Shown piece by piece: positions 1 to 64,000 of a stretch of DNA of 64,000 bases; position 1 is the stretch's first letter; every line of letters begins with the position of its first letter. The DNA comes from Mumia flava. GTDB taxonomy: Bacteria > Actinomycetota > Actinomycetes > Propionibacteriales > Nocardioidaceae. The position numbers and the translations under genes are program-made. The notes below the pieces were generated by a model, which was not told the DNA's origin, ran no database searches, and was given only the letters and a program-made list of their open reading frames with translations. Where the stretch lies: NCBI RefSeq assembly GCF_002797495.1, contig NZ_PGEZ01000002.1:372001-436000 (forward strand), in the 5' to 3' direction.

Positions 1-387
1 AACGTCGAGACCATCCTCGACGCCGGCGGGGACGTCCGTCGCGTCGTCGCCGTCGGGGGCGGGACGCAGGGCGCTCTGTGGACGCAGATCGTCACCGACG
101 TCACCGGACTGGACCAGGTCGTGCCGCGGCAGACGATCGGCGCCTCGTACGGGGCCGCCTACCTCGCCGCCTGCGCCACCGGCGAGGCCGACATCGCGAC
201 GTGGAACCCGCCGGAGACCGTGCTGCGCCCCGACCCTGCACGACACGAGGAGTACTCGACGCTCTTCGCGCTGTACCGCGACGCGTACCCCGCGACCCGT
301 GAGCTGACCCACCGTCTCGCCGACCGCCAGCGCACGAGCGACCAGCGCCCGAACGACCGGCGCACCACCGAGAAGGGAACCGCATGA
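1..387 (+). CDS. FGGY-family carbohydrate kinase, C-terminal part (5' end outside window)
   Basis: Only the last 128 codons are present; frame 1 is open from the first base. The stretch VAVGGGTQGALWTQI followed by the GASYGAAYLAA helix is the C-terminal ATPase-lobe signature of FGGY sugar kinases (xylulokinase, ribulokinase, fuculokinase type), which phosphorylate a ketose after isomerisation. The stop TGA overlaps the next start (ATGA), so it is translationally coupled to the sugar isomerase downstream. Isomerase and kinase together would convert an aldose to a ketose phosphate. The sugar cannot be decided from this fragment; fucose, arabinose or xylose types are possible. Confidence 0.85.
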   Translation, partial: NVETILDAGGDVRRVVAVGGGTQGALWTQIVTDVTGLDQVVPRQTIGASYGAAYLAACATGEADIATWNPPETVLRPDPARHEEYSTLFALYRDAYPATRELTHRLADRQRTSDQRPNDRRTTEKGTA

Positions 388-2024
388 ACGCCTACACCCT
401 GCCCGAGACCACCGAGCCCGCGGTCGCCGCACCCGACACGCTCTACGTCGTCGCGTCCGGTGACCTGCGGCTGTCGGCGAACGTCGCGGGCTGGCCGACC
501 CAGCAGAAGCTCGAGGCGGACTTCGCCGACGCGGTCGCCGCGCACGGGTGGACGGTGCAGCGGGCGCACGGAGTCGATCCCGAGACCGGCCACGGGTTCA
601 TCGACAGTCAGCGCCGCGGCCTCGAGGTGTTCGCGGACGTGCCGCCGGACGCCCCGGTCGTCGTCGTGGACGCGGTCTGGCAGTACAGCCACCACGTGCT
701 CGCCGGCCTGCGCACCCACCGTGGTCCGATCCTCGTCGTCGCGAACTGGGCGGGCGACTTCCCCGGGCTCGTCGGGCTGCTCAACCTCACGGCCAGCCTG
801 ACCAAGGCCGGCGTCGCCTACTCGGCGCTGTGGAGCGAGGACTTCACCGACGACTGGGCACGCACGAGGCTCGGCGAGTGGCTGCGCACGGGGACGATCG
901 AGCACGACGCGAGCCACGTCCACGCGCTCCCCGCCCTGGACGAGGATGCCGACGAGGTGGTGCTCGGGCGCGCGCTGGCACGGCAGCTGCAGCGCGAGAA
1001 GGCGATCATCGGCGTCTTCGACGAGGGCTGCATGGGGATGTACAACGCGATCATCGACGACGAGCTCCTCAACCCGCTCGGCATCTACAAGGAGCGGCTC
1101 TCGCAGAGCGCGCTGGTCGCCGAGATGCACCGCGTCAGCGCCGACGAGCGCGCGGCCGTACGGGCCTGGCTGGACGACGCCGGCCTCACGTTCCACTTCG
1201 GCAGCGACCCCGCGACCGAGCTGACCGAGGACCAGGTCGACAGCCAGCTCGCGATGTACGTCGCGGCGCTGCGGATCTCCGACGACTTCGGCCTCGACGC
1301 GGTCGGGATCCAGTACCAGCAGGGCCTGAAGGACGTGGTGCCGGCGAGCGACCTGGCCGAAGGTCTGCTCAATAACGTCGCGCGCCCGCCCGTACGGTCG
1401 CGCGACGGCGCGCGCGAGCTGTACGCGGGCGCACCGCTGCCCCACTTCAACGAGGTCGACGAGGGGGTCGCCGTCGACGCGCTCGTCACGAACCGGATCT
1501 GGACCGCGATGGGTCTCGACCCCGCGACCACGCTGCACGACATCCGGTGGGGCGACGCGTACGACGGGGAGTTCGTGTGGGTCTTCGAGATCTCCGGGTC
1601 CGTCCCGGCGTCTCACCACGGCGGCTACGCGTCCTCGTACTCGATGCGCCAGCCTCCGATGTTCTTCCCGCTCGGCGGTGGGACGCTGAGCGGGGTGTCG
1701 AAGCCGGGCGAGATCGTGTGGAGCCGCGTGTACATCGCGGACGGCTCCCTGCACGTCGACCTCGGTCGTGCGCACGTGGCCGACCTGCCGACGGAGGAGA
1801 CCCAGCGCCGGCTGGACGCGACCGACCGGCAGTGGCCGATCATGCACGCGGTCCTGCACGGCGTCTCGCGCGACCAGATGATGGCGCGGCACAAGGCGAA
1901 CCACGTCCAGGTCGTCTACGCCCCGGACGCCGAGACCGCGGACCGCGGGCTGCTCGCCAAGGCCGCGCTGTTCGACGCCCTGGGGCTTCAGGTGCACCTC
2001 TGCGGCGACACCGCCCTGACCTGA
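384..2024 (+). CDS. L-fucose/L-arabinose isomerase-family sugar isomerase
   Basis: 546 residues, close to the usual size of fucose-isomerase-family enzymes, which interconvert aldoses and ketoses with a bound divalent metal in the cytoplasm. The family look comes from the N-terminal Rossmann-like region with VVVDAVWQYSHHV and VVANWAGDFPGLVG, the DEGCMGMYN loop near residues 213-221, and a C-terminal HKANHVQVVYA segment near residue 503, where the family carries a metal-binding histidine. The start ATG overlaps the stop of the FGGY kinase. The true substrate is not visible; these actinobacterial proteins are only distantly related to FucI, so a different pentose or deoxyhexose is possible. Confidence 0.75.
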   Translation: MNAYTLPETTEPAVAAPDTLYVVASGDLRLSANVAGWPTQQKLEADFADAVAAHGWTVQRAHGVDPETGHGFIDSQRRGLEVFADVPPDAPVVVVDAVWQYSHHVLAGLRTHRGPILVVANWAGDFPGLVGLLNLTASLTKAGVAYSALWSEDFTDDWARTRLGEWLRTGTIEHDASHVHALPALDEDADEVVLGRALARQLQREKAIIGVFDEGCMGMYNAIIDDELLNPLGIYKERLSQSALVAEMHRVSADERAAVRAWLDDAGLTFHFGSDPATELTEDQVDSQLAMYVAALRISDDFGLDAVGIQYQQGLKDVVPASDLAEGLLNNVARPPVRSRDGARELYAGAPLPHFNEVDEGVAVDALVTNRIWTAMGLDPATTLHDIRWGDAYDGEFVWVFEISGSVPASHHGGYASSYSMRQPPMFFPLGGGTLSGVSKPGEIVWSRVYIADGSLHVDLGRAHVADLPTEETQRRLDATDRQWPIMHAVLHGVSRDQMMARHKANHVQVVYAPDAETADRGLLAKAALFDALGLQVHLCGDTALT

Positions 2025-2134
2025 CCTCCCGGGCGACCCGGTCGCGACCCCGCTCTCCTCGCGGGTGCGGTTTCGGGTGCCTGGCACGATGGCACCACCG
2101 CATTCTCCGCGCGCGGATGTGAGGGGGCGGCGCG

Positions 2135-3328
2135 ATGACCGACACGAACGAGAGCCTGGTTCCGGGTCGCTCGACCGTGCTCTCCGGTGGCCGGCTCCTC
2201 GCGATCGACGCCGCGCGGGCGGTCGCGCTCGTCGGGATGATGGGGACGCACCTCGAGCCGGGCCGTGAGGCCGACGGCGGTGTCGGCCTCGCGCACCTGC
2301 TCGCGAGCGGACGGGCATCAGCGCTGTTCGCCGTGCTGGCCGGCGTGAGCATCGCGCTCGCCAGCGGGGGACGTACGCCTCCGCGCGGGGAGTCGTGGAC
2401 GGTCGCCGCCGCCGGGACGTCCGCGCGGGCGGCGGTGGTGTTCACGGTCGGTCTCGCGCTCGGCGAGCTCGACTCGGGCCTCGCGGTGATCCTCTGCTAC
2501 TACGGCCTGCTCTTCGTGGTCGCGGTCCCTTTCCTGCCGTTGCGCGCCGGCTGGCTGATCGGGCTCGGGCTGGCCTCCGCCGCGCTCGCACCCGTCCTGA
2601 GCCAGTGGCTGCGCGAGAGCGCCACCGCTCCCCTAGCGTTCGGCGTGCCCACGTTCGGATCGATGCTCGTCGACCCGGCGGACACGTTCACGAACCTCGT
2701 GCTGACCGGCTACTACCCCGTCCTCACGTGGACCGCCTACCTGCTGGTCGGGATGGGAATCGGCCGACTCCCGCTGCGCCGCCTCGCGGTCGCCGTGTGG
2801 ATGACGGCCGTCGGGACCGTCGTCGCCGCGGCAGCCTGGGTCGGATCGGTCCGGTGGCTCGACGCCGGCGGGCTCAGCGCGCTCGAGGCTGCGGGCACCG
2901 GCGGGCACGCCGCGACCGGGCCGATCGACGCCGACGTGCTGCACGTCGGGTTCTACGGGACCACCCCGACGACCTCGTGGTCCTGGCTCGGCATCGCCTC
3001 CCCTCACTCCGGCGCGCCGCCCGACCTCCTGCACACCCTCGGCACCGCGGTCGCGGTGATCGGCGTGATGCTGCTGCTGGAGCACGCGATCGGCCGGGTG
3101 CTGTGGCCGGTCGCGGCGATCGGGAGCATGACGTTCACCCTCTACTCGCTGCACGTCGTGCTGGTGGCGACGCTGCTGCCGCGGGCGGTCGACGACGCGC
3201 TGCTCCTCCACGTCGCGATCGCGGCGGCGGTCGCGATCCCGTGGCGCCGCTGGGTGGGCCGCGGTCCGTTGGAGGCCCTGGCCGCCAGAGCGGCCTGGGC
3301 TGCACGTGAGGAGGTCGCCCGGCCCTAG
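2135..3328 (+). CDS. Polytopic membrane protein, DUF1624/DUF418 (heparan-glucosaminide acetyltransferase-like)
   Basis: 397 residues with about ten hydrophobic segments. The N-terminal block GGRLLAIDAARAVALVGMMG is the hallmark opening of the DUF1624/DUF418 membrane acyltransferase-like superfamily (RxxxIDxxRGxAxxGM type), and the C-terminal FTLYSLHVVLVA segment also fits. These proteins are thought to move acyl groups across the cytoplasmic membrane, but the substrate is unknown. A GAGGGGG ribosome site lies 7 bases before the ATG. The gene stands alone and runs tail-to-tail with the next gene, with only two bases between the stops. Confidence 0.75.
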   Translation: MTDTNESLVPGRSTVLSGGRLLAIDAARAVALVGMMGTHLEPGREADGGVGLAHLLASGRASALFAVLAGVSIALASGGRTPPRGESWTVAAAGTSARAAVVFTVGLALGELDSGLAVILCYYGLLFVVAVPFLPLRAGWLIGLGLASAALAPVLSQWLRESATAPLAFGVPTFGSMLVDPADTFTNLVLTGYYPVLTWTAYLLVGMGIGRLPLRRLAVAVWMTAVGTVVAAAAWVGSVRWLDAGGLSALEAAGTGGHAATGPIDADVLHVGFYGTTPTTSWSWLGIASPHSGAPPDLLHTLGTAVAVIGVMLLLEHAIGRVLWPVAAIGSMTFTLYSLHVVLVATLLPRAVDDALLLHVAIAAAVAIPWRRWVGRGPLEALAARAAWAAREEVARP

Positions 3329-3330
3329 CC

Positions 3331-4143
3331 TCAGCCGTCACCCGGTGGGGCGAAGGTGACGCAGGCGTTCTGCCACTCCTCGACGAAGTTCTCGGCCTCC
3401 TTCAGGACGGCCGGGTCGGACTGGACGTAGAACGCGCGGTTCCCGGCGCAGTCGCGCGGGAGCGTCCCGGTGTTCGCGGTCGCGACGAAGGCGTCGAACG
3501 CCCCGTCGGGCAGCGGCGCCTCGAACTGCTCGGCGACGATCCCGTCCGGGTCCGGTCCGGTCGTCGCGAAGTAGATCCGGACCGGGTCCCCGCCGTCGGA
3601 CGGCACCCCGTACACGAGGATCTGGAGACGGTCGGCGGACGCGAGGCCGCTCGTCGCGGCCTCGCCGCGCACGGACCATCCGCCGGCGTCGGTCCGGACG
3701 AGGTGGGCGGACAGCGACGGCCGGTCCTTGAGCGTGGAGGAGTACGCGGCGGCGGTGATGCCGGAGCCCATCGCCGCCAGGAAGACCACGATCGCGCCGA
3801 TCGTCAGGATCGGCTCCCACACGCTGAGCTCGCGCTTCGACCGCTGGTTGATCCGCGGGATCTGCGTCGCGACCACGCCGAGGGCGACGGCGAGGCCGAT
3901 GCCGATCATCGCGAGAGCGAGACGCCACGGGTCGTTGCGGAGGATCCGCCCGATCCCGCCCGTGTAGCCGCCGACGGCGGTCAGCAGGCCGGTGACGAGG
4001 ACGAAGCCGGTGGACAGGACCCGCGCCCACTCGGCGGTCGGGTCCTTCGGCGGCTTGGGCTTCTTGGTGGCGGCGCGGCCCGGACCCGACGCCGGCACGG
4101 CGACGGTCGTCGGCCGACCGCCCAGAGTCGATGAGATGTTCAC
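3331..4143 (-). CDS. Membrane protein with C-terminal extracytoplasmic domain, unknown function
   Basis: 270 residues from the GTG at 4143, which has GGGGGCGAG just upstream; an in-frame ATG 12 codons earlier (4179) has no such site. A short cytoplasmic lysine/proline-rich segment precedes three transmembrane stretches (FVLVTGLLTAVGGYTG, LALAMIGIGLAVALGVVA, PILTIGAIVVFLAAMGSG). The last part forms a predicted soluble domain outside the membrane with two cysteines (RDCAGNRAF and QNACVTF) that could form a disulphide. I do not recognise a family. A strong hairpin between its start and the preceding HesB-like gene suggests it is transcribed on its own. Confidence 0.65.
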   Translation of the reverse strand: MNISSTLGGRPTTVAVPASGPGRAATKKPKPPKDPTAEWARVLSTGFVLVTGLLTAVGGYTGGIGRILRNDPWRLALAMIGIGLAVALGVVATQIPRINQRSKRELSVWEPILTIGAIVVFLAAMGSGITAAAYSSTLKDRPSLSAHLVRTDAGGWSVRGEAATSGLASADRLQILVYGVPSDGGDPVRIYFATTGPDPDGIVAEQFEAPLPDGAFDAFVATANTGTLPRDCAGNRAFYVQSDPAVLKEAENFVEEWQNACVTFAPPGDG

Positions 4144-4196
4144 GCTGCTCGCCCCCCGACGCTCGCGCGTTTCCCGCACGCTACGCCGCCGGTGGT

Positions 4197-4226
4197 GTCA
4201 CCCCGCGTGCCGTTGCGCGGGGTGAC
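4197..4226 (-). terminator. Hairpin terminator downstream of the HesB-like gene
   Basis: Perfect 11-bp inverted repeat, GTCACCCCGCG / CGCGGGGTGAC, with an 8-base loop. It lies just past the stop of the HesB-like gene and before the start of the next minus-strand gene. No T-run follows, as is normal for high-GC actinobacteria. Confidence 0.6.
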
Positions 4227-4249
4227 CACAGCGCACCCGGTGCGTCCGG

Positions 4250-4528
4250 CTAGGGCTGCTCCGCGAGGGCGAACTGGACGCCGCCCTGGTCGGTCACCTG
4301 GGCGTCGAGCACCTTGTCGTCGAGCATCATCGCGGCCGTCTGGTCGACGTAGACCTTGGCATCGCCCTCGGCGACGACCTGGTCCCCCGGCTCGGCGCCG
4401 GTGACCGCTGTGATGGCGAACCCGTCGTCGGTGGGTCCGCTGATCCGCAGACCCGCGTCGGACGACTCCGTCTGGTCGGCCACGAGGGCCGTGACGATCT
4501 GGCTTGCGTTCTCAGTGAGGGTGAGCAC
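4250..4528 (-). CDS. HesB/IscA-like small protein lacking cysteines
   Basis: 92 residues from the GTG at 4528, preceded by GGAAGGAGAG at good spacing; the frame is open further upstream but without a ribosome site. The pattern LTLTENASQIVTAL ... GLRISG ... GDQVVAEGDAKVYVDQTAAMMLDDKVLDAQ matches the small actinobacterial proteins usually named Fe-S cluster assembly protein HesB. Genuine A-type carriers bind Fe-S through three conserved cysteines, and this protein has no cysteine at all. It keeps the fold but cannot carry a cluster the usual way. It is probably a stand-alone gene ended by the hairpin at 4197-4226. Confidence 0.7.
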   Translation of the reverse strand: MLTLTENASQIVTALVADQTESSDAGLRISGPTDDGFAITAVTGAEPGDQVVAEGDAKVYVDQTAAMMLDDKVLDAQVTDQGGVQFALAEQP

Positions 4529-4695
4529 AACGCTCTCCTTCCATGGCGAACAGGACCTTCCACCGTTCCGGGTCTCGGCGCTTCGTTCAAGTCGAGGTCC
4601 GCTGGGCGGGACTCGGCACGGCGCAGCCCGGGAGGACGTCACAGGCCTGTCGCACGCGCTCAGTACGATCAGGGCAACCCTCCGGAAGGAACCCG

Positions 4696-5211
4696 ATGAG
4701 CGACCTGCGCCGGCCGACCGTGGCTGACCTCGATGCCCTGCCTCCGGTCGCGGCGCTGACCGCGACCCCGGACCTCGAGGACATGAACGGCCACATGAAC
4801 GTGCGCCACCACTACACGATCCACATGGACGGGATCGCCGCCGCGTTCGAGGACCGGGCCGGACTCAACCAGAGCTGGATCGACCGGACGGGCGAGAGCG
4901 CGTTCAGCGTCGAGCACCACCTCCAGTTCCACAGCGAGGTGCTGATCGGGGACGCCCTGTCGGTCCACCTGCGGACCCTCGGGCGTTCCGACAAGGCGAT
5001 CCACGCGATGTCGATCCTGCTCGACCGGACGACCGGCAAGGTCGCGAGCACCCTCGAGTTCGTGGAGCTCTACGTCGACCTCACGACCCGTCGACCCACA
5101 CCGATGCCCGAGGAGCTCGCGAAGCAGTTCGACGACCTCCTCGCCGAGGCGGAGGGCCTGGACTGGGACCTGCCGCGCAGCCACGAGCTCGGGACGTCCA
5201 AGCGCCGCTGA
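4696..5211 (+). CDS. Hot-dog-fold thioesterase family protein
   Basis: 171 residues from the ATG at 4696, chosen because GGAAGGA lies 7 bases upstream; the frame is open further upstream but has no ribosome site. The segment DMNGHMNVRHHYTIHMD is the classic hot-dog thioesterase motif (D-x-N-G-H-M-N with a long helix after it), and a central VEHHLQFHSEVLIGDALSV strand follows. Such proteins hydrolyse acyl-CoA or acyl-carrier thioesters in the cytoplasm. The acyl substrate is not indicated by the context, since neighbours are unrelated. Confidence 0.75.
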   Translation: MSDLRRPTVADLDALPPVAALTATPDLEDMNGHMNVRHHYTIHMDGIAAAFEDRAGLNQSWIDRTGESAFSVEHHLQFHSEVLIGDALSVHLRTLGRSDKAIHAMSILLDRTTGKVASTLEFVELYVDLTTRRPTPMPEELAKQFDDLLAEAEGLDWDLPRSHELGTSKRR

Positions 5212-5248
5212 CCTGCGCAAAGGGCGCGCGACGGCGACACTGGCAGCG

Positions 5249-6463
5249 ATGCCTGGTGATCCCGCCGAACCCGGATCGCGCCGCGTCCCGACGGCGCTCG
5301 TCGGCGTGCTCGTCGCCGCTGCGGTGGTCCTGGCGGCCTCGGCCTGCAGCCTCCTGCCGAACGACGAGCCCGTCGCCGAACCGGTCCTGCTGACCGACCA
5401 GGAGCTCGCCACCGCCCTGCTGACCGTCGACGAGGTGGGGCCGCAGTACACCGAGACGGAGCCCACCGGAGCGTACGGCGGGCTGGGGGGCTCGGGCTGC
5501 CTGACGCGGCTCGACGCGCTCGCGTCCGATGACGACACGGCTCCGGCGGACCGGACGGCGCGGGCGGGCATCGAGTACGCGGCGACACGCGACCTCGGCA
5601 CGCGGCACATTATCAGTCGGACCGCCTCGTACGGGAGCGCCTCCGCAGCGTCCGAGGCGCTCGGCTCGCTGCGGGACACGTTCGAGGGGTGCGACGAGGT
5701 CGACGTGACCGACGACGAGGGGACGCGTGTCGTCGCGACCGTCCGCACCGATGACGATCCCGCGCTCGAGACCGTCGACGAGCAGCTGAACGTCACCGTG
5801 GAGGGCGTGGTCGGGCCGGGTGACTTCCCGCTCGTGTTCGGGTTCCGCTACTCGTTCGTCCGCCTGCACAACAACCTCCTCACCGTGGCCGTCGTGGACC
5901 TCGGCTCCCCCGCGGAGGGGCCGCACGCCGCGCTGACGCAGACCGCCGTCGTACGCCTCGCGTCGGTGGCGTCCGGGGAGAAGCCGCCGGTCCCCGACGA
6001 CGGGGACGACACCGCGAACGCGTCCGTCCAGCCTTTGGACGGAGGGATCTACACCTGGGAGTCGGGAGTGTCGATGCGGGTGTCCCTGGTCGACGTCGGC
6101 CCTTGGGGTGGGCAGGGGTGCGACGACGGGTGCGAAGGAGCCCGGCCCGACGATCTGCGGGTGGTCCTGCGGTACGCCGTGGCGGTGCCGGCCGACGGCG
6201 CCCGGGCGTTCGACCCTGCCGCGTGCCCGGGACCGCTGAAGGCTGCCAGCGCCGAGGATGCCGCCGCACCTCGGCTCGTCAAGACCTCGGACGCACGTCG
6301 CCTCGAGACTCCGGTCGCCCCCGGCACCGCCGCGTCCGGCACGGTGGTCTACCTGATCGACCCGGCGTACGCCGACGAGCCGTTCTTCGTCGACTCCACC
6401 TGCGGCGATCCCGACGGTCAGGAGCTCGCGTCGTTCGAAGGGACGCTGTCGGGCGAGCGCTGA
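5249..6463 (+). CDS. Putative lipoprotein, unknown function
   Basis: 404 residues. Basic N-terminus, hydrophobic stretch VLVAAAVVLAASAC and a lipobox-like ASAC ending at about residue 33 indicate export and lipid anchoring. The mature part begins acidic and proline-rich, and resembles in a general way the extracytoplasmic sensor-like lipoproteins common in actinobacteria (LLTDQELATALLTVDEVG). A second region near residues 265-404 holds paired cysteines (GCDDGC; CPGP; STCGD) that may form disulphides. No family can be named. No clear Shine-Dalgarno precedes the ATG. It converges on the siderophore-interacting gene across a hairpin. Confidence 0.6.
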   Translation: MPGDPAEPGSRRVPTALVGVLVAAAVVLAASACSLLPNDEPVAEPVLLTDQELATALLTVDEVGPQYTETEPTGAYGGLGGSGCLTRLDALASDDDTAPADRTARAGIEYAATRDLGTRHIISRTASYGSASAASEALGSLRDTFEGCDEVDVTDDEGTRVVATVRTDDDPALETVDEQLNVTVEGVVGPGDFPLVFGFRYSFVRLHNNLLTVAVVDLGSPAEGPHAALTQTAVVRLASVASGEKPPVPDDGDDTANASVQPLDGGIYTWESGVSMRVSLVDVGPWGGQGCDDGCEGARPDDLRVVLRYAVAVPADGARAFDPAACPGPLKAASAEDAAAPRLVKTSDARRLETPVAPGTAASGTVVYLIDPAYADEPFFVDSTCGDPDGQELASFEGTLSGER

Positions 6464-6491
6464 CGGGGGTGCGCCGAGGACGCCCCCGTCA
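6461..6491. terminator. Bidirectional hairpin between convergent genes
   Basis: Inverted repeat TGACGGGGG / CCCCCGTCA with a 13-base loop. It overlaps the stop codon of the lipoprotein gene on the left and the end of the siderophore-interacting gene on the right, so it could end both transcripts. Confidence 0.6.
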
Positions 6492-8384
6492 CCTGTCCGG
6501 CGCGGCGCGCAGCACCCAGAGCCGCATGTCCCATCCCAGCTCCTGTCCGCCACGCGGCGTGACCGGGTGCAGGCCGGCGGCCCCGAACAGCGCCTCGTAC
6601 GCACTCGGCGTCCGGACGCCCGACCCGAACGCCGACCAGAGCTTCAGGTCGATCTCGGCGTCGTGGTCGTGCGTGGCCTCGTCCGGCTCGAGCACCAGCT
6701 CGGCGACGACGAGGTCGGCGTCGCCGAGCTGCTCCTGCAAGGCGCCGAGCAGGTGGGCTGCGTCCGGATCCGCGAGCTGGTCGAGCAGGTGGACGACGAG
6801 GACGGCGTCGCCCGCCGCGCCGGTCAGCGGGGCCAGCGGGCTCTGCGCGCGAACGTCGACCCGAGGCCGTACGGAGGCCTCGACCGCAGCCTCTGCTCCC
6901 GGCAGGACCGAAGGCAGGTCGACGAGGGTCGCGCGGAGGTTCACGTTCTCGTGCAGCACGGTGCTGACGGTCTCGGGAGCACCTGCGCCGAGCGCGGTGA
7001 TCTCCCGGTACGTCGACCAGTCGTGGTGGGAGGCGATCGACGGCGACGACCAGGTCGCCGATCCGCCGCGGAACGCGCGGTGCTCGGCGGCCCTCGCCTG
7101 GTCGCCGGCCAGCAGGTCTGTCACCAGGCGGCCGGGCGAGCGCGGCGCGGCGGCGCCGGTCCGCAGCACCGTCACCAGGTCGGCCGGCGAGAGCTCGAGC
7201 AGCGCTCGGGCACCACCGAGGTCGAGCGCGGCCAGGGTGTCCTCGTCCGCGACGAGCTCGCCGACAGGACCGAGACGGACCGGCGCCGTCCCGGTCGCGG
7301 CCGGATCACCGTCGTCGAGGACGACGACGTCGACCGCCGCGAGATAGCGCACGAGTGCTCGCAGCGGCGCGTCGGCCAGCCCGAGCTCGGCCGCGAGGAC
7401 CTCCACCGGTGCGGGCCCTCGGTCGAGCCGTGCGACGAGGCCGACGGACACCGCGGCCCGGAGCGCGGCCGGCCCCGTGCTGTCGAGGAGACGCGCGAGC
7501 TGCGTCGCCGCAGCCGCCTGGGGGTCGTCGACACCGTCGGTGGCCGCGCCCGGCTCGGCCGCCTCCGACCCGACCGTGCGCCGCCAGTAGCCGGTGATGT
7601 CGAGGCAGTCGCGCGGGACCGAGCGGTCGTGCTTGAGGTGGGCCCGGATGGGCTTGAGGGTGAGCGCCTCGGCAGCCACCCAGGCGTACACCTCCCCGTC
7701 CCACCAGTCCGCGTCGCGGATGGCGCGCTCGAGGAGGTCGGTCGTGCCGGCCGGGGCACCGTGGCGGTGGAGCCAGGTGATCTCGACACCCGGCCCGGCC
7801 GTCAGCGGGACCTCGTGCGTGGCGTCCTCGACCTCGACGAACACCTGGGCCCGGCTTCCGGGCGGCAGCTCGTCGAGCAGGCGCCCGATCGCCGGCAGCG
7901 CGGTCTCGTCGCCGGCGACGAGGTACCAGTCCACGCCGTCGGGCAGCAGGGCGGACGCCTTCGGGCCGGCGATGTACGCCGGGTCGCCCGGCTGGACGTG
8001 CTCCGCCCACCGCGAGGCGAACCCCGACCCGTGCCGGACGAGGTCGAGGTCGAGCTCGCCCGCCTCGGGGTCCCAGCGGCGCGGGGTGTAGTCCTTCGCC
8101 GTCGGCCGCCCCGCTGGTGGCCACCAGTCGAGATGACCTTCGACCTGGACCGGTGGGATCGGCCGGTCCTGCCCGGGGCCGGGGACGATCAGCTTGACGT
8201 GGTCGTCGAAGCCCTCGTTGCGCAGCGGAGGAACCGCGATCCCGTCGGCGGTCGTGAACGCGCGCAGCTGGTCGCCGGTCAGCGTGATCCGGCGCATCCC
8301 GGCCGAGACGTCCTGCACCCTGCTCACCACGAGCTGCCGCACGTTGATCGGGTAGGTCTTGAGCTCTCGGCGGGTGCGGGGCAT
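6489..8384 (-). CDS. Siderophore-interacting protein (FAD ferric reductase-like) fused to an O-methyltransferase-like domain
   Basis: 631 residues from the ATG at 8384 (MPRTRRELKTYPI). Residues about 10-290 are a siderophore-interacting (ViuB-type) flavoreductase: ISAGMRRITLTGDQL-like entry, the FAD-binding DYTPRRWDP motif, then a substrate domain with DWYLVAGDETALPAIGRLL and a C-terminal ITGYWRR. These proteins reduce ferric siderophores in the cytoplasm to release iron. Residues about 300-631 resemble the dimerising, winged-helix SAM-dependent methyltransferases (ARLLDSTGPAALRAAVSVGL, then DAVLVVHLLDQL and DLKLWSAFGSGVRTPSAYE), but no strong glycine-rich SAM loop is visible, so activity is uncertain. 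It is divergent from the half-ABC pair, its likely partner. Confidence 0.8.
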   Translation of the reverse strand: MPRTRRELKTYPINVRQLVVSRVQDVSAGMRRITLTGDQLRAFTTADGIAVPPLRNEGFDDHVKLIVPGPGQDRPIPPVQVEGHLDWWPPAGRPTAKDYTPRRWDPEAGELDLDLVRHGSGFASRWAEHVQPGDPAYIAGPKASALLPDGVDWYLVAGDETALPAIGRLLDELPPGSRAQVFVEVEDATHEVPLTAGPGVEITWLHRHGAPAGTTDLLERAIRDADWWDGEVYAWVAAEALTLKPIRAHLKHDRSVPRDCLDITGYWRRTVGSEAAEPGAATDGVDDPQAAAATQLARLLDSTGPAALRAAVSVGLVARLDRGPAPVEVLAAELGLADAPLRALVRYLAAVDVVVLDDGDPAATGTAPVRLGPVGELVADEDTLAALDLGGARALLELSPADLVTVLRTGAAAPRSPGRLVTDLLAGDQARAAEHRAFRGGSATWSSPSIASHHDWSTYREITALGAGAPETVSTVLHENVNLRATLVDLPSVLPGAEAAVEASVRPRVDVRAQSPLAPLTGAAGDAVLVVHLLDQLADPDAAHLLGALQEQLGDADLVVAELVLEPDEATHDHDAEIDLKLWSAFGSGVRTPSAYEALFGAAGLHPVTPRGGQELGWDMRLWVLRAAPDR

Positions 8385-8467
8385 GCGTCCTCGTCCTGGT
8401 CGGGGGCATCGACGTCTCGACGGTAGCCGGGTCCTCCGCGCCGGGTCCAAGCCAGCGTCCGCATCGG

Positions 8468-8526
8468 CCAACTGTTCGTGCGAAACACGCTGCGCGGTGG
8501 ATTCGATGGCCTGCACGGACAGTTGG
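8468..8526. promoter_or_regulatory. Widely spaced inverted repeat in the divergent iron-locus promoter region
   Basis: The 178-base gap between the divergent siderophore-interacting gene and the ABC pair holds a perfect 8-bp inverted repeat, CCAACTGT at 8468-8475 and ACAGTTGG at 8519-8526, 43 bases apart. Spaced half-sites of this kind suit an AraC-family activator such as the one encoded at 11955. No DtxR-type iron box is visible here. Function is inferred from position only. Confidence 0.35.
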
Positions 8527-8562
8527 ACGCTCGCTGCGCGCAGGGCCGTACGCTCTCGACGC

Positions 8563-10230
8563 GTGGAAACCTCCTCCGGTCGCGATCTGCTCCGAGCCTG
8601 CCTGCGCCGGTCGCGTCGCACGCTCGCAGCCGCGATGGTCTCGTCGTTCGTGCGTCAGCTCGCGTTCCTCGCCCTGCCGTACCTGCTGGGCCGGGCGGTC
8701 CAGGAGGTCGTCGCCGACGGACGCACCGATCGGCTCGCGTGGTACGTCGCGGTGCTCGCGACGGTCGTGCTGGTCGAGTTCGCCGGGCTGTGCGGCTGGA
8801 TGATGTGGTCGAACCTCGCCGAGGCGCGTCTGGCCGCGGGTCTGCGCGAGGACGTCCTCGGCGTCGTCCTGGACACCGACGACGCCGCGCTCGCGACCCG
8901 GACCGACGGGTACGGAGACACGCTGTCGCGTGCTGTCGAGGACGTCGACGTGGTCCTCGTGTGGGTGCACGGTCTGGCGACCTGGGTGGTGATCGGGACC
9001 ACCGTGGTCGTCCTGGTGCCCTCGATCGCCGGGATCGACCCGAGTCTGCTGCTCGTCGCGCTCGGCTGCGCAGCGCTCCTCCTGGTCGTCAACCTCACCC
9101 TGCCACCGCGATTCGCCCGTCGCATCGGGGCGTTCGCACAGGCCCAGGCCTCCAGGACGCGCACGGTCGAGGAGCTGACCTCCGCGTACGCGACGCTGCG
9201 AGGCGTCGGCGGTGAGGCAGCGCTGGTCCGCAGGCACGACGCCCGCAGCGCGGACGTGACCGAGCGGATCGTCGCCGTCGCCCGGATCCGCTCGCTGTGG
9301 GCGGCCAGCGGCGAGGCCGTCCCGTTCGCCGGGATCGCCGTCGGGCTGGCCGTCGGAGGACTGGCCGCGCTGGACGGACGGATGGACGTCGGCCAGCTGA
9401 CGACCTTCACGCTCTGGATGGGAACGGTGCAGCTGGCGACGAACGCGATCGTCGCCCGACTCGGCGACTTCGGCGCGGCCCGGGTGAGCGCCGAGCGGAT
9501 CACCGCCGTGCTCGAGCTCGGGCGGCCTCGCGACTCCGCGGGAGCGCCCGCCCCAGGGGCGGCGACCGACCACGCGCCGTCTCTGGCGCTGACCGGCGTC
9601 GCCGCCGCCGGAGCGGCCCCGGTCACCTTCACGCTCTCCCCGGGCGACTGGGGCTTGGTGACCGGGCCCACGGGCGTCGGCAAGTCGACGCTGCTGCGCG
9701 CGGTCGCCGGCCTCAGCGACCACACCGGCGCAATCCGCTGGTGTGGCGCGGAGGTGGGGAGGATCCCGGTTGCCGAGCGGTTCGAGCAGATCGTGCTCGT
9801 GCCGCAGGCCCCGCTGCTGCTGCACGGCACGGTCCGGGACAACCTCCTGCTCGCCGCGGACCCGTCCGCCGGCCCGCCACCGTCGGACGCGCGCCTCCGG
9901 GAGGTCTGCCGGACTGCTGCCTTCGACGTCGTCCTCGAGGCGCTCCCCGACGGGCTCGACACCGTCGTCGGCGAACGCGGGTCGACCTTGTCGGGCGGCG
10001 AGCGCCAACGGCTCGCCCTGGCGCGGGCGCTGCTCCGCGACACCCCGGTCCTCCTGCTCGACGACGTCACCTCGGCCCTCGACGAGGAGACCGAGCATCT
10101 GCTGCTCGACCGGCTGCGCGCGCGGACGGACGACCGGGTCGTCCTCTTCGCCGGCCACCGGCCCGCGGTCCGGAGCCGCGCCGATCACGTGGTCGAGCTC
10201 CATCCGACGGAGGTGGTCGCCCGTGGGTGA
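8563..10230 (+). CDS. Half-size ABC transporter (TMD-NBD), IrtA-like partner, degenerate ATP site
   Basis: 555 residues starting at GTG 8563 (METSSGRDLLRAC); longer frames run back over the divergent promoter. An exporter-fold membrane domain (residues about 20-310) precedes a nucleotide-binding domain with Walker A GPTGVGKST, signature LSGGERQRLALARALL and Walker B LLLDDVTSALD. The catalytic glutamate after Walker B is Asp, typical of the degenerate half of heterodimeric transporters. The stop overlaps the second half-transporter. Next to a siderophore-interacting protein, the pair resembles mycobacterial IrtAB, which imports iron-siderophore despite an exporter fold; that role is inference. 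Confidence 0.8.
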   Translation: METSSGRDLLRACLRRSRRTLAAAMVSSFVRQLAFLALPYLLGRAVQEVVADGRTDRLAWYVAVLATVVLVEFAGLCGWMMWSNLAEARLAAGLREDVLGVVLDTDDAALATRTDGYGDTLSRAVEDVDVVLVWVHGLATWVVIGTTVVVLVPSIAGIDPSLLLVALGCAALLLVVNLTLPPRFARRIGAFAQAQASRTRTVEELTSAYATLRGVGGEAALVRRHDARSADVTERIVAVARIRSLWAASGEAVPFAGIAVGLAVGGLAALDGRMDVGQLTTFTLWMGTVQLATNAIVARLGDFGAARVSAERITAVLELGRPRDSAGAPAPGAATDHAPSLALTGVAAAGAAPVTFTLSPGDWGLVTGPTGVGKSTLLRAVAGLSDHTGAIRWCGAEVGRIPVAERFEQIVLVPQAPLLLHGTVRDNLLLAADPSAGPPPSDARLREVCRTAAFDVVLEALPDGLDTVVGERGSTLSGGERQRLALARALLRDTPVLLLDDVTSALDEETEHLLLDRLRARTDDRVVLFAGHRPAVRSRADHVVELHPTEVVARG

Positions 10231-11920
10231 AGGACGGCGACTCTCGGACCGGCCGGACGAGACCTCCGCGCTCGCCCGGTCGGCGCGGTACCTGCGCGGG
10301 CACCGCACGATGCTCGCCGTGTCGACGGTCGTGAACGTGGCCGCTGCCGGGGCGCGTGTCGGGGGGTTCGCACTCGCGGGCGTGGTCACCGACGCGATCC
10401 TGGCCGGTGATCGCGCCAGGGTGTGGGAGGCCGCGGCCGTGCTCACCGTGCTCGTCGTCGTGAGCTTCGCCGCGACCTGGTGCGGCACCTACCTCGTCGT
10501 ACGGGTCGGGGAGGCCGTGGTCCGGGACCTGCGCGAGGACGCCTACCGGAGGGTTGCCGCAGCGCCGCTCCGGTTCCTGGAGAACCACCGCAGCGGCGAC
10601 CTGGTGCGTCGTCTGACGGGCGAGATCGCCGCGCTCTCCCAGTTCGTCGGCGCGACGCTCCCGGCTCTGGTCAACAGCAGTCTGATGGTGCTCCTGACCG
10701 TCGTCCTGCTCGCCGGATACTCCTGGCTCCTCACCCTCGTCCTCGTCGTGCTGGCAGCGCTCGGTGCGGCGCTCCTGGTCCGGCAGTTCCTCGCACGCGC
10801 ACCCTCCGCCTTCACCGCCGTCGCCGCCGCCGAGGCACAGGTCTCGGCCCGGTTCTCCGAGACGCTGCCCGCGCGGGAGCAGCTGATGGTCCTCGGCGCG
10901 CAGGGCCGGCGGCTGGAGACGTTCGCCACGGACAACGACCGGCTTCTGCGAGCGCGCGTCGAACAGCTGCGCGCCCACCTGTGGCTGGTCGCCCTCGGCC
11001 CCGTGGGCGGGCTGCTCGTCGTGGTGCTCATCGCTCTCGCGGCCGGCGGGACGGCCGCAGGGTGGCTGAGCGTCGGAGGCGCCGTCGTGTTCCTGCTCGC
11101 GGCGCGCAACGCCTTCGGCGACGTACAGGAGCTGGTCGCGCACCTCGGCGACCTCCGCGCCGCCCGTACGCACCTGGCTCGCGTGCTCGACCTGGTCGAG
11201 GCCACCGAGCCCGACCCGCTCTGCCCCGATGAGTCCCGGGCGCCCGGCGGCCGCGGACATGGCGTCCTCGAGGCTCGGAAGATCGGGTACGCCTACGGCG
11301 GGCGCGACGCCCTCACCGACGTCGATCTCGAGATCCATCCCGGCGAGCGTGTCGCCCTGGTCGGGCGCACCGGGTCGGGCAAGACCACCCTCGGCAAGAT
11401 CCTCGCGGGGCTCTACCAGCCTGACGTCGGCACGGTCCTGCTCGACGACGCTCCGTTGTCGTCCCTCGGCCCCGACACTCTGAGGAGCCGGGTCGTCCTG
11501 ATCCCGCAGGAGGTGGTGCTGGTCAGCGGCACGGTCGCGGACAACCTCGCGATGGTGCCGACCGATCTCGGGGCCGACCCGTACGGGCGGATGCACGCCG
11601 CGGCGACCTCGCTCGGCCTCGCGTCGTGGCTCGGCGCGTTGAGCGACGGTCTGGACACCCCTGTGGGTGATCACGGCCGGCTCGTGTCGGCCGGCGAGCG
11701 CCAGCTCATCGCACTCGTCCGAGCCGCGCTGGTCGACCCCGAAGTGCTGGTGCTGGACGAGGCGACGGCCGACGTCGACCCGGTGACCGCCGCCAGGGTC
11801 GAAGACGCGCTCGCTCGCGCCGCGCGCACACGTTCGGTGATCGTGATCGCCCACCGGCCCGACACGGTGCGCCGCGCGGACCGCCGGATCGAGCTCGTCG
11901 CGGGGCGCGTGAGCACCTGA
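10223..11920 (+). CDS. Half-size ABC transporter (TMD-NBD), IrtB-like partner
   Basis: 565 residues from GTG 10223, which overlaps the stop of the first half by 8 bases. Membrane domain at residues about 25-320; NBD with Walker A GRTGSGKTT, signature VSAGERQLIALVRAAL and Walker B VLVLDEATADVD. Here the catalytic glutamate is present but the signature has Ala in place of the second Gly (SAGE). With the Asp-substituted first half this gives one canonical and one degenerate ATP site per heterodimer. Transport of an iron-siderophore complex is inferred from the adjacent flavoreductase domain and the FecBCDE-type genes downstream. Confidence 0.8.
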   Translation: MGEGRRLSDRPDETSALARSARYLRGHRTMLAVSTVVNVAAAGARVGGFALAGVVTDAILAGDRARVWEAAAVLTVLVVVSFAATWCGTYLVVRVGEAVVRDLREDAYRRVAAAPLRFLENHRSGDLVRRLTGEIAALSQFVGATLPALVNSSLMVLLTVVLLAGYSWLLTLVLVVLAALGAALLVRQFLARAPSAFTAVAAAEAQVSARFSETLPAREQLMVLGAQGRRLETFATDNDRLLRARVEQLRAHLWLVALGPVGGLLVVVLIALAAGGTAAGWLSVGGAVVFLLAARNAFGDVQELVAHLGDLRAARTHLARVLDLVEATEPDPLCPDESRAPGGRGHGVLEARKIGYAYGGRDALTDVDLEIHPGERVALVGRTGSGKTTLGKILAGLYQPDVGTVLLDDAPLSSLGPDTLRSRVVLIPQEVVLVSGTVADNLAMVPTDLGADPYGRMHAAATSLGLASWLGALSDGLDTPVGDHGRLVSAGERQLIALVRAALVDPEVLVLDEATADVDPVTAARVEDALARAARTRSVIVIAHRPDTVRRADRRIELVAGRVST

Positions 11921-11932
11921 CGCGCTCGACGT

Positions 11933-11951
11933 ATGGTGAGGCTATCCTTAT
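11933..11951 (+). promoter_or_regulatory. DtxR/IdeR-type iron box overlapping the AraC gene promoter
   Basis: ATGGTGAGGCTATCCTTAT aligns with the actinobacterial iron-box consensus TTAGGTTAGGCTAACCTAA, matching most positions around the AGGCTA-CCT core. A possible -10 hexamer TATCCT (11943-11948) lies inside it, six bases before the GTG at 11955, which suggests a leaderless transcript repressed by an iron-loaded DtxR/IdeR-type regulator. Confidence 0.65.
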
Positions 11952-11954
11952 CCG

Positions 11955-12671
11955 GTGCTCGCCCCTCACTCGGACCCGGACTTCGGCGCCTGGGGCCACG
12001 CCCCGCACGTGCACGACTTCCACCAGCTGCTCTACACGCCGCTGGGGCACGCCGTCATCCAGGCCGGCGACGCGTCCCACCACCTGTCCCGCAGCGTCGC
12101 GCTGTGGCTGCCCGCCGGGACGTGGCACAGTGCGCGGTTCGATGCCGACAGCCTGGTGGCCGGGATCGGGTTCGACGCCGACCGCTTCGATCCTCCCGCC
12201 GCCGGCCCTGCCCTGGTCCCGGTGTCGGACCACGGGCGCAGTCTGCTCCTCGCACGGCTCCGTACCCAGGCCGACGACACCGCGCCGTCGCCCGAGCTGT
12301 ACGCGGCGCTCACCGCGAGCACCCTGACGCTCCCCCTCCCGGAGCCACGCTCACCTGCGGCGACCGCGGTCGCAGCGGCACTCGTCGCGGGCCCCGCGGA
12401 CCGCCGGACAGCAGAGCAGTGGGCGGAGGCTCACTTCGTCAGCTCGACGACGCTCAGGAGAGCGTTCGTCACCGAGACGGGTCTCACGTTCTCGGAGTGG
12501 CGGACCCGCGCCAGGCTCAACGCCTCGGTCGAGCTCCTGGCCGGTGGGCAGATGGTCTCGGCCGTCGCACACCGGATCGGGTTCACCAGCGTCAACGGCT
12601 TCATCCTCGCGTTCCGACGCCACTTCGGCCAGACACCGAAGGCGTTCGCGGCGCAGCGCCTGCTGGTCTGA
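11955..12671 (+). CDS. AraC-family transcriptional regulator of iron/siderophore uptake
   Basis: 238 residues from GTG 11955. The N-terminal half is a cupin-like sensor domain (HVHDFHQLLYTPLG and WLPAGTWHSARF). The C-terminal half carries two helix-turn-helix motifs of AraC type: AEAHFVSSTTLRRAFVTETG and VAHRIGFTSVNGFILAFRRH followed by FGQTPKAF. The iron box overlapping its promoter and its position between the two uptake systems suggest it senses a siderophore or iron state and activates them, as RhrA- and ChrA-like regulators do. That role is inference. A hairpin ends the gene. Confidence 0.85.
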   Translation: MLAPHSDPDFGAWGHAPHVHDFHQLLYTPLGHAVIQAGDASHHLSRSVALWLPAGTWHSARFDADSLVAGIGFDADRFDPPAAGPALVPVSDHGRSLLLARLRTQADDTAPSPELYAALTASTLTLPLPEPRSPAATAVAAALVAGPADRRTAEQWAEAHFVSSTTLRRAFVTETGLTFSEWRTRARLNASVELLAGGQMVSAVAHRIGFTSVNGFILAFRRHFGQTPKAFAAQRLLV

Positions 12672-12676
12672 GCCCA

Positions 12677-12729
12677 CGGGTCGTCGCGCACGACCCGGGT
12701 GCCGGGACGGGAACCGCCCCGGCACCCGG
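12677..12729. terminator. Double hairpin bidirectional terminator
   Basis: Two adjacent inverted repeats between convergent genes: CGGGTCGT / ACGACCCG (12677-12697, 5-base loop) and the stronger 12-bp CCGGGTGCCGGG / CCCGGCACCCGG (12695-12706 and 12718-12729, 11-base loop). They share three bases, so only one can fully form at a time. It serves the AraC gene and the binding-protein gene. Confidence 0.7.
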
Positions 12730-12736
12730 CGTGGCG

Positions 12737-13708
12737 TCAGGGCTGGTACGCCTCGGCGGCAGCCGTCAGGTCCTCGACCTGGCTGAACGCGCCCGCGAAC
12801 GTGTAGATCACGCCCGACGTGAGCGGGAAGACGTTCCCCTTCTTCGCGGCGTCCAGGCGCTGGAACGACGCCGAGTCGAGGATCTCCTGGATCCCGGCGG
12901 CCGGCTCCCCCTCGAGGGTGGCGTCGTAGAAGATGATGTCCTGGTCGGCCAAGCTGGCGATGTTCTCCATCGAGAGCTCGGTGACGTACCGCTCCGGGTC
13001 GTCGGTGTAGTCGGGGTTGTAGCCGAAGCCGGCCGCGTCGAGCCGGCGGTACGACAGCGACTTGCTGGTGTCGACCCAGATCGTGCCGTCGAACGAGCTG
13101 AACGACGTCACCTGGAGGTCACCGACGACGTCCCCGTGCTCGGCCGCGATGTCGGCGAGCTGGGCGTCAAGATCGGCGTTCTGCTCCTCGAACGTGGTCG
13201 ACTTGCCGACGATGTCGGCGACCTTCGGGTAGTTGTCCCACACGTCCGTCGGCTCGGCGATGTTCAGGATGACCGTCGGCGCGATCTCGGAGAGCTCGTC
13301 GTAGTCGATCGCGAGGCCGCCGTTGTCCATGCCGATGATCAGGTCGGGGTCCAGCTCGATCACCTTCTCGATGTCGACCCCCTCGAAGGTGCCGACGGTC
13401 GGGATGTCGGCGTAGTCCGCGTACAGGTCGGAGCCGAGCTCCTCCTCGAGGAACTCGCCCTCGAGGGAGCCGACCGGCGTGACGCCGATGTCGGCGAGCA
13501 GCGATCCGGTGCGCCACAGGGCGACCACGCGCTGCGGGTCGGTGGGCACGCCCTCGACGGTTCCGTTGAAGGTGTCCTCGATCGTTCGGGTGCTGGCTTC
13601 GGTCGCCTCGGCCGCGGAATCGTCGTTCGCGTCGTTCGCGCAGGCGGCGAGCGACAGTGCGAGGACGAGGGCGGCGACGAGGGCGAGCAAGCGGTGTGGT
13701 CGGGGCAC
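12737..13708 (-). CDS. Iron-siderophore ABC transporter substrate-binding lipoprotein (FecB/FepB type)
   Basis: 323 residues. Signal peptide with lipobox LSLAAC (Cys about residue 23) and an acidic linker, then a class III periplasmic-binding fold: RVVALWRTGSLLADIGVTPVG near residues 60-80 and IEKVIELDPDLIIGMDNGG, the usual loop for siderophore-binding proteins. It captures a ferric siderophore outside the membrane and delivers it to the two permeases transcribed divergently. The shared 62-base gap holds an iron box. A double hairpin lies downstream. Confidence 0.88.
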   Translation of the reverse strand: MPRPHRLLALVAALVLALSLAACANDANDDSAAEATEASTRTIEDTFNGTVEGVPTDPQRVVALWRTGSLLADIGVTPVGSLEGEFLEEELGSDLYADYADIPTVGTFEGVDIEKVIELDPDLIIGMDNGGLAIDYDELSEIAPTVILNIAEPTDVWDNYPKVADIVGKSTTFEEQNADLDAQLADIAAEHGDVVGDLQVTSFSSFDGTIWVDTSKSLSYRRLDAAGFGYNPDYTDDPERYVTELSMENIASLADQDIIFYDATLEGEPAAGIQEILDSASFQRLDAAKKGNVFPLTSGVIYTFAGAFSQVEDLTAAAEAYQP

Positions 13709-13747
13709 GTGTTCTCCTTGGGTCAGGCCCGGTTTCTCTCGTGGACG

Positions 13748-13766
13748 TTGGCAAGGCTAACCTCAC
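13748..13766. promoter_or_regulatory. DtxR/IdeR-type iron box in the divergent binding-protein/permease promoter
   Basis: TTGGCAAGGCTAACCTCAC contains the exact iron-box core AGGCTAACCT (13754-13763). The hexamer TAACCT (13758-13763) fits a -10 element for the permease, seven bases before its ATG at 13771, pointing to leaderless transcription. The site is also close enough to repress the divergent binding-protein gene. Confidence 0.75.
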
Positions 13767-13770
13767 TTCC

Positions 13771-14799
13771 ATGTCAGTTGCGACCCGGCCTCCGACACGC
13801 TCCCGCGGGCGCCGGGTGGCCTCGGTCGCTGCCGGTCTGGTGGTCGCGCTGCTCGTCGCCCTGATGCTCAGCCTGGCGATCGGGAGTCGATCGATCCCCC
13901 TGCCCGAGGTGTTCGGTGCGGTCTTCGGCGGCGTCGACTCCGACAACGCGACGGTCGTCACGAGCCAACGCGTACCGCGCACGATCCTCGGGCTCGCGTG
14001 CGGCCTCGCGCTCGGCATGGCAGGCGCGGTGATGCAGGGCCACACCCGCAACCCGCTGGCGGACCCGGGTCTCTTCGGCGTCAACGGCGGAGCCAGCTTC
14101 GGTGTCGCCCTCCTCGTCTTCACGTTCGGGGTGTCCTCCCCGTCCGCGATCGTGGCGGCAGCCCTCGTCGGCGCCGCCGCCGCATCGATCCTGATCTTCG
14201 TGGCAGGACTCGGCTCGCTGCGCGGCTCCGCTCTGGTGACCCTGGCGGTGGTGGGGACGACCACGGCAGCGCTCCTCACAGCTCTGACGACGGCACTGAT
14301 CCTGCTCGACAAGCAGACCCTCGACGTCCTTCGCTTCTGGGAGGCGGGGTCGCTCGCCGCACCGGACCGGGCCTTGTGGCCGTGGGTGTTCCCGCTCCTG
14401 GCCGCAGGGATGGCACTGGCGCTCGTGAACGGGATCGCGCTGCACGAGCTGGCGCTCGGGGAAGAGGTCGCCCAGGCGCTCGGCACGAAGGTCGTCACCG
14501 CACGCGTCGTCGGGATCGCCGGCGTGACGTTGCTGTGCGGCGGCGCCACCGCCCTCTGCGGACCGATCGTGTTCCTCGGCCTGGTCGCGCCCCACTTCGT
14601 ACGGCGGACCTGCGGCCACGACTACCGCTGGCTCGTCCCCCTGGCCGGCCTCGCGGGTGCGGTGCTGCTGCTCCTCTCGGACACGCTCGGACGCGTCGTC
14701 AGTCCCCCCGGAGAGCTCGAGGCCGGCATCGTCGTCGCCATCGTCGGGGCGCCGGTCCTGCTCGCCATCACCCGCAGCCGCCGGCTGGTGAGCCTGTGA
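13771..14799 (+). CDS. FecCD-family siderophore ABC permease 1
   Basis: 342 residues from the ATG at 13771, immediately after the iron box. About ten transmembrane segments; the family motifs VPRTILGLACGLALGMAGAV and GHTRNPLADPGLFGVNGGA (substrate-path region) and the coupling segment GPIVFLGLVAPHFVRR are all present. It forms the membrane channel for ferric siderophore together with the next permease. The stop overlaps the next start (GTGA), so translation is coupled. Confidence 0.88.
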   Translation: MSVATRPPTRSRGRRVASVAAGLVVALLVALMLSLAIGSRSIPLPEVFGAVFGGVDSDNATVVTSQRVPRTILGLACGLALGMAGAVMQGHTRNPLADPGLFGVNGGASFGVALLVFTFGVSSPSAIVAAALVGAAAASILIFVAGLGSLRGSALVTLAVVGTTTAALLTALTTALILLDKQTLDVLRFWEAGSLAAPDRALWPWVFPLLAAGMALALVNGIALHELALGEEVAQALGTKVVTARVVGIAGVTLLCGGATALCGPIVFLGLVAPHFVRRTCGHDYRWLVPLAGLAGAVLLLLSDTLGRVVSPPGELEAGIVVAIVGAPVLLAITRSRRLVSL

Positions 14800-15869
14800 G
14801 CGCGCGTGAGACGGACGCCCGCCGCGCAGCGCGGCCCGGTCTCGGAGTCGGTCCCATCGGGATCCACCTGCGTCGACGCGCGGCCTGGTGTGCGGCCGGC
14901 CTGGTCGCTCTGCTCGTCGTTCTGATCGGCTGGTCCACGTTCACGGGCACGATCGACCTCCCGGCGAGCCGGGTGTGGGCGACCCTGACCGGCTCGGGCG
15001 ACAGCATCGAGGAGCTCGTGGTGCTCGACCACCGCTTCGGTCGGGCTGTGGTCGCGGTGCTGGTCGGCTTCGCCCTCGGGTGCGCCGGCGGGCTGACCCA
15101 GTCCATCACGCGCAACCCGATCGCCAGCCCGGACATCCTCGGCGTCACCGCCGGCGCTGCCGCGACCGCCACGCTGATCCTCACCCAGCCGGGTCTGATC
15201 GACGACCCGACCCAGGCGTCGAGCATCCTCGCGCCGGCAGCACTCCTCGGTGGCCTCGCGACGACCGGGCTGATCCTGGCCATCGGCTGGCGCGGGGGGT
15301 TCTCCGGAGTCCGGCTGATCCTCGTCGGCATCGCCGTCAACGCGCTCGCCGGCGCGGTCACGACCTGGCTGTTGACACGCGCGGAGCTCGACACAGCCGC
15401 CGTGGCCGCCCGCTGGCTCGTCGGTTCGCTCGACGCCGCCCGGTACGACGACCTGGCTGTGCTGCTGCCCGTGATCGGACTCGCACTGGGCGCAGTGCTG
15501 ATCCTGAGCCGCGACGTCGGGGCTCTGCGGCTCGGGCGCGACGTCGCGGGCGCGCTGGGCACCCCGCCCATCCGGACCGAGGCGCTCGCCCTGCTGGTCG
15601 CCGTCGGGCTGGCCGCCGTCACCACGGCGTACGTCGGCCCGATCAGCTTCGTCGCCTTCGTCGCGCCGCAGGCGGCGATGCGCTTGTTCGGCACCGCCGG
15701 ACCGCCTCCGATCGCCGGCGGTCTGCTCGGCGCGGCTCTGTTGCTCGCAGCCGACCTCGTCTCGGCGAACCTCCCGACACCGCTCCCGGTCGGGATCGTC
15801 ACCGCGGTCGTCGGTGCTCCCTTCCTGCTCTACCTCGTCATCCGGCACACCAGGAGGACCAGTGTCTGA
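14796..15869 (+). CDS. FecCD-family siderophore ABC permease 2
   Basis: 357 residues from GTG 14796, overlapping the previous stop. After a basic cytoplasmic N-terminus it has the same architecture as its neighbour: RFGRAVVAVLVGFALGCAGG, TRNPIASPDILGVTAGA, and the coupling segment GPISFVAFVAPQAAMRL. The two permeases form a heterodimer. The stop overlaps the ATPase start by 8 bases, giving a tightly coupled three-gene unit. Confidence 0.88.
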   Translation: MSARETDARRAARPGLGVGPIGIHLRRRAAWCAAGLVALLVVLIGWSTFTGTIDLPASRVWATLTGSGDSIEELVVLDHRFGRAVVAVLVGFALGCAGGLTQSITRNPIASPDILGVTAGAAATATLILTQPGLIDDPTQASSILAPAALLGGLATTGLILAIGWRGGFSGVRLILVGIAVNALAGAVTTWLLTRAELDTAAVAARWLVGSLDAARYDDLAVLLPVIGLALGAVLILSRDVGALRLGRDVAGALGTPPIRTEALALLVAVGLAAVTTAYVGPISFVAFVAPQAAMRLFGTAGPPPIAGGLLGAALLLAADLVSANLPTPLPVGIVTAVVGAPFLLYLVIRHTRRTSV

Positions 15870-16668
15870 CTCGGCGACCACGACCACCACCCGACTCGCG
15901 GCCGAGCGCATCACGGCCGGCTACGGGACCCGGACGGTGCTGCGGGACCTGAGCCTGGAGCTCCCGGACGGACAGGTCACGACCATCATCGGACCGAACG
16001 GCTGCGGGAAGTCGACGTTCGTCCGTGTGCTGTCCCGGCTGCTGCAGCCCGCCGCCGGCCAGGTCACGCTCGACGGGTCCCCGCTGACGTCCCTGCGCAG
16101 CCGTGAGCTGGCGCGGAGACTGTCGATGCTCCCCCAGAACCCGGTCGCCCCCGAAGGCATGACCGTCGCCGACCTCGCGGCACGCGGGCGGCAGCCGCAC
16201 CAGCCGTGGTACCGCCAGTGGTCGGCGGACGACGAGGCCATCGCCCACCAGGCGATGCAGATGACCGGCGTCGCCGACCTCCGCGAGATCCCGCTCGACG
16301 AGCTCTCGGGCGGACAGCGCCAGCGAGCATGGATCGCGATGGTCCTGGCCCAGCAGACCGACCTGATGATCCTCGACGAGCCGACCACGCACCTCGACCT
16401 CGCCCACGCGGCGGAGGTCCTCGACGTCGTCGTGGAGCTGCGACGCACCGCCGGCAAGACGGTCGTCCTCGTCCTCCACGACCTCAGCCTGGCCGCGCGC
16501 TACAGCGACCACCTCGTCGTGCTCGACGCCGGCCGCGTCGTGACGGCCGGTCCCCCCGCCGAGGTCCTGACGCGCGACATGCTGGCCGACGTGTTCGGGC
16601 TGAGCGCGCACGTGTTCCCGGACCCGGTCGACGGCCTGCCGACGGTGGTCCCGGTCGGACACGCGTAG
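15862..16668 (+). CDS. FecE-type siderophore ABC transporter ATPase
   Basis: 268 residues from GTG 15862, with AGGAGG 5 bases upstream (15852-15857). Walker A GPNGCGKST, Q-loop LPQNPVAPEG, signature LSGGQRQRAWIAMVLAQ, Walker B LMILDEPTTHLD and the switch histidine in LVLHDLSLAAR are all canonical. It powers uptake through the two FecCD permeases. The gene is the last of the iron-box-controlled unit. Confidence 0.9.
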   Translation: MSDSATTTTTRLAAERITAGYGTRTVLRDLSLELPDGQVTTIIGPNGCGKSTFVRVLSRLLQPAAGQVTLDGSPLTSLRSRELARRLSMLPQNPVAPEGMTVADLAARGRQPHQPWYRQWSADDEAIAHQAMQMTGVADLREIPLDELSGGQRQRAWIAMVLAQQTDLMILDEPTTHLDLAHAAEVLDVVVELRRTAGKTVVLVLHDLSLAARYSDHLVVLDAGRVVTAGPPAEVLTRDMLADVFGLSAHVFPDPVDGLPTVVPVGHA

Positions 16669-16721
16669 CGCGACGGGGCTCGGACGGAGCGGCAGGCCCC
16701 ACGGAACGCACGTACGCCAAC

Positions 16722-16743
16722 GTTCACGGTCGCGTCACCCTCG
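16722..16743 (+). promoter_or_regulatory. Possible PHO box (two 11-base direct repeats)
   Basis: GTTCACGGTCG followed directly by CGTCACCCTCG resembles the actinobacterial PhoP-binding direct repeat (G-T/G-TCA in 11-base units). It lies about 68 bases before the start of a secreted glycerophosphodiesterase, a typical phosphate-starvation gene. A small inverted repeat (CGACGA / TCGTCG) and the AAGGAGAT ribosome site follow. Confidence 0.45.
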
Positions 16744-16810
16744 CCTCGCGCCGCCGTTCCCCGGGCTCCCTAGCGTCCTCGACGACAGATTCGTCGTCGA
16801 AGGAGATCCG

Positions 16811-17944
16811 ATGCGCAGCATGCTCGCGACCTGCGTCGCCGCAGTGTCGACCGCTCTCGTCCTCACCGCGGCGCCGGGCGCCGTCGCCACCCCGGCACCC
16901 GACCGCGGCCACGGCCTGGACCGCCACGGGCACGGCAATCACTCCGGTCATGGCAACCACCACGGTCACGGCCCTCACGTCCGTACCGACTTCGACCTCC
17001 AGGCCCACCGCGGCGGGATCGGCATGACCACGGAGTCGACGGTCGCCGGCTTCGCGAAGGCGCTGTCGCTCGGTGTCAGCACGCTCGAGCTCGACACCCA
17101 GGTGACCAAGGACCGCAAGGTCGTCGTCACCCACGACCGCCGCGTCTCCGCCACCGTCTGCCGCGACACGGATCCGGTCACGCCCGGCGACCCCCAGTTC
17201 CCGTACGTCGGGAAGTACATCAAGGACCTCACGCTCGCCCAGATCAAGACCATGGACTGCGGCTACCAGCAGAAGCCCGGCTTCCCCCAGCAGGAGGTCG
17301 TCGCCGGCGCCCGGATGGCCGAGCTCAGCGACGTCTTCGACCTGGTCAAGGCGAGGCGCGCGTGGGGCGTTCGGCTCAACATCGAGACCAAGGTCGAGGC
17401 AGGAGCTCCGGAGGAGACCGCCCCGCGACCGATCTTCGTACGCCGAGTCGCGCAGGAGATCCGTCGGTCGGGCCTGAGCCGACTCGTCACGATCCAGTCG
17501 TTCGACTGGGGCGCGCTCAAGCTGATGCACCGGATCTCACCCCGACTGCCGCTCGTGGCCCTGACGAACTACGACTTCCTCCAGGTCGGACAGCCCGGCG
17601 CCTCACCGTGGCTCGGCGGCATCGACGCCGACGACTTCGGGGGCGACTTCGTCCGCGCCGCCGCGTCCATCGACGGCGTGACGACGCTCTCGCCGAACTA
17701 CGGCTTCCCGCAGAACGGCACGGTCGACCAGCAGGGATTCGAGTTCTACGTGACTGAGCGGATGGTCCGCGACGCGCACCACCGCGGCCTGGACGTCGTC
17801 CCGTGGACGTGCGACGACATGCCGACGGTCGCCGCGCTGATGGACATGGGGGTGGACGGCATCATCACCGACTACCCGAACCGGGTGCGGGACCTGATGG
17901 CCGAGCGCGGCCTCGACCGGCCGCGCGCCTACCCGGCGCTCTGA
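16811..17944 (+). CDS. Secreted glycerophosphodiester phosphodiesterase
   Basis: 377 residues. A signal peptide (residues 1-26) is followed by a histidine-rich linker (residues 31-56, about ten His) and then the GDPD TIM barrel. Key residues are visible: H66-R67 in QAHRGG, E75 (TTEST), E93 and D95 (TLELDTQV) and H108 (VVTHDR); the C-terminal GVDGIITDYPNRVRDL is also standard. It cleaves glycerophosphodiesters outside the cell to release glycerol-3-phosphate, a phosphorus source. The His-rich linker could bind metal near the metal-dependent active site. AAGGAGAT precedes the ATG; a PHO-like box and a strong terminator flank it. Confidence 0.88.
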   Translation: MRSMLATCVAAVSTALVLTAAPGAVATPAPDRGHGLDRHGHGNHSGHGNHHGHGPHVRTDFDLQAHRGGIGMTTESTVAGFAKALSLGVSTLELDTQVTKDRKVVVTHDRRVSATVCRDTDPVTPGDPQFPYVGKYIKDLTLAQIKTMDCGYQQKPGFPQQEVVAGARMAELSDVFDLVKARRAWGVRLNIETKVEAGAPEETAPRPIFVRRVAQEIRRSGLSRLVTIQSFDWGALKLMHRISPRLPLVALTNYDFLQVGQPGASPWLGGIDADDFGGDFVRAAASIDGVTTLSPNYGFPQNGTVDQQGFEFYVTERMVRDAHHRGLDVVPWTCDDMPTVAALMDMGVDGIITDYPNRVRDLMAERGLDRPRAYPAL

Positions 17945-17960
17945 CGAGCACGGCACTCTC

Positions 17961-17995
17961 CGGCGGGTGATCACCGAGATGGTGGTCACCCGCCG
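17961..17995. terminator. Strong hairpin terminator after the glycerophosphodiesterase
   Basis: A 15-bp inverted repeat (CGGCGGGTGATCACC / GGTGGTCACCCGCCG, one G-T pair) with a 5-base loop. It starts 17 bases after the stop and may also act on the convergent DUF4262 gene. Confidence 0.75.
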
Positions 17996-18134
17996 TGACT
18001 TCTCCGACCGGATCACCGAGATCGACATCATCCATCCAGGGCGTGCCGTGTGTCCTCGTCCTTCCGCACAGCGCGGCGAGCCGAGCTCGGGCAGCGGACC
18101 GCGCCACGCCGTACGGCGGGGACACGCGCGTGGG

Positions 18135-18627
18135 TCACCAGGGCCCGAGGAGCGGCTGGTGCTCCTCGCAGTGCTCGGACCCGGGCTCGCCGGGAAGGCG
18201 GTTCTGCTGGTCCGGCCACACGAGCTGCAGCGCCGGGATCGGCGGACGTCCCGGGTTGGTAGAGCACGTTGGCCCAGATGAGTTCGCGTGACGAGTCGGC
18301 GACGTCGATCAGCCTCCCGCGGTACGGCGCGGAGAGGGCGATCTCGTCCCCGTGGACGAACCGCCGTCCCTCGCGCACCTCGTCGCCGAGCTGATTGAGG
18401 ATGCGCGCCGCCGGCTCGGCACGGAGACCGCAGACGATGAGCTCAGGATGCCCGTCGTAGCGGGTCAGGCCGACGGTGTAGCCGAACGTGAACTCCTCCT
18501 CGACATGATGGTTGAGGCACGTCGGGTCGTCGCAGCCGTCGCCGACGTGCTGGATCGCCCAGCCGAACTCGTCGATGCGGTCGCGGACGCTGAGGGCCAT
18601 ACGTTCCTTGGTGGCGCGGCTCGGCAT
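18135..18627 (-). pseudogene. DUF4262 family gene with a single-base frameshift near the 3' end
   Basis: From ATG 18627 the reading MALSVRDRIDEFGWAIQHVG ... FTFGYTVGLTRYDGHPELIV is a clear DUF4262 protein. After SSRELIWANVLYQPGTSADP the frame derails. Removing one base from the GGG at about 18234-18236 restores the expected ending (PALQLVWPDQQNRLPGEPG, then EHCEEHQPLLGPW) with a TGA at 18135-18137, giving about 163 residues. So the gene is intact except for one inserted G/C. It could be a recent mutation or a homopolymer sequence error; as written the protein gains an unrelated arginine-rich tail to 18028. Function of DUF4262 is unknown. Confidence 0.75.
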
Positions 18628-18784
18628 GAGATCTCCTCGCGGTCGGAGTGGATGCCACGACCGTAGGAGGCGCTACTGACACATCTGTTCGAATCACGTG
18701 CGCGTGGTCGCCTGCGCAACCTCGTCCAGCGCCCTCCGCGCCCGGTCGGACTCGGCGCGTCGCGACCGCTTCTCCCAGCGGGGT

Positions 18785-19018
18785 ATGCGTACCACGCTCG
18801 ACATCGACGACGATGTCCTTCAGGCCGTGAAGGAGCGTGCCCGCCGCACCCGGCGCAGCGCCGGCTCCGTCCTCTCGGAGCTCGCCCGGGAGTCGCTCAC
18901 GCGTGGCGACGCGAATCAGCCCGACGACGAGTTCTTCGGCTTCGCCCCGCTCCCGCACCGCGGCGAGGTCGTCTCGAACCGCCTGCTCGACGAGCTCCGC
19001 GAGGAGATCGGCGAGTGA
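18785..19018 (+). CDS. vapB: VapB-type ribbon-helix-helix antitoxin
   Basis: 77 residues from the ATG at 18785. MRTTLDIDDDVLQAVKERAR followed by RSAGSVLSELARESL is the ribbon-helix-helix DNA-binding fold of VapB antitoxins, and the C-terminal FFGFAPLPHRGEVVSN is the toxin-wrapping tail seen in this family. It would bind and silence the PIN-domain toxin downstream and autorepress the promoter. The stop overlaps the toxin start (GTGA). Confidence 0.85.
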   Translation: MRTTLDIDDDVLQAVKERARRTRRSAGSVLSELARESLTRGDANQPDDEFFGFAPLPHRGEVVSNRLLDELREEIGE

Positions 19019-19444
19019 GGGCGCTGCTCGACGTCAACGTGCTCCTCGCCCTCCTCGACCGCGATCACGCCGACCATGCACGCGCGCGGGCCTGGTTGAC
19101 GACCGAGATCGGCTACGGATGGGCCTCCTGCCCGATCACCCAGAAACGGGTTCGCCCGCATCATCGGTCAGCCGCGCTACCCGAGTCCGGTGCCGGCCTC
19201 CCACGCCATCGCATCGCTGGCCCGCGCCTGCGCGACCGAGCACCACGAGTTCTGGGCGAACGACCGCAGCCTGCTCGACGGAGCGTTCATCGAGAGCACA
19301 CGGATCCACGGCCCCCGTCAGGTGACCGACCTCTACCTCCTGGCCGCGGCGGTCGCGCGCGGCGGCCGGCTGGCCACCTTCGACCGATCGATCCCGCTGT
19401 CCGCCGTACCGGGTGCCACCGACGAGCATCTCGTGCAGGTGTGA
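19015..19444 (+). pseudogene. vapC: VapC PIN-domain toxin gene with a single-base frameshift
   Basis: Starts with MRALLDVNVLLALLDRDHAD (PIN domain, first acidic residue D6) at GTG 19015. The expected text WASCPITQNGFARII requires CAGAACGGG; the sequence has an extra A (CAGAAACGGG, about 19142-19146). Beyond that the +1 frame continues correctly (PSPVPASHAIASLARACATEHHEFW ... VTDLYLLAAAVARGGRLATFDRSI, with late PIN residues) to a TGA at 19444, giving about 142 residues. As written the toxin is inactivated after about 44 residues while the antitoxin is intact. The insertion may be real toxin decay or a sequence error. Confidence 0.8.
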
Positions 19445-20137
19445 TCAGGTCGCGCCGGTCGCGATCACCGGGACGAACACCGCGACCATCACCGCCGCCG
19501 TGATCTCGTCGACCGCCTTCTTCACCGCGTCGCCCGCCCAGGAGCTCTCAGCGATCTCCTCCGCCCGCGCCTTGGCCGCCTTACGCTGGTCGCGCGGCAC
19601 GAGGTGAGCGACGCTGCCCTCACCGGCGACGGAGATCAGGGCCGCCGTCCGCGGTGACGGCTCCGCGCCGTCGAGCAGCACGGCGACGCACTCCTCGCGC
19701 ACGCGGACCTCGTGCGAGGAGTCCTCGGCCGGCCACCGCGTGGTCGGGAAGATCCCCCGCACACGCAGCTCCTCGCGCCGCAGCACGCCGCGCTCCGCCA
19801 GGTCCGCGAGCAGCCGGTCGCGGAGACCCTTGCCGAGCGGGCTGATGAGGTCCTTCGGCTTGCGCGGCTTCTCGGCGACCCGTACGAGCGCGTCGTCGAG
19901 CACCGCACTGCCGGTGGGGGCGGCATCGACGACCACGACGCGGCCGGCCTTCACGCGCGTGCCGCCGGACTCGGCGACGACAGGTCCGTCCTCCCGCACG
20001 ACGTCGACCCGCCCATCCAGCGCCAGCTCGATCAGCAGCGCGCCGGCGAGCCGGTAGTCGAGGTGGTACGCGTCGGACTGCGCCTTGCCGCTCTCGTCGT
20101 CGTAGGCGAGCAGAAGGAGGTCCTCGGCGATCAGCAT
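19445..20137 (-). CDS. GPP34 (Golgi phosphoprotein 3-like) family protein
   Basis: 230 residues. MLIAEDLLLLAYDDESGK, then YRLAGALLIELALDGRV and LISPLGKGLRDRLLADLAERGVLRREE are the recognised GPP34 pattern: an all-helical fold that binds phosphoinositides in eukaryotes. Actinobacterial members are of unknown function, possibly membrane-lipid associated. The C-terminus ends in a hydrophobic helix (AAVMVAVFVPVIATGA). It converges on the VapC gene with no space between the stops and is divergent from the patatin gene. Confidence 0.85.
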   Translation of the reverse strand: MLIAEDLLLLAYDDESGKAQSDAYHLDYRLAGALLIELALDGRVDVVREDGPVVAESGGTRVKAGRVVVVDAAPTGSAVLDDALVRVAEKPRKPKDLISPLGKGLRDRLLADLAERGVLRREELRVRGIFPTTRWPAEDSSHEVRVREECVAVLLDGAEPSPRTAALISVAGEGSVAHLVPRDQRKAAKARAEEIAESSWAGDAVKKAVDEITAAVMVAVFVPVIATGAT

Positions 20138-20193
20138 GCCCCCAGTCTGTCGTACGACGGACCGCGCCTCGATCGTGCGATCGCCGTGAGAGC

Positions 20194-21024
20194 ATGACGT
20201 CCGTGACGATCGGCTTCGTACTCGGTGGCGGCGGGGTCCGCGGCGCCGTCCACGTAGGGATGCTCAAGGCCCTGTTCGAGACCGGCGTCCGGCCCGATGT
20301 CGTGGTGGGGACGTCCATCGGCGCCATCACCGGCGTAGCCGTAGCCGCGGAGCCGGAGCCGTCCGTGATCGACCGGCTCACCGAGGCGTGGTCGTCGCGA
20401 GCGGCCGGCGCGGTGTACGGCGACCCGTGGTACCGCCAGCTGCGACGTGCCGCCCGGTCGCGCATCCACCTCTACGACCCCGAACCGCTGCGGGACCTGA
20501 TCAGGGATGCGGCGCAGGGCCGCGACACCTTCGAGGCGCTGGAGGTGCCGCTCGTGGTGTCGGCCGCGTCGATCGAGCGCTCCCGAGAAACGTGGTTCGA
20601 CTCGGGACCGCTGGTGGAGGCCGTCCTCGCGTCGGCGTCCGTGCCGGGCGCGCTCCCGCCGACGCGGATCGGCGACGAGCACTTCCTCGACGGCGGGCTG
20701 GTCGACTCGATCCCGCTCGGCGAGGCCGTGCGCCGGGGTGCGACCACCGTCTACGTGCTGCAGGTCGGCCGGATCGAGGAGCCCCTCACGGCGCCGCGAA
20801 CACCGGCGGACGTCGCCCGGGTGAGCTTCGAGATCGCACGCCGGCACCGCTTCTTCCGCGAGCTCGAGGACACCCCTGACGACGTCACCGTGCACGTGCT
20901 GCCGACCGGCGGTGCGCTGCCCGGAGACGAGCGGCTGGGCGCGTTCCGTCGCATGGACACGACGGAGCTGCGGATCCAGCGGGCGTACGCGAGTGCGCGC
21001 GACTACCTCACCAGGAGTCGGTGA
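20194..21024 (+). CDS. Patatin-like phospholipase
   Basis: 276 residues. The glycine-rich oxyanion loop GGGGVRG (residues 11-17), the nucleophile elbow GTSIG with S41 and the catalytic D166 in DGGLVDSIP form the Ser-Asp dyad of patatin lipases. Such enzymes hydrolyse acyl chains from phospholipids. The gene overlaps the start of a lysophospholipid acyltransferase, so one enzyme may deacylate and the other reacylate membrane lipids; this coupling is inference. The start is an ATG 57 bases from the divergent GPP34 start. Confidence 0.88.
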   Translation: MTSVTIGFVLGGGGVRGAVHVGMLKALFETGVRPDVVVGTSIGAITGVAVAAEPEPSVIDRLTEAWSSRAAGAVYGDPWYRQLRRAARSRIHLYDPEPLRDLIRDAAQGRDTFEALEVPLVVSAASIERSRETWFDSGPLVEAVLASASVPGALPPTRIGDEHFLDGGLVDSIPLGEAVRRGATTVYVLQVGRIEEPLTAPRTPADVARVSFEIARRHRFFRELEDTPDDVTVHVLPTGGALPGDERLGAFRRMDTTELRIQRAYASARDYLTRSR

Positions 21025-22073
21025 TGGCACCTCCTCCCCTGCTCGTACGCCGCCTCGTGCTGGCGCCGCTGGTCGTGCTGCTCGCGATCGTGGTCGTCCC
21101 CACCACGCTGATGTTCGCGCTCGTGGTCGGCGCGGCGCTGACCTGGGTGCTGCCCGGCCGGCTGCGGGTCGTCCGGGCGCTGTGGATGCTGGCGTTCTAC
21201 ATCGTGTGGGACGCCGCCGCGCTCGTCGCGCTCTTCGGCCTGTGGGTCGCGTCCGGCTTCGGGCTGGCGATGCGGCAACCGTGGTGCCGCAGGGCGCACG
21301 TCGCCCTGATGCGCCGGATGCTCGCGCTGTTCTTCTGGCAGGCGCGGTGGACGTTGCGGCTGCGGATCATCGCCGACGTCGGCGACGGCACCGGAGCCGA
21401 CGACGTACCGCTCCCCGACGCGCCGCTGGTCGTCGTGAGCCGGCACGCCGGTCCCGGGGACTCCTTCATCCTCGTGAACTGGCTGCTCGCCGAGCACGAC
21501 CGCGTCCCGGCGATCGTCCTCAAGGACACGCTGCAGTGGGATCCCGCGATCGACGTGCTGCTCCACCGGCTGCCCTCGGCGTTCGTCACCCCGGCCCGGC
21601 GTCGCCGGCCGGGCCAGCCGTCGACCCGCGAGACCATCGCTCGCGTCGCGGCGGACATGGGCCCGCAGGACGCCCTGGTGCTCTTCCACGAGGGCGGCAA
21701 CGTGACCCCCCGTCGCCGGACCGCACGGATCGCGGCGCTCCGCGACGGCGGGCAGGAGGCCCTCGCCGTCCGCGCCAAGGCGATGCCGAACGTGATGGCG
21801 CCCCACGCCGGCGGGTTCGCGACCGCGCTCGACGCCGCCCCGCAGGCCTCCGTCCTCGTGGTCGCGCACACCGGGCTGGAGCGGCTGGTCACGCTGAAGG
21901 ACATCTGGCGCGAGCTCCCGATGGACAAGACGATCACGCTCGGCGGATGGCTGACGTCGTCCGGCGACCTGCCGCCCGACGGCGTCAGCCGCGCTGCGTG
22001 GCTCTTCGACCAGTGGGCCGGTGTCGACGCCTGGATCACCGCCCAGAACCGACAGCTCGAACCGGAGGCGTGA
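21024..22073 (+). CDS. PlsC-family lysophospholipid acyltransferase
   Basis: 349 residues from ATG 21024 (a GTG three bases earlier is the alternative); CCAGGAG lies upstream. Two or three hydrophobic N-terminal segments anchor it in the membrane. The acyltransferase motif is H141-A-G-P-G-D146 (HX4D) in VSRHAGPGDSF, and FHEGGNVTPRR corresponds to the acceptor-binding EG motif. It would acylate a lysophosphatidate-like acceptor at the inner membrane face. Its 3' end overlaps the convergent glycosylase gene by 38 bases. Confidence 0.82.
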   Translation: MAPPPLLVRRLVLAPLVVLLAIVVVPTTLMFALVVGAALTWVLPGRLRVVRALWMLAFYIVWDAAALVALFGLWVASGFGLAMRQPWCRRAHVALMRRMLALFFWQARWTLRLRIIADVGDGTGADDVPLPDAPLVVVSRHAGPGDSFILVNWLLAEHDRVPAIVLKDTLQWDPAIDVLLHRLPSAFVTPARRRRPGQPSTRETIARVAADMGPQDALVLFHEGGNVTPRRRTARIAALRDGGQEALAVRAKAMPNVMAPHAGGFATALDAAPQASVLVVAHTGLERLVTLKDIWRELPMDKTITLGGWLTSSGDLPPDGVSRAAWLFDQWAGVDAWITAQNRQLEPEA

Positions 22074-22746
22074 CCCCCGCACCGGCCGCCTCGCGCAGCA
22101 CGCGCAGGGTGATCTCGCCGTTCTTCTCACCCGTGCCCGCGTTCGTGAGGCTCCACGCCCGCGGGCTCGGGTGCGGACACGCCAGCACCCGCAGGCCGTC
22201 CTCGAGCTCGGGGAGCGCACCGGCGGCGCGAGCCCACGCCGTACGCGCCTGGTTGCCGAGGAGGACGACGGTGTCGAGGTTCGGGAGCAGATCGAGGGTC
22301 TGACGGAGGTACGGCGCCGCCCGCCGCGCCTCCCCTGCGACCGACCGGTCCTTGCCGCCGACGGCCTTCGCGGGGTCCTGCGCCCACCACGGGATCACGT
22401 TCCAGTGCAGCGTGTCGGCGTAAGCAAGGCCAGCCTCTTCGCAGGCCGCGAACGTGTTGCCGTCGGTGCGGTCGTTGTTGTGCCGGCTGATCATCCGGGT
22501 CCCGATCGCCGCGACCTCGTACGGGTCGCGCTGCAGCAGCAGGACGCGCGCCTTGGTCCCTCCGCTCTCCGGGTCGAGCTGCGGCACGTGCTCGTCGAGC
22601 CGCTCGCCGATGTCGCGCGCGAGGGCGTTCAGCGGGGCGACGTGCGGGTCGTCCGCGCGGGCCCGTCTCGCCGCGATCGAGCCGGGGATGTACGTGTCGT
22701 CGAGCAGCAGTCCGGCGTCGTACGCGCCGCGGTTGAGGATCGTCAT
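22036..22746 (-). CDS. Uracil-DNA glycosylase-superfamily protein
   Basis: 236 residues from ATG 22746. The early KARVLLLQRDPYEVAAIGTRMIS, the central TLHWNVIPWW, and the late LGNQARTAW and LACPHPSPRAWSL segments follow the layout of the uracil-DNA glycosylase superfamily, with PHPSP as the C-terminal active-site loop. These enzymes excise uracil or mismatched bases from DNA, but the subfamily is not one of the well-studied classes, so the substrate is uncertain. It overlaps the PlsC gene tail-to-tail. Confidence 0.7.
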   Translation of the reverse strand: MTILNRGAYDAGLLLDDTYIPGSIAARRARADDPHVAPLNALARDIGERLDEHVPQLDPESGGTKARVLLLQRDPYEVAAIGTRMISRHNNDRTDGNTFAACEEAGLAYADTLHWNVIPWWAQDPAKAVGGKDRSVAGEARRAAPYLRQTLDLLPNLDTVVLLGNQARTAWARAAGALPELEDGLRVLACPHPSPRAWSLTNAGTGEKNGEITLRVLREAAGAGVTPPVRAVGSGR

Positions 22747-22890
22747 GGTCCGGCAGCGTAGGCGCGCACGGCGACGTCCCGCGCCCGTTGTCCACAGGGG
22801 CGGACGTCCGCCGATGAGATCGCCGCCCGGCCCCGGTCGTACGGGTGGGCGGACCGACCGCCTTGCAGACCTGGGCCAGCGGAGGCAACC

Positions 22891-23838
22891 ATGAGCAGCA
22901 TGACCGGTATCCGGCAGAGGATCGTCCCGAACATCTGGTGCAACGGCAACGCCGAGGAGGCCGGCCGGTTCTACGCCGACGCGCTGCCCGACACGACGTA
23001 CGAGGTCGAGGCGCGCTATCCCGAGGAAGGGCTGGAGGACTTCCAGCACGACCTTGCCGGCGCTGCGCTCACCGTCGCGGTCGTGGTGTCGGGGACGCGG
23101 CTGACCCTGATCAACGCCGGCCCGGAGTTCCGGCCGACGCCGGCGATCTCGTTCATGCTGAACTTCGACCCGCTGCTCTTCGGTGGCGCGAACGCCGAGG
23201 GCCAGGAGGCGGCCCGGCGAGCGCTGGATGCGACCTGGGCTGCGCTGGCCGACGGCGGGCTCGTGCGGATGGAGCTCGGCGAGTACCCGTTCGCTGCGCG
23301 CTACGGCTGGGTCGAGGACCGCTTCGGCGTCAACTGGCAGCTGATGCTCACCGACCCCGCAGGCGATCCGCGCCCGTTCGTCGTCCCGGCGCTGATGTTC
23401 GGTGGCGCGGCGCAGGACAAGGCGGCCGAGGCCGCGGACTTCTACGTCGACATGTTCGAGGACACGCCCGGCGGCACCGAGGTCGGCAACCGCTCGCCCT
23501 ACGGCGTCCCGACCGGACCGGCGAGTGCCGACGCCCTCGCGTACGGCGAGCTGCGGATCGGCGACCAGTGGCTGATGGCGTCCGACTACGGCGCCGACCA
23601 CGATTTCGGGTTCGGCGAGGGCGTCTCGCTCGAGGTGCAGTGCGACGACCAGGCCGAGATCGACCGGCTCTGGGACGCGCTGTCGGCCGTCCCCGAGGCC
23701 GAGCAGTGCGGGTGGGCCAAGGACCCCTACGGCGTGAGCTGGCAGATCGTCCCCGCGAACATGGCCGAGCTGATGGCACGCCCGCAGGCGTTCGAGCACA
23801 TGATGGGCATGAAGAAGCTCGTGATCGACGACTTCTGA
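22891..23838 (+). CDS. Double VOC (PhnB/glyoxalase-like) domain protein
   Basis: 315 residues made of two repeated VOC modules, residues about 8-155 and 165-305. Each begins with a VPNIWCNGNAEEAGRFYADAL- or PALMFGGAAQDKAAEAADFYVDMF-like segment and ends in GWVEDRFGVNWQ or GWAKDPYGVSWQIVP, the conserved pattern of the PhnB / demethylubiquinone-methyltransferase-like VOC family. No catalytic role is established for most members; binding or modification of a small molecule is likely. It has its own promoter region and two hairpins downstream. Confidence 0.8.
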   Translation: MSSMTGIRQRIVPNIWCNGNAEEAGRFYADALPDTTYEVEARYPEEGLEDFQHDLAGAALTVAVVVSGTRLTLINAGPEFRPTPAISFMLNFDPLLFGGANAEGQEAARRALDATWAALADGGLVRMELGEYPFAARYGWVEDRFGVNWQLMLTDPAGDPRPFVVPALMFGGAAQDKAAEAADFYVDMFEDTPGGTEVGNRSPYGVPTGPASADALAYGELRIGDQWLMASDYGADHDFGFGEGVSLEVQCDDQAEIDRLWDALSAVPEAEQCGWAKDPYGVSWQIVPANMAELMARPQAFEHMMGMKKLVIDDF

Positions 23839-23865
23839 GACGTGCTGGCGTCGCGACGACCACGC

Positions 23866-23963
23866 GGACGTACGATTCCCCGCCTGTGAGGCCGGCGCGG
23901 GTGGGAATCGGCCGGAGTCGTACGTCCGGACGGTCGTCCCGCCGAGCGTACCGACGGGACGAC
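23866..23963. terminator. Pair of hairpins between convergent VOC and M15 peptidase genes
   Basis: First structure: GGACGTACGATTCCC (23866-23880) pairs with GGGAATC (23903-23909) and, after an insert, TCGTACGTCC (23918-23927). Second: a perfect 9-bp repeat GTCGTCCCG / CGGGACGAC (23933-23941 and 23955-23963). Position between two convergent genes supports termination in both directions. Confidence 0.6.
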
Positions 23964-23975
23964 GCGTCCGGGCGG

Positions 23976-24713
23976 TCAGATCCCGCAGGTCGACGCGGAC
24001 CAGTAGCGCGACGACGGCGCGGCGAGGTGGACGTGGTCGTTGTGGTTCGGGTAGCCGGGGCCGAGGATCATGTTGAACCCGTGGTAGCGGGCCCGCTTCG
24101 CGATCGTGCAGAAGCCGTGCGACCCCGCGGCCAGGTCCGCCGCGTCGCCGTAGAGATGGCGGCTGTTCGACGATCCGCCCACCGCGGAGTTGCAGGAGTA
24201 GCTGCGGAATCCGCTGTTCACGTAGATCGCCCGGTCGCCGAGCGCGTGCCGCAGGGCTTGGAGCTTCCACATCGTGACGAGCGCGTTCGCCTTCGCCGTC
24301 GACGCCGAGACGGCGCCACCGGACCAGGAGCTGTTGCAGCGGTTGAGCTCGCCGTAGCTGAAGTTGGCGGGCGTGCAGTCGTTGTCCTGCAGCGCGTAGA
24401 GCTTGGAGTACGTCTGGGGGCCGGCGATGCCGTCGGCGGTCAGTCCGTACGCCTGCTGGAACCGTTTGACCGCCGCCTTCGTGGCGGGGCCGTAGCTGCC
24501 GTCGAGTGCGAGCACGGCGCCGTACGCGGGGTAGCCGGAGACGCGGATCTGTAGCTGGCGGACGTCGGAGCCGCTCGAGCCCTGCGCGAGGGTGCGCGAC
24601 CAGGTGTAGCAGCCGTCGGCGGACGCGGGCGCGGCCGTTCCGACGAGGCCGATGACGGCGGTGGACAGGAGCAGCGCAAGGGCTGCGGCGATGCGTGTGA
24701 GCGATCGAACCAT
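23976..24713 (-). CDS. Secreted M15-type D-Ala-D-Ala carboxypeptidase-like enzyme with peptidoglycan-binding domain
   Basis: 245 residues from ATG 24713, with GGGAGGA 6 bases upstream. Signal peptide (residues 1-32, cleavage after SADG-like region), then a PG_binding_1 domain (residues about 44-107: SDVRQLQIRVSGY ... YGPATKAAVKRFQQAYGLTADGIAGPQT), then an M15 zinc peptidase with SRHLYGDAAD (H186, D193) and DHVHL (H229) as the zinc ligands. It trims peptide stems or cross-links of the cell wall. Six cysteines suggest disulphides in the exported form. Divergent from the X-Pro peptidase gene. Confidence 0.85.
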   Translation of the reverse strand: MVRSLTRIAAALALLLSTAVIGLVGTAAPASADGCYTWSRTLAQGSSGSDVRQLQIRVSGYPAYGAVLALDGSYGPATKAAVKRFQQAYGLTADGIAGPQTYSKLYALQDNDCTPANFSYGELNRCNSSWSGGAVSASTAKANALVTMWKLQALRHALGDRAIYVNSGFRSYSCNSAVGGSSNSRHLYGDAADLAAGSHGFCTIAKRARYHGFNMILGPGYPNHNDHVHLAAPSSRYWSASTCGI

Positions 24714-25005
24714 CGGGGTTCCTCCCAGGGTGAGTTTCACGCTGACGCTCGGATCGTGTCGGGGTCCGGGTGTGCCCGCAAGTCGGTACGGACACGTGTG
24801 ACGCGGGCGATCGACCGGCGGTGACACTGCGGGATCCGTTGCGGCGGCGGGGATCCAGCGCAGTCCGTCGGGCTCGGCGCGGGATCGGGGACCGGTTGCG
24901 TTCACGCGATGTTCGTCCTGCGGCGGCGGGTCCTTCACGCCCGGCGTCACGCGTGTGCGCGCGGTTCGACGTGCGGCGATTCTCTTCCTGGTGAATAGTG
25001 CCGCC

Positions 25006-26958
25006 ATGCATGCTCCTCCACGCGCTCCGCGAAAGCCCAGATCCCACACCCTCCTCACCGCCCTCGCCGCCCTGCTGGTCGGGGCCGGTCTCGTCGCCGG
25101 CTCGGCGGGGACGGCCTCCGCCAAGCCGGATCCCCACCCCTACGTGCTTTCCGGCGGCGTCTCCTCCCCCGTCTACAGCTACGCCGACGCGATCCGCGAG
25201 ACCGTCTGGGTCCTCGCGGACGACTACGACGGCGACGGCGCGGCCGACAAGGTCGCCGTCGACATCGTCCGGCCGAGCGAGCTCGACGACCGAGGCGTCG
25301 ACGTGCCCGTCATCATGGACGCCAGCCCGTACTACACGAGCATCGGTCGCGGGAACGAGTCCGAGCGCAAGAGCTACGACGCCGAGGGCAACCTCGAGCA
25401 GTTCCCGCTCTTCTACGACAACTACTTCGTGCCGCGCGGCTACGCCTACATCGCGGCCGACGTCGCCGGTACGGCCCGCTCCACCGGCTGCGTCGACACC
25501 GGCGGTGATTCCGACATCGGCTCGATCCAGGCCGTCGTCGAGTGGCTGAACGGCAACGCCGAGGCAGTCGACGCCGACGGCCAGCCGGTCCGCGCCGACT
25601 GGTCGACCGGCAAGACCGCGATGATCGGCAAGAGCTACGACGGCACCCTCGCCAACGGCGTCGCCGCGACCGGCGTGGAGGGACTGGAGACGATCGTGCC
25701 GATCAGCGCGATCAGCTCGTGGTACGACTACACCCGGTCGCAGGGCCTCCCGTACAGCTGGGACTACTCCAGCGGGCTGGCGTCGCGCGTGATGACCGAC
25801 CGTACGTTCCCGCAGGACTGCTCGGCGATCCTCGACGCGATGGACGCCGAGGACGCCGACGAGACCGGCGAGCACAATGCCTTCTGGGACGAGCGCGACT
25901 ACCGCGAGTCCGCGGAGCGCAACGCCGAGAACGTCGAGGCCAGCGTGTTCATCTACCACGGTCTGCAGGACACGAACGTCAAGACGCGGCACTTCTCCAC
26001 GTGGTGGAAGGCCCTCGGCGAGGCCGGGGTGACCCGCAAGATGTGGCTCAGCCGCGTCGGGCACGTCGACCCCTTCGACGTCGAGCGCGACACGTGGGTG
26101 CCGACGCTGCACCGCTGGTTCGACCACGAGCTGATGGGCATCCGCAACGGCATCCTCGCCGAGCCGCGGGTCCGCGTCGAGACCGAGCCGAACGAGTGGG
26201 TCGACTCCTCCAGATGGCCCGTCAGGCTGACCAGGACGCCCCTGCGCCCGCGGGCCGACGGCGAGCTCGGTCTGCTTCCCGGGTGGGGCGGCGCCACGTC
26301 CCAGAGCTGGGTCAACGATCCCGGGCAGCGCGAGAACACCGCCGTCGTCGAGGGCGACAGCGAGAACCGCCTGCTGTACGCGACGTCCCCGCTGCTGCGG
26401 GAGGCGCGGCTGTCGGGCTCGATGGTCGCGAAGATCCGGGTGAGCACCCAGGTGCCGACGGGTCAGGTCGGTGTGATGCTCGTCGACTACGGCGAGGACG
26501 AGCGTGTCCTCACCAGCGGGGACGGGGCGCGCACCACCGACGTCGAGACCTGCGTGGGCCAGTCGACCGCGAGCGACGACGCCTGCTACTTCACGATGGA
26601 GCGCAACATCGGCACGACGCCGCTGCAGATCCTCGGACGCGGTTGGGCACGTCTCGACGGCGCCGGGACGCACGACGTCACCGTCACGCTCGACCCCGAC
26701 GACGCGATCGTGGAGAAGGGCCACCGCCTGGGTGTGATCGTGCTGGGGGCGGTCCGCGGACGGGTCAGCACCGTCGACTCGACGGCCTCCACGTACACGC
26801 TGGACCTGCGTCGTTCGCGGTTCGACCTGCCGGGGCTCGTGCTGCCGCGGCCGACGTGGCCCGGTCTCGGCGACCTGCTGCCGGAGGCGGCGGAGGTCCC
26901 GGAGGGAACGGTGCCCGCCGAGCGGCGCTCGCTGCCGCCGGAGCTCGACACACCGTGA
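25006..26958 (+). CDS. Secreted X-Pro dipeptidyl-peptidase (S15)-like alpha/beta hydrolase
   Basis: 650 residues from ATG 25006. Signal peptide ending at GTASA (about residue 37). The hydrolase domain contains the nucleophile in GKSYDG (S210), the acid D322 in HGLQDTNVK and the base H353 in VGHVDPFD, the S15 triad; a C-terminal jelly-roll domain (residues about 400-610) is typical of Xaa-Pro dipeptidyl-peptidases and cocaine-esterase-like enzymes. The N-terminal DYDGDGAADKVAVDIVRP entry also fits. It probably degrades proline-containing peptides outside the cell. A 14-bp hairpin follows. Confidence 0.87.
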   Translation: MHAPPRAPRKPRSHTLLTALAALLVGAGLVAGSAGTASAKPDPHPYVLSGGVSSPVYSYADAIRETVWVLADDYDGDGAADKVAVDIVRPSELDDRGVDVPVIMDASPYYTSIGRGNESERKSYDAEGNLEQFPLFYDNYFVPRGYAYIAADVAGTARSTGCVDTGGDSDIGSIQAVVEWLNGNAEAVDADGQPVRADWSTGKTAMIGKSYDGTLANGVAATGVEGLETIVPISAISSWYDYTRSQGLPYSWDYSSGLASRVMTDRTFPQDCSAILDAMDAEDADETGEHNAFWDERDYRESAERNAENVEASVFIYHGLQDTNVKTRHFSTWWKALGEAGVTRKMWLSRVGHVDPFDVERDTWVPTLHRWFDHELMGIRNGILAEPRVRVETEPNEWVDSSRWPVRLTRTPLRPRADGELGLLPGWGGATSQSWVNDPGQRENTAVVEGDSENRLLYATSPLLREARLSGSMVAKIRVSTQVPTGQVGVMLVDYGEDERVLTSGDGARTTDVETCVGQSTASDDACYFTMERNIGTTPLQILGRGWARLDGAGTHDVTVTLDPDDAIVEKGHRLGVIVLGAVRGRVSTVDSTASTYTLDLRRSRFDLPGLVLPRPTWPGLGDLLPEAAEVPEGTVPAERRSLPPELDTP

Positions 26959-26975
26959 CCGCGGTGTCGTAGCCG

Positions 26976-27010
26976 CGAGGGTGGCCGGGCTCGTGTCCCG
27001 GCCACCCTCG
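26976..27010 (+). terminator. Hairpin terminator after the S15-like peptidase
   Basis: Perfect 14-bp inverted repeat CGAGGGTGGCCGGG / CCCGGCCACCCTCG with a 7-base loop, starting 17 bases after the stop codon. Confidence 0.8.
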
Positions 27011-27041
27011 CCGGCTCCCTTGCGTGTGCAAGGGTGCAGCC

Positions 27042-27707
27042 GTGGAGAGTGCGAGCGCAGGAATCACCGAGTGGCCGGGCGTCGTCGATCCGTCGCTGCT
27101 GAAGCCCGAGCTGGTCAGCGATGCGAACCGGCTCGCCGACGCGGCGAGGTCGGGCGCGTGGGACTCGGTCCTCTCGCTGCTGGAGTCGTCTCCGTGGCTC
27201 GGACCGAACCGCTGGCGCGTCGACGGCAGCAGCTGGTTCACGGCACTCCATCAGGCGGCGTGGCACGGCGCGCCCGTGGCCGTGGTCGAGCGGCTCGTCG
27301 CGATGGGTGCGTGGCGTTCGCTGCGGACCGCCGCGGGCGATCGCGCGGTGGACATCGCGAGGGACCGCGGCCACGCCCACCTGGTCGCGGCCCTCGAGAC
27401 CACACGGGACGGGACTCGCGACCGGCGGCGCTACGAGGCCTGGGACCGTCACCTGACCGAGCTGATCGCGAGCCGTACGGCGTCGCTCGAACCGGTCCGG
27501 TACCGCCCCGTCCCCACCGAGGTCGTGGAGGTCGAGGGGCTGGAGACGCTGTGGTTCCCCTACCCCGGCATGTACGGCGGGTTCTCGATCTCGGTCCACC
27601 GGTCGCGGCTGTTCGTGGAGAGCTGGAGCCGGGTCGCCGGCGGCTCCGGACAAGCGCACGTCATCACGGAGGACCACTGCGTCCTCGTCGACGAAGGCTT
27701 CGTCTAG
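27042..27707 (+). CDS. Ankyrin-repeat-like protein
   Basis: 221 residues from GTG 27042 (another in-frame GTG at 27024 lies almost on the preceding hairpin). Residues about 25-110 look like two or three ankyrin repeats: ADAARSGAWDSVLSLLES, TALHQAAWHGAPVAVVERLVAMGA and DRAVDIARDRGHAHLVAALE. The C-terminal part (residues 130-221) is a separate compact domain with FPYPGMYGGFSISVHRSRLFVESWSRV, seen in other actinobacterial ankyrin proteins. It probably mediates protein-protein contact; the partner is unknown. It converges on the rhamnosidase gene with 19 bases between stops. Confidence 0.7.
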   Translation: MESASAGITEWPGVVDPSLLKPELVSDANRLADAARSGAWDSVLSLLESSPWLGPNRWRVDGSSWFTALHQAAWHGAPVAVVERLVAMGAWRSLRTAAGDRAVDIARDRGHAHLVAALETTRDGTRDRRRYEAWDRHLTELIASRTASLEPVRYRPVPTEVVEVEGLETLWFPYPGMYGGFSISVHRSRLFVESWSRVAGGSGQAHVITEDHCVLVDEGFV

Positions 27708-27726
27708 AGCGCCGGCGACACCGCCC

Positions 27727-30700
27727 CTACCCCAGAGGCCGCGTCCAGACGTCGGCGATCGACGGGTCGTAGTACGCGGGGTCGTCCTGGTTCTCGAACG
27801 TCACCCGTACCGTCCCGTCGGCCGCGGCGTGCTCGGCCGGCACCACGAACTCGTACGTCTCCGTGCCCGCGCCGGACGCGTGCTCGTACGTCCGGAACAG
27901 CACCTCCTCGCCGTCGACGTAGACCTTGTAGCGCTTCGTCTGCGCCCGGTCGTACGTCTCCGTCACCCGCAGCACGAACGGCTCCCCCGCCTCGACGGCC
28001 ATGTCGAACTCGAAGTGCGAGAACGGGGTCAGGTGTCCCGCGTACCGGCGCGTGACGCCGGCCTCGTAGCTCGTGCCCGACGACGGCGAGGCGGTCAGCG
28101 CGTGCGCCTGCTCCGACGCGCCGTCACCGAGGTCGACGTGGTCGATCGCGTCGGACACGTCGGCGTCGATGCTCACGGTCGCCGTCCCCGAACCGGTCGC
28201 GACGTCCTCGCCGCCCCGTACGAACGCGACCGCCAGCTCGTGCTCGGCCTGTGCTCGGACCGTGTCGCGCGGGACGGTGACGTCCACACTCACCTGGGTC
28301 GACCCGCCCGCCGGCACCTCGACGTCGACGGCGTCGGGAGCGGTCCAGGCGTCGGGTACGCGGACCTCCGCGCTACCCGAGACCGCAACGCTGCCGACGT
28401 TGCGCACCTGCGCGGTCACGGTGACCGCCGACCCCGGACGCGTCTCCCCCGGCGTGACCGTGACGTCCTCGACGGAGATCGCCGAGACGACCTCGACCTG
28501 GAACGGCGCGCTGATCTCCAGGTGCGCCCCCGCGACCGTGAACGCGACCCGTGCCGCCCCCTTGACGGTGGCCGGGCTCTGGTCCTCACTGACGACGACC
28601 TCGACCGTGCCGTCGGCCTGCGCTCCGCCGCGGAGCTTCGTCGCGATGTCCGTCGGCGCGACCTGCTCCCAACCCTCGGGGAGACCGGTGACGGACGCGG
28701 TCACGTCGCGGACCTGCCGGTCGCCGCCGTTGTCCGCCGTGACCATGATCGGCGCACGGTCACCCGGGCGTACGGGCTCGTCCGGCCCGGCCGCGGCGAC
28801 CGAGACCGACAACAGGTCCGCGACCGCGACCGCGAGCGCATCGCGCGCAGCCTGCTCGGACGCGCGCAGCGACTGCTCCTCGGCATCCGACAGGCCGAGC
28901 AGTCGGATCGTGTCGCCGATCCGCTCGACGTTGCGGTGAGCGATCAGCAGCGCGTCGGCGGACCGGTCGTCCTTGTCGGCGCGGGCGAGGTCGAGCGCAC
29001 GGCCGGACGCGTGGTCCGCGACCAGCGCCTGCGCCTTCGCCAGCGCCAGCGCGATCCGCCGCAGCCCGGTGACGTGGACGTCGTCGAGGGCGGCACGCAG
29101 CGCGGACACCTGCTCCTTCGCATCACCGACGAGACCGGCCTGCGCGTCGGAGAGGAACGCGTACGATCCGGACCCGACCTCGACGACCACGTCACCGCCG
29201 GCGTACGCGACGTCGTGAACGCCGTCGGCCTGCGCCACCGGGGTGCCGCTCTCGGTCACGGCCCACACGTTCTGCGCGGGGATCCGGACCGTCGCCGTCG
29301 AGCCGACCGGCACGTCGACCTTCATCGACAACCGGTCGCCCTCGCTGCGCCAGTCGCTGCGCACCGGACCGTACGGCGTCTGCGTGCTCGCGCGCGCCCA
29401 GTCCATCTGCTTCGTCACCGCGGGCGCGACGGTCACGTCGCGGTACCCGGTGTCCTCGGACGGGGTGATCCCGGCGACGTCGTGGTAGAACCAGTCGTCG
29501 ACCGTGCCGAGGAAGTAGTGGCCGCGGGAGCGCGCATCGAGCGACCAGTGCTCCCACATCGTGGTGCCGCCGTTCTCCGTCATGTAGCCCCAGCTCGGGT
29601 ACGAGGTCTGCGTGGCGAGCTGGTAGGCGACGTCGGCGTACCCGTGGTCGGTCAGGACCGGCAGCAGGTACTTCGTGCCGAGCACCCCGGTGTTGAGGTG
29701 CATGTTCTTGGCCTTCACGTCGGCGACGATGCTGGCGGCGACCGCGTCGGCGGTCTCCTCGTCGGGCGCCAGGCCGAACGCGAGCGCCAGGACGTTGTGC
29801 GTCTGGCGGTAGCCACGGTCGCCGTTGCCGCGGTAGGAGCCGGCGTCGGTGTCAAGGAAGCGGTCGTTGAACGTGTCCTTGACGACGGCCGCGTGCTCCG
29901 CGAACGCCTCGGCGTCCGCGTCCTTGCCGAGGTGCTTCGCCGTGCGCTCCATCGTGGTGAGCATCGCGTACAGGTAGGCGGTGTTCGAGACCCGCGTGTC
30001 CTCCGGCGCGTTCCCGCCGGCGGGGCTCGCCTCGGGGCTCACCCAGTCGCCGAGCCGCGGGTTCGTGACGAGCCCGCCGTCGGAGCGGCCGAACTCCAGG
30101 TCGACGTAGGTCTTCATCCCGTCGTAGTAGCGGCTCACGACGCGGTCGTCGCCGCCGTACTGGTAGAGCCACCACGGGATCATCACGTACGCCGAGTGCC
30201 ACGGGGTGTTGACGCCCCACTGGCCCCAGTCGCCCGAGCTCGGCGCGATCACGTACGGCGCGCCGTTCTCGTCGCGGCTGTCGTTCATGTCGCCGACCCA
30301 CTTGGCGAACAGCTCGTGGGTGTCGAGGTTCATCATGAACATCTCGGCGCCGACGGCCGCATCACCGGTCCAGCCGTTCTTCTCGAACATCGGGGTGTCG
30401 GTCGGGATGCCGTGGATGTTGTTCTTCAGCGTGTCGACGACGGCGCGGTGCACATCGTTCATCACCGGGCTCGAGCTGTCGAACGACCCGGTCTCCGCCG
30501 CGTCGGTGTGCACGGCCTTCGCGGTGAACGCGCTCAGCGGCGGCGCGTCGTCGCCGGGCCAGCCGGTGACCTCGATGTACTGGAAGCCCTTGTACGAGAA
30601 CCGCGACTCCCACGACTCCTTCTCACCCGTCCCGGCGAGGATGAAGCGGTCCGTCTGGAAGCCGGACTGGAAGCCGCCGTTGTTGGAGAAGTTCGGGCGG

Positions 30701-32472
30701 CCGTTGCTCAGCAGCTTCTCGCCGTACTGCGCGCGGATCGTCGTCCCGGCAGGCCCCTTGACGTCGAACTGGACCCAGCCTGCGAGCACCCGCGGGAACT
30801 TCACGACGTACACGCCGTCGGCCGGCTCGGTGATCTCGGTCGCCGGAAGCTCCTCGGTCACGCGGATCGGCTGCTGGCGCTGGTTGACGAGCTCGCCCTT
30901 CGGCCCGTCGACCTCGCTCGCCGCCATCCAGGCGTCGTCGGCGAACCCGACCGTGTCGAAGCCGTCCTGGACCAGCCGCGCGTCGTACGTCTCGCCGGCG
31001 TACAGGTCGTCGAAGACCGTCGGGCCGTCGTGGATCGTCCACGAGTCGTCGGTGACGACGTCCTCGGTGCTGCCGTCGGCGTACTCCAGGCGCAGGACGC
31101 CCCGGACGACCGGCTCGTCGTGCCACGGCGGCGACTCCCAGCGCCAGACGTTGCCGCCGGTCATGCCGTAGAACCCGCGACCGAGCTCCATGCCGAGCGC
31201 GTTCGCGCCGGGCTCGAGCTGGTCGGTGAGGTCGGTGCCGACGTACTGCACGTGGTCGTCGTAGTCGGTGTAGCCGGGCGACAGCACGTCGTCGCTGATC
31301 GGGGCGCCGTTGAGGGTCACGTCGGCGTAGCCGCCGGCCGCGACGTACAGGGTGGCGGCCTTCAGGTCGTCTCCGACCTCGAACTCCTTGCGCAGCAGCG
31401 GCGCCGGCGCGACCTCGTCGGCCGGCGGGCGCACGCCGCTCCCCCACGGCCCGGAGCCGTACGTGGCGAGCTGCTTCGCGGACTCCCAGGCGCTGTCGTC
31501 GAACGCCGGATCCTGGAAGCCGGACGGGATCTGCGCCGCGACCTTCCAGCTGCCGTCGGTGGTCGCGACGGATGTGGAGCCGTCGGACCAGGTGGTGCGG
31601 ACCTTCGCGATCAGGCCGGCGGGCGAGCCGGGGCCGTTGGTCGTGCGGACCGCGATCACGTTGCGGTCGGGCTGCAGCGCCGCTTCGAACAGGCGGGACT
31701 TCTGCCACCCGTTGTCCTCCGGCACGGTCTGGCCGATCTGCTCGCCGTTCAGCCAGAGCGTGTACGAGTCGTCGGCGGTGATGAGGATCTCCGCCTTCGT
31801 GGCCGTCTTGCCGTCGGGCGCGGTCCAGGCGGAGCGGAACGCCCGGTCCTCGGCCGGTGCTCCCCCGGTGGTCGCGTCGGACGACCAGATCCACGACGCG
31901 CCGCTCATGTCGAGCGGGTCGGCGTCGCCGCCGCGGGCGTTGCCGATCCACGCCGCGCCGGCCCAGTCGGCGTCGCTGTCGAGGCCGGTACGGAAGGTGC
32001 TGGCCGCGTGCGCCTTGCCGGCGCTCGTGACGACGTCGACCCGCCAGTGGTACGCGGTCGCGGGGTCGAGCGCGGGTCCGGTGTAGGCGACGTTCGCGGA
32101 CGCATCGGAGTCGACCGTGCCGCTGTCCCACATGAGTGCGTCGACGTCGCCGTCGCCTGCGCCGGTGAGCGCGTCGGCGCGGGTCGCGAGGCGGAGGCGG
32201 TAGGAGGTCTGCGTGACGTCGCGCGCGTCGGTGTCGATCACCCAGCTGAAGCGCGGCTCGTCGACGTCGATGCCGATCGGCTCGGGCTTCTTCTCGACCT
32301 CGAGGTCGGTGAGCTCGACCGACGCGCTGTTTGTGCTGGTCAGCGTGGTGCTGGTGGCTGCGCTGGTCGCAGCGGACGCGGCTCCCGCGAACGCGGCGAA
32401 GATCAGCGTCATCGCGAGCGCGAGCGCGGTCAGCACACGGCGTACGGGTGGTCGAGCGTCCTGGTGGGACAT
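27727..32472 (-). CDS. Secreted multidomain GH78 alpha-L-rhamnosidase
   Basis: 1581 residues from ATG 32472; a GTG at 32478 is closer to the GGAGGAG site (spacing 4), the ATG has spacing 10. Signal peptide about residues 1-35. Order: N-terminal Fn3-like module (EPIGIDVDEPRFSWVI), beta-sandwich modules (SWIWSSDATT; PAPLLRKEFEV; NFSNNGGFQSG), GH78 (alpha/alpha)6 barrel with the active-site-like EKNGWTGDA near residue 696 and the later MWEHWSLDARSRGHYFLG, then a C-terminal helical stalk, NEW3/CARDB-like beta domains and a terminal carbohydrate-binding-like domain (YDRAQTKRYKVYVDGEE). The extra C-terminal domains make it much larger than many GH78 enzymes. It removes terminal L-rhamnose from glycans or glycosides outside the cell. 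Confidence 0.9.
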   Translation of the reverse strand: MSHQDARPPVRRVLTALALAMTLIFAAFAGAASAATSAATSTTLTSTNSASVELTDLEVEKKPEPIGIDVDEPRFSWVIDTDARDVTQTSYRLRLATRADALTGAGDGDVDALMWDSGTVDSDASANVAYTGPALDPATAYHWRVDVVTSAGKAHAASTFRTGLDSDADWAGAAWIGNARGGDADPLDMSGASWIWSSDATTGGAPAEDRAFRSAWTAPDGKTATKAEILITADDSYTLWLNGEQIGQTVPEDNGWQKSRLFEAALQPDRNVIAVRTTNGPGSPAGLIAKVRTTWSDGSTSVATTDGSWKVAAQIPSGFQDPAFDDSAWESAKQLATYGSGPWGSGVRPPADEVAPAPLLRKEFEVGDDLKAATLYVAAGGYADVTLNGAPISDDVLSPGYTDYDDHVQYVGTDLTDQLEPGANALGMELGRGFYGMTGGNVWRWESPPWHDEPVVRGVLRLEYADGSTEDVVTDDSWTIHDGPTVFDDLYAGETYDARLVQDGFDTVGFADDAWMAASEVDGPKGELVNQRQQPIRVTEELPATEITEPADGVYVVKFPRVLAGWVQFDVKGPAGTTIRAQYGEKLLSNGRPNFSNNGGFQSGFQTDRFILAGTGEKESWESRFSYKGFQYIEVTGWPGDDAPPLSAFTAKAVHTDAAETGSFDSSSPVMNDVHRAVVDTLKNNIHGIPTDTPMFEKNGWTGDAAVGAEMFMMNLDTHELFAKWVGDMNDSRDENGAPYVIAPSSGDWGQWGVNTPWHSAYVMIPWWLYQYGGDDRVVSRYYDGMKTYVDLEFGRSDGGLVTNPRLGDWVSPEASPAGGNAPEDTRVSNTAYLYAMLTTMERTAKHLGKDADAEAFAEHAAVVKDTFNDRFLDTDAGSYRGNGDRGYRQTHNVLALAFGLAPDEETADAVAASIVADVKAKNMHLNTGVLGTKYLLPVLTDHGYADVAYQLATQTSYPSWGYMTENGGTTMWEHWSLDARSRGHYFLGTVDDWFYHDVAGITPSEDTGYRDVTVAPAVTKQMDWARASTQTPYGPVRSDWRSEGDRLSMKVDVPVGSTATVRIPAQNVWAVTESGTPVAQADGVHDVAYAGGDVVVEVGSGSYAFLSDAQAGLVGDAKEQVSALRAALDDVHVTGLRRIALALAKAQALVADHASGRALDLARADKDDRSADALLIAHRNVERIGDTIRLLGLSDAEEQSLRASEQAARDALAVAVADLLSVSVAAAGPDEPVRPGDRAPIMVTADNGGDRQVRDVTASVTGLPEGWEQVAPTDIATKLRGGAQADGTVEVVVSEDQSPATVKGAARVAFTVAGAHLEISAPFQVEVVSAISVEDVTVTPGETRPGSAVTVTAQVRNVGSVAVSGSAEVRVPDAWTAPDAVDVEVPAGGSTQVSVDVTVPRDTVRAQAEHELAVAFVRGGEDVATGSGTATVSIDADVSDAIDHVDLGDGASEQAHALTASPSSGTSYEAGVTRRYAGHLTPFSHFEFDMAVEAGEPFVLRVTETYDRAQTKRYKVYVDGEEVLFRTYEHASGAGTETYEFVVPAEHAAADGTVRVTFENQDDPAYYDPSIADVWTRPLG

Positions 32473-32497
32473 CGGCACGACTCTCCTCCGGAGGGTG

Positions 32498-32511
32498 TTT
32501 TATCGATTCAA
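32498..32511 (-). promoter_or_regulatory. LacI-type operator-like palindrome before the rhamnosidase gene
   Basis: TTTTATCGATTCAA is a near-palindrome centred on CG and close to the LacI-family operator TTGAATCGATTCAA; a partial second copy, CGATTGAA, starts at 32518. It lies 26-39 bases before the start codon. No LacI regulator gene is in this window, so control from elsewhere is assumed. Confidence 0.5.
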
Positions 32512-32667
32512 GTCGCGGCGATTGAAGCACGACGGATGTGACGCGGGCAACACCCGTGGCCGGATCCGGCCACGAGCTGTGCGGGCCGTCCGGACGGCAG
32601 ATCGACGGACGCCCTGCGGGCTCGGGCGTCGGCTATGCCGGCGGCTCGGCAGCGCCGCTCGTCGCCT

Positions 32668-33786
32668 TCATGCAGCCAGCAGCCAGTCGCGAATGATGTC
32701 ATCGGAAGCGAGCGTGCCGATCTGCACGAGCCACCAGTTGTCCTCGTGGTTCGGGGCGAGTCGGAAACGCTCGATCCAGGCCTCGGCGTAGTCACGCAAT
32801 ACGTCGATCATCTCCTCAACCGCCTCGTCGATGGTTGCGCCATCAGCAGCGACCGGGGTGCCTGGCAGGACGATGCTCCACCCATCGCCATCCGCCCCAG
32901 CCTGGACGCCGGCCGGATGATGGCGGGTCAGGAACTGCACCAGTCGATCGGCATCGACGGCCGCAACTCGACGCTTGTCGCGGATGACCACAGCGGGCCG
33001 ACCCGCGTCCGCCGCATCCAGCAACTCCTCGAGGTGCTCACGCGCCGCATCAGCGCTAATGTCACCGACTGTTGCTCCGGCGCTCGCCGCCGCAGCCGTG
33101 GACTTGCCCGCCGCCAGAGTCTCGTGACGAAACCGCCAGAGAATGAGGACACCACCACCCAACGCCGCTCCAGTCGCGAGGGCGAGTCCGAGCTCACCAA
33201 CGATGAGGACCGCGAGTCCGGCGGTGACCATCATGACCACGAAGAACCCCAGGGTGATCCACCACGTCGGTCTGAACGCCGTGCGGTTCAGCTCCGCCGC
33301 ACGTGCTGCCTCGCGTGCCGATTCGGTGCCTTGTGCGCGAAGGTAGCCCCGTGCCGCACGGTCGCTCTTGTACCGCCCGGCTTCGAGCAACGTCGGCGGA
33401 AGGGACACGAGAAGAATCCCCACGTAGACGAGAAGAAGGCCCACCAAGCCCGGGGCGCGCGTGAATCCGAAAGCGATGAACGCAAGTCCTTCGACCAGGG
33501 CGAGCACCGGGCCGACCTCCTGCAGCAGAGAGCGCCGCGTCGCCGACAGCGCCACCCATTGCCAGAACGCAATGTCCCGGGTGTGGGCGACGACCTCCCG
33601 GTCCGGCTCCCCGCCGATCGACCGCGCGACCGCATCGAGCTCGCGCGCGTCGACCAGGAGCCGGCGACGCCGACCCAGCCCTCGCCACCCGGCAACGACC
33701 GCGACCAGGCCGGACGCAAGACCGACGAGTGACACGGCGATCCCGATCCAGGACTCGAGCGAGTCGACGTTCTCCACCGCGATCAC
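32668..33786 (-). CDS. Membrane protein with C-terminal Phd/YefM-type antitoxin domain
   Basis: 372 residues from GTG 33786 (AGGA 7 bases upstream; neighbouring GTG codons at 33789 and 33777 are alternatives). Residues about 1-215 carry four hydrophobic segments in two pairs (IGIAVSLVGLASGLVAVVAG; VLALVEGLAFIAFGF, LLLVYVGILLVSL; WWITLGFFVVMMVTAGLAVL, LGLALATGAALGGGVLI). From about residue 245 the sequence switches to a type II antitoxin: GDISADAAREHLEELLDAADAGRPAVVIRDKRRVAAV, then the usual IDEAVEEMIDVLRDYAEAW ... NHEDNWWLVQIGTLASDDIIRDWL tail. No toxin gene follows. The fusion of a membrane domain with an antitoxin is unusual. Confidence 0.7.
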   Translation of the reverse strand: MIAVENVDSLESWIGIAVSLVGLASGLVAVVAGWRGLGRRRRLLVDARELDAVARSIGGEPDREVVAHTRDIAFWQWVALSATRRSLLQEVGPVLALVEGLAFIAFGFTRAPGLVGLLLVYVGILLVSLPPTLLEAGRYKSDRAARGYLRAQGTESAREAARAAELNRTAFRPTWWITLGFFVVMMVTAGLAVLIVGELGLALATGAALGGGVLILWRFRHETLAAGKSTAAAASAGATVGDISADAAREHLEELLDAADAGRPAVVIRDKRRVAAVDADRLVQFLTRHHPAGVQAGADGDGWSIVLPGTPVAADGATIDEAVEEMIDVLRDYAEAWIERFRLAPNHEDNWWLVQIGTLASDDIIRDWLLAA

Positions 33787-33867
33787 CACCCTGTCCTGAG
33801 TCGCATTGCCGACGGATCCGGACGTTACCGGCACGCTCTGACAGCAACAGTCTCCGAGCCGCACCCA

Positions 33868-36336
33868 TCACCACCATCCGTCGTCCTCGACGAGCTCACC
33901 GCCCTCGACGCTGAACGTCACGGTGTAGTCGATGTCGACCTCGCCCTCGTACGGCTCGGCCTCGTCGCGTCCGAAGAAGCTGTCCGGTTGGGCGGGAAGC
34001 GTGCCCGACGTCGTGGCCTTGCCGTCGGCGACGGTCACGTAGATCGAGTCCGGCGTCTGGGCCTCGGCCGTGATCGTAGGCTTCGTGACGAGCTTCCAGC
34101 GGAAGCCGGTCGCTTCGTCCGCCTCCCAGCCCCAGTCCTCGATCCCGCAGTCCTCGGGCTCGGGCGTCGTCGCCTTCAGGCACGTGTCCAGCTCCGACTC
34201 GACCTGATCCTCGGCAGCCTGCAGGGCCTGGTCAGTCAGCGCGTAGACGAGCGTCGGGCCGTACCAGTCGTACGTCTCACCGACGGGCGCGGCGCCGACC
34301 GCCTCGGTCAGCTCGACACCATCGTCCGGGACACCGTCCGGCGCCAGATTCACCGTGAGCGTCGGCGACGCCAGCAACGGCGACGCATCGGGCAGCGTCA
34401 CCTCCCACGTCCCGGGGAAGGCGGCGAAGCCGTAGCCGCTGCCGCTCTGCGCGACGTCGACTCCGTTCACCACCAAGGTGTCGATGTCTGATCCGACCGA
34501 CGCCGACAGATCTGCGACCGGAACCTCCGGGGGCTCGAGCTCCCACGAGTCGAAGAGGACGAACCGCCGCCCGGTGCTTCGCACGGTGAACCACGCCGAC
34601 TGCTTGGCCCCGTCCTGATCCCACCGGGCCTGCACCCGCACAGTGTCGTCACCGCGTTCTCTTGTACGGACGATCTCGACGCCGGTCGGCCGACCCTCGA
34701 CGTCGCCGTAGACATCGTTCGACAGCAGCACGCGCTGCGCGCTCGGCAGATCCGGATCGGCCATGGCGACGGCCGCCTCCGCGTCCCCGTCCTCGAGCGC
34801 CGCCAGGTAGGACTCGACGGGTGCCTCGGGTGGGAAGAACACGCTGCTGACGACGGACCGCACGACGACGAACCCGAGGATCAGCACCAGGCCGCCGGCC
34901 ACGCCACCCACGATCAGCAGCGCCCTGCGGCGATCGACGGGCTCGACCGTACGGGCGGTGCTGCCGGGCTCGGCCCGAGCCGGATCCGAGCCCGGACCTG
35001 GAGCCGGCCGCGGCGCATCCGGCCGTGCAGCGGGTGGTGCCGCCTGCACGGTCGACGGCGTGAGGAGACGCACCAGACCAGGTGGAGCGAGGGCGATCAC
35101 TGCCGGAGCCCAGTAGCGTGCCGCGACCTCGATCAGCCCGCCCCACAGCGCAGCGACGAAGATGGTCCAGGGTGCGAGAGCCAGAGACCCGTCGAGCGCG
35201 CCTGAGAAGAACCCTCCGTACAGCGCGCCCGACCCGTGGACCCACGTCAGAAGCGTCGCCCCTATAGCGACCACTCCCAGGACCGTCGGGGTCGCCCACC
35301 CCGTCGACCAGTCCCCTGTGGAGCCCTGGAGTGCGCGCCGCGCCGAGGCGACGACCACGCCGAATATCGGGATCAGGACGAGCAGCCATCCCCAGGCCGG
35401 GGTGTCGCTGGCGAAGAGTGTGCTGGTCTCCGCCGGGATCGCCGTCCCACTGATCGTGATGCCACCGAACGAGGCGAACGTCAGCAGGTACATGACGCCG
35501 TTCGGGAGCGCACCGGCGGCTGTCGCCACCGCGGCCGACACGCCACTGCCGAGCCCCATCAGGACGACGACGATGAACGACAGCAGCGCGACGGTGGGGA
35601 CGGCCGCCCACAGCAACGCGTCGATGGCATCGCGAATCGGCCGTGCGACCGTGAGACCCAATTTCCCGAGGTCGGGCCACCATCCTGCGAAGGACGACCC
35701 GAACGCGGCGCCGATCGTCCCGACGACGACTCCGCCGACGAACGCGACCAGCGGGTTCGCACCGAGCGCACCCTGGTCGAAGGACGCATCCGATGGCGCG
35801 AAGCGGAAAATCGCCGCGAGCACGGCCGCCAGGACGCCGAGAGCACCGCCAGTCGCGAGGGAGGCCCACCAGCGGTCGGCGACGGCGATGGGGCCGGCCA
35901 GGCGTTCCTCGCGCCGCGTGGTGATTGCGGCCCATCCAGCCGCGACGACCAAGACCACGAGGGTCACCGAGAGCGGGACGAAGAACAACGACGCCGACGA
36001 ACCGGACGCGCTGAACGACACCGGAGCCCCGAACGCCATCGAGAACGCTGTGACGACCAGCGCGATCAGGTCACCGACTCCCCCGCCGTCCGAGCTGTCG
36101 CCGCTGGTCTCACCTGACAGCGCGTGCGCGAAGGCAAGGAGCGCGATCGTGCTCACGACGAGTCCGGCGCCGTAGGCGACCACGGCTCCGAGCGCCGCGC
36201 GAGCGAGCCGCGGTCCGGGTGGCGGAGTTGCGTTGCCGGGAACCTGCGGTGGCCCTCCGTACGGGTGCGGGCCAGAGCTCTGCGACGCCGACCACGGCGG
36301 TCCGGGCGTGCGGTCGGGCGGGGTGTCGTCTGCCAT
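33868..36336 (-). CDS. Large polytopic membrane protein with extracytoplasmic C-terminal domain
   Basis: 822 residues from ATG 36336. A proline/glycine-rich cytoplasmic head (residues 1-42) is followed by about ten hydrophobic helices (residues 43-440), then a single helix (RRALLIVGGVAGGLVLILGFVVV) and an external domain with YLAALEDGDAEAAVAMADPD, like TcaA/DUF4878-type domains in which a small NTF2-like module follows a membrane anchor. Two cysteines (DTCLKATTPEPEDCGIEDW) may form a disulphide near the end. Function unknown; an envelope-stress or sensor role is a guess. It starts 80 bases upstream of the antitoxin-fusion gene and may be cotranscribed with it. Confidence 0.65.
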   Translation of the reverse strand: MADDTPPDRTPGPPWSASQSSGPHPYGGPPQVPGNATPPPGPRLARAALGAVVAYGAGLVVSTIALLAFAHALSGETSGDSSDGGGVGDLIALVVTAFSMAFGAPVSFSASGSSASLFFVPLSVTLVVLVVAAGWAAITTRREERLAGPIAVADRWWASLATGGALGVLAAVLAAIFRFAPSDASFDQGALGANPLVAFVGGVVVGTIGAAFGSSFAGWWPDLGKLGLTVARPIRDAIDALLWAAVPTVALLSFIVVVLMGLGSGVSAAVATAAGALPNGVMYLLTFASFGGITISGTAIPAETSTLFASDTPAWGWLLVLIPIFGVVVASARRALQGSTGDWSTGWATPTVLGVVAIGATLLTWVHGSGALYGGFFSGALDGSLALAPWTIFVAALWGGLIEVAARYWAPAVIALAPPGLVRLLTPSTVQAAPPAARPDAPRPAPGPGSDPARAEPGSTARTVEPVDRRRALLIVGGVAGGLVLILGFVVVRSVVSSVFFPPEAPVESYLAALEDGDAEAAVAMADPDLPSAQRVLLSNDVYGDVEGRPTGVEIVRTRERGDDTVRVQARWDQDGAKQSAWFTVRSTGRRFVLFDSWELEPPEVPVADLSASVGSDIDTLVVNGVDVAQSGSGYGFAAFPGTWEVTLPDASPLLASPTLTVNLAPDGVPDDGVELTEAVGAAPVGETYDWYGPTLVYALTDQALQAAEDQVESELDTCLKATTPEPEDCGIEDWGWEADEATGFRWKLVTKPTITAEAQTPDSIYVTVADGKATTSGTLPAQPDSFFGRDEAEPYEGEVDIDYTVTFSVEGGELVEDDGWW

Positions 36337-37059
36337 GTCAGTCCTCGAGTCTGGTGGCGGGCGGCGACCGGGTCGCCTCGACGGCGAGTGCCCACGACTT
36401 GTAGCAGCCCCAAGGGGTCACGCTCGCTTGCTTTGCAGCCGCGGATGAGCGCGCGAAGGAACGCGGCAAGCCCGCCAGCGAGCGGAAGGCATCCGGACGA
36501 CTCGTCGAGGGCCAGGTCGTCACGAAAGGGAAACAAGCAGGCCGAGGACCAGTACAAACATGCCATGCATCGCGAGGAGCCCCACGGGTCGTGCTCCGCT
36601 GGGTCTGCGGCGCGTAGGAGACGAGCAAGCCGAACACGGAACGCCGAGCGCGAGCCGCACTCGTCGCCCACCGGCGGCACTGCGAGCTCGATCCGCTGCC
36701 CCACGCGGAGGCGGCGCTCGCCGAACCCGAACGTGCCATGAACGACGCGCGCGAGGCGATAACGGTGCTCAGGAGCTAGCTCGACCGCGCCGCTCTCGCG
36801 CGTGCGCGCGCCGCGTCCGTCACTCTCACGACTCCCGCAGCGTCCTCGTGACGTCCGGCGGGCTCCAATCGAGCGCGCGGAGCGCCCCACGACGGCGAGG
36901 CCGCCACGGATGCGGGAAACGGGGGGCGTGCCCAACGCGTTGGGTAGACACCCGTGCATCGTGTCGTGAACGGTGGAGCGGAGCAACCGATCGAGCTCGT
37001 GGGACGAGCCCTCGAGTTGGCCACGGGCAGGCTTCGCCTGCACGACAGGACCGCGCAAC
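36337..37059. other. 723-base stretch without a confident gene; possible gene remnants
   Basis: No open frame here has a convincing start, composition and family. Two fragments look formerly coding. On the plus strand an open 54-codon piece without a start (36618-36779) reads TERRARAALVAHRRHCELDP then LPHAEAALAEPERAMNDAR. On the minus strand a short hydrophobic run (MHGMFVLVLGLLVSLS, ending at 36520) resembles the end of a membrane protein. This is more consistent with decay than with functional genes and marks the entry to the accessory region. Confidence 0.4.
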
Positions 37060-37431
37060 GTGACAGATGCCCAGGTGCACTGCGTGGACGGGTGCGGTGC
37101 GGGGATCACCGACGACCTCGTGATCAAGCTCGGCAGACCGTGCCCGAGGTGCGGCGCACCGACGGCCGTTCCGGTGCACCCGCCGTGGTGCCTTCGCGAC
37201 GAGACGATCCATCCGCATCGCCATGAGCGGCTCCTGACCGACGACCCGAAATACGGCGTGACACTTCTGCGCCACACTGGCCTGAAACCCAAGTACGACC
37301 ACGACATCGTCACCGTCGAGGTGGATGCGCTCGAGCTGCAGCACCCGGCGGAGGTGCGCAGCATCGGCGAAGCAATCATCCGCGCCGCGGATGAGGTGGC
37401 CGAGCTGATGGCACGGCCGCGCGAGAACTAG
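37060..37431 (+). CDS. Small protein with cysteine pairs (possible zinc ribbon), unknown function
   Basis: 123 residues from GTG 37060, with AGGA 9 bases before it; the frame is open further upstream but that part is low-complexity. CVDGCGAG near residue 8 and CPRCG near residue 30 make a C-X3-C plus C-X2-C set that could bind zinc. The remainder (YGVTLLRHTGLKPKYDHDIVTVEVDALEL, then a helix) matches nothing I recognise. It stands between unrelated minus-strand genes. Confidence 0.5.
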   Translation: MTDAQVHCVDGCGAGITDDLVIKLGRPCPRCGAPTAVPVHPPWCLRDETIHPHRHERLLTDDPKYGVTLLRHTGLKPKYDHDIVTVEVDALELQHPAEVRSIGEAIIRAADEVAELMARPREN

Positions 37432-37536
37432 CGGCGCGTCGTCGGCCGTACCGCGGATCCCTACTAGCAGTCCCTTAGCCGTCAGATCCGTAGGAGACAA
37501 CCGAAATCGCGAGGGGTCGAACAACGACGAGGCCGG

Positions 37537-38487
37537 CTAGAGTGCCCCGAGCAACTTGGCCTTTGCGGCGGCAAACTCTTCGTCGGACAGGATGCCGTCT
37601 CTATGCAAGGCAGCAAGGTCACGAATTCGTTCGCCGACCGTCGAGCCGATCACAGGCTGGCTCGGAGGCGCCGCGTGACGATCCGCGTCGAATCCGGCAG
37701 CAGCAGCGGATAGCGCGTCCCGAGTAGCGGAGTCCTGGGGCGCCGACGGATGGACCCCGAGCACGGCGTTCGCCGCGGCCTCCAGCGCGAGCGCCACCTC
37801 GTTGTGACCCTTGTCGCTAGTCTTCATCACTCCGTTGTGTCGTTGGTTGGTCAAGGTGTGAATCTGCTTGTCTGTGGCGATCGTCAGGAACGACTTTCGA
37901 GCGTCATTCGAAGCGAGGTGGGCCACCCCCGCCATCGCGAGCCCCGGCGCGCTGCCCTTGATCAGGGTTTTCCCGCCCTTGAAGATCCCGGCGACGGCCG
38001 GGCCCACAGCGCCCTCCAGGGCCGACGCCACACCGCTCACCCGATCCTGTGCGGGCGGCGTGAACTTGAGTGAGCGAAGGCGCTCGTACTGCGTGTTCTT
38101 GTCTATGCTCTTGGGTCCAGTACCGGTGATGCCCTCAGCCCACGAGGCGACGCGGACAAATCCGTTCTCATAGATCTCGATTGTGGAGGTTCCGAACACA
38201 CCGCTGGTCACGAGGGCACCTGCCGCGACTGCATCCTCGGCTTGCCGCCGCATCAGTTCCTCCTTTGCCGCCTTCTTGTCCGCGGAGGACCTCCTGACTG
38301 CCGCACCGAGCTTGCCGAACGTGCCTTCCTTCTTGGCTGCAGGAACCTCAGCCACCGGCTCGACAGCAGGAACCGGTCCCACAGGTTCGACAGCGGTACG
38401 CACGTGCTCAGTCCACGAGGAACCGTCCCAGTAGCGCTCGTTTCCCTGTCCATCTGGATACCAGCCGGCGGCGGCCTGCTCACTCAT
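37537..38487 (-). CDS. DUF2510- and SHOCT-domain protein
   Basis: 316 residues from ATG 38487. The N-terminal AAAGWYPDGQGNERYWDGSSWTEH is a DUF2510 domain, usually found at the cytoplasmic end of actinobacterial membrane or regulatory proteins. The C-terminal IRDLAALHRDGILSDEEFAAAKAKLLG is a SHOCT helical hairpin. Between them (residues about 90-230) lies a globular domain with TSTIEIYENGFVRVASW and SIDKNTQYERLRSL, like PH-type domains joined to SHOCT in other species. No transmembrane helix. A role in oligomerisation or regulation is likely, but the process is unknown. Confidence 0.7.
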   Translation of the reverse strand: MSEQAAAGWYPDGQGNERYWDGSSWTEHVRTAVEPVGPVPAVEPVAEVPAAKKEGTFGKLGAAVRRSSADKKAAKEELMRRQAEDAVAAGALVTSGVFGTSTIEIYENGFVRVASWAEGITGTGPKSIDKNTQYERLRSLKFTPPAQDRVSGVASALEGAVGPAVAGIFKGGKTLIKGSAPGLAMAGVAHLASNDARKSFLTIATDKQIHTLTNQRHNGVMKTSDKGHNEVALALEAAANAVLGVHPSAPQDSATRDALSAAAAGFDADRHAAPPSQPVIGSTVGERIRDLAALHRDGILSDEEFAAAKAKLLGAL

Positions 38488-38589
38488 GCGGCACATTTTG
38501 TCAAAGGGCCCCCGCCAGCGGGGCCGTTCCGGCAGACCCGACCCACTATTCGGACCTCACCGTTACGCATCTCATGCAAAGCTGTGCGC

Positions 38590-39474
38590 GTGGAGAGCGC
38601 CAGCGAGGAGAAGCTCCGTCAGCTGATCATGCACGCGCTGGCCGAGAAGACGGCCGAGAACGGTTACGTCACCCGCGATCAGCTCAGCGCGCTTGAGGTC
38701 GACGGGAAGCCGCGACGTGTCATCGACCAGTCACGCGGCATCTGGAATCCCCGGGACATGGCGGCGACGCTGGCGGTGGTCTCCTCCCCCGACGGGCCGT
38801 ACGACGACCAGCACCTGTCGGACTCGCTGTTCCGCTACGACTACCGCGCCGGATCCATCCACGGGGACAACACGAAGCTGCGGCGCGCCCACGAACTCGA
38901 GCTGCCGATCATCCTGCTGCGCAAGATCGCCGCCGGGCAGTACGTTCCGGTCTTCCCTGTGTACGTCGTAGCGGACGATCATGCGAACCGGCAGTTCGTC
39001 CTCGCGCTCGACGAGAGCCTGCGTTTCCTGCACGACCCGATGCACCTCAGCGAGTCCGAGCGCCGTTACGCCCGGCGGGTGGCGAAGCAGCGGCTGCACC
39101 AGCCCGAGTTCCGTGGACGCATCCTGCGTGCGTACGAGACGCAGTGCGCGGTCTGCCGGCTCAAGCACGGACGGCTTCTCGACGCCGCACACATCATCGG
39201 CGATGCCGAGGACGGCGGCGAACCCGTTGTCGTGAATGGGCTTAGCCTGTGCAAGATCCACCACGCGGCCTACGACGCGAACCTGCTCGGGATCTCCCCT
39301 GACTACGTCGTCCAAATCGATCGCGATCTGCTCGAAGAGACCGACGGCCCGATGCTGAGGCACGGGCTGCAGGAGATGGACAAGCAGCCACTTCAGCTGC
39401 CCGCACGACGACGCGAACAGCCCGACCGCGAACGCCTGGCTCGGCGTTTCGAAACGTTCCGGGCGACGGGGTAA
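38590..39474 (+). CDS. HNH endonuclease, restriction type
   Basis: 294 residues from GTG 38590 (GTG 38584 is an alternative); the frame is open further upstream without support. The N-terminal two thirds include a DNA-binding-like region (TKLRRAHELELPIILLRKI) conserved in HNH restriction-like proteins. The HNH module begins with CAVCRL near residue 185, then LLDAAHIIGD near 200 and NGLSLCKIHHAAYDANLLGI near 218-237, providing Zn cysteines and the His-Asn-His core. No methyltransferase gene is next to it, so it may act on modified or foreign DNA. It is 19 bases from the DUF6884-GIY-YIG gene and probably in one unit with it. Confidence 0.82.
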   Translation: MESASEEKLRQLIMHALAEKTAENGYVTRDQLSALEVDGKPRRVIDQSRGIWNPRDMAATLAVVSSPDGPYDDQHLSDSLFRYDYRAGSIHGDNTKLRRAHELELPIILLRKIAAGQYVPVFPVYVVADDHANRQFVLALDESLRFLHDPMHLSESERRYARRVAKQRLHQPEFRGRILRAYETQCAVCRLKHGRLLDAAHIIGDAEDGGEPVVVNGLSLCKIHHAAYDANLLGISPDYVVQIDRDLLEETDGPMLRHGLQEMDKQPLQLPARRREQPDRERLARRFETFRATG

Positions 39475-39493
39475 GTGCGCGAGACTTCTCACG

Positions 39494-40801
39494 ATGGCGA
39501 ACTGGTCACCTCTACGCGAGGCACTCCGCACGGTCGACGACCGTGTCGTGTACCCATGGAAGGACCTCGACGCACTCGTGGGCGGGCTGCCCCGATCCGC
39601 CTACCAGTACGACGCATTCTGGAAGGGGCCGCGATCAGGGTGGCCCGGGTTCACCACGATCGATGTCCGCGTCGGCGAGTCCGTGACTTTCGTGCGCCGC
39701 CCGACCGGGCAGCACGCGACGGCGCCTGAACAGCAGCACAGGAGGCACCAGCAGCCCGCCGGTGTCGAGGTCGCCGACCTCCTTCTCGTCACCTGCGTCA
39801 AGCAGAAGCTCGACCACACGGCTCCGGCACGCGACCTCTACACCTCACCGCTCTTCCGCAAGGAGCGAGCATATGCAGAGGCGTCGGGCCTCCCCTGGTT
39901 CATCTTGTCGGCCGTCCACGGGCTGGTCGAGCCGGCGACCGTTCTCGAGCCATACGAGCTTCGGCTCTCTGCGACTCCGAGGTCGTATCGAAGTGAATGG
40001 GGCGCCCGGGTCGTCGCTGCGCTCGCCGAGCGGCTCGCCCCGCTGGGCAACCCGGTTGTCGAGGTTCATGCCGGCGCGGCGTACGCCGACCCGATCCGCC
40101 CGCTGCTGCTCGACCTGGGTTGTCGCGTCGTCGAACCACTGCGCGGCCTCACGATGGGTCAGCGCCTGGCCTGGTACAGGAGCACCCCTGGCTTGATGGA
40201 GTCAGGAAACTGGCAGAGCGCGCGGACGAACCTGAGCAGCACAGCGTATGAGACTCCCCGGCTGTCTGCGGTCGTCAGCGCACTAGCAAGTCCAGTCGAA
40301 TCCCGAACGCCGGCAGAGTTCCTCGCCACTGATGGCGCCGGTCTGCGTGTGCCGGGGCTCTACAGCTGGTGGGTCGACGCGACCGGCGCGCGTGAACTCG
40401 GGCGCGGTCTCGGCTTCGAGATCCAGCCCGGACTGATCTACGTGGGGCTCGCTGGCGCGACTCGCTCACGGAGCGGACGCCGATCCACCAACACGTTGTG
40501 GGGCCGTATCCGTGGGATGCATCTCGGCCGCCGCCACGAGTTCTCGACATTCCGCCGAACCCTCGGATCGGTCCTCGCAAACGCAACCGGTGAGCCAGCG
40601 ATCGATGAGACCAGCTTGACCGCCTGGATGCACGGCCACCTCACCGTCGTCGCGGTGCCTGTTCCGGACGGCGATGTGCTCAACTCTCTCGAAAGTGCCG
40701 TCCTGCAGGATCTCGACCCTCCGTTGAACCTCGCGAAGATGGCTCCGAGCCCGATCAGGCTCCGGCTCACCGAGCTTAGACGCACGTACGGCCGAAGCTG
40801 A
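39494..40801 (+). CDS. DUF6884 and GIY-YIG-like nuclease fusion protein
   Basis: 435 residues. After a small N-terminal domain (TVDDRVVYPWKDLDALVGGL), residues about 95-230 form a DUF6884/YaaA-like domain: LLLVTCVKQKLDHTAPARDL, YTSPLFRKERAYAEA, WFILSAVHGLVEPATVLEPYE. Residues about 283-430 look like a GIY-YIG nuclease: VPGLYSWWVD near 285 and GLIYVGLAG near 313, then WGRIRGMHLGRRHEFSTFRR. The YaaA superfamily includes DNA-binding and nucleobase-related proteins; pairing one with a nuclease suggests recognition of particular DNA. It follows an HNH nuclease and faces the Hhe-like gene with 16 bases between stops. Confidence 0.7.
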   Translation: MANWSPLREALRTVDDRVVYPWKDLDALVGGLPRSAYQYDAFWKGPRSGWPGFTTIDVRVGESVTFVRRPTGQHATAPEQQHRRHQQPAGVEVADLLLVTCVKQKLDHTAPARDLYTSPLFRKERAYAEASGLPWFILSAVHGLVEPATVLEPYELRLSATPRSYRSEWGARVVAALAERLAPLGNPVVEVHAGAAYADPIRPLLLDLGCRVVEPLRGLTMGQRLAWYRSTPGLMESGNWQSARTNLSSTAYETPRLSAVVSALASPVESRTPAEFLATDGAGLRVPGLYSWWVDATGARELGRGLGFEIQPGLIYVGLAGATRSRSGRRSTNTLWGRIRGMHLGRRHEFSTFRRTLGSVLANATGEPAIDETSLTAWMHGHLTVVAVPVPDGDVLNSLESAVLQDLDPPLNLAKMAPSPIRLRLTELRRTYGRS

Positions 40802-40817
40802 TCCACGACGCGACGCA

Positions 40818-43800
40818 TCAGCCGCCTTCGGACAAGCGCAGAACCCCTTTCTCACTCCGCTCGATGTAACCCTCCCGAAGGGCACGATCGATCGCGCTAC
40901 GCACCCCCGCTGCGATGTCGTTGCCCTGCCGGCGCCACCCGAACACCGACATCATCGCCCCGATCACTGCTTCGTCGCTGATGCTGACCGCATCGCCGAC
41001 CGCGTAGATCAGTGCCTGGGTCAGCTCATCGATCCCGATCTGTCCGATCGATCGGATCGCTTCCTCGTCCTGAGGCACCCGTACGATGACCCTCGCATCG
41101 CCCTGGATACTGATGATCCCGTTCAGATCTTCAGCCGGTCGAGCACCCTTGATGACGATCCGCTCGAGTACGTACCTCACGTTCTCCCGGATGGCTGATC
41201 CGATGCGGCCCACGCCGAAGGCCTCGCGCAGGCGGGTGTACACGAGATCGGTGTGAATCGGGGCCTCGACTTCGAGCAGACGGGTGAGGTAGCTGCGAAT
41301 GGCCGGGCGCGCTTCGACCGAACGAAGCTCGTACGGAGTCGTGGCTCCCTGCGAGTAGACCTCGTAGGGGACGGCCCACTTCGGCGGGGCGTCAGGATCG
41401 AAATCCTCGACCTCCAGCTGAATCTCTGAGCTCGGCTGCGGCGTTCCCCGGCTTGCTCCGCCCCGCGAGACACCCGCGTGTGCTGCCTGAATTGCTGCGT
41501 GCAGACGCTTGGTCTGCGTCGGCCGATCGCGGTACCAGCTCAGGCCCCAGATGCGATGGAGATTCCACCCGAGCCCCTCGAGAACCGACGCACGCAGTCG
41601 GTCGCGATCGCGGGCAGACCGCGCCGAATGGTAGGCAGCCCCGTCGCACTCGACTCCGATGAGAAACTCACCGGGGCGGTCCGGGTGCTTCACCCCGAGG
41701 TCGATTCGGTAGCCCGACACTCCGACCTGCGGCTGGACCTCGTACCCCCACGAGCGGATGACGCGCAGGACGTCCTCCTCGAACGGGCTCTCCACATCGC
41801 CGTGATCAGGATCAATGTTGAGGCCGAGAGCCGAGACGCCTCGCTCCGCGAACGCCAGGTACGTCCGCAAGTGCTCGACGTTCGCGTTTGCGCTCGGCGG
41901 GATGTCGGTCGACCGCAGCGACGAAACGACCTCGACACGGCGGCGCGCCCGGGTGACCGCGACATTCAGTCGGCGCCATCCGGACTTCTGATTGAGCGCG
42001 CCGAAGTGCGTGCTCACCTTGTGGGCCTCGTCAGGGCCGTAGCCGATCGAGAAGATGATGAGGTCGCGCTCGTCACCCTGAACGTTCTCGATGCTCTTGA
42101 CGAAGAAGCCCCCGAGTCGGTCATGGTCGTCCAGCATCGCCGCGACGGCCGGATCATCATCGGCGCGCTGCTCCACGGCCTGCAGGATGGCGTCCTGCTG
42201 AGCAGCCGAGAAGGTCACGACGCCGACCGACATCTCAGGATGTTCATGGGCGTGGTACGCGATCCGGTCAACGACAGCGCCGGCCTCGATCGGGTTGTCC
42301 CGCGCACCGCCCCTGCGGTAGACACCAGGCACGTGGAAGAGCTCCACCCCCAGATCGGGTGCATCGAACACAGCCCCCGGGAACGACTGCAGGGTCTGGT
42401 CGTCCGGTGCGTAGAAACGGTTGTTCGAGAACGCGATGAGGTCCTCGTGCTGGCTCCGGTAGTGCCAGGACAGCGGCAGCTGCGGCAGGACACCGGCCTT
42501 GCACACGCTGAGGATTGACTCGAACTCGTCGGGCTCGTCGTCGTCGCCGTCCTCCGCTTCGACGGCTGCTTGGAAGAACGCGGTCGGCGGGAGCTGCTTG
42601 TCGTCGCCGGCGACGATGAGCTGGCGTCCCCGATAGATGCAGTTCACGGCATCCGACGGCAGCACCTGAGACGCCTCGTCGAAGATCACCACGTCGAACC
42701 GCATGTCGCCCGGCAGGAACTGCGACACCGTCAGTGGGCTCATCATGAAACACGGCTTGAGCGACTGGACGATTTCCGACGCGACGTCGAGCACCTCCCG
42801 AATCGGCTTGTGCCGCGACTTCTTCTGCGCCTCACGCAGAATCAGCTGCGCGCCCGCCGATTGCGTGCTCCGCGGCCTCGCGTCGCTGCACGCGCGCACA
42901 ACCTCGGCGTACGCGAGGTCGACGAGCTCCTTGTCGCTCTCACGGAACGCCGTCACGAGCGCGTCTCGGTCACCCGCGCGGAACTTCTTCAGCCGCTTGT
43001 CGGCGGCGACCGTACCCTCGATCCACGCCTGGAGGACGGCCCACCGCAAGCGGGGTGCGACCTCGTCGGATGGTGGTGGTCCGTCGAGCAGGGCATCCAG
43101 AACCGGCCCGAGCTCAGCGCCTCGCAGATCCGCGCAGGTCTCGACGAACTGGATCCACTCGTCGACGTCGGCGACGGCTGTGCTCGCCATCTCCGCGAGG
43201 AGCTCAGCGGCCTCGCGGATGTCGGCATCGAGGTTGGTGCGGATCTCCGCAGACCGCAACGGTTCGAACGATGAGAGAAACGCCTCCCGATGCTTGCCCC
43301 ACGACTCGATGAGTTCCGCCATGTCGGTCGCGGAGATCGTGGGCCGGCGCATTCGCTCGGCCGTGAGCGCGCCGACGGCACCCCCTGTGTGGGTCCTGAC
43401 GCGCTCGGCCCAGTCGAGCGCGGAAGCCAGCGAGGTCCAGTCGGTCTCGATGCCGACGTAACCGTCGCCGAGGAGAGCCAGATCGTCGTCGTAGGAGTCG
43501 AAGATGCGGGACCGGTGCTCGGTGAGCTCAGCCACGTCGTGCAGGATCTCTGCTGCTCTGGCGAGTGTCAGGTCATCGGAGAGCGCAGAGACGACGTGCT
43601 CGGCCGCACCGAGTCCGGGCGCGAGATCCGAGACCGTCCTGTCGACCCAGCTGACGATCGCGTCCACCGGCCACCCTCGAACCGCCGACGTGACCTCCGC
43701 GCGTACCGCTGCACCCATCAGGTCGTCCCACGCTCGAATCCGCTCGGCCAGCGCGGCCGCGATCGGCCCCAGACGTGGATCCTGCTGCGCGTCCGCGGCG

Positions 43801-46328
43801 AGCTGCTTGGCGAGCTCGTCCGGCCTCAGGTCCGCGCCAGCGATGCGCACGGCGTGGTGCGCGGTCTCGATCGCCGACATGAGCCGGCCGAAGTCGGTGT
43901 CGGTGCGTTGGTAGTAGCGTCCGAGTCGGTCGGCATAGGTGCTCTCACCAGCGGAGAGGTTCCGCTCCGCCTGCTGCCATGCGACGGCCTCGTCCAGCGC
44001 GGCCAGCACGCTCTTGTCGACCTTCCGCCGGACGGTGACGGACTTGAGAACGCGCCGATCGGCTCGGCACTGCTTGCTCAGCCGCCCCAGGCCCGTGTGG
44101 TCGTTCGTAAAACGAAGGTTGAACGCAGCCAGGTCGACGTCCAGTGCCTCAGGCGTGAAGACGGAGGCGATCTTGTCCCGGCGCTGCTTCACCAGCGACA
44201 CGAGCTCGTGCAGGACCCGCGACGACTCGTCGAGGGCGTTCTGGACCGCCGGATTCAGCCAGGTGTTCTCGGGCGGCGTCGTGGATTCACCGAGGGTTGC
44301 CAGCTCGACGAGCTGGGAGATCCGATTCACTGTCAGGCCATCGGATGGGATGCCCAGGATCGCGGCGAGCTGACGCCCCTGCTCGACGATGTCGGCCAGC
44401 GGAACCAGCGACTCGCCGAGAGCGTCGCTCGCGCGGCGAACGACCGACACGCGTGCTCCCGACCCGCCGGGCCACACGTTGGCACGTTCTGAGGCGGGAA
44501 GGTCACGAAGGGACCGGAGCTGCGGCAGGACCTCGGGGTCGACCGCAGTCCACCCGTCGCCCACAGCCTCCCGCAGTCGTTCCTCCGCGGCCAGGTACGT
44601 CTGCGCCGAGCTGCGGAGCGACTCCTCACGATCACGCACGCCGCGGAGCGAGGTGCTGGTCAGCCACGAGTCCAGGTGGTCAGGCTGTGTTTCCAGCTCG
44701 AGCAGCAGATCACGACGCCGAACGTGATCGGCCAGACTCCGCGGTAGCTGAAGCGCGAGGTCCGCATCGACGGCCAAGCCGCGGTCGTTCAATGCCGCAG
44801 CGGACTCGCTGGCGGCGCGAGCCCCGTTCCCAAGGATGTCGCCGGTCGTCCCCTCCGGCAGCGGCAGGGTGATGTCTCGCCAGAGGAAATCGTCGCCCTC
44901 AGTCGCAGGACGCCACACGCGACCAAGCTGCTCCGCGGTCGAACGAAGGTCGAAGGCCGTTTCGGCTGTCAGGGCCGCCCACGCCCTCGGATTCGGATGC
45001 CCCGCCGGCCGTTCGAGCTGGAGTGCCAGCAGCTCTCCCAGTGCGTCCATGAGCGACCGGTCGAGCCCTGCGCGCCGCTCGTTCATGGCCTGGGCGAAGT
45101 CCGTGAGACCCTGCCTCATCGTTGCCAGCTCCGCGCGGTTGGCGTCGGTGAACTCCTTGCGCGTCTTGAAGCGCTGGGACAAGGCCTTGGCGAGCTGCGC
45201 GACCACTTCCTTGCGAGTGGCGTGATGGCTGTGGAGCTCGAGCAGGAAGTGCTCGAGTCCGGCAGCCGCGAGCCTGTCCCGCACGACATCGAGGGCGGCC
45301 GCCTTCTCACTCACGAACAGCACGGAGCGGCCCTGCGCCATCAGCTCCGCCATCATGTTCGCGATGGTTTGGCTCTTGCCCGTTCCGGGAGGCCCGTCCA
45401 TGACGAAGCTCCGCCCGTCGCGAGCCGCCGCGATGCAGGCACGCTGGCTCGTGTCAGCGTCGAGGATCGTTCTCGAACGCTCCGGCGGGGCGATCGAGTC
45501 GAGGTCCGCCGTGCGTGGGTCCCAGCCGAAACCGAGCGTCTCCTTGTGCGGGGCGTCGGTGCCAAGCGCGATCCTCTGGACGAGGTCGTGGGCCATGATC
45601 TGATCCTGGTGATCGGTCAGATCGCGGAAGATGGCCTCCTTGTGAAAGGAGAACAGCGTCATCACGACGCGCTCGTGCACGCTCCAGCCCGCCTGCTCCG
45701 AGCACGCTGCCGCGACAGCGCGCAGGTACGACACCGGATCGACGAGGTCGGAGTCCACCTCCGGCAGGGTGACGTCGAAGTCACGCTCCAGCTTCACCCG
45801 CAGGGCGGGATTGGCAACGATGTCGTCCTCCGTGCGAGTGAGCCGGAAGGGCGCCTGCGAACCCTCTCGCTCGAGCTTCACCGGGCAGAGCAGCAGTGGG
45901 CTCTCCACCTCACGCCCGTCCGACAGGTCCTTCCAGTGCAACGATCCGAGTCCGAGGTAGAGCGTCCAGTAGCCCCGATCGGCCCAGGTCTGCAATGACT
46001 GCTGGTGCTGCCGTACGAGCGACGTCCGTAGCTTGGCCGCGGTCTTTCCCGACACCCGGATCGGCGCCGTCGCGAGCCACTGATTGCTCGAGTCCAGGTC
46101 CTCGGCCGCTTCAGGTGTGCACTCGAGCCCGATCAGTGGCGATCGGTCGAGCGCCGACATGATCGAGCTCACCGACGGGGTCGTGATCTCGAGCGAGCCC
46201 GACACCGTGTGCTTGAAGTAGATCAGGCGCTGCCGTCGGTCGACCGCGACGAGATCCTCGCGCCAGGTGTCGAGCTGGTTGCGAAGCTTGCGCCGTGACG
46301 GGTCGCTCAACCGCGTGGTCGTGGTCAT
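40818..46328 (-). CDS. DUF4011-SF1 helicase-Vsr-like nuclease protein (Hhe-like defence effector)
   Basis: 1836 residues from ATG 46328, whose ATGA overlaps the stop of the HelD-like gene; longer frames upstream run inside that gene. The DUF4011 domain opens with WREDLVAVDRRQRLIYFKH (residues 14-33). The helicase has Walker A GPPGTGKSQ (K318) and motif II FDVVIFDEASQ (D1217-E1218), with AAA_11/AAA_12 pieces separated by a long helical insertion, and late motifs ENVQGDERDLIIFSIGYG and NVAVTRARRRVEVV. A Vsr/DUF559-type nuclease follows (GYRIDLGV then LIGVECDG, E1560), and a DUF3320 region near residues 1660-1720. The helicase-DUF4011-Vsr order is that of the antiphage protein Hhe. Confidence 0.85.
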   Translation of the reverse strand: MTTTTRLSDPSRRKLRNQLDTWREDLVAVDRRQRLIYFKHTVSGSLEITTPSVSSIMSALDRSPLIGLECTPEAAEDLDSSNQWLATAPIRVSGKTAAKLRTSLVRQHQQSLQTWADRGYWTLYLGLGSLHWKDLSDGREVESPLLLCPVKLEREGSQAPFRLTRTEDDIVANPALRVKLERDFDVTLPEVDSDLVDPVSYLRAVAAACSEQAGWSVHERVVMTLFSFHKEAIFRDLTDHQDQIMAHDLVQRIALGTDAPHKETLGFGWDPRTADLDSIAPPERSRTILDADTSQRACIAAARDGRSFVMDGPPGTGKSQTIANMMAELMAQGRSVLFVSEKAAALDVVRDRLAAAGLEHFLLELHSHHATRKEVVAQLAKALSQRFKTRKEFTDANRAELATMRQGLTDFAQAMNERRAGLDRSLMDALGELLALQLERPAGHPNPRAWAALTAETAFDLRSTAEQLGRVWRPATEGDDFLWRDITLPLPEGTTGDILGNGARAASESAAALNDRGLAVDADLALQLPRSLADHVRRRDLLLELETQPDHLDSWLTSTSLRGVRDREESLRSSAQTYLAAEERLREAVGDGWTAVDPEVLPQLRSLRDLPASERANVWPGGSGARVSVVRRASDALGESLVPLADIVEQGRQLAAILGIPSDGLTVNRISQLVELATLGESTTPPENTWLNPAVQNALDESSRVLHELVSLVKQRRDKIASVFTPEALDVDLAAFNLRFTNDHTGLGRLSKQCRADRRVLKSVTVRRKVDKSVLAALDEAVAWQQAERNLSAGESTYADRLGRYYQRTDTDFGRLMSAIETAHHAVRIAGADLRPDELAKQLAADAQQDPRLGPIAAALAERIRAWDDLMGAAVRAEVTSAVRGWPVDAIVSWVDRTVSDLAPGLGAAEHVVSALSDDLTLARAAEILHDVAELTEHRSRIFDSYDDDLALLGDGYVGIETDWTSLASALDWAERVRTHTGGAVGALTAERMRRPTISATDMAELIESWGKHREAFLSSFEPLRSAEIRTNLDADIREAAELLAEMASTAVADVDEWIQFVETCADLRGAELGPVLDALLDGPPPSDEVAPRLRWAVLQAWIEGTVAADKRLKKFRAGDRDALVTAFRESDKELVDLAYAEVVRACSDARPRSTQSAGAQLILREAQKKSRHKPIREVLDVASEIVQSLKPCFMMSPLTVSQFLPGDMRFDVVIFDEASQVLPSDAVNCIYRGRQLIVAGDDKQLPPTAFFQAAVEAEDGDDDEPDEFESILSVCKAGVLPQLPLSWHYRSQHEDLIAFSNNRFYAPDDQTLQSFPGAVFDAPDLGVELFHVPGVYRRGGARDNPIEAGAVVDRIAYHAHEHPEMSVGVVTFSAAQQDAILQAVEQRADDDPAVAAMLDDHDRLGGFFVKSIENVQGDERDLIIFSIGYGPDEAHKVSTHFGALNQKSGWRRLNVAVTRARRRVEVVSSLRSTDIPPSANANVEHLRTYLAFAERGVSALGLNIDPDHGDVESPFEEDVLRVIRSWGYEVQPQVGVSGYRIDLGVKHPDRPGEFLIGVECDGAAYHSARSARDRDRLRASVLEGLGWNLHRIWGLSWYRDRPTQTKRLHAAIQAAHAGVSRGGASRGTPQPSSEIQLEVEDFDPDAPPKWAVPYEVYSQGATTPYELRSVEARPAIRSYLTRLLEVEAPIHTDLVYTRLREAFGVGRIGSAIRENVRYVLERIVIKGARPAEDLNGIISIQGDARVIVRVPQDEEAIRSIGQIGIDELTQALIYAVGDAVSISDEAVIGAMMSVFGWRRQGNDIAAGVRSAIDRALREGYIERSEKGVLRLSEGG

Positions 46329-48526
46329 CGAGATTCTCCATCCGGCAGGTCGCGGGTGGTTGTCAGTCGCTGGACGAGGGCCTCGACGAGGATGAGGTCC
46401 TCTTCGGAAAGTTCGGCGATCAGGTCTGCAACACGGGACGCGCGCTCGATGCCGTCCAGCTCGTCGGACTCGCGGGTCGTCGTCACGCTGCCGCCTTCGC
46501 TCGACGGCGCACCCCCATCGAGATGAGCGAGGCCAGCCGGTAGGCGATCGCGGTGTACGACGTACAGCTGCTGCGTACATCGGGTCATCGCCACGTACAA
46601 GAGGCGATGCCCTTGGGTCGACTCGCCAACAATTTCGCCGGGCTCGACCAGGACGACGACATCGAACTCCAGGCCCTTGCATCCCGACACTGGAAGGAGT
46701 GTCAGAGGGGCGGAGAAGTCGCCGTCGCGGCCGTCCCCGGCGACTCCGGCGCTGAGCCCGGCCGCCGCCTCGTACGCATGGTCGGCCACGATCACCGCTG
46801 TCTTGCGTCCCGCCTCCGCCAAGTTGGTGCCGAGCTCGAGCGCCGTTTCCAGCGCGTCTCGTTCGACGAGCTCGACCGTCGGCTGAACGCCTGTGGTGCG
46901 CACGGAGGCAGGAACGGTCAGGTCGGGCGAAATCAGGTCGAGCTGACGTCCAGCCAAGTTGATGACCTCGCTCGGAACGCGGTATCCGACCGTCAGGTCG
47001 GCGACGAACGCGTCATCTGCGGTCAGGTGCTCCGTCAGCTCCTCCCATCGGTCCCGAACCCACGGGCCGGTCGCTTGAGCCAGGTCGCCCAGGACCGTCA
47101 TGGATCCACTCGGGCAACGACGCGCAAGTGCGCGGGCGGCCATCGGCGACAGGTCCTGCGCCTCGTCCACGACCACGTGGCCGTATCGGGCGATGGTGCC
47201 ATCGAGAAGGTGTGAGACCTCGTCCAGCACGTGGATGTCCGCTCGCGTCCAGGGTTCGGCTGCGATTGACTCCGCGGGACGCCGGTAGAGCTGCGCGCGT
47301 TCGTCGACCGTCAGGACGCCGGCGGCCGCATCGACCAACCACGTCTGAGTTCCATAGAGCGTCCGGAGGAACTCCTCAGGTGTGTACGTGGGCCAGAGGC
47401 GGTCGAGAGCGTTGGTGAAGGCAGAGAGGCGGCGGATCATCGCGGCGGTGGTCCGAACAGGACGACGAGCGTCCCGCTGACTCGCCTCGTGAAGTTCGTA
47501 CGCCCGGGCGGCGAGCTGGTTCCGCAAGACCTCGCGGGCCTCGTTGTGCGGGAGCGAGCGACTCCGGACGTCCGCCACGATCGCCGAGAGCGTGTCCGCG
47601 GGCACGACGATGCGGTCGATTCCGAGGGTCAGCACCAGGTCGTCCTCGATCCGGCCAATCCGGCGCTCCAGCGCCCGGCCAAGGACCTCCGACATCGCTG
47701 CGCTGCCCTTGACACGCGCCGCCTCGACAGGCTCGATCGCGCGTTCACGGGCCTCGCCTGGGTAGAGAGACCCGATCTCGACTTGATCGATATCGGTGAC
47801 CTCGAGTGAGGGAAGCACTCCAGCCGCGTACGAGAGGAACGCCCGTGACGGCGCGACGACGAGGATGCCCTCGTTCCGAAGCTCCTCGTAGTTGAACGCG
47901 AGCCAGGCCGCGCGGTGGAGGCCGACGACCGTCTTCCCGGTGCCGGGTCCGCCCTGAACGACGACGAGTCGCTCCCGGTCCGCGCGGATGATCCGAAACT
48001 GCTCGGCCTGGATCGTCGCGACGACCTCGCGCATCGCTCCGTCGCGCGAACGCTCGAGCTCCTGGAGGAGCGCGTCGCTGATGGAGCCCGATCCGCCCGT
48101 AGCGATCGCGTGCGCGGAGCTGCGAACGATCTCGTCGACGATCCGGTGGACGGTGCCGTTCTCCTCCTGGAAGACCCGCTTGAGCAGGAGGTCTCCCGGG
48201 TCGTCCGCCGTCGCCTCGTAGAACGGGATGGCGGCTGGCGCATGCCATCCGATCAGGACCAGGTCACGGTTCTCGTCGTACACACGCCGACGGCCGACGT
48301 AGAGCGAGCTGTCTGAGGTGTCGATCCGCCCGGCAACGAGTTGCCCGGTCCCCCGTGACTGCTGGAGAATCTCCCGGGCGCGCTTCATCGCCCGTGCCGT
48401 GAGGCGATCGAGACCTCCGTGGTTCTGGATCGCGACTTCTGCGTCGGCCAGCCCCTTGTCCAGCAGGGAGTACGCACGTGTGACGTACTCCTGCTCAGCC
48501 TCCAACTCCGCGTGTGCCGAGTCCAC
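46325..48526 (-). CDS. HelD-like SF1 helicase (RNA polymerase-associated type)
   Basis: 733 residues from GTG 48526, with GGGAGGA just upstream. An N-terminal coiled region (AELEAEQEYVTRAYSLLDKG ... ADAEVAIQNHGG), a beta-rich segment (LYVGRRRVYDENRDLVLIGWHAP), then a split UvrD-type helicase: Walker A QGGPGTGKT (K198), motif II VVVDEAQDLSP (D454-E455), GDLAQATGPW and late VSGCKGLEFDVVVLVEPG and LLYVAMTRCTQQLYVV. This is the HelD/HelR layout; those proteins remove stalled RNA polymerase, and HelR types give rifamycin tolerance. Overlap with the Hhe-like gene (ATGA) means the two are coupled, which is not usual for stand-alone HelD. Confidence 0.85.
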   Translation of the reverse strand: MDSAHAELEAEQEYVTRAYSLLDKGLADAEVAIQNHGGLDRLTARAMKRAREILQQSRGTGQLVAGRIDTSDSSLYVGRRRVYDENRDLVLIGWHAPAAIPFYEATADDPGDLLLKRVFQEENGTVHRIVDEIVRSSAHAIATGGSGSISDALLQELERSRDGAMREVVATIQAEQFRIIRADRERLVVVQGGPGTGKTVVGLHRAAWLAFNYEELRNEGILVVAPSRAFLSYAAGVLPSLEVTDIDQVEIGSLYPGEARERAIEPVEAARVKGSAAMSEVLGRALERRIGRIEDDLVLTLGIDRIVVPADTLSAIVADVRSRSLPHNEAREVLRNQLAARAYELHEASQRDARRPVRTTAAMIRRLSAFTNALDRLWPTYTPEEFLRTLYGTQTWLVDAAAGVLTVDERAQLYRRPAESIAAEPWTRADIHVLDEVSHLLDGTIARYGHVVVDEAQDLSPMAARALARRCPSGSMTVLGDLAQATGPWVRDRWEELTEHLTADDAFVADLTVGYRVPSEVINLAGRQLDLISPDLTVPASVRTTGVQPTVELVERDALETALELGTNLAEAGRKTAVIVADHAYEAAAGLSAGVAGDGRDGDFSAPLTLLPVSGCKGLEFDVVVLVEPGEIVGESTQGHRLLYVAMTRCTQQLYVVHRDRLPAGLAHLDGGAPSSEGGSVTTTRESDELDGIERASRVADLIAELSEEDLILVEALVQRLTTTRDLPDGESR

Positions 48527-48586
48527 GCTTCCTCCCGAGATGTGTGCTCCTTCGTGGCGCAGACCGTACAAGGTCCGACTGACAAA

Positions 48587-48618
48587 GGTCGGTTGCGACG
48601 GAGCCGTCGGTTACGACC
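48587..48618. promoter_or_regulatory. Hyphenated palindrome in the divergent promoter of the HelD-like gene
   Basis: GGTCG-GTTG-CGACGG-AG-CCGTCG-GTTA-CGACC: two 11-base inverted segments with four-base unpaired inserts. It lies 61-92 bases before the HelD-like start and 80-111 before the plus-strand gene at 48698, in their shared 171-base gap. An operator for a dimeric regulator is plausible; it does not match the rifamycin-associated element as I know it. Confidence 0.4.
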
Positions 48619-48697
48619 AGATAGTTGACGTTTACCATTCATCTCCGCCACGTCGTGGCGTTTCGGACAAGGCGATGAGAAGACGGGATGTTGCGGC

Positions 48698-49336
48698 GTG
48701 AGCCTCCAGATCAAGACCGATACGGGGACAGCCCTCCTGAGCGAAGACGAGCTGGTCATCGACCACAGTCGGTTCGTGGCCTCTGACCGCCGCAAGGAGG
48801 TCTCGCCGCTGCGCATCTCGCTCGACGAGATCGTCGGGATCGACCAGGCTCGGCGAGACTCTTCTGCGAAGCGAACGGTCCTCGTCCGGACAGAGTCATA
48901 CCGTCCAACCGGCAAGATCGGCGACGACCCGCTCGTGATCGAGTTCCTCCCGATTCGAGCGGCCTACATGAAGGACGTGGCGAACTTCGTCGAAGCGCTG
49001 GTCGCAGCCGTCGATTCTCGCAACCCCGACCTCGAGACGAGTCTTCGGCTGGTCGACGAACTCACCGACGAGGTGCGGCGAGACCCCGGGCCGATGGCCA
49101 AGGGTCGTCTGAACTCGAGCGTGGCGGAGGTCGAGGCGGCGCCGGTGGAGTCCACCACCGACCCGATCGAGCGGCTGGAGGCCCGAGTCGTCGAACTCGT
49201 CAACGAGGTGGTCGACCTGCGAGCCGAGGTACGCGATCTGCGCGAAGCGTTCGGCGAGCTGATCGACCGCCTCCCCGACCTCCTGCTCGGTGTCCCCGCG
49301 GAGCCGCAGCGCGCCCAGCTCAGCCGTCGTCCGTAG
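48698..49336 (+). CDS. Small PH-like-domain protein with C-terminal coiled coil, unknown function
   Basis: 212 residues from GTG 48698. Residues about 1-105 form a predicted beta-rich domain like bacterial PH/DUF4429 modules (TGTALLSEDELVIDHSRF ... LRISLDEIVGIDQAR ... VIEFLPIRAAYMKDVANFVE). After an acidic linker, residues 155-200 (IERLEARVVELVNEVVDL, RAEVRDLREAFGELIDRL) are a clear leucine heptad coiled coil, so the protein probably oligomerises. It is divergent from the HelD-like gene and precedes the broken exonuclease. Function not recognisable. Confidence 0.6.
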   Translation: MSLQIKTDTGTALLSEDELVIDHSRFVASDRRKEVSPLRISLDEIVGIDQARRDSSAKRTVLVRTESYRPTGKIGDDPLVIEFLPIRAAYMKDVANFVEALVAAVDSRNPDLETSLRLVDELTDEVRRDPGPMAKGRLNSSVAEVEAAPVESTTDPIERLEARVVELVNEVVDLRAEVRDLREAFGELIDRLPDLLLGVPAEPQRAQLSRRP

Positions 49337-49848
49337 TCGACAGGCGCGGCAGCCCGTACCCAAACCCGACATTCCGGATATCGCCCTGCCGTAACCCGCT
49401 CCGGCGCTACGTTGCCTGACGCAACTGTGAGCGAGCCGCGTCTGGAGTGACCCACCAGGATGTACGCCGTCATCGATACCGAGACGACCGGACTGGTCCC
49501 CCAAGCACCATCACCGCATCGCCGAGATCGGCGTCGTCCTCGTGGCCGCCCGCGGGCGGCCACGAGTCTCACGGAGAAGATCATGCTCGTCGTCGCTCCG
49601 ACGCCGACACCATGTCGGGCAAGGGCACGCGGGCACGGAAACCCGATCGTGTCGCTACCGGAGACTTCGAGGCTGCACTCGCGTTCGGCGTGGATGCCGC
49701 GAGCGTGAGCGTCTGATGTCGTCCGCACCGGCCCCAGTCGTGGTGGGAGCCGATCGTCGGTGCAATATCCGACCCTTCTGTCAGCGTCGACTGAGAACGT
49801 CGCCGTGACGACGCGCTCAGTGTCGCCAACGCATTCTCGGGAGCTTTC
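49337..49848. other. 512-base stretch with only a broken exonuclease and no intact gene
   Basis: Apart from the exonuclease fragment at 49460-49560, no frame shows recognisable coding. A GTG-linked frame on the plus strand to 49716 is arginine-rich and matches no family. The last part (49720-49848) probably contains the promoter of the ATPase operon. The stretch looks like an insertion or deletion scar. Confidence 0.5.
49460..49562 (+). pseudogene. Remnant of a DnaQ-type (DEDDh) 3'-5' exonuclease gene
   Basis: ATG 49460 begins MYAVIDTETTGLVP, the exonuclease I motif with D-x-E. One extra C in the run of Cs (about 49499-49503) shifts the frame; deleting it restores KHHHRIAEIGVVLVA, the expected next strand. 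After that the family pattern stops altogether, so this is not only a frameshift: the rest of the gene is missing. The boundary of homology is near 49560. Confidence 0.65.
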
Positions 49849-52287
49849 ATGGATGACCTGAACACCTGGCTCAACGCCAGACTCGACCCGGACGACTCGA
49901 TTAGTGACGACGCCAAGCTCCTCGCGTTGGCCGCCGTCGAGGGCGACGACGCACTGGCGTCTGTCACGCCCGAGGATCCGCCCCCGTCCCTCGCACAGAC
50001 CAATTCGGAGCCGTCGGCGGACGAGACCGCCGAGGCGACGGGTGCCTACCTCACAAGCATAGCCGTCCAGGGATTCCGCGGCATCGGCGAGCGCGCGACC
50101 CTCCAGCTGCATCCTGGCCCGGGGCTCACGATCGTCTCCGGCCGCAACGGGTCGGGCAAGTCGAGCTTCGCGGAGGCCCTCGAGGTCGCTCTCACCGGCG
50201 ACACGTATCGCTGGAAGAACCGTCCCGCGCACTGGGGCAGTGCCTGGCGCAACCTGCATGCCGACGTCGCGGCGGAGGTCGAGGTGGCGCTGTGCGAGGA
50301 AGAGGTCGGGAAGACCGTCGTACGCGTGACGTGGCCCGATGGTGCCGACGTCGACGACGCGACCACGACGCTCCAACGCCACGGTCAGAAGCGTGAAGCG
50401 GGGATCGAGAGCCTCGGATGGGGTGGACCGATCGAGACCTACCGTCCGCTCCTGTCGTACGAAGAGCTCGGGACAGTTCTCGGGTCCAAGCCGAGCGCAC
50501 TGCACGACGCTCTCTCGACCGTGCTCGGCCTCGAGCAGATGACCGACGCCCTTGATCGTCTCAACGAACGCCGGAAGCGGCTCGAGGCGCCCAAGAAGAA
50601 GCTCGACGCCGAGAAGCGCTCGCTGCGAGCGGACCTCGACGCGCTCGACGACGAACGCGCGAAGCAGGCTGACCTGTTGCTCGCCAAGCGGAAGCTCGAC
50701 GCCAACGCACTCCGCGCGATCGCGACCGGCACGTCGACGCCCGACGGTACGGCCGAGCGGCTCCGTGCATTGCTCGCGATCGCCGCGCCCGATGCCAACG
50801 ATGTCGACGCGGCGGCCTCCGAGCTGTCGGCTGCCCTCGCGGCAATGACGTCCGTCGGTGACGATGCAACGACTGCACTCGAGCGCCGGGTCACCATCAT
50901 CGAGCGAGCCCTCGACCTGCATCAGCACGACGGTGACCAACCCTGCCCGGTCTGCGGCGTTGGCACGCTCGACGGAGCCTGGGCCGCGCAGGCTCGCGCT
51001 GACGTCGCTGCCGACCGCCAGCAGGTGGCTCTGCTCAAGGCCGCACGAGCACGACTGACCGCTGCTCGGGAATCCGCACGTGCGCTGGTCGCCCCGGTCC
51101 CGTCGGCCCTCGCCGGCTCCACGCCCGACGTCCTTGATGAGGCCGTCGGCTCGGTCCGCTCGGCCTGGACACGCTGGTCGGCTGCACCCGCCACCGACGC
51201 CGACCTCGTCACGCACCTGCGCACAGCACTCGCACCGGTCACCGAAGCCTTGCCCCCGATGCGGGCCGCTGCCTCCGAGGTGCTCGCTGAACGCGACGAC
51301 GCATGGAGCGCCATCGCCGCCCGGCTGGCCGCGTATGCGAACGACGCCGACGCGTGGTCCGCCGCGGAGCCCGAGGCAGAGCTGACCAAGCAGGCCCATA
51401 CCTGGCTGAAGAAGAACGACCTCGATCTGCGCAACGAGCGCCTCGCACCGATCGCTGCGCAGGCGGCCAGGATCTGGCACGACCTGCGCCAGGAGAGCAA
51501 CGTCGAGCTGCAAGGTTTCGAGATCGCCGGGACGTCTACGCGCCGGCGCGTCGAGATCCAGGGCGCGGTCGACGGCGAGGACACCGGCGCCCTCGCCGTG
51601 ATGAGCCAGGGCGAGCTGCATGCGTTGGCTCTGGCGATCTTCCTCCCGCGTGCCACGATGCCGCAGAGCCCGTTCCGGTTCGTCGTGCTCGACGACCCCG
51701 TGCAGGCGATGGACCCCGCCAAGGTCGACGGTCTGGTCGCGACATTGTCGCGGATCGCGCAGGATCGCCAGGTCGTGGTCTTCTCGCACGACGACCGGCT
51801 CGCCGCGGCGGTTCGACGTGCGCCGGTCCCTGCGCAGATCGTCGAAGTCACGCGGTACGAGAGCTCGCGGGTCGAGGTCGCGAACACGTACGACCCCGCC
51901 GGACGCTACCTCCGGGACGCCTTCGCGCTCCTCAAGGACACCGGCCTTCCCGACACCACCATGCGCCGCGCGCTCCCCGGTCTTCTGCGGATGGCGACCG
52001 AAACCGCTGCTCGCGACCGGTACTGGACGACCCGACTCGCCGCCGGTGATGCTCACGACGTGGTCGAGGCAGCGTGGGCAGATGCCCGTCTGACCCGCGA
52101 CCGAGTTTCCTTGTCGCTGTACGGAGACGTCCGGTCGCTCGACGGGTGGCTGTCGAAGCGTGGCTATCGCAGGCGGGGCCTCGGAGTCTGCACTTCCGCG
52201 TTGCACGAGGGACTTCGCGGACAGCCGCGCGAAGCGTGCGAGGACGTTCAGAACCTGATCGACGACCTCAAGCGCGGGGCGCTCTGA
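49849..52287 (+). CDS. Rad50/SMC-like AAA ATPase with zinc-hook-like CPVC
   Basis: 812 residues from ATG 49849 with GGGAGC upstream. A disordered acidic N-terminus (1-65) precedes an ABC-type ATPase head: SIAVQGFRGIGERATLQL, Walker A GRNGSGKSS (K104). Long coiled-coil arms (RKRLEAPKKKLDAEKRSLRA and later AARARLTAARESARAL) meet at C366-P-V-C369, a Rad50-style zinc hook. The head is completed by the signature MSQGELHALALAIFLP, Walker B RFVVLDDPVQAMD and the switch VVFSHDDRLAAAV. A further domain of about 140 residues follows. Its stop overlaps the next start (TGATG). In defence systems such ATPases often act as sensors that trigger a partner effector. Confidence 0.82.
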   Translation: MDDLNTWLNARLDPDDSISDDAKLLALAAVEGDDALASVTPEDPPPSLAQTNSEPSADETAEATGAYLTSIAVQGFRGIGERATLQLHPGPGLTIVSGRNGSGKSSFAEALEVALTGDTYRWKNRPAHWGSAWRNLHADVAAEVEVALCEEEVGKTVVRVTWPDGADVDDATTTLQRHGQKREAGIESLGWGGPIETYRPLLSYEELGTVLGSKPSALHDALSTVLGLEQMTDALDRLNERRKRLEAPKKKLDAEKRSLRADLDALDDERAKQADLLLAKRKLDANALRAIATGTSTPDGTAERLRALLAIAAPDANDVDAAASELSAALAAMTSVGDDATTALERRVTIIERALDLHQHDGDQPCPVCGVGTLDGAWAAQARADVAADRQQVALLKAARARLTAARESARALVAPVPSALAGSTPDVLDEAVGSVRSAWTRWSAAPATDADLVTHLRTALAPVTEALPPMRAAASEVLAERDDAWSAIAARLAAYANDADAWSAAEPEAELTKQAHTWLKKNDLDLRNERLAPIAAQAARIWHDLRQESNVELQGFEIAGTSTRRRVEIQGAVDGEDTGALAVMSQGELHALALAIFLPRATMPQSPFRFVVLDDPVQAMDPAKVDGLVATLSRIAQDRQVVVFSHDDRLAAAVRRAPVPAQIVEVTRYESSRVEVANTYDPAGRYLRDAFALLKDTGLPDTTMRRALPGLLRMATETAARDRYWTTRLAAGDAHDVVEAAWADARLTRDRVSLSLYGDVRSLDGWLSKRGYRRRGLGVCTSALHEGLRGQPREACEDVQNLIDDLKRGAL

Positions 52288-52667
52288 TGTCCGGCTCGAC
52301 GAGCACTGGGCTGCTCGCCCAGGCGGAGGGACTCCTCGCGACCGGATCGGTCGGGCGGCAATCGGTACGGATCGCCTGCTGGCTCACGCGTGCAGCGCTC
52401 GAAGACCGCGTGGCAGAGCTGCTCGACGCACGCGGGTGGCCGGTCGAGGACGCATCGATGCGGAGCACGATGTCGTGCCTCGAGTCGGCGTACGCAGACA
52501 AAGATGCCGAGCTCGTCGCACAGGCCGAGTACGCGTGGTCCGCCTTGTCACGGGTCTGCCACCAGCACGCGTACGAGCTGGGACCGACGGTGTCCGAAGC
52601 GCGGCACCTGGGCGAGCTGGTGGCGGGGCTCGGCGTGCAAACCACGAACGGAACGGGGACTCGGTGA
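52287..52667 (+). CDS. Small helical protein with R-X4-H motif (possible HEPN-like partner)
   Basis: 126 residues from ATG 52287, overlapping the ATPase stop by one base. All-helical prediction: RQSVRIACWLTRAALEDRVAEL, then AYADKDAELVAQAEYAWSALSR and ARHLGELVAGL. The segment SRVCHQHAYEL gives R89-X4-H94, the spacing of the HEPN RNase active site (RX4-6H). HEPN nucleases are toxic RNA-cutting effectors in many defence systems. The motif could be chance in a protein this small, and no database search was possible. Its stop overlaps the next start (GTGA). Confidence 0.6.
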   Translation: MSGSTSTGLLAQAEGLLATGSVGRQSVRIACWLTRAALEDRVAELLDARGWPVEDASMRSTMSCLESAYADKDAELVAQAEYAWSALSRVCHQHAYELGPTVSEARHLGELVAGLGVQTTNGTGTR

Positions 52668-53152
52668 GTTTCGACCAACAGGGCGAGCTCTTCCCGCTCG
52701 ACCAGACCGCCGATCTGGCGGGTCAGCTGGCGATCGGCCACCGGGATTTTATCGAGATCTTCGGCACGGGCTGGACCGAGGTCGACGAGCGGTTTCACGA
52801 CTTCGATGCCGATCCCGCTGGTGGCCTCGAGAGCCCGTTCGGCTCATGGTTCGTGACCGGCACGCCGCCGCAGCTGATGCTCCGAATCAACGGCGACTCG
52901 CTCGACCTCGCCGCGGCGCAGCCACGGTGGGAGGGACACACGCTCGCGATCCGCCCAGGACCATACGAATCGATGGGACGATCGACGTGGGATGCGGACT
53001 CCCTCGGCGAGGTCGTGACGCGCTTGCTCAGGCGGCGCCGCAACGCGTTCCGATACTGCCGGTACTGCCACGACCTGACACCGCCCGAGAATGCCTTCGA
53101 ACGAGACGTCTGCATGGGCTGCGCCTCAGCCGTCCTCGGCGTCGGGTTCTGA
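52664..53152 (+). CDS. Small protein with C-terminal four-cysteine zinc-ribbon
   Basis: 162 residues from GTG 52664, overlapping the previous stop by 4 bases. Residues 1-125 are acidic-aromatic with PQLMLRINGDSLDLA and LAIRPGPYES. Near the end C132-X2-C135 ... C150-X2-C153 (YCRYCHDLTP ... DVCMGC) makes a zinc-ribbon. No family recognised. The tight overlaps with the ATPase and the R-X4-H protein suggest a fixed three-gene module; this protein may bind nucleic acid or ribosomes. Ends 19 bases from the convergent YbjN-like gene. Confidence 0.6.
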   Translation: MSFDQQGELFPLDQTADLAGQLAIGHRDFIEIFGTGWTEVDERFHDFDADPAGGLESPFGSWFVTGTPPQLMLRINGDSLDLAAAQPRWEGHTLAIRPGPYESMGRSTWDADSLGEVVTRLLRRRRNAFRYCRYCHDLTPPENAFERDVCMGCASAVLGVGF

Positions 53153-53171
53153 TGCGTCGATAGGTTCTGAG

Positions 53172-54443
53172 TCAGCGGGATGGACGCCGCGGAAGGCTCT
53201 CGGCCACGTGGCGTAGCGCAGTCCGCAGCAGGGCGATCGTGCTGTCCCAGCCCGCCGCCTCGCGCCGACAGGCTCCGATCTCGTCGGCGTCGCCGCTCTG
53301 CTCGGCTGCCTCAGCCGCCGTGCTCCAGGCGATCTCCTCCTGTTCGCACTGACGGATCAGGCTCAGGATCAGTTCGCTGTCGTGGTGGCACACGGCTGCC
53401 GCGACCTCGGGCTCGACTGCACCCGTACCTTCGGGGTCCAGCTGGAGCAGCATCATGAGCTCGTGCGGTAGCTCCTCGTTCTCCTGATCGCTCCCGGGCT
53501 CGTCGGCGAAGGATTCCTGAGCAGTCCCAGGCCCCCCGTCCGCTTCATCATCCAGGTCGGTCACGTCCACCGCACGACGTCCGCCGGTTCGCTCTGCGAG
53601 GTCCTCAGGGACCTCCGCCAAGACCTCGAGCATCAGCGCCAGCATGCGCCGGACGTGGCTCGGCACGAACGGGCTCGCAGGCAGGTGGAGCCGTGCGAGC
53701 ACCGAGTCGCCCTGGAGGAAGAAGCAGACGTAGCGGGAGTTGCGGTTCAGGATCGCGACCGCTCGCAGCGCGGCCAAGCGGTCCTGGACATCCGCGACCA
53801 CCAGCCCGACGAGGTCCACGGCCGGGTCGGTTGCTGGCACCGATACGAAGACCCGAGCGCCTTCCGAGCGGACCGGGATGTCGCCATCGTGGTCCTTGAT
53901 CGGCGCGTGACCGAAGACCGGTGTCAGTGCGTCGTCAACGAGCTGCAGGAGGTGGTCGCGGTCGTGGGGCACGACTGCGATCGGCTCGTCGGCGGCTTCG
54001 GCGCGCACGGTCGCCCCCATCGCAGCGATCGTCGGAGTGGGAACCCGCAGCGCCGCGATGGCGGCAGGGCCGCCGTCGACGTCCAGCAACGCAGGATGGG
54101 CGACCCCGATGACTGTCCTCAACGCCCCGACAGCGAGGGACACGAGGTTCTCGACCCCGTCGAGCTCGACGGCGAAGTAGTACACGTCGTCGTCTTCGTC
54201 CCACCCGAGGGCCCGCATGGACTCGCGCACCGATTCGGTGTCGGAACCGGCCGCATCGGCATCCATGACGACGTCGACGACCGGCTCTTCCCAGCCGAAC
54301 GTCATCAGCGCGTCGAGGCGGTACTCGCCGGACCAGAGCAACCGAACCGGGCTCGCGTCCAAGATCTCGTCCTGCAGGAACGTGGTCAGCCGCCGTGTAA
54401 AGCGGCTCCAGCTCGCCTCCGTGGCGTCTTCAAAGTCACGCAT
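53172..54443 (-). CDS. YbjN/TY-Chap-like protein, unknown function
   Basis: 423 residues from ATG 54443 with AAGGGGGAC upstream. The N-terminal third has the fold of TY-Chap/YbjN (type III secretion chaperone-like) proteins: TRRLTTFLQDEILDASPV, VRLLWSGEYRLDALMTFGW; a second domain near 185-300 includes VGLVVADVQDRLAALRAVAILNR and VCFFLQGDSVLARLHLPASP. The C-terminal region is acidic and helical. Such domains occur in actinobacterial proteins with no assigned role and in predicted conflict contexts. It converges on the ATPase module and lies downstream of the ADP-ribosylglycohydrolase gene on the same strand, 145 bases apart. Confidence 0.6.
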   Translation of the reverse strand: MRDFEDATEASWSRFTRRLTTFLQDEILDASPVRLLWSGEYRLDALMTFGWEEPVVDVVMDADAAGSDTESVRESMRALGWDEDDDVYYFAVELDGVENLVSLAVGALRTVIGVAHPALLDVDGGPAAIAALRVPTPTIAAMGATVRAEAADEPIAVVPHDRDHLLQLVDDALTPVFGHAPIKDHDGDIPVRSEGARVFVSVPATDPAVDLVGLVVADVQDRLAALRAVAILNRNSRYVCFFLQGDSVLARLHLPASPFVPSHVRRMLALMLEVLAEVPEDLAERTGGRRAVDVTDLDDEADGGPGTAQESFADEPGSDQENEELPHELMMLLQLDPEGTGAVEPEVAAAVCHHDSELILSLIRQCEQEEIAWSTAAEAAEQSGDADEIGACRREAAGWDSTIALLRTALRHVAESLPRRPSR

Positions 54444-54588
54444 CCGTCCCCCTTGGTCGGCCGAGGTCCCACCTGCGGACTCGCATCGACTCGCCACCAA
54501 TCTAGGCCCGATCACCGACAGTTCTTGCCGGCGCGGAGCGGGCCCAGCACCTCACCAGCGACCTACGGAGCGCCCCTGGACGTCTGCA

Positions 54589-56058
54589 CTACCCGAGCGA
54601 GCGAAGCGCGGCCACGAGCGCGGGCCGCGGCATCGCGCCCGGCAAGACAGCGCAGACGTCCTCCAGCGCACGCTCAGTCCCATACCCCAGCAGCGCCGCG
54701 TACCGAGCCGCGACCGTCGGGGTTCGGCTCTGGCCGGCAACGCAGTGCAGCAGCACCGTGTGGCCTTCGTCGCGCAGGTCGAGGACCGTCCGCGCCGCAT
54801 CGTCGATCACGTACTCGAGGTTCGGATTGTCGCGCGCGTCGGTGTCGATGAGGCGGAAGGCCGCCCGGTGCTCGATCCGCTCGGGCACCTGCGCCCGCCC
54901 GAGCCGGCAGAGCGAGACCACCGCCGTCACCTCGTCGGGCAGGTCGTCGAGGGGTACGGCGCCCGACAGGAGCACCTGCTCGTCGTACGGGTGCGGGACC
55001 GCCGACTCGACCCCACCCCAGCCCGAGTAGTCGATCGCGTCGACGCCAGGCCACCCGGCAGAGTCCGTCCGACCCCGCCGCACGATCAGAAGCGCGAGGT
55101 TCGCGAGCTCCTCCCCCGAGGTCCCCGGCCACCCGTGGAGGATTCGACGCCACGCCGCCGGGACGGCCGACGCGCCCCACCGCCCGCCGAGCATCGCGCC
55201 GGCGATGGATGCCACGGTGTCGGTGTCGTCGCCGATCTCGATCGCCGTCTCGAGCGCGGCGACCAGGTGCGCGGAGCTGAACCGACCTTCGCTCGGGCGA
55301 TGCTCGACCTGCGCCGTGTGGACGATTGCCGACCACGCGGCCTGCAGGGCGGAGACGACGAAGCCGTTCGGCCGGAATCTCCCAGGCTGCTCCTGCTCCG
55401 CCTGGTCGATGATGTCCCGCCAGAGTTCGGCACGGTCAGGCCGAAGGTAGCTGAGCTCCTCACGCAGGTCGACGATCTCACCCTCGAGCACCGTGCGGCG
55501 GATCCCCAGGCACCACAGGGCAGACGCCTCCGGGGCCAGCAGGTCGGTGTGGGTGAGCGCCGCGATCCGCGAGGCAGCGTCGACGAGCGCCTCGGGGTCG
55601 TCGAGGTACGCGAGTGCGACCGGGGCCGTTCGCATCAGCGCCCCGTTCCCTGCGGTCTTGCCCGTACGGGCGTGGAGCGCAGCGGCCGTCGCGGTCATCT
55701 CCGCCGCAGTCCCCTGCGGCCCGACTGTCCGCAGCACCTGGCCGGTCTGGATCCCGACGTCGGGGGGGCTGGCCGCGTACCACTCAGCGAATCCGGACGC
55801 GATCGCGTCGAGGGCTTCGTCCGTACGAAGGTCGGCGCCCGCCGCGGCGACGCGCGCGATCGCGTAGGTCTGTGCAGTGTCGTCGGTCCACTCCCCCGGC
55901 GCGAACCCGCCGAGTCCGCCACCGATCATCCTCGGTCGGCCCACGACCGGTGCGGACCCGAACTCATAGCCGGCACCCAGCGCATCGCCGGCGGCAGCGC
56001 CGAGCAGCACACCGCACGCGCGGTCTGTCTGGGCGGCGGTGAGGTTGGTGCGCGTCAT
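54589..56058 (-). CDS. ADP-ribosylglycohydrolase fused to a dual-specificity phosphatase-like domain
   Basis: 489 residues from ATG 56058 (AAGAGG 5 bases upstream); a TTG six codons earlier is weaker. Residues about 10-335 are a DraG/ARH-type hydrolase: CGVLLGAAAGDALGAGYEF, the metal-binding GEWTDDTAQ, and the late EIGDDTDTVASIAGAMLGGRWG. It removes ADP-ribose from proteins or nucleic acids. Residues about 360-489 form a cysteine phosphatase with HCVAGQSRTP (C439 and R445, the CX5R loop). The same pair of domains could serve in ADP-ribose processing. It is divergent from an NrtR-like regulator. Confidence 0.85.
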   Translation of the reverse strand: MTRTNLTAAQTDRACGVLLGAAAGDALGAGYEFGSAPVVGRPRMIGGGLGGFAPGEWTDDTAQTYAIARVAAAGADLRTDEALDAIASGFAEWYAASPPDVGIQTGQVLRTVGPQGTAAEMTATAAALHARTGKTAGNGALMRTAPVALAYLDDPEALVDAASRIAALTHTDLLAPEASALWCLGIRRTVLEGEIVDLREELSYLRPDRAELWRDIIDQAEQEQPGRFRPNGFVVSALQAAWSAIVHTAQVEHRPSEGRFSSAHLVAALETAIEIGDDTDTVASIAGAMLGGRWGASAVPAAWRRILHGWPGTSGEELANLALLIVRRGRTDSAGWPGVDAIDYSGWGGVESAVPHPYDEQVLLSGAVPLDDLPDEVTAVVSLCRLGRAQVPERIEHRAAFRLIDTDARDNPNLEYVIDDAARTVLDLRDEGHTVLLHCVAGQSRTPTVAARYAALLGYGTERALEDVCAVLPGAMPRPALVAALRSLG

Positions 56059-56099
56059 GAAGACCTCTTTTCGCAAGAGTGCGGCAAGTCGCTTCCCAG

Positions 56100-56121
56100 T
56101 TATAGCACACCTGCGCTAAGT
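56100..56121. promoter_or_regulatory. Possible NrtR-type operator and -10 in the divergent promoter
   Basis: A short inverted repeat TAGC (56103-56106) / GCTA (56115-56118) lies in the 70-base gap between the two divergent genes. TAAGTT (56117-56122) could be a -10, six bases before the GTG at 56129, pointing to a leaderless transcript. The repeat is weak and the operator call rests mainly on location. Confidence 0.3.
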
Positions 56122-56128
56122 TCGTCCC

Positions 56129-56860
56129 GTGAGCAATCTGCGCAGCTATCCGCGGCCGAACGTGGCCGTCGACGTCGCCGTCCTCACCGCAGTTGTTCCA
56201 GACCAGCGAGTCGCGGGGACAGGGCACCTCGCGGTGCTGACACTGAGCCGCGCTGCTCCCCCGACCGGGCCGGTCCTGCCGGGCCGATTCCTACGCGAGG
56301 GCGAAACGGTCCGCGCCTGCGTGCAGACGACCATCTCCGAGAAGGGCGGGATCACAGTCGAGGACGCCGAACCACGTCTGCTGCGCGTGTTTGACGCACC
56401 CGACCGCGACCCGCGCGCCTGGACGATCACACTGGCTCACGCCCTCGCCCTCCCCGCGGCTCGCCTCGATAGCGCAAACGGGGCGCTGGTGCCAGTCGGC
56501 GAGGCGACTCACAGCAGCGACGAGGTCAGAGCGCTGCTGTTCGATCACGCAGAGATCGTCCGCGAGGCTGCGGCCTCGATACGCGAGCGATACGAGCTCG
56601 CCCCTGATCCGGACGGCCTGCTTGAGGGTCCGTTCACCCTGGCTCAGTTGCAGCGGCTGCATGAGGCGGTGCTCGGCGAGCGGCTCCAACGCGACACGTT
56701 CCGCCGTCGCATGTCACCACGGCTCGAAGCCCACCTCGACGGCGATGGACGGCCGACGTCTCGGACTGACGGAGGACGACCGGCGCAGCTGTGGGAGCGC
56801 GCAGGCGACAAGATTGCGCCCGGAACTGTTCAGCGCAGGCTTCGGCTCCCGCGTGCGTGA
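56129..56860 (+). CDS. NrtR-like regulator (Nudix-type domain plus winged helix)
   Basis: 243 residues from GTG 56129. The N-terminal half has a Nudix-like fold (VAVDVAVLTAVVPDQRV ... LRVFDAPDRDPRAWTITLAHAL) without an intact Nudix box, so it is likely a sensor rather than an enzyme. The C-terminal winged helix includes GPFTLAQLQRLHEAVLGERL, QRDTFRRRMSPRLEAH and the tail GRPAQLWER. This is the NrtR architecture; NrtR binds ADP-ribose-type ligands and regulates NAD metabolism genes. The divergent ADP-ribosylglycohydrolase is a fitting target. Confidence 0.78.
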   Translation: MSNLRSYPRPNVAVDVAVLTAVVPDQRVAGTGHLAVLTLSRAAPPTGPVLPGRFLREGETVRACVQTTISEKGGITVEDAEPRLLRVFDAPDRDPRAWTITLAHALALPAARLDSANGALVPVGEATHSSDEVRALLFDHAEIVREAAASIRERYELAPDPDGLLEGPFTLAQLQRLHEAVLGERLQRDTFRRRMSPRLEAHLDGDGRPTSRTDGGRPAQLWERAGDKIAPGTVQRRLRLPRA

Positions 56861-56901
56861 TCGCCCCCGCGGGACACAGATGAGTCGCTAGCCTGCAGCG
56901 C

Positions 56902-57798
56902 ATGACACCGACCCGACCCTTGAACTCCGGATCGCTGCCGAGGCCTGGCGCGCTCGTCCGTGCGAACCTCCCCCAGATCCTCGAGCACTGCCACAGCATC
57001 GACCCCGGTGAAACCGTTCACCTGCAAGGCGCCGAGTACAGCAACGACGAGTTCAAACTGAACTTCCCGTTTCTCCGCCTCGTAACCGTGATCGAGCTGG
57101 AGGGAGCCGGAGACCGCTACTGGTCCGAGGTCCACTCGATCGGCGACGAGCAGTTCCGCGTGACAAGCCAGTGGTACGACAGGAACATCCCTGGCCTGAT
57201 TCACTACCTCCGAGACAAGGGACTCGAGCCGGAAGGGATATCGAGCGAGGACACCGACGATTACCTCGTTGCCTACGCTCCACCTCCAAGGTCGACGAAG
57301 GGCGGCGCCCGTTTCCGCTCGAGCCCCATCGGCGATTCGCAGAACCTTCTCGTCCGGTACGTGCTCGGGCAGCTCGAGTTCGAGGCGTTCTCAGAGAAGC
57401 ACTGGCTGACCGCGAAGAACTCGCTCGGCTTCAGTTGCGTGTACTGCGGGACCGAGCGCGATCTGGTGATCGATCACGCCGTGCCGATCAGCAGGGATTC
57501 CTTGGGAGAGCACCGACTCGGCAATCTGGTGCCGGCGTGCAGGTCCTGCAACTCATCCAAGTCTCAGAGGCGCTACGACGACTTCCTATCCGCCGAGGCA
57601 CCGGACAGGATCGCGCTGATCGAGACGCACATGGGTGAGCACGGATACGAGCCACTCGTCGACCGACTCGACCCCGACACCGCAGAAGAGGTCCGGCATC
57701 TGCTGAACTCTGCCCGCGAGAAGGTCGCGGACGCCGCAGCCAACGCAATCGACGCCATCAATGATGTGCTCGCCCGCGCCGAATCTGTACATCGCTGA
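56902..57798 (+). CDS. HNH endonuclease with an uncharacterised N-terminal domain
   Basis: 298 residues. Residues 1-130 form an unknown beta-rich domain (PGETVHLQGAEYSNDEFKLN ... RYWSEVHSIGDEQFRVTSQW). The HNH module is clear: CVYCG near residue 176, DLVIDHAVPISRDSLGEHRL near 184-203, then NLVPACRSCNSSKSQR, giving two zinc pairs and the DH/N/SK catalytic pattern. It nicks or cuts DNA. It lies 41 bases after the NrtR-like gene and 84 bases before the nuclease-helicase operon; its link to either is unclear. Confidence 0.82.
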   Translation: MTPTRPLNSGSLPRPGALVRANLPQILEHCHSIDPGETVHLQGAEYSNDEFKLNFPFLRLVTVIELEGAGDRYWSEVHSIGDEQFRVTSQWYDRNIPGLIHYLRDKGLEPEGISSEDTDDYLVAYAPPPRSTKGGARFRSSPIGDSQNLLVRYVLGQLEFEAFSEKHWLTAKNSLGFSCVYCGTERDLVIDHAVPISRDSLGEHRLGNLVPACRSCNSSKSQRRYDDFLSAEAPDRIALIETHMGEHGYEPLVDRLDPDTAEEVRHLLNSAREKVADAAANAIDAINDVLARAESVHR

Positions 57799-57845
57799 CC
57801 CTCGCCGATCTCCCGATTCCGACCACGACTGTCGGTGCGCGGCAC

Positions 57846-57882
57846 TAACCTCCTGGACGAAGGGCAAGGAGGCGATCTCGGG
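57846..57882 (+). promoter_or_regulatory. Putative promoter -10 and ribosome site of the nuclease-helicase operon
   Basis: TAACCT (57846-57851) fits a -10 element. AAGGAGG (57866-57872) lies 10 bases before the GTG at 57883. Together they favour this start over the GTG at 57835, which lies upstream of the -10. No -35 is clear. Confidence 0.4.
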
Positions 57883-60555
57883 GTGACCTCGCTGAGCACG
57901 GGCGGCGGCAGCAGTGCTGTCGCGGCGTCGGCGCACGCCGGCTGCGAGCGGTTCCGTCGGACCGACCCGATGATCACGCACGTCTCCAGAAGTGCTCTGG
58001 CGGATCACCTCGGCTTCGCTGACACCAGCGCGGGCATCCCCGAAGCACGGTGGATGCGGGCGATGACCTTCGAGTCGCTCGTCCACTCCGAGCGCTTCGT
58101 GTCCGAGCTGGTGACCAAGGCTGTCGGGCAGCTGGGGCTCGAGCGCCCCGTCGCGGTTCGCAGGGCCTCTGGGCATGTCGGCCTGGCGGCGACGGCTGCG
58201 GCCCTGCGGGACGCGCACGACCACGCGGTCTCCGACCGCCAAGCCACGATGATCACCTCCCTCGCCGTTCCGTACGTGGGGATGTCCGACCGTGATGACG
58301 CGACGCCCATCAAGCCAGACTTCGCGATCGTCTGCCCGCGCACGGACGAGGGCGGCGCGGTCCTCGGTTCTTGGCTGATCATGGGCGACGCGAAGGACTA
58401 CGAACGCGTTCGATCGAAGATCGACGACGGTCGGATGCTCAAGGGGTTCCTCCAAGTCGCGCTCGGTGCCGAGGCGGCCGCCGAGTGGAACGCGCTGCCG
58501 ACCGGCATGCGGGTCCACGACTGGGGTGCTCTGGCCGTGCCGCGGAACGCGTTTCTGCAGCCGGAGGCCGTGGTAGAACGCCTGGACGACCACCGCTACG
58601 AGGTGCTGGCCCGCGCCCGCGAACGGGTCGCGGTGATGGAAGATCTCGGCGAGGAACGACCGACCGAGGAAGAGCTCAGCGACTACGTCGCGCACATCGA
58701 GGCCGCGTTCGATCCCGCGAGCTGCACGACCTGCAGTCTTTACGCATTCTGCCGCGACGAACTGCGCGGGCGGAACGACGCGGAGGCACTTCTGGCCGAG
58801 ATCGGGATCGATCCGTTCCTGCGACCCGCGGTCGTCGGCCTCGTGGACGGCACCGGCACGATCGGTGACGCTCCCGTCGACACCCTCGACCAGGTGCGCG
58901 CCACGGTCAATGGGCTCCCCATCTGGCGCGAACGGAGCCGGACCGACCCCATCGGCTCGGCAGGATGCGTCCGCGTCATCGTCGCGAAGTCGGACGCCGC
59001 CGCACTCGGCGTTCACGGCCTCGCGGTTCGCGGGCCGGGCCAGGACGCCGGCTGGAACGTTCGCACCTTCGAACAACCGCAAGCGCCGCAGACCCGCCTC
59101 GCAGTGATGTCCGCGGTCGGGCAGGCCGTGCGCGAGGTGGTCGAGAGCAGCGACGACCCCATCCATCTCGTCGTCCCCGACGCACCCACCGCTGACGTGC
59201 TGGTCTCGATCGCTGACTCGCTCGCCGGCGTCGAGCTGAGCCGCCTGCGGTGGCAGCGCGACCTCGACGAAGGCCGCGAGCCACTCACGTTCGACGGCGA
59301 GCCGGCGACGGTCCCCGATCCCTTGCCGGACGAGGCGCGCATCGCCGTCAGCCTCCTGCTCGAGGAGGACCGCGCCCGAGCGATGAGCTTGCGACAGCCT
59401 GTGATCGACCTCCGGCGTACGCTCGCGAGCCACCTCGTGGTCGGTGGGCCCAGCTCCGAGTCTGGCCGGCTCGACTACCTGCTCGCCTGGGCGGAAGCAG
59501 GCGACCCAGTCGACCACCGCGCGGTCTCCGACGACGTCGCCACTCGCCCGCACACACCCGGCGCGCGACTGGTCAACGCCACCTCGGACGCCATCCACGC
59601 TGCGAGTCGCCGCGGCTCCCCCGACTGGCCGACGTACGAGCGCCTCGTCCGCGACGAGCTCGCGTACAAGTGCGCAGTCGTGGATCGTGCCGAGGCCGTC
59701 CTCGAGACCCTGCCCACGTCCGCGCTGCGCGATGCATACAGAGCGTTGGAGGCCGACGCCCAGGAGGTGTGGCGCCGCCGCCTCGCGCTCCGCGCATCAG
59801 ACCTCGTACGGTTCTCGCGGACGTACCGATACTGGCGCAACGCGCAGGTCGAGATGCTCGAGAGCGATGCCTCGTGCGCGAGCCAGCTGACGGCGCTCAC
59901 CGATCCCGCGCGGGCTCACGAGCTCGCCGCTGATGCCGGCACCCGCGACCTGGCCTTGGCCACCGTCGTCGCGCTAGATCCCATCCGACTGCGGGTCCGT
60001 TCTCGTCGGATCGGAGCCGGATCCGACGTCGTCGCACTCCACATCGATGGTCGCCCGGTCGTCGAGGAGTCGAGCGCGACGGTGAAGATCCAGATAGGCA
60101 GCTTCAAGCTCGGCCGGATCGCAGTCGGCGAGCTGGTCGACACGGGCGACGACGAGCTTCTGTGGACGCCTGCCAAGCCGCCCGTACTCGAGGTGGGTAG
60201 CGAGATCGTCCTGGCGTCCACGTCGTGGTTCAACAGCCGACTAAGGTCAGGCCACGAAGTAACGGTCAAGCGCCCTGGAGTCGACAACCGTGCGGCTCCC
60301 AAGCCGACGTGCACCCCGACCTCCTACGCCGACGATCCTGCCGAGCACCAGTGGTGCTGTCGGCCGCACGAAGCGGTCGAGGCCGAATACGCCGACCAGC
60401 TCGCCGAGCGCCGTGAGCGCGGCGAGCTCAACCCGCAGGCCTGGCCACCGATCGTCGACACGGACCGGTTCGACACCGGCGAGGATGTGTCCGCCGATGT
60501 TGCGGCACCGGGAACGTCGGCGCCCCGCGAGCTGACACTGGACGACGTGGACTGA
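57883..60555 (+). CDS. RecB/Cas4-type Fe-S nuclease, large, paired with a helicase
   Basis: 890 residues from GTG 57883. The PD-(D/E)XK nuclease core includes PDFAIVCPRT and LIMGDAKDY (D169, K171). Cysteines C21 (GCERFRR), C281, C284 and C290 (SCTTCSLYAFC) match the 4Fe-4S arrangement of AddB/Cas4-like nucleases: one early, three late. The rest (residues 330-890) is large and unusual, with LHLVVPDAPTADV-like and VALHIDGRPVVEESSATVKI stretches and a late CCRPHEAVEAE. It resembles the nuclease half of TM0106-type nuclease-helicases, but the helicase is in the next gene, 8 bases away. A DNA-end-processing machine is inferred. Confidence 0.72.
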   Translation: MTSLSTGGGSSAVAASAHAGCERFRRTDPMITHVSRSALADHLGFADTSAGIPEARWMRAMTFESLVHSERFVSELVTKAVGQLGLERPVAVRRASGHVGLAATAAALRDAHDHAVSDRQATMITSLAVPYVGMSDRDDATPIKPDFAIVCPRTDEGGAVLGSWLIMGDAKDYERVRSKIDDGRMLKGFLQVALGAEAAAEWNALPTGMRVHDWGALAVPRNAFLQPEAVVERLDDHRYEVLARARERVAVMEDLGEERPTEEELSDYVAHIEAAFDPASCTTCSLYAFCRDELRGRNDAEALLAEIGIDPFLRPAVVGLVDGTGTIGDAPVDTLDQVRATVNGLPIWRERSRTDPIGSAGCVRVIVAKSDAAALGVHGLAVRGPGQDAGWNVRTFEQPQAPQTRLAVMSAVGQAVREVVESSDDPIHLVVPDAPTADVLVSIADSLAGVELSRLRWQRDLDEGREPLTFDGEPATVPDPLPDEARIAVSLLLEEDRARAMSLRQPVIDLRRTLASHLVVGGPSSESGRLDYLLAWAEAGDPVDHRAVSDDVATRPHTPGARLVNATSDAIHAASRRGSPDWPTYERLVRDELAYKCAVVDRAEAVLETLPTSALRDAYRALEADAQEVWRRRLALRASDLVRFSRTYRYWRNAQVEMLESDASCASQLTALTDPARAHELAADAGTRDLALATVVALDPIRLRVRSRRIGAGSDVVALHIDGRPVVEESSATVKIQIGSFKLGRIAVGELVDTGDDELLWTPAKPPVLEVGSEIVLASTSWFNSRLRSGHEVTVKRPGVDNRAAPKPTCTPTSYADDPAEHQWCCRPHEAVEAEYADQLAERRERGELNPQAWPPIVDTDRFDTGEDVSADVAAPGTSAPRELTLDDVD

Positions 60556-60563
60556 GGGCCACC

Positions 60564-62084
60564 ATGACGATCGAGTTCACTCCACCAGCTGTCGCCTACG
60601 ACGCGGCGCAGTCGCGTCACCATCGATCGGCCGCGGCCGAAAACGTTGCTGCGGTGGACGAAGCCATCTCGATCGCGAAAGCAGCCGTCGGTGGTTCGGA
60701 CACCTACGACAAGGTTCTTCTCCGTGCCGCCGCGGGAGCAGGCAAGAGCTATGCGCTCCGTCGGATGGTCGGCGAGCTGCTGGACGAACCGGACTGCCAA
60801 CGGATCGCGGTCGCCGCGTTCACGAACAAGCAGGTGTTCGCCCTCGCCGGTGCCCTCGGTACTGAGCTCGGCGCCGACGCCGTGTGCCTCTTCGTCTCTC
60901 GGGATAGGTACGCCGGCGTCCCCGCGGAGGTCCGGAGTGAAGTCTCGGTGGCTTCCTCGACACCAGAGATACCCGCCGACGCCCAGGTCGTGCTCGGGAC
61001 GTCGCACAAACTCGGTGCTATCCGCGAGCGCAGCCGGCTGCTGGAGAACCTCGGGGCCGCGCGCGAGGATCCCGAGGCGGACGAGTCGTACCCGTTCGAC
61101 GTGCTGATGGTCGACGAGGCCTGGCAACTCCCGCTGTACCTGTTCAATCGCATCGAGAAGCTCGCGCCGATCGCGGTGGGCGTCGGCGATGTCGGACAGC
61201 TGCCACCACTGGACCCGAACCAGAACCCCTGGCGCGGAGACCCGGGCTACAACCCGTACCGCGCCTGGCCTACCGCGTACGAAGGCGCGTCGACGACCTT
61301 CTCGATCGACCTGCCGGCGGTGTGGCGTCCGACGCACGCCCAGATTCCGCTGTGGCGAGCGTTCTATGGCGACTGGGATCGGCTCGACTGCGTCGCAGGC
61401 CCCGGCGACCGCACGATCGAACGGCGCGATCTAGGTGGCGACGAGGAACTCGTGTGGGACTCGGTGGCGAGCGGTGTGCCGACCCTCGTGGAGGTTGCGG
61501 GGCTCGAAGACTCCGAGGCACCCGACATCGATCCTCCCCTGATGGGTGTCGCGGAACAGTTGATCGAATCGCTGATCGAGGGCGGGTTCGCCGTCCACTC
61601 CACGACCTACGACGGCGAGGGTGAGCCGGCGGGCTCGGCTCGGGCCTCGTCCGACTCGCCCTCCGGCGACCCACTGATCGTCGTGCTCGCGACTCGCAAC
61701 CAGGCCGTCGACGATGCGCAAGAGGTGGTCGATCGGCTCACGAGTAAGCACGACCTCCCCGACGGAGTCCTCGTCGCCTCGACGGTCGACTCGTGGCAGG
61801 GGCAGACGAATGCCATCACCGTCGCGCTCCACCCGCTCTCAGGAGCCAGCCGGCTCGATGAGTTCAACTCGGCCTTCGGCCGCCTCGCCGTGACCTGCAC
61901 TCGTGCGACCCATGGGCTTCTCCTGCTGGCGCGCGACGGGCTCGATGAGCTGCTCGATGCTGCACCGGCGCGGCCAGGGACACCGTTCGGGGAGCCAGGT
62001 ACGCGTGAACTCCCCCGTCAGACCCACCAACGCATCCTCCGCACGTTCGCGCGCGGGGTATGGGAGATGGAGAACCATGACTGA
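60564..62084 (+). CDS. SF1 helicase (DNA2/UPF1-like) partner of the Fe-S nuclease
   Basis: 506 residues. Walker A AAAGAGKSYALRRMV (K61), motif II FDVLMVDEAW (D184-E185), motif III GVGDVGQLPPLDPNQNPW near 210-227, and late motifs VASTVDSWQGQTNAI and LAVTCTRATHGLLLL. It is compact for a DNA2-like helicase, with the accessory domains presumably supplied by the neighbouring nuclease protein. It begins 8 bases after that gene and overlaps the EcsC gene by 8 bases. Confidence 0.8.
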   Translation: MTIEFTPPAVAYDAAQSRHHRSAAAENVAAVDEAISIAKAAVGGSDTYDKVLLRAAAGAGKSYALRRMVGELLDEPDCQRIAVAAFTNKQVFALAGALGTELGADAVCLFVSRDRYAGVPAEVRSEVSVASSTPEIPADAQVVLGTSHKLGAIRERSRLLENLGAAREDPEADESYPFDVLMVDEAWQLPLYLFNRIEKLAPIAVGVGDVGQLPPLDPNQNPWRGDPGYNPYRAWPTAYEGASTTFSIDLPAVWRPTHAQIPLWRAFYGDWDRLDCVAGPGDRTIERRDLGGDEELVWDSVASGVPTLVEVAGLEDSEAPDIDPPLMGVAEQLIESLIEGGFAVHSTTYDGEGEPAGSARASSDSPSGDPLIVVLATRNQAVDDAQEVVDRLTSKHDLPDGVLVASTVDSWQGQTNAITVALHPLSGASRLDEFNSAFGRLAVTCTRATHGLLLLARDGLDELLDAAPARPGTPFGEPGTRELPRQTHQRILRTFARGVWEMENHD

Positions 62085-62844
62085 GACAATCGACGGCCCC
62101 GACTCCGACATCGTCACGGATACGAGGGCGCAGAGGGCGAGCGAGGCCCTCGTCGCACAGTTGATGAAGGTGATCGACGAAGGCGTCGGGCCACTTGGTG
62201 GTGCGCGGGACTATGCCGAGTCACGTCAGAAGACAGCGGGATCAGTCGACGGTGCGATCCAGCGGATCGTTCGAGAGTCGACGGTGGGGGCCGGCGGTGT
62301 CGGCTTCGCCACGAGCGTGGGAGGCATTGTCACCACGGTCGCGGCGCTCCCTGTCAACGTGTCCGTGCAAGCCGTCATCAACGCGCGCATGGTGGCCGCC
62401 ATCGCCCATCTTCGCGGGTGGGACATCCAGGATGAGGCCGTTCGCGCCGCCATCCTGATCACCCTCGCGGGTTCCACCCCGAACGCCGCGCTCAGGGGCT
62501 TCGGGATCAAGGTTGGCCAGGGCGTAGCGACGACCGCGATCAAGAGGATTCCGATCGATGTCATCCGCGCCATCAACAAGAAGTTTGGCTTCATGCTGTT
62601 GGCCAAGTACGGCACGAAACGAAGCGCAGTCGCGCTCGTACGTTTCGTCCCGATCGCTGGTGGGGTCGTGGGAGGCACCTTCGATGCCGCGTTCGCTCGG
62701 ACGGTTGCGGCCATCGCGAAGAAGTCGTTCCCCCCGGTCGATGACGCGCCGACGGTCGCAGCCGACAGCGCGGACACACCAAGCTCTCCACCGACTCCCA
62801 CTGATCCCGATTCTCCCCAGCCCTCCGCCCCAGTCGATCTCTGA
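62077..62844 (+). CDS. EcsC family protein
   Basis: 255 residues from ATG 62077, overlapping the helicase stop. A central hydrophobic region (TVGAGGVGFATSVGGIVTTVAALPV) and the later GIKVGQGVATTAIKRIP and RFVPIAGGVVGGTFDAAFART are the EcsC pattern. In Bacillus EcsC is linked to the EcsAB transporter, but the family is of unknown biochemical function and appears membrane associated. The C-terminus is a disordered Ser/Pro/Asp tail. Its place inside a nuclease-helicase operon is unexpected. The stop overlaps the next start (TGATG). Confidence 0.8.
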   Translation: MTETIDGPDSDIVTDTRAQRASEALVAQLMKVIDEGVGPLGGARDYAESRQKTAGSVDGAIQRIVRESTVGAGGVGFATSVGGIVTTVAALPVNVSVQAVINARMVAAIAHLRGWDIQDEAVRAAILITLAGSTPNAALRGFGIKVGQGVATTAIKRIPIDVIRAINKKFGFMLLAKYGTKRSAVALVRFVPIAGGVVGGTFDAAFARTVAAIAKKSFPPVDDAPTVAADSADTPSSPPTPTDPDSPQPSAPVDL

Positions 62845-63524
62845 TGACCGCTACCAACGCCGCGGTGTTGGAGATCCTCCGCCGCCGGCCCGAGTGGAGC
62901 AACGCGGTCGAAAAGCTGCGAGAGCTCCTCGCCACGCACGACGAGGAAGCTCGCCGGAGCGCGGAGGAGTACGGGCGCTACTACGAGGGCCGCAGGGGCG
63001 CGATGGTGTTCGACGTCGTCGCATCACGGCAACGGCGATACCTGCAACGCGTGCGTCCTTTAGTCGACCAATGGACCGCGGATGTCGGTGAGCCAACGCT
63101 CGAGGTGCTCGCTCAGAAGACTCCAGATCGAGCTCGCTACGGCCTGCGCGCTGACGAGAACGTCACCATGTCGACCGTGGCGACCAACTTGCTCGAGATC
63201 TCCAGAGACCTCAGCATCTCAGAGGATGATGCGTGCAAGGTCTGGGCAGACAACGTCACAGGGCTGGAGTTTGCGCCCGCCCTCGACCCCGTAGCAGGCG
63301 CTGTCCGCGGCATCGGCGTGGCGCTCTTCAGCTACCTGCGGATGCGATGTGGCGCGAGCGCATTGAAACCCGACATACGAGTTCGGCGCGCGCTCAGCGA
63401 TCTCGGCTTCACCGTCCCCAGAGGCGAGGCCGCCATCCTGACCGTTGCGCATGCCGCGGCAGCGGAGCTGGACGTTGACCTGCTCACGCTCGATCAGCTT
63501 CTCTGGTCTGCGAACGACCGATAA
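62844..63524 (+). CDS. Helical protein with possible HhH-type DNA-binding region
   Basis: 226 residues from ATG 62844, overlapping the EcsC stop by one base. The N-terminal half is helical and charged (EEARRSAEEYGRYYEGRRG). The C-terminal half (LRMRCGASALKPDIRVRRAL, SDLGFTVPRGEAAILTVAHA, ELDVDLLTLDQLLW) resembles the helix-hairpin-helix plus helix bundle of HhH-GPD-type glycosylase-like proteins (K-P-D-x-R-V-x-R-A-L). No catalytic Asp/Lys is confidently placed. DNA binding is inferred from this and from its neighbours. Confidence 0.55.
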   Translation: MTATNAAVLEILRRRPEWSNAVEKLRELLATHDEEARRSAEEYGRYYEGRRGAMVFDVVASRQRRYLQRVRPLVDQWTADVGEPTLEVLAQKTPDRARYGLRADENVTMSTVATNLLEISRDLSISEDDACKVWADNVTGLEFAPALDPVAGAVRGIGVALFSYLRMRCGASALKPDIRVRRALSDLGFTVPRGEAAILTVAHAAAAELDVDLLTLDQLLWSANDR

Positions 63525-63553
63525 CGGAACCCTCTCGTCCTCCCGGAGCACTC

Positions 63554-64000
63554 ATGACCTCACGACTCTCCTGGCTCGACACCGATCCGGACCAGAACCG
63601 CCGAATGAACGAACTCGTCGACCTGTTCAAGGACAAGTCCGCGGTGGACGAGCTAGGAATCGGGACGATCCGCGACACGTTCGCGAATGCTCTGTTCCCC
63701 GGGACGTCAGTCCTGCACACCCGAGCTCGCTACCTCTTGTTCATCGCCTGGCTCCTGGACGACGTCGCGCGTCACGGGTGGACGCCAGACCGCGCCCAGC
63801 AGGAGCTCCGCAGCCGCGAAGTCAAGCTCATCAAGGCCCTCCTGGCCGGTGGCGAAGGTGGCGGGCGCGGAGTCATCGGCGAGCAGGCGAAGGACAAGCT
63901 GAAGCGCATGCCCAGCGCTGCCTACTGGGCTGCGCTCCGCCGGTTCGGGCTGCGGCTGCACGACACCTCGATCGCCGGACACTTCCGCGCCGCGGCGCAG
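63554..64000 (+). CDS. DUF6361 family protein, 5' part (runs off window)
   Basis: The first 149 codons are present, from ATG 63554 with GGAG 5 bases upstream, 29 bases after the previous gene. MTSRLSWLDTDPDQNRRMNE, LVDLFKDKSAVDELGIGTIR, and DTFANALFPGTSVLHTRARY form the characteristic DUF6361 opening. Members of this family are met in gene clusters with helicases and phospholipase-D-like nucleases; its biochemical role is unknown. The stop and further operon members lie beyond position 64000. Confidence 0.75.
   Translation, partial: MTSRLSWLDTDPDQNRRMNELVDLFKDKSAVDELGIGTIRDTFANALFPGTSVLHTRARYLLFIAWLLDDVARHGWTPDRAQQELRSREVKLIKALLAGGEGGGRGVIGEQAKDKLKRMPSAAYWAALRRFGLRLHDTSIAGHFRAAAQ

What the first reader, a model, noticed from the sequence alone, without database searches (positions are those of the whole stretch)
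38590..40801. HNH nuclease followed by DUF6884-GIY-YIG fusion without a methyltransferase
Two different nuclease genes sit 19 bases apart. The second joins a YaaA-like DUF6884 domain to a GIY-YIG domain. No modification enzyme is adjacent, so the pair does not look like a classic restriction-modification set. A YaaA-like domain may recognise modified bases or damaged DNA, suggesting a modification-dependent nuclease.
Basis: partly seen in the sequence, partly recalled or inferred. Interest (0 to 1): 0.55.

Follow-up and report, generated by a model that had tools for sequence, protein, structure and literature searches.

The report
Putative modified-base-sensing defence nuclease
A bacterial gene joins a domain related to enzymes that act on unusual DNA bases to a DNA-cutting domain, and it is often found among anti-virus defence genes, so it may well cut viral DNA that carries an unusual base.

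Summary
An HNH gene (38590-39474 +) is followed after 19 bp by a 435-aa gene (39494-40801 +) with DUF6884 and GIY-YIG domains. The pair is not a unit: no HNH homologue was found in 24 loci of fusion relatives, and no fusion near 29 other HNH loci. The HNH protein resembles TagI-type SRA-HNH enzymes; its SRA part is unproven.

The fusion looks like a mobile, stand-alone defence gene. Relatives lie near genes of different systems (BREX, DISARM, SIR2-Argonaute, type I R-M), and sister copies have different partners, so no single methylase belongs to it. The key residues of both domains are kept in all 16 full-length copies of the mobile form, and are lost together in a chromosomal side clade (14 of 14).

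DUF6884 proved homologous to DpdC, which acts on 7-deazaguanine in DNA. Best explanation: DUF6884 captures a non-canonical base and GIY-YIG cuts nearby, a methylase-independent, type IV-like enzyme with a new reader class. The modified substrate is inferred, not shown.

The parts
39494..40801 (+). Fusion gene, 435 aa: DUF7662 - DUF6884 - GIY-YIG
   Evidence: Pfam; homologues; alignment
39503..39700 (+). DUF7662 (residues 4-69); predicted order helix-strand-helix-helix-strand-strand, as in winged-helix domains (topology only)
   Evidence: 95.1 bits; secondary structure of the model; the winged-helix comparison is inference
39782..40180 (+). DUF6884 (residues 97-229), YaaA-like, homologous to DpdC
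   Evidence: (5caj Z 9.8)
39794..39808 (+). CxxxK motif (C101-K105), putative base-pocket residues
   Evidence: motif named in PMC11701544 (passage)
39905..39922 (+). LSAxxG motif (residues 138-143)
40355..40783 (+). GIY-YIG nuclease domain (residues 288-430): Y290, Y316, R338, H343, E400, N412
   Evidence: (R.Eco29kI Z 6.5-6.7; UvrC domain Z 5.8); conservation
38590..39474 (+). HNH gene, 294 aa; HNH domain residues 186-235; N-terminal part SRA-like (unproven). Upstream neighbour, not a conserved partner
40818..46682 (-). DUF4011 - SF1 helicase - MTES_1575 nuclease (PADLOC PDC-S37 / Hhe), convergent neighbour
   Evidence: 1242.7 bits to PDC-S37, 566.2 to Hhe

Best explanation
The fusion is a solitary, mobile anti-phage nuclease of type IV style. 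SHOWN: domain make-up; co-conserved key residues of both domains; homology of DUF6884 to DpdC and fold similarity to YaaA; patchy distribution, often near genes of unrelated defence systems; no constant methylase or HNH partner. INFERRED: the N-terminal module (DUF7662, replaced by another sequence in some relatives) docks the protein on DNA; the DUF6884 pocket (CxxxK, SAxxGL) captures a flipped-out non-canonical base, most plausibly a modified guanine of phage DNA, perhaps with covalent help from the cysteine; the GIY-YIG domain then cuts near that base. Self DNA is spared because it lacks the base, so no methylase is needed.
For: (1) DUF6884 (38 sequences used) against DpdC (7 sequences): hhalign probability 96.2, score 64.3; the best of 200 column-shuffled controls scored 20.1, the reversed alignment 13.0, and unrelated HNH, GIY and DUF7662 alignments 16.2, 7.9 and 8.8. 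C...K, LY.G..F, SAxxGL and Y are collinear. One of the DpdC proteins lies in a dpdC-dpdB-dpdA operon. DpdC is described as hydrolysing dPreQ0 to dADG (PMC12839542, passage). (2) HRTV-29 gp32, a DUF6884 protein (108.7 bits), is the neighbour of its annotated DpdA gene. (3) Of 17 loci of the mobile form, 8 lie near genes of known systems (BREX 4, DISARM 2, SIR2-Argonaute 1, type I R-M 1) and 3 more near a full-length hit to a candidate or single component (PDC-S37/Hhe, PDC-S53, HmaA) (L033 and L038 by BLAST clustering with L036). (4) All 16 full-length copies of the mobile form keep C101, K105, Y290, Y316, R338, H343, E400 and N412; in 14 of 14 side-clade copies C101, K105, Y316 and R338 are changed together, as expected if both sites serve one reaction. 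(5) The host has no QueC hit, so it probably cannot make preQ0. (6) Precedent for reader-GIY-YIG fusions: wH-GIY-YIG enzymes act on 6mA DNA (PMC11037411, passages); EVE-GIY-YIG fusions are reported (PMC7641849, passage).
Against: No substrate was tested. QueC says little: among 39 genomes one strong hit and nine weak ones of about 20-24 bits in long frames, four of these in carriers of the fusion; the weak ones pass the tool's cut-off, and I read them as other ATP-using enzymes without testing it. The actinobacterial DpdC did not hit PF21818 at E<=0.1; a 7-sequence profile against one DpdC gave hhalign probability 0.8 and a pairwise alignment was not significant (80 of 500 shuffles as good). 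Only the deeper profiles show the homology. Of 55 viral DUF6884 records, only HRTV-29 matched its own DpdA, and an earlier TGT-model search missed even that positive control, so most viral DUF6884 genes have no shown link to 7-deazaguanine. Foldseek alone found nothing in the PDB at E<=0.001. The neighbour count has no matched background, and generic PADLOC hits also occur around the side clade. Joint loss of both sites could be general relaxation.
Confidence: 0.5

Rival explanations
1. Restriction glycosylase plus nuclease: DUF6884 removes a modified or damaged base and leaves an abasic site, and GIY-YIG then breaks the strand there.
For: Glycosylases are proven phage defences (Brig1, PMC11078745, passages; Brig3, PMC13160076, abstract and passages). 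Base-excision restriction enzymes exist (PMC10273834, search listing only). The B. subtilis DUF6884 protein YfjM was reported among interactors of DNA lesions (PMC11701544, passage).
Against: Similarity to the glycosylase SMUG1 is only Z 5.0 or less, no better than cutinases and glycosyltransferases. The reaction described for the homologue DpdC, dPreQ0 to dADG, keeps the base in place.
Confidence: 0.17
2. DNA repair or damage-processing nuclease, not a defence gene: DUF6884 finds lesions and GIY-YIG incises, as in UvrC.
For: YfjM lesion binding; the GIY-YIG domain also matches UvrC (Z 5.8); [quoted passage not shown]
Against: Patchy occurrence (mobile form in 13 of 294 family genomes), broken copies (L008, L014, L019), plasmid carriage and changing defence neighbours fit defence better than repair.
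Confidence: 0.13
3. Sequence-specific restriction enzyme of Eco29kI type whose protecting methylase is encoded elsewhere.
For: R.Eco29kI is the best structural match of the GIY-YIG domain (Z 6.5-6.7). The genome holds one C5 methylase with a PCQ motif about 39 kb away.
Against: No constant methylase was seen near 17 loci; sister copies lie by BREX or DISARM genes. A DpdC-like domain that keeps its motif is not expected in such an enzyme.
Confidence: 0.1
4. HNH and fusion form a two-nuclease system here, co-transcribed and cooperating.
For: Same strand, 19 bp apart.
Against: 0 of 24 loci of fusion relatives carry the HNH gene and 0 of 29 other HNH loci carry the fusion within about 1.5 kb. In G021, G161 and G085 both families are present on different contigs, G085 having the side-clade form.
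Confidence: 0.05

Closest known systems
wH-GIY-YIG N6mA-dependent type IV enzymes (Ahi29725I, Apa233I; PMC11037411, passages)
   Same: Reader domain fused to GIY-YIG; methylase genes reported as rare neighbours
   Different: Reader is a winged helix for 6mA; here a DpdC/YaaA-like DUF6884 core lies between an N-terminal module and GIY-YIG
R.Eco29kI (PDB 3mx1, 3mx4, 3nic)
   Same: GIY-YIG fold, Z 6.5-6.7 over residues 254-435; the entries' titles name inactive Tyr and Glu variants
   Different: Type II enzyme of a single nuclease domain (recalled); no DUF6884
DpdC of the Dpd 7-deazaguanine system
   Same: Homologous domain with CxxxK, LY, SAxxGL motifs
   Different: DpdC is a modification enzyme encoded with dpdA and dpdB; Dpd marks host DNA
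YfjM (B. subtilis DUF6884) and E. coli YaaA (5caj)
   Same: Same Pfam family (YfjM, PMC11701544) or same fold (YaaA, Z 9.8)
   Different: No nuclease fusion is described for them in the passages seen
BrxU (BREX island, PMC13390438) and GrwAB (GmrSD family, 7-deazaguanine phages, PMC12137116); passages of both
   Same: Modification-dependent restriction; BrxU is encoded in a BREX island; GrwAB recognises 7-deazaguanine DNA
   Different: DUF262-type proteins of the GmrSD family, another fold
TagI, SRA-HNH (6ghs), for the neighbouring gene
   Same: HNH part matches by profile (whole-sequence E=0.0046)
   Different: SRA part only collinear at 0 bits

Membership tests
GIY-YIG nuclease superfamily | Profile match to a GIY-YIG family | tested here: met
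   GIY_YIG_2, 44.0 bits against a cut-off of 22.4
GIY-YIG nuclease superfamily | Catalytic Tyr, Tyr, Arg, Glu, Asn | tested here: met
   Y290, Y316, R338, E400, N412 invariant in 14 aligned sequences and in 16 of 16 full-length copies of the mobile form
DUF6884 (PF21818) | Profile match with CxxxK and LSAxxG | tested here: met
   158.8 bits; motifs at 101-105 and 138-143
DpdC | Homologous catalytic core with C...K | tested here: met
   hhalign 64.3 against at most 20.1 in 200 shuffles; thinner comparisons not significant
DpdC | Works with DpdA/DpdB and a preQ0 pathway in the same genome | tested here: not met
   No DpdC-model match and no QueC in the genome; the gene is not filed as DpdC. DpdA and DpdB were not searched in the whole genome
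Type II R-M system | Dedicated adjacent methylase | tested here: not met
   No constant methylase across 17 loci; not every gene of each locus was scanned
[quoted passage not shown]
   Needs an assay
[quoted passage not shown]
   As above; methylases seen near 7 of 17 loci belong to BREX, DISARM or type I genes
SRA-HNH (TagI, ScoA3IV), for the 38590-39474 gene | HNH nuclease with Cys-Cys...His...Asn...His | tested here: met
   HNH_2 in 28 of 28 members; invariant C186, C189, H201, N216, H225 (L071 and L083 left out of the alignment)
SRA-HNH (TagI, ScoA3IV), for the 38590-39474 gene | N-terminal SRA domain | tested here: inconclusive
   Collinear with TagI residues 67-109 at 0 bits; no Pfam SRA hit in 28 members; the model was too poor (pLDDT 41.6)
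Uracil-DNA-glycosylase-like (SMUG1, Brig1) | Glycosylase fold | tested here: inconclusive
   SMUG1 Z 5.0 or less, at the level of unrelated folds

The most novel reading that the evidence does not exclude
The fusion turns the active site of a 7-deazaguanine-processing enzyme (DpdC lineage) into the trigger of a restriction nuclease. The CxxxK pocket captures preQ0-type bases in phage DNA, possibly through a covalent thioimide, and this fires the GIY-YIG cut: a nuclease that senses a modified base by catalytic chemistry rather than by a passive reader domain. I know of no other such nuclease, but made no search for that claim.
Probability: 0.2. Interest if true: 0.8.

Novelty: new variant of a known kind. 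Interest (0 to 1): 0.56.

Why it matters
Modification sensors of restriction enzymes are described as falling into only a few groups, the PUA superfamily being the largest, with winged-helix domains as another (PMC11037411, passages). A DpdC/YaaA-like reader would be a further class, and it would give the DUF6884 family, found alone in many phages, a testable role. It also bears on a question put in print: whether hosts evolved modification-dependent enzymes against deoxyarchaeosine phage DNA (PMC5567051, passages). GrwAB recognises 7-deazaguanine phages (PMC12137116, passages); this would be an unrelated solution.

Tried and rejected
HNH plus fusion as one system: rejected. The 24 loci include five of the DUF7669 kind (L045-L047, L049, L050) and three with broken or partial copies (L044, L048, L051); some contigs are short. 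The 29 HNH loci come from the 30 best of 37 matches and have about 1.5 kb on each side.

TGT model PF01702 in viral DUF6884 records: 0 of 55, including HRTV-29 with its annotated DpdA, so the positive control failed and the result says nothing. The HRTV-29 DpdA protein then matched only its own record, 1 of 55. 49 of these records were drawn with peptide patterns of one phage protein, among them KLDHAAPA, so they are a biased sample and the lysine of CxxxK is partly selected for.

QueC as a discriminator between carriers and non-carriers: one strong hit (G143), nine weak ones of about 20-24 bits (four in carriers), 29 without, of 39 genomes; no signal.

DpdC against DUF6884 by pairwise alignment and by a thin profile: not significant, and no PF21818 hit in the actinobacterial DpdC. 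The deeper profiles were significant.

Scans of viral contigs with the fusion, alone or as an alignment: no relative. The genome-contig scan gave only Streptomonospora alba.

HNH structure model: pLDDT 41.6, not used. Foldseek PDB search of the fusion model: nothing at E<=0.001; VIA-align looked again at the same list. DUF7662 was not folded or searched alone.

PADLOC hits at E<=1e-8 as proof of a defence neighbour: dropped, because helicases and kinases around the degenerate clade and an ABC transporter-like protein beside L031 also pass. I counted only full-length or multi-gene hits. L039, L042, L043 and L052 had partial hits and were not counted; L031 and L035 had none that counted. Not every gene of each locus was scanned, and no system was shown to be complete (loci end inside several).

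Huimycin-type glycosyltransferases as relatives of DUF6884 were a memory lead; the passages seen gave no support.

No paper on a DUF6884-GIY-YIG fusion was found in the searches. This covers the held open-access library only.

Full report
WHAT IS THERE. The window holds an HNH gene (38590-39474, GTG start) and, 19 bp on, a 435-codon gene (39494-40801), same strand. The second protein has three Pfam domains: DUF7662 (4-69, 95.1 bits), DUF6884 (97-229, 158.8 bits) and GIY_YIG_2 (288-430, 44.0 bits), all over their cut-offs. The next gene, convergent and 16 bp away, is a DUF4011-helicase-MTES_1575 protein matching PADLOC PDC-S37 with 1242.7 bits and Hhe with 566.2.

THE TWO NUCLEASES ARE NOT A PAIR. 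Homologues of the fusion were found in 33 of 294 genomes of the family at E<=1e-10; 13 of these, the window's genome included, carry both domains in what I call the mobile form (one, G110, is split by a frame break), and most of the rest are of a divergent side clade, described below. Others are in Streptomonospora alba and on three Rhodococcus plasmids. The HNH protein was sought in the 24 loci of fusion relatives then held: none. HNH homologues exist in 37 of 293 genomes of the order at E<=1e-15; of the 30 best HNH loci, only the window's own had the fusion within about 1.5 kb. Three further genomes have both families on different contigs (G021, G161, and G085 with the side-clade form).

THE HNH GENE. 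HNH_2 matches 28 of 28 aligned members. The family profile finds one solved structure, TagI (6ghs, E=0.0046), through the HNH part; the region of the SRA domain is collinear but scores 0 bits. TagI is an SRA-HNH enzyme that cuts at a distance from a modified cytosine (PMC6212794, passages). The host genome encodes a C5 methylase with a PCQ motif, so if the HNH enzyme reads 5mC it must not read that methylase's sites, or the methylase is inactive. SRA membership is open.

NEIGHBOURS OF THE FUSION. I looked at 17 loci of the mobile form: the window, L031-L043 and L052-L054 (L032-L043 are the wider stretches of L002-L013). Genes of known systems lie in 8: BREX BrxA, BrxB, BrxC and PglX in L036 and, by BLAST clustering, in L033 and L038; BrxC plus PglXI in L032; DISARM DrmD in L037 and DrmMI in L034, each also having a relative of the other's gene; SIR2-APAZ plus short Argonaute in L040; a type I methylase with annotated R and S genes in L054. 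Three more have a full-length hit to a candidate system or to one component: PDC-S37/Hhe (window), PDC-S53 (L041) and HmaA, some 7 kb away (L053). Partial hits only: L039, L042, L043, L052. None that counts: L031, L035. Methylases were thus seen near 7 of 17 loci (L032, L033, L034, L036, L037, L038, L054), with a partial DrmMI-like match in L042. On the tree of the DUF6884-GIY core, close relatives have different partners (L006 BREX, L007 DISARM), and the two copies with a different N-terminus (L010, L011) nest inside the DUF7662 clade. So the core looks like an independent cargo gene with a swappable N-terminal module. There is no matched background for these counts, and generic PADLOC hits occur elsewhere too.

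ACTIVE SITES. In 14 aligned sequences C101, K105, S139, A140, H142, H192, Y290, Y316, R338, H343, E400 and N412 are invariant. Over 34 rows, all 16 full-length copies of the mobile form keep these residues (one has G143D); L008 is truncated, and L014 and L019 are broken and uninformative. A separate clade in one related genus (14 rows, L016-L018 and L020-L030) has DUF7669 in place of DUF7662 in the member scanned (L047) and sits in a conserved chromosomal setting in the four loci compared (L046, L047, L049, L050). There all 14 have lost C101, K105, Y316 and R338; H343 is lost in 13 and E400 in 10. One copy outside both groups (L015, the same gene as L045, also with DUF7669) lost C101, K105 and E400 but keeps R338. 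Joint loss is what one expects if the two sites serve one reaction; it is also what general relaxation would give.

STRUCTURE. The model of the fusion (24 sequences, only two of them full length) has mean pLDDT 77, about 94 over DUF6884 and lower in GIY-YIG. VIA-align: YaaA 5caj Z 9.8 (93-253), AF0587 2q07 Z 8.5, R.Eco29kI Z 6.5-6.7 (254-435), UvrC GIY-YIG Z 5.8. These GIY-YIG Z values are in the range that the tool calls common, so that assignment rests on Pfam and on the residues. From memory, not tested: AF0587 belongs near archaeosine synthase, whose family motif also has a C-x3-K.

LINK TO 7-DEAZAGUANINE. Pfam's authors describe DUF6884 as YaaA-like with CxxxK and LSAxxG, and YfjM as an interactor of DNA lesions (PMC11701544, passages). 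A genome-mining preprint lists DUF6884 as the domain of dpdC (PMC11888242, passages); another paper calls DpdC DUF328 and gives its reaction as dPreQ0 to dADG (PMC12839542, passage). My test: seven DpdC proteins, one from a dpdC-dpdB-dpdA operon, two directly before a gene annotated DpdB, and four taken as DpdC by similarity alone, against 38 DUF6884 domains gave hhalign probability 96.2 and score 64.3, with a maximum of 20.1 in 200 column shuffles. Thin comparisons had failed. HRTV-29 carries a DUF6884 gene directly before DpdA. The host has no QueC, but relatives with and without the fusion look much the same. DUF6884 itself is uncommon in the phylum: 16 of 396 genomes.

MECHANISM. I take the fusion as a methylase-free restriction nuclease: DUF6884 captures a non-canonical base, and GIY-YIG cuts. 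Steps shown: architecture, conservation, homology, patchy occurrence often among defence genes. Steps inferred: base flipping, identity of the base, cleavage, phage target. Rivals are a glycosylase-nuclease, a repair nuclease and an Eco29kI-like type II enzyme.

NOVELTY. Reader-plus-GIY-YIG fusions are known (wH, EVE), a BREX island is known to carry a type IV enzyme, BrxU (PMC13390438, passages), and GrwAB recognises 7-deazaguanine phages (PMC12137116, passages). Hence a new variant of a known kind.

Noticed in passing
L016-L018, L020-L030 (side clade); L046, L047, L049, L050 for context: A chromosomal form of the fusion, with conserved neighbours in the four loci compared and DUF7669 at the N-terminus in the one scanned (L047), has lost key residues of both DUF6884 and GIY-YIG in 14 of 14 copies. 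It looks like a domesticated pseudo-enzyme.
   Followed up: partly
38590-39474: The HNH gene belongs to a TagI-like family found in 37 of 293 genomes of the order, although the genome also has a C5 methylase with a PCQ motif.
   Followed up: partly
46325-48571 (-) and 49849-52287 (+): UvrD/GajB-like helicase and GajA/PtuA-like ATPase frames near the fusion (partial PADLOC hits); the region may be a larger defence island.
   Followed up: no
53175-54515 (-) and L043:10422-11720: A TY-Chap chaperone-like protein lies in the window, and a homologue lies 72 bp after the fusion in L043.
   Followed up: no
L108-L156, L097-L102: Stand-alone DUF6884 genes are common in viruses: 49 loci in one scan of viral contigs and 100 phage records with a match, the 40 listed being nearly all annotated hypothetical. 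The 49 frames all have CxxxK, but the search pattern partly selected for it.
   Followed up: partly
L101:5004-6129 (HRTV-29): A DUF6884 gene annotated 'peroxide stress protein YaaA' directly precedes DpdA; it may be a small DpdC-like enzyme.
   Followed up: partly
L008/L038, L014/L044, L019/L048: Broken copies of the fusion (frame breaks or stops), as often seen for defence genes under turnover.
   Followed up: no
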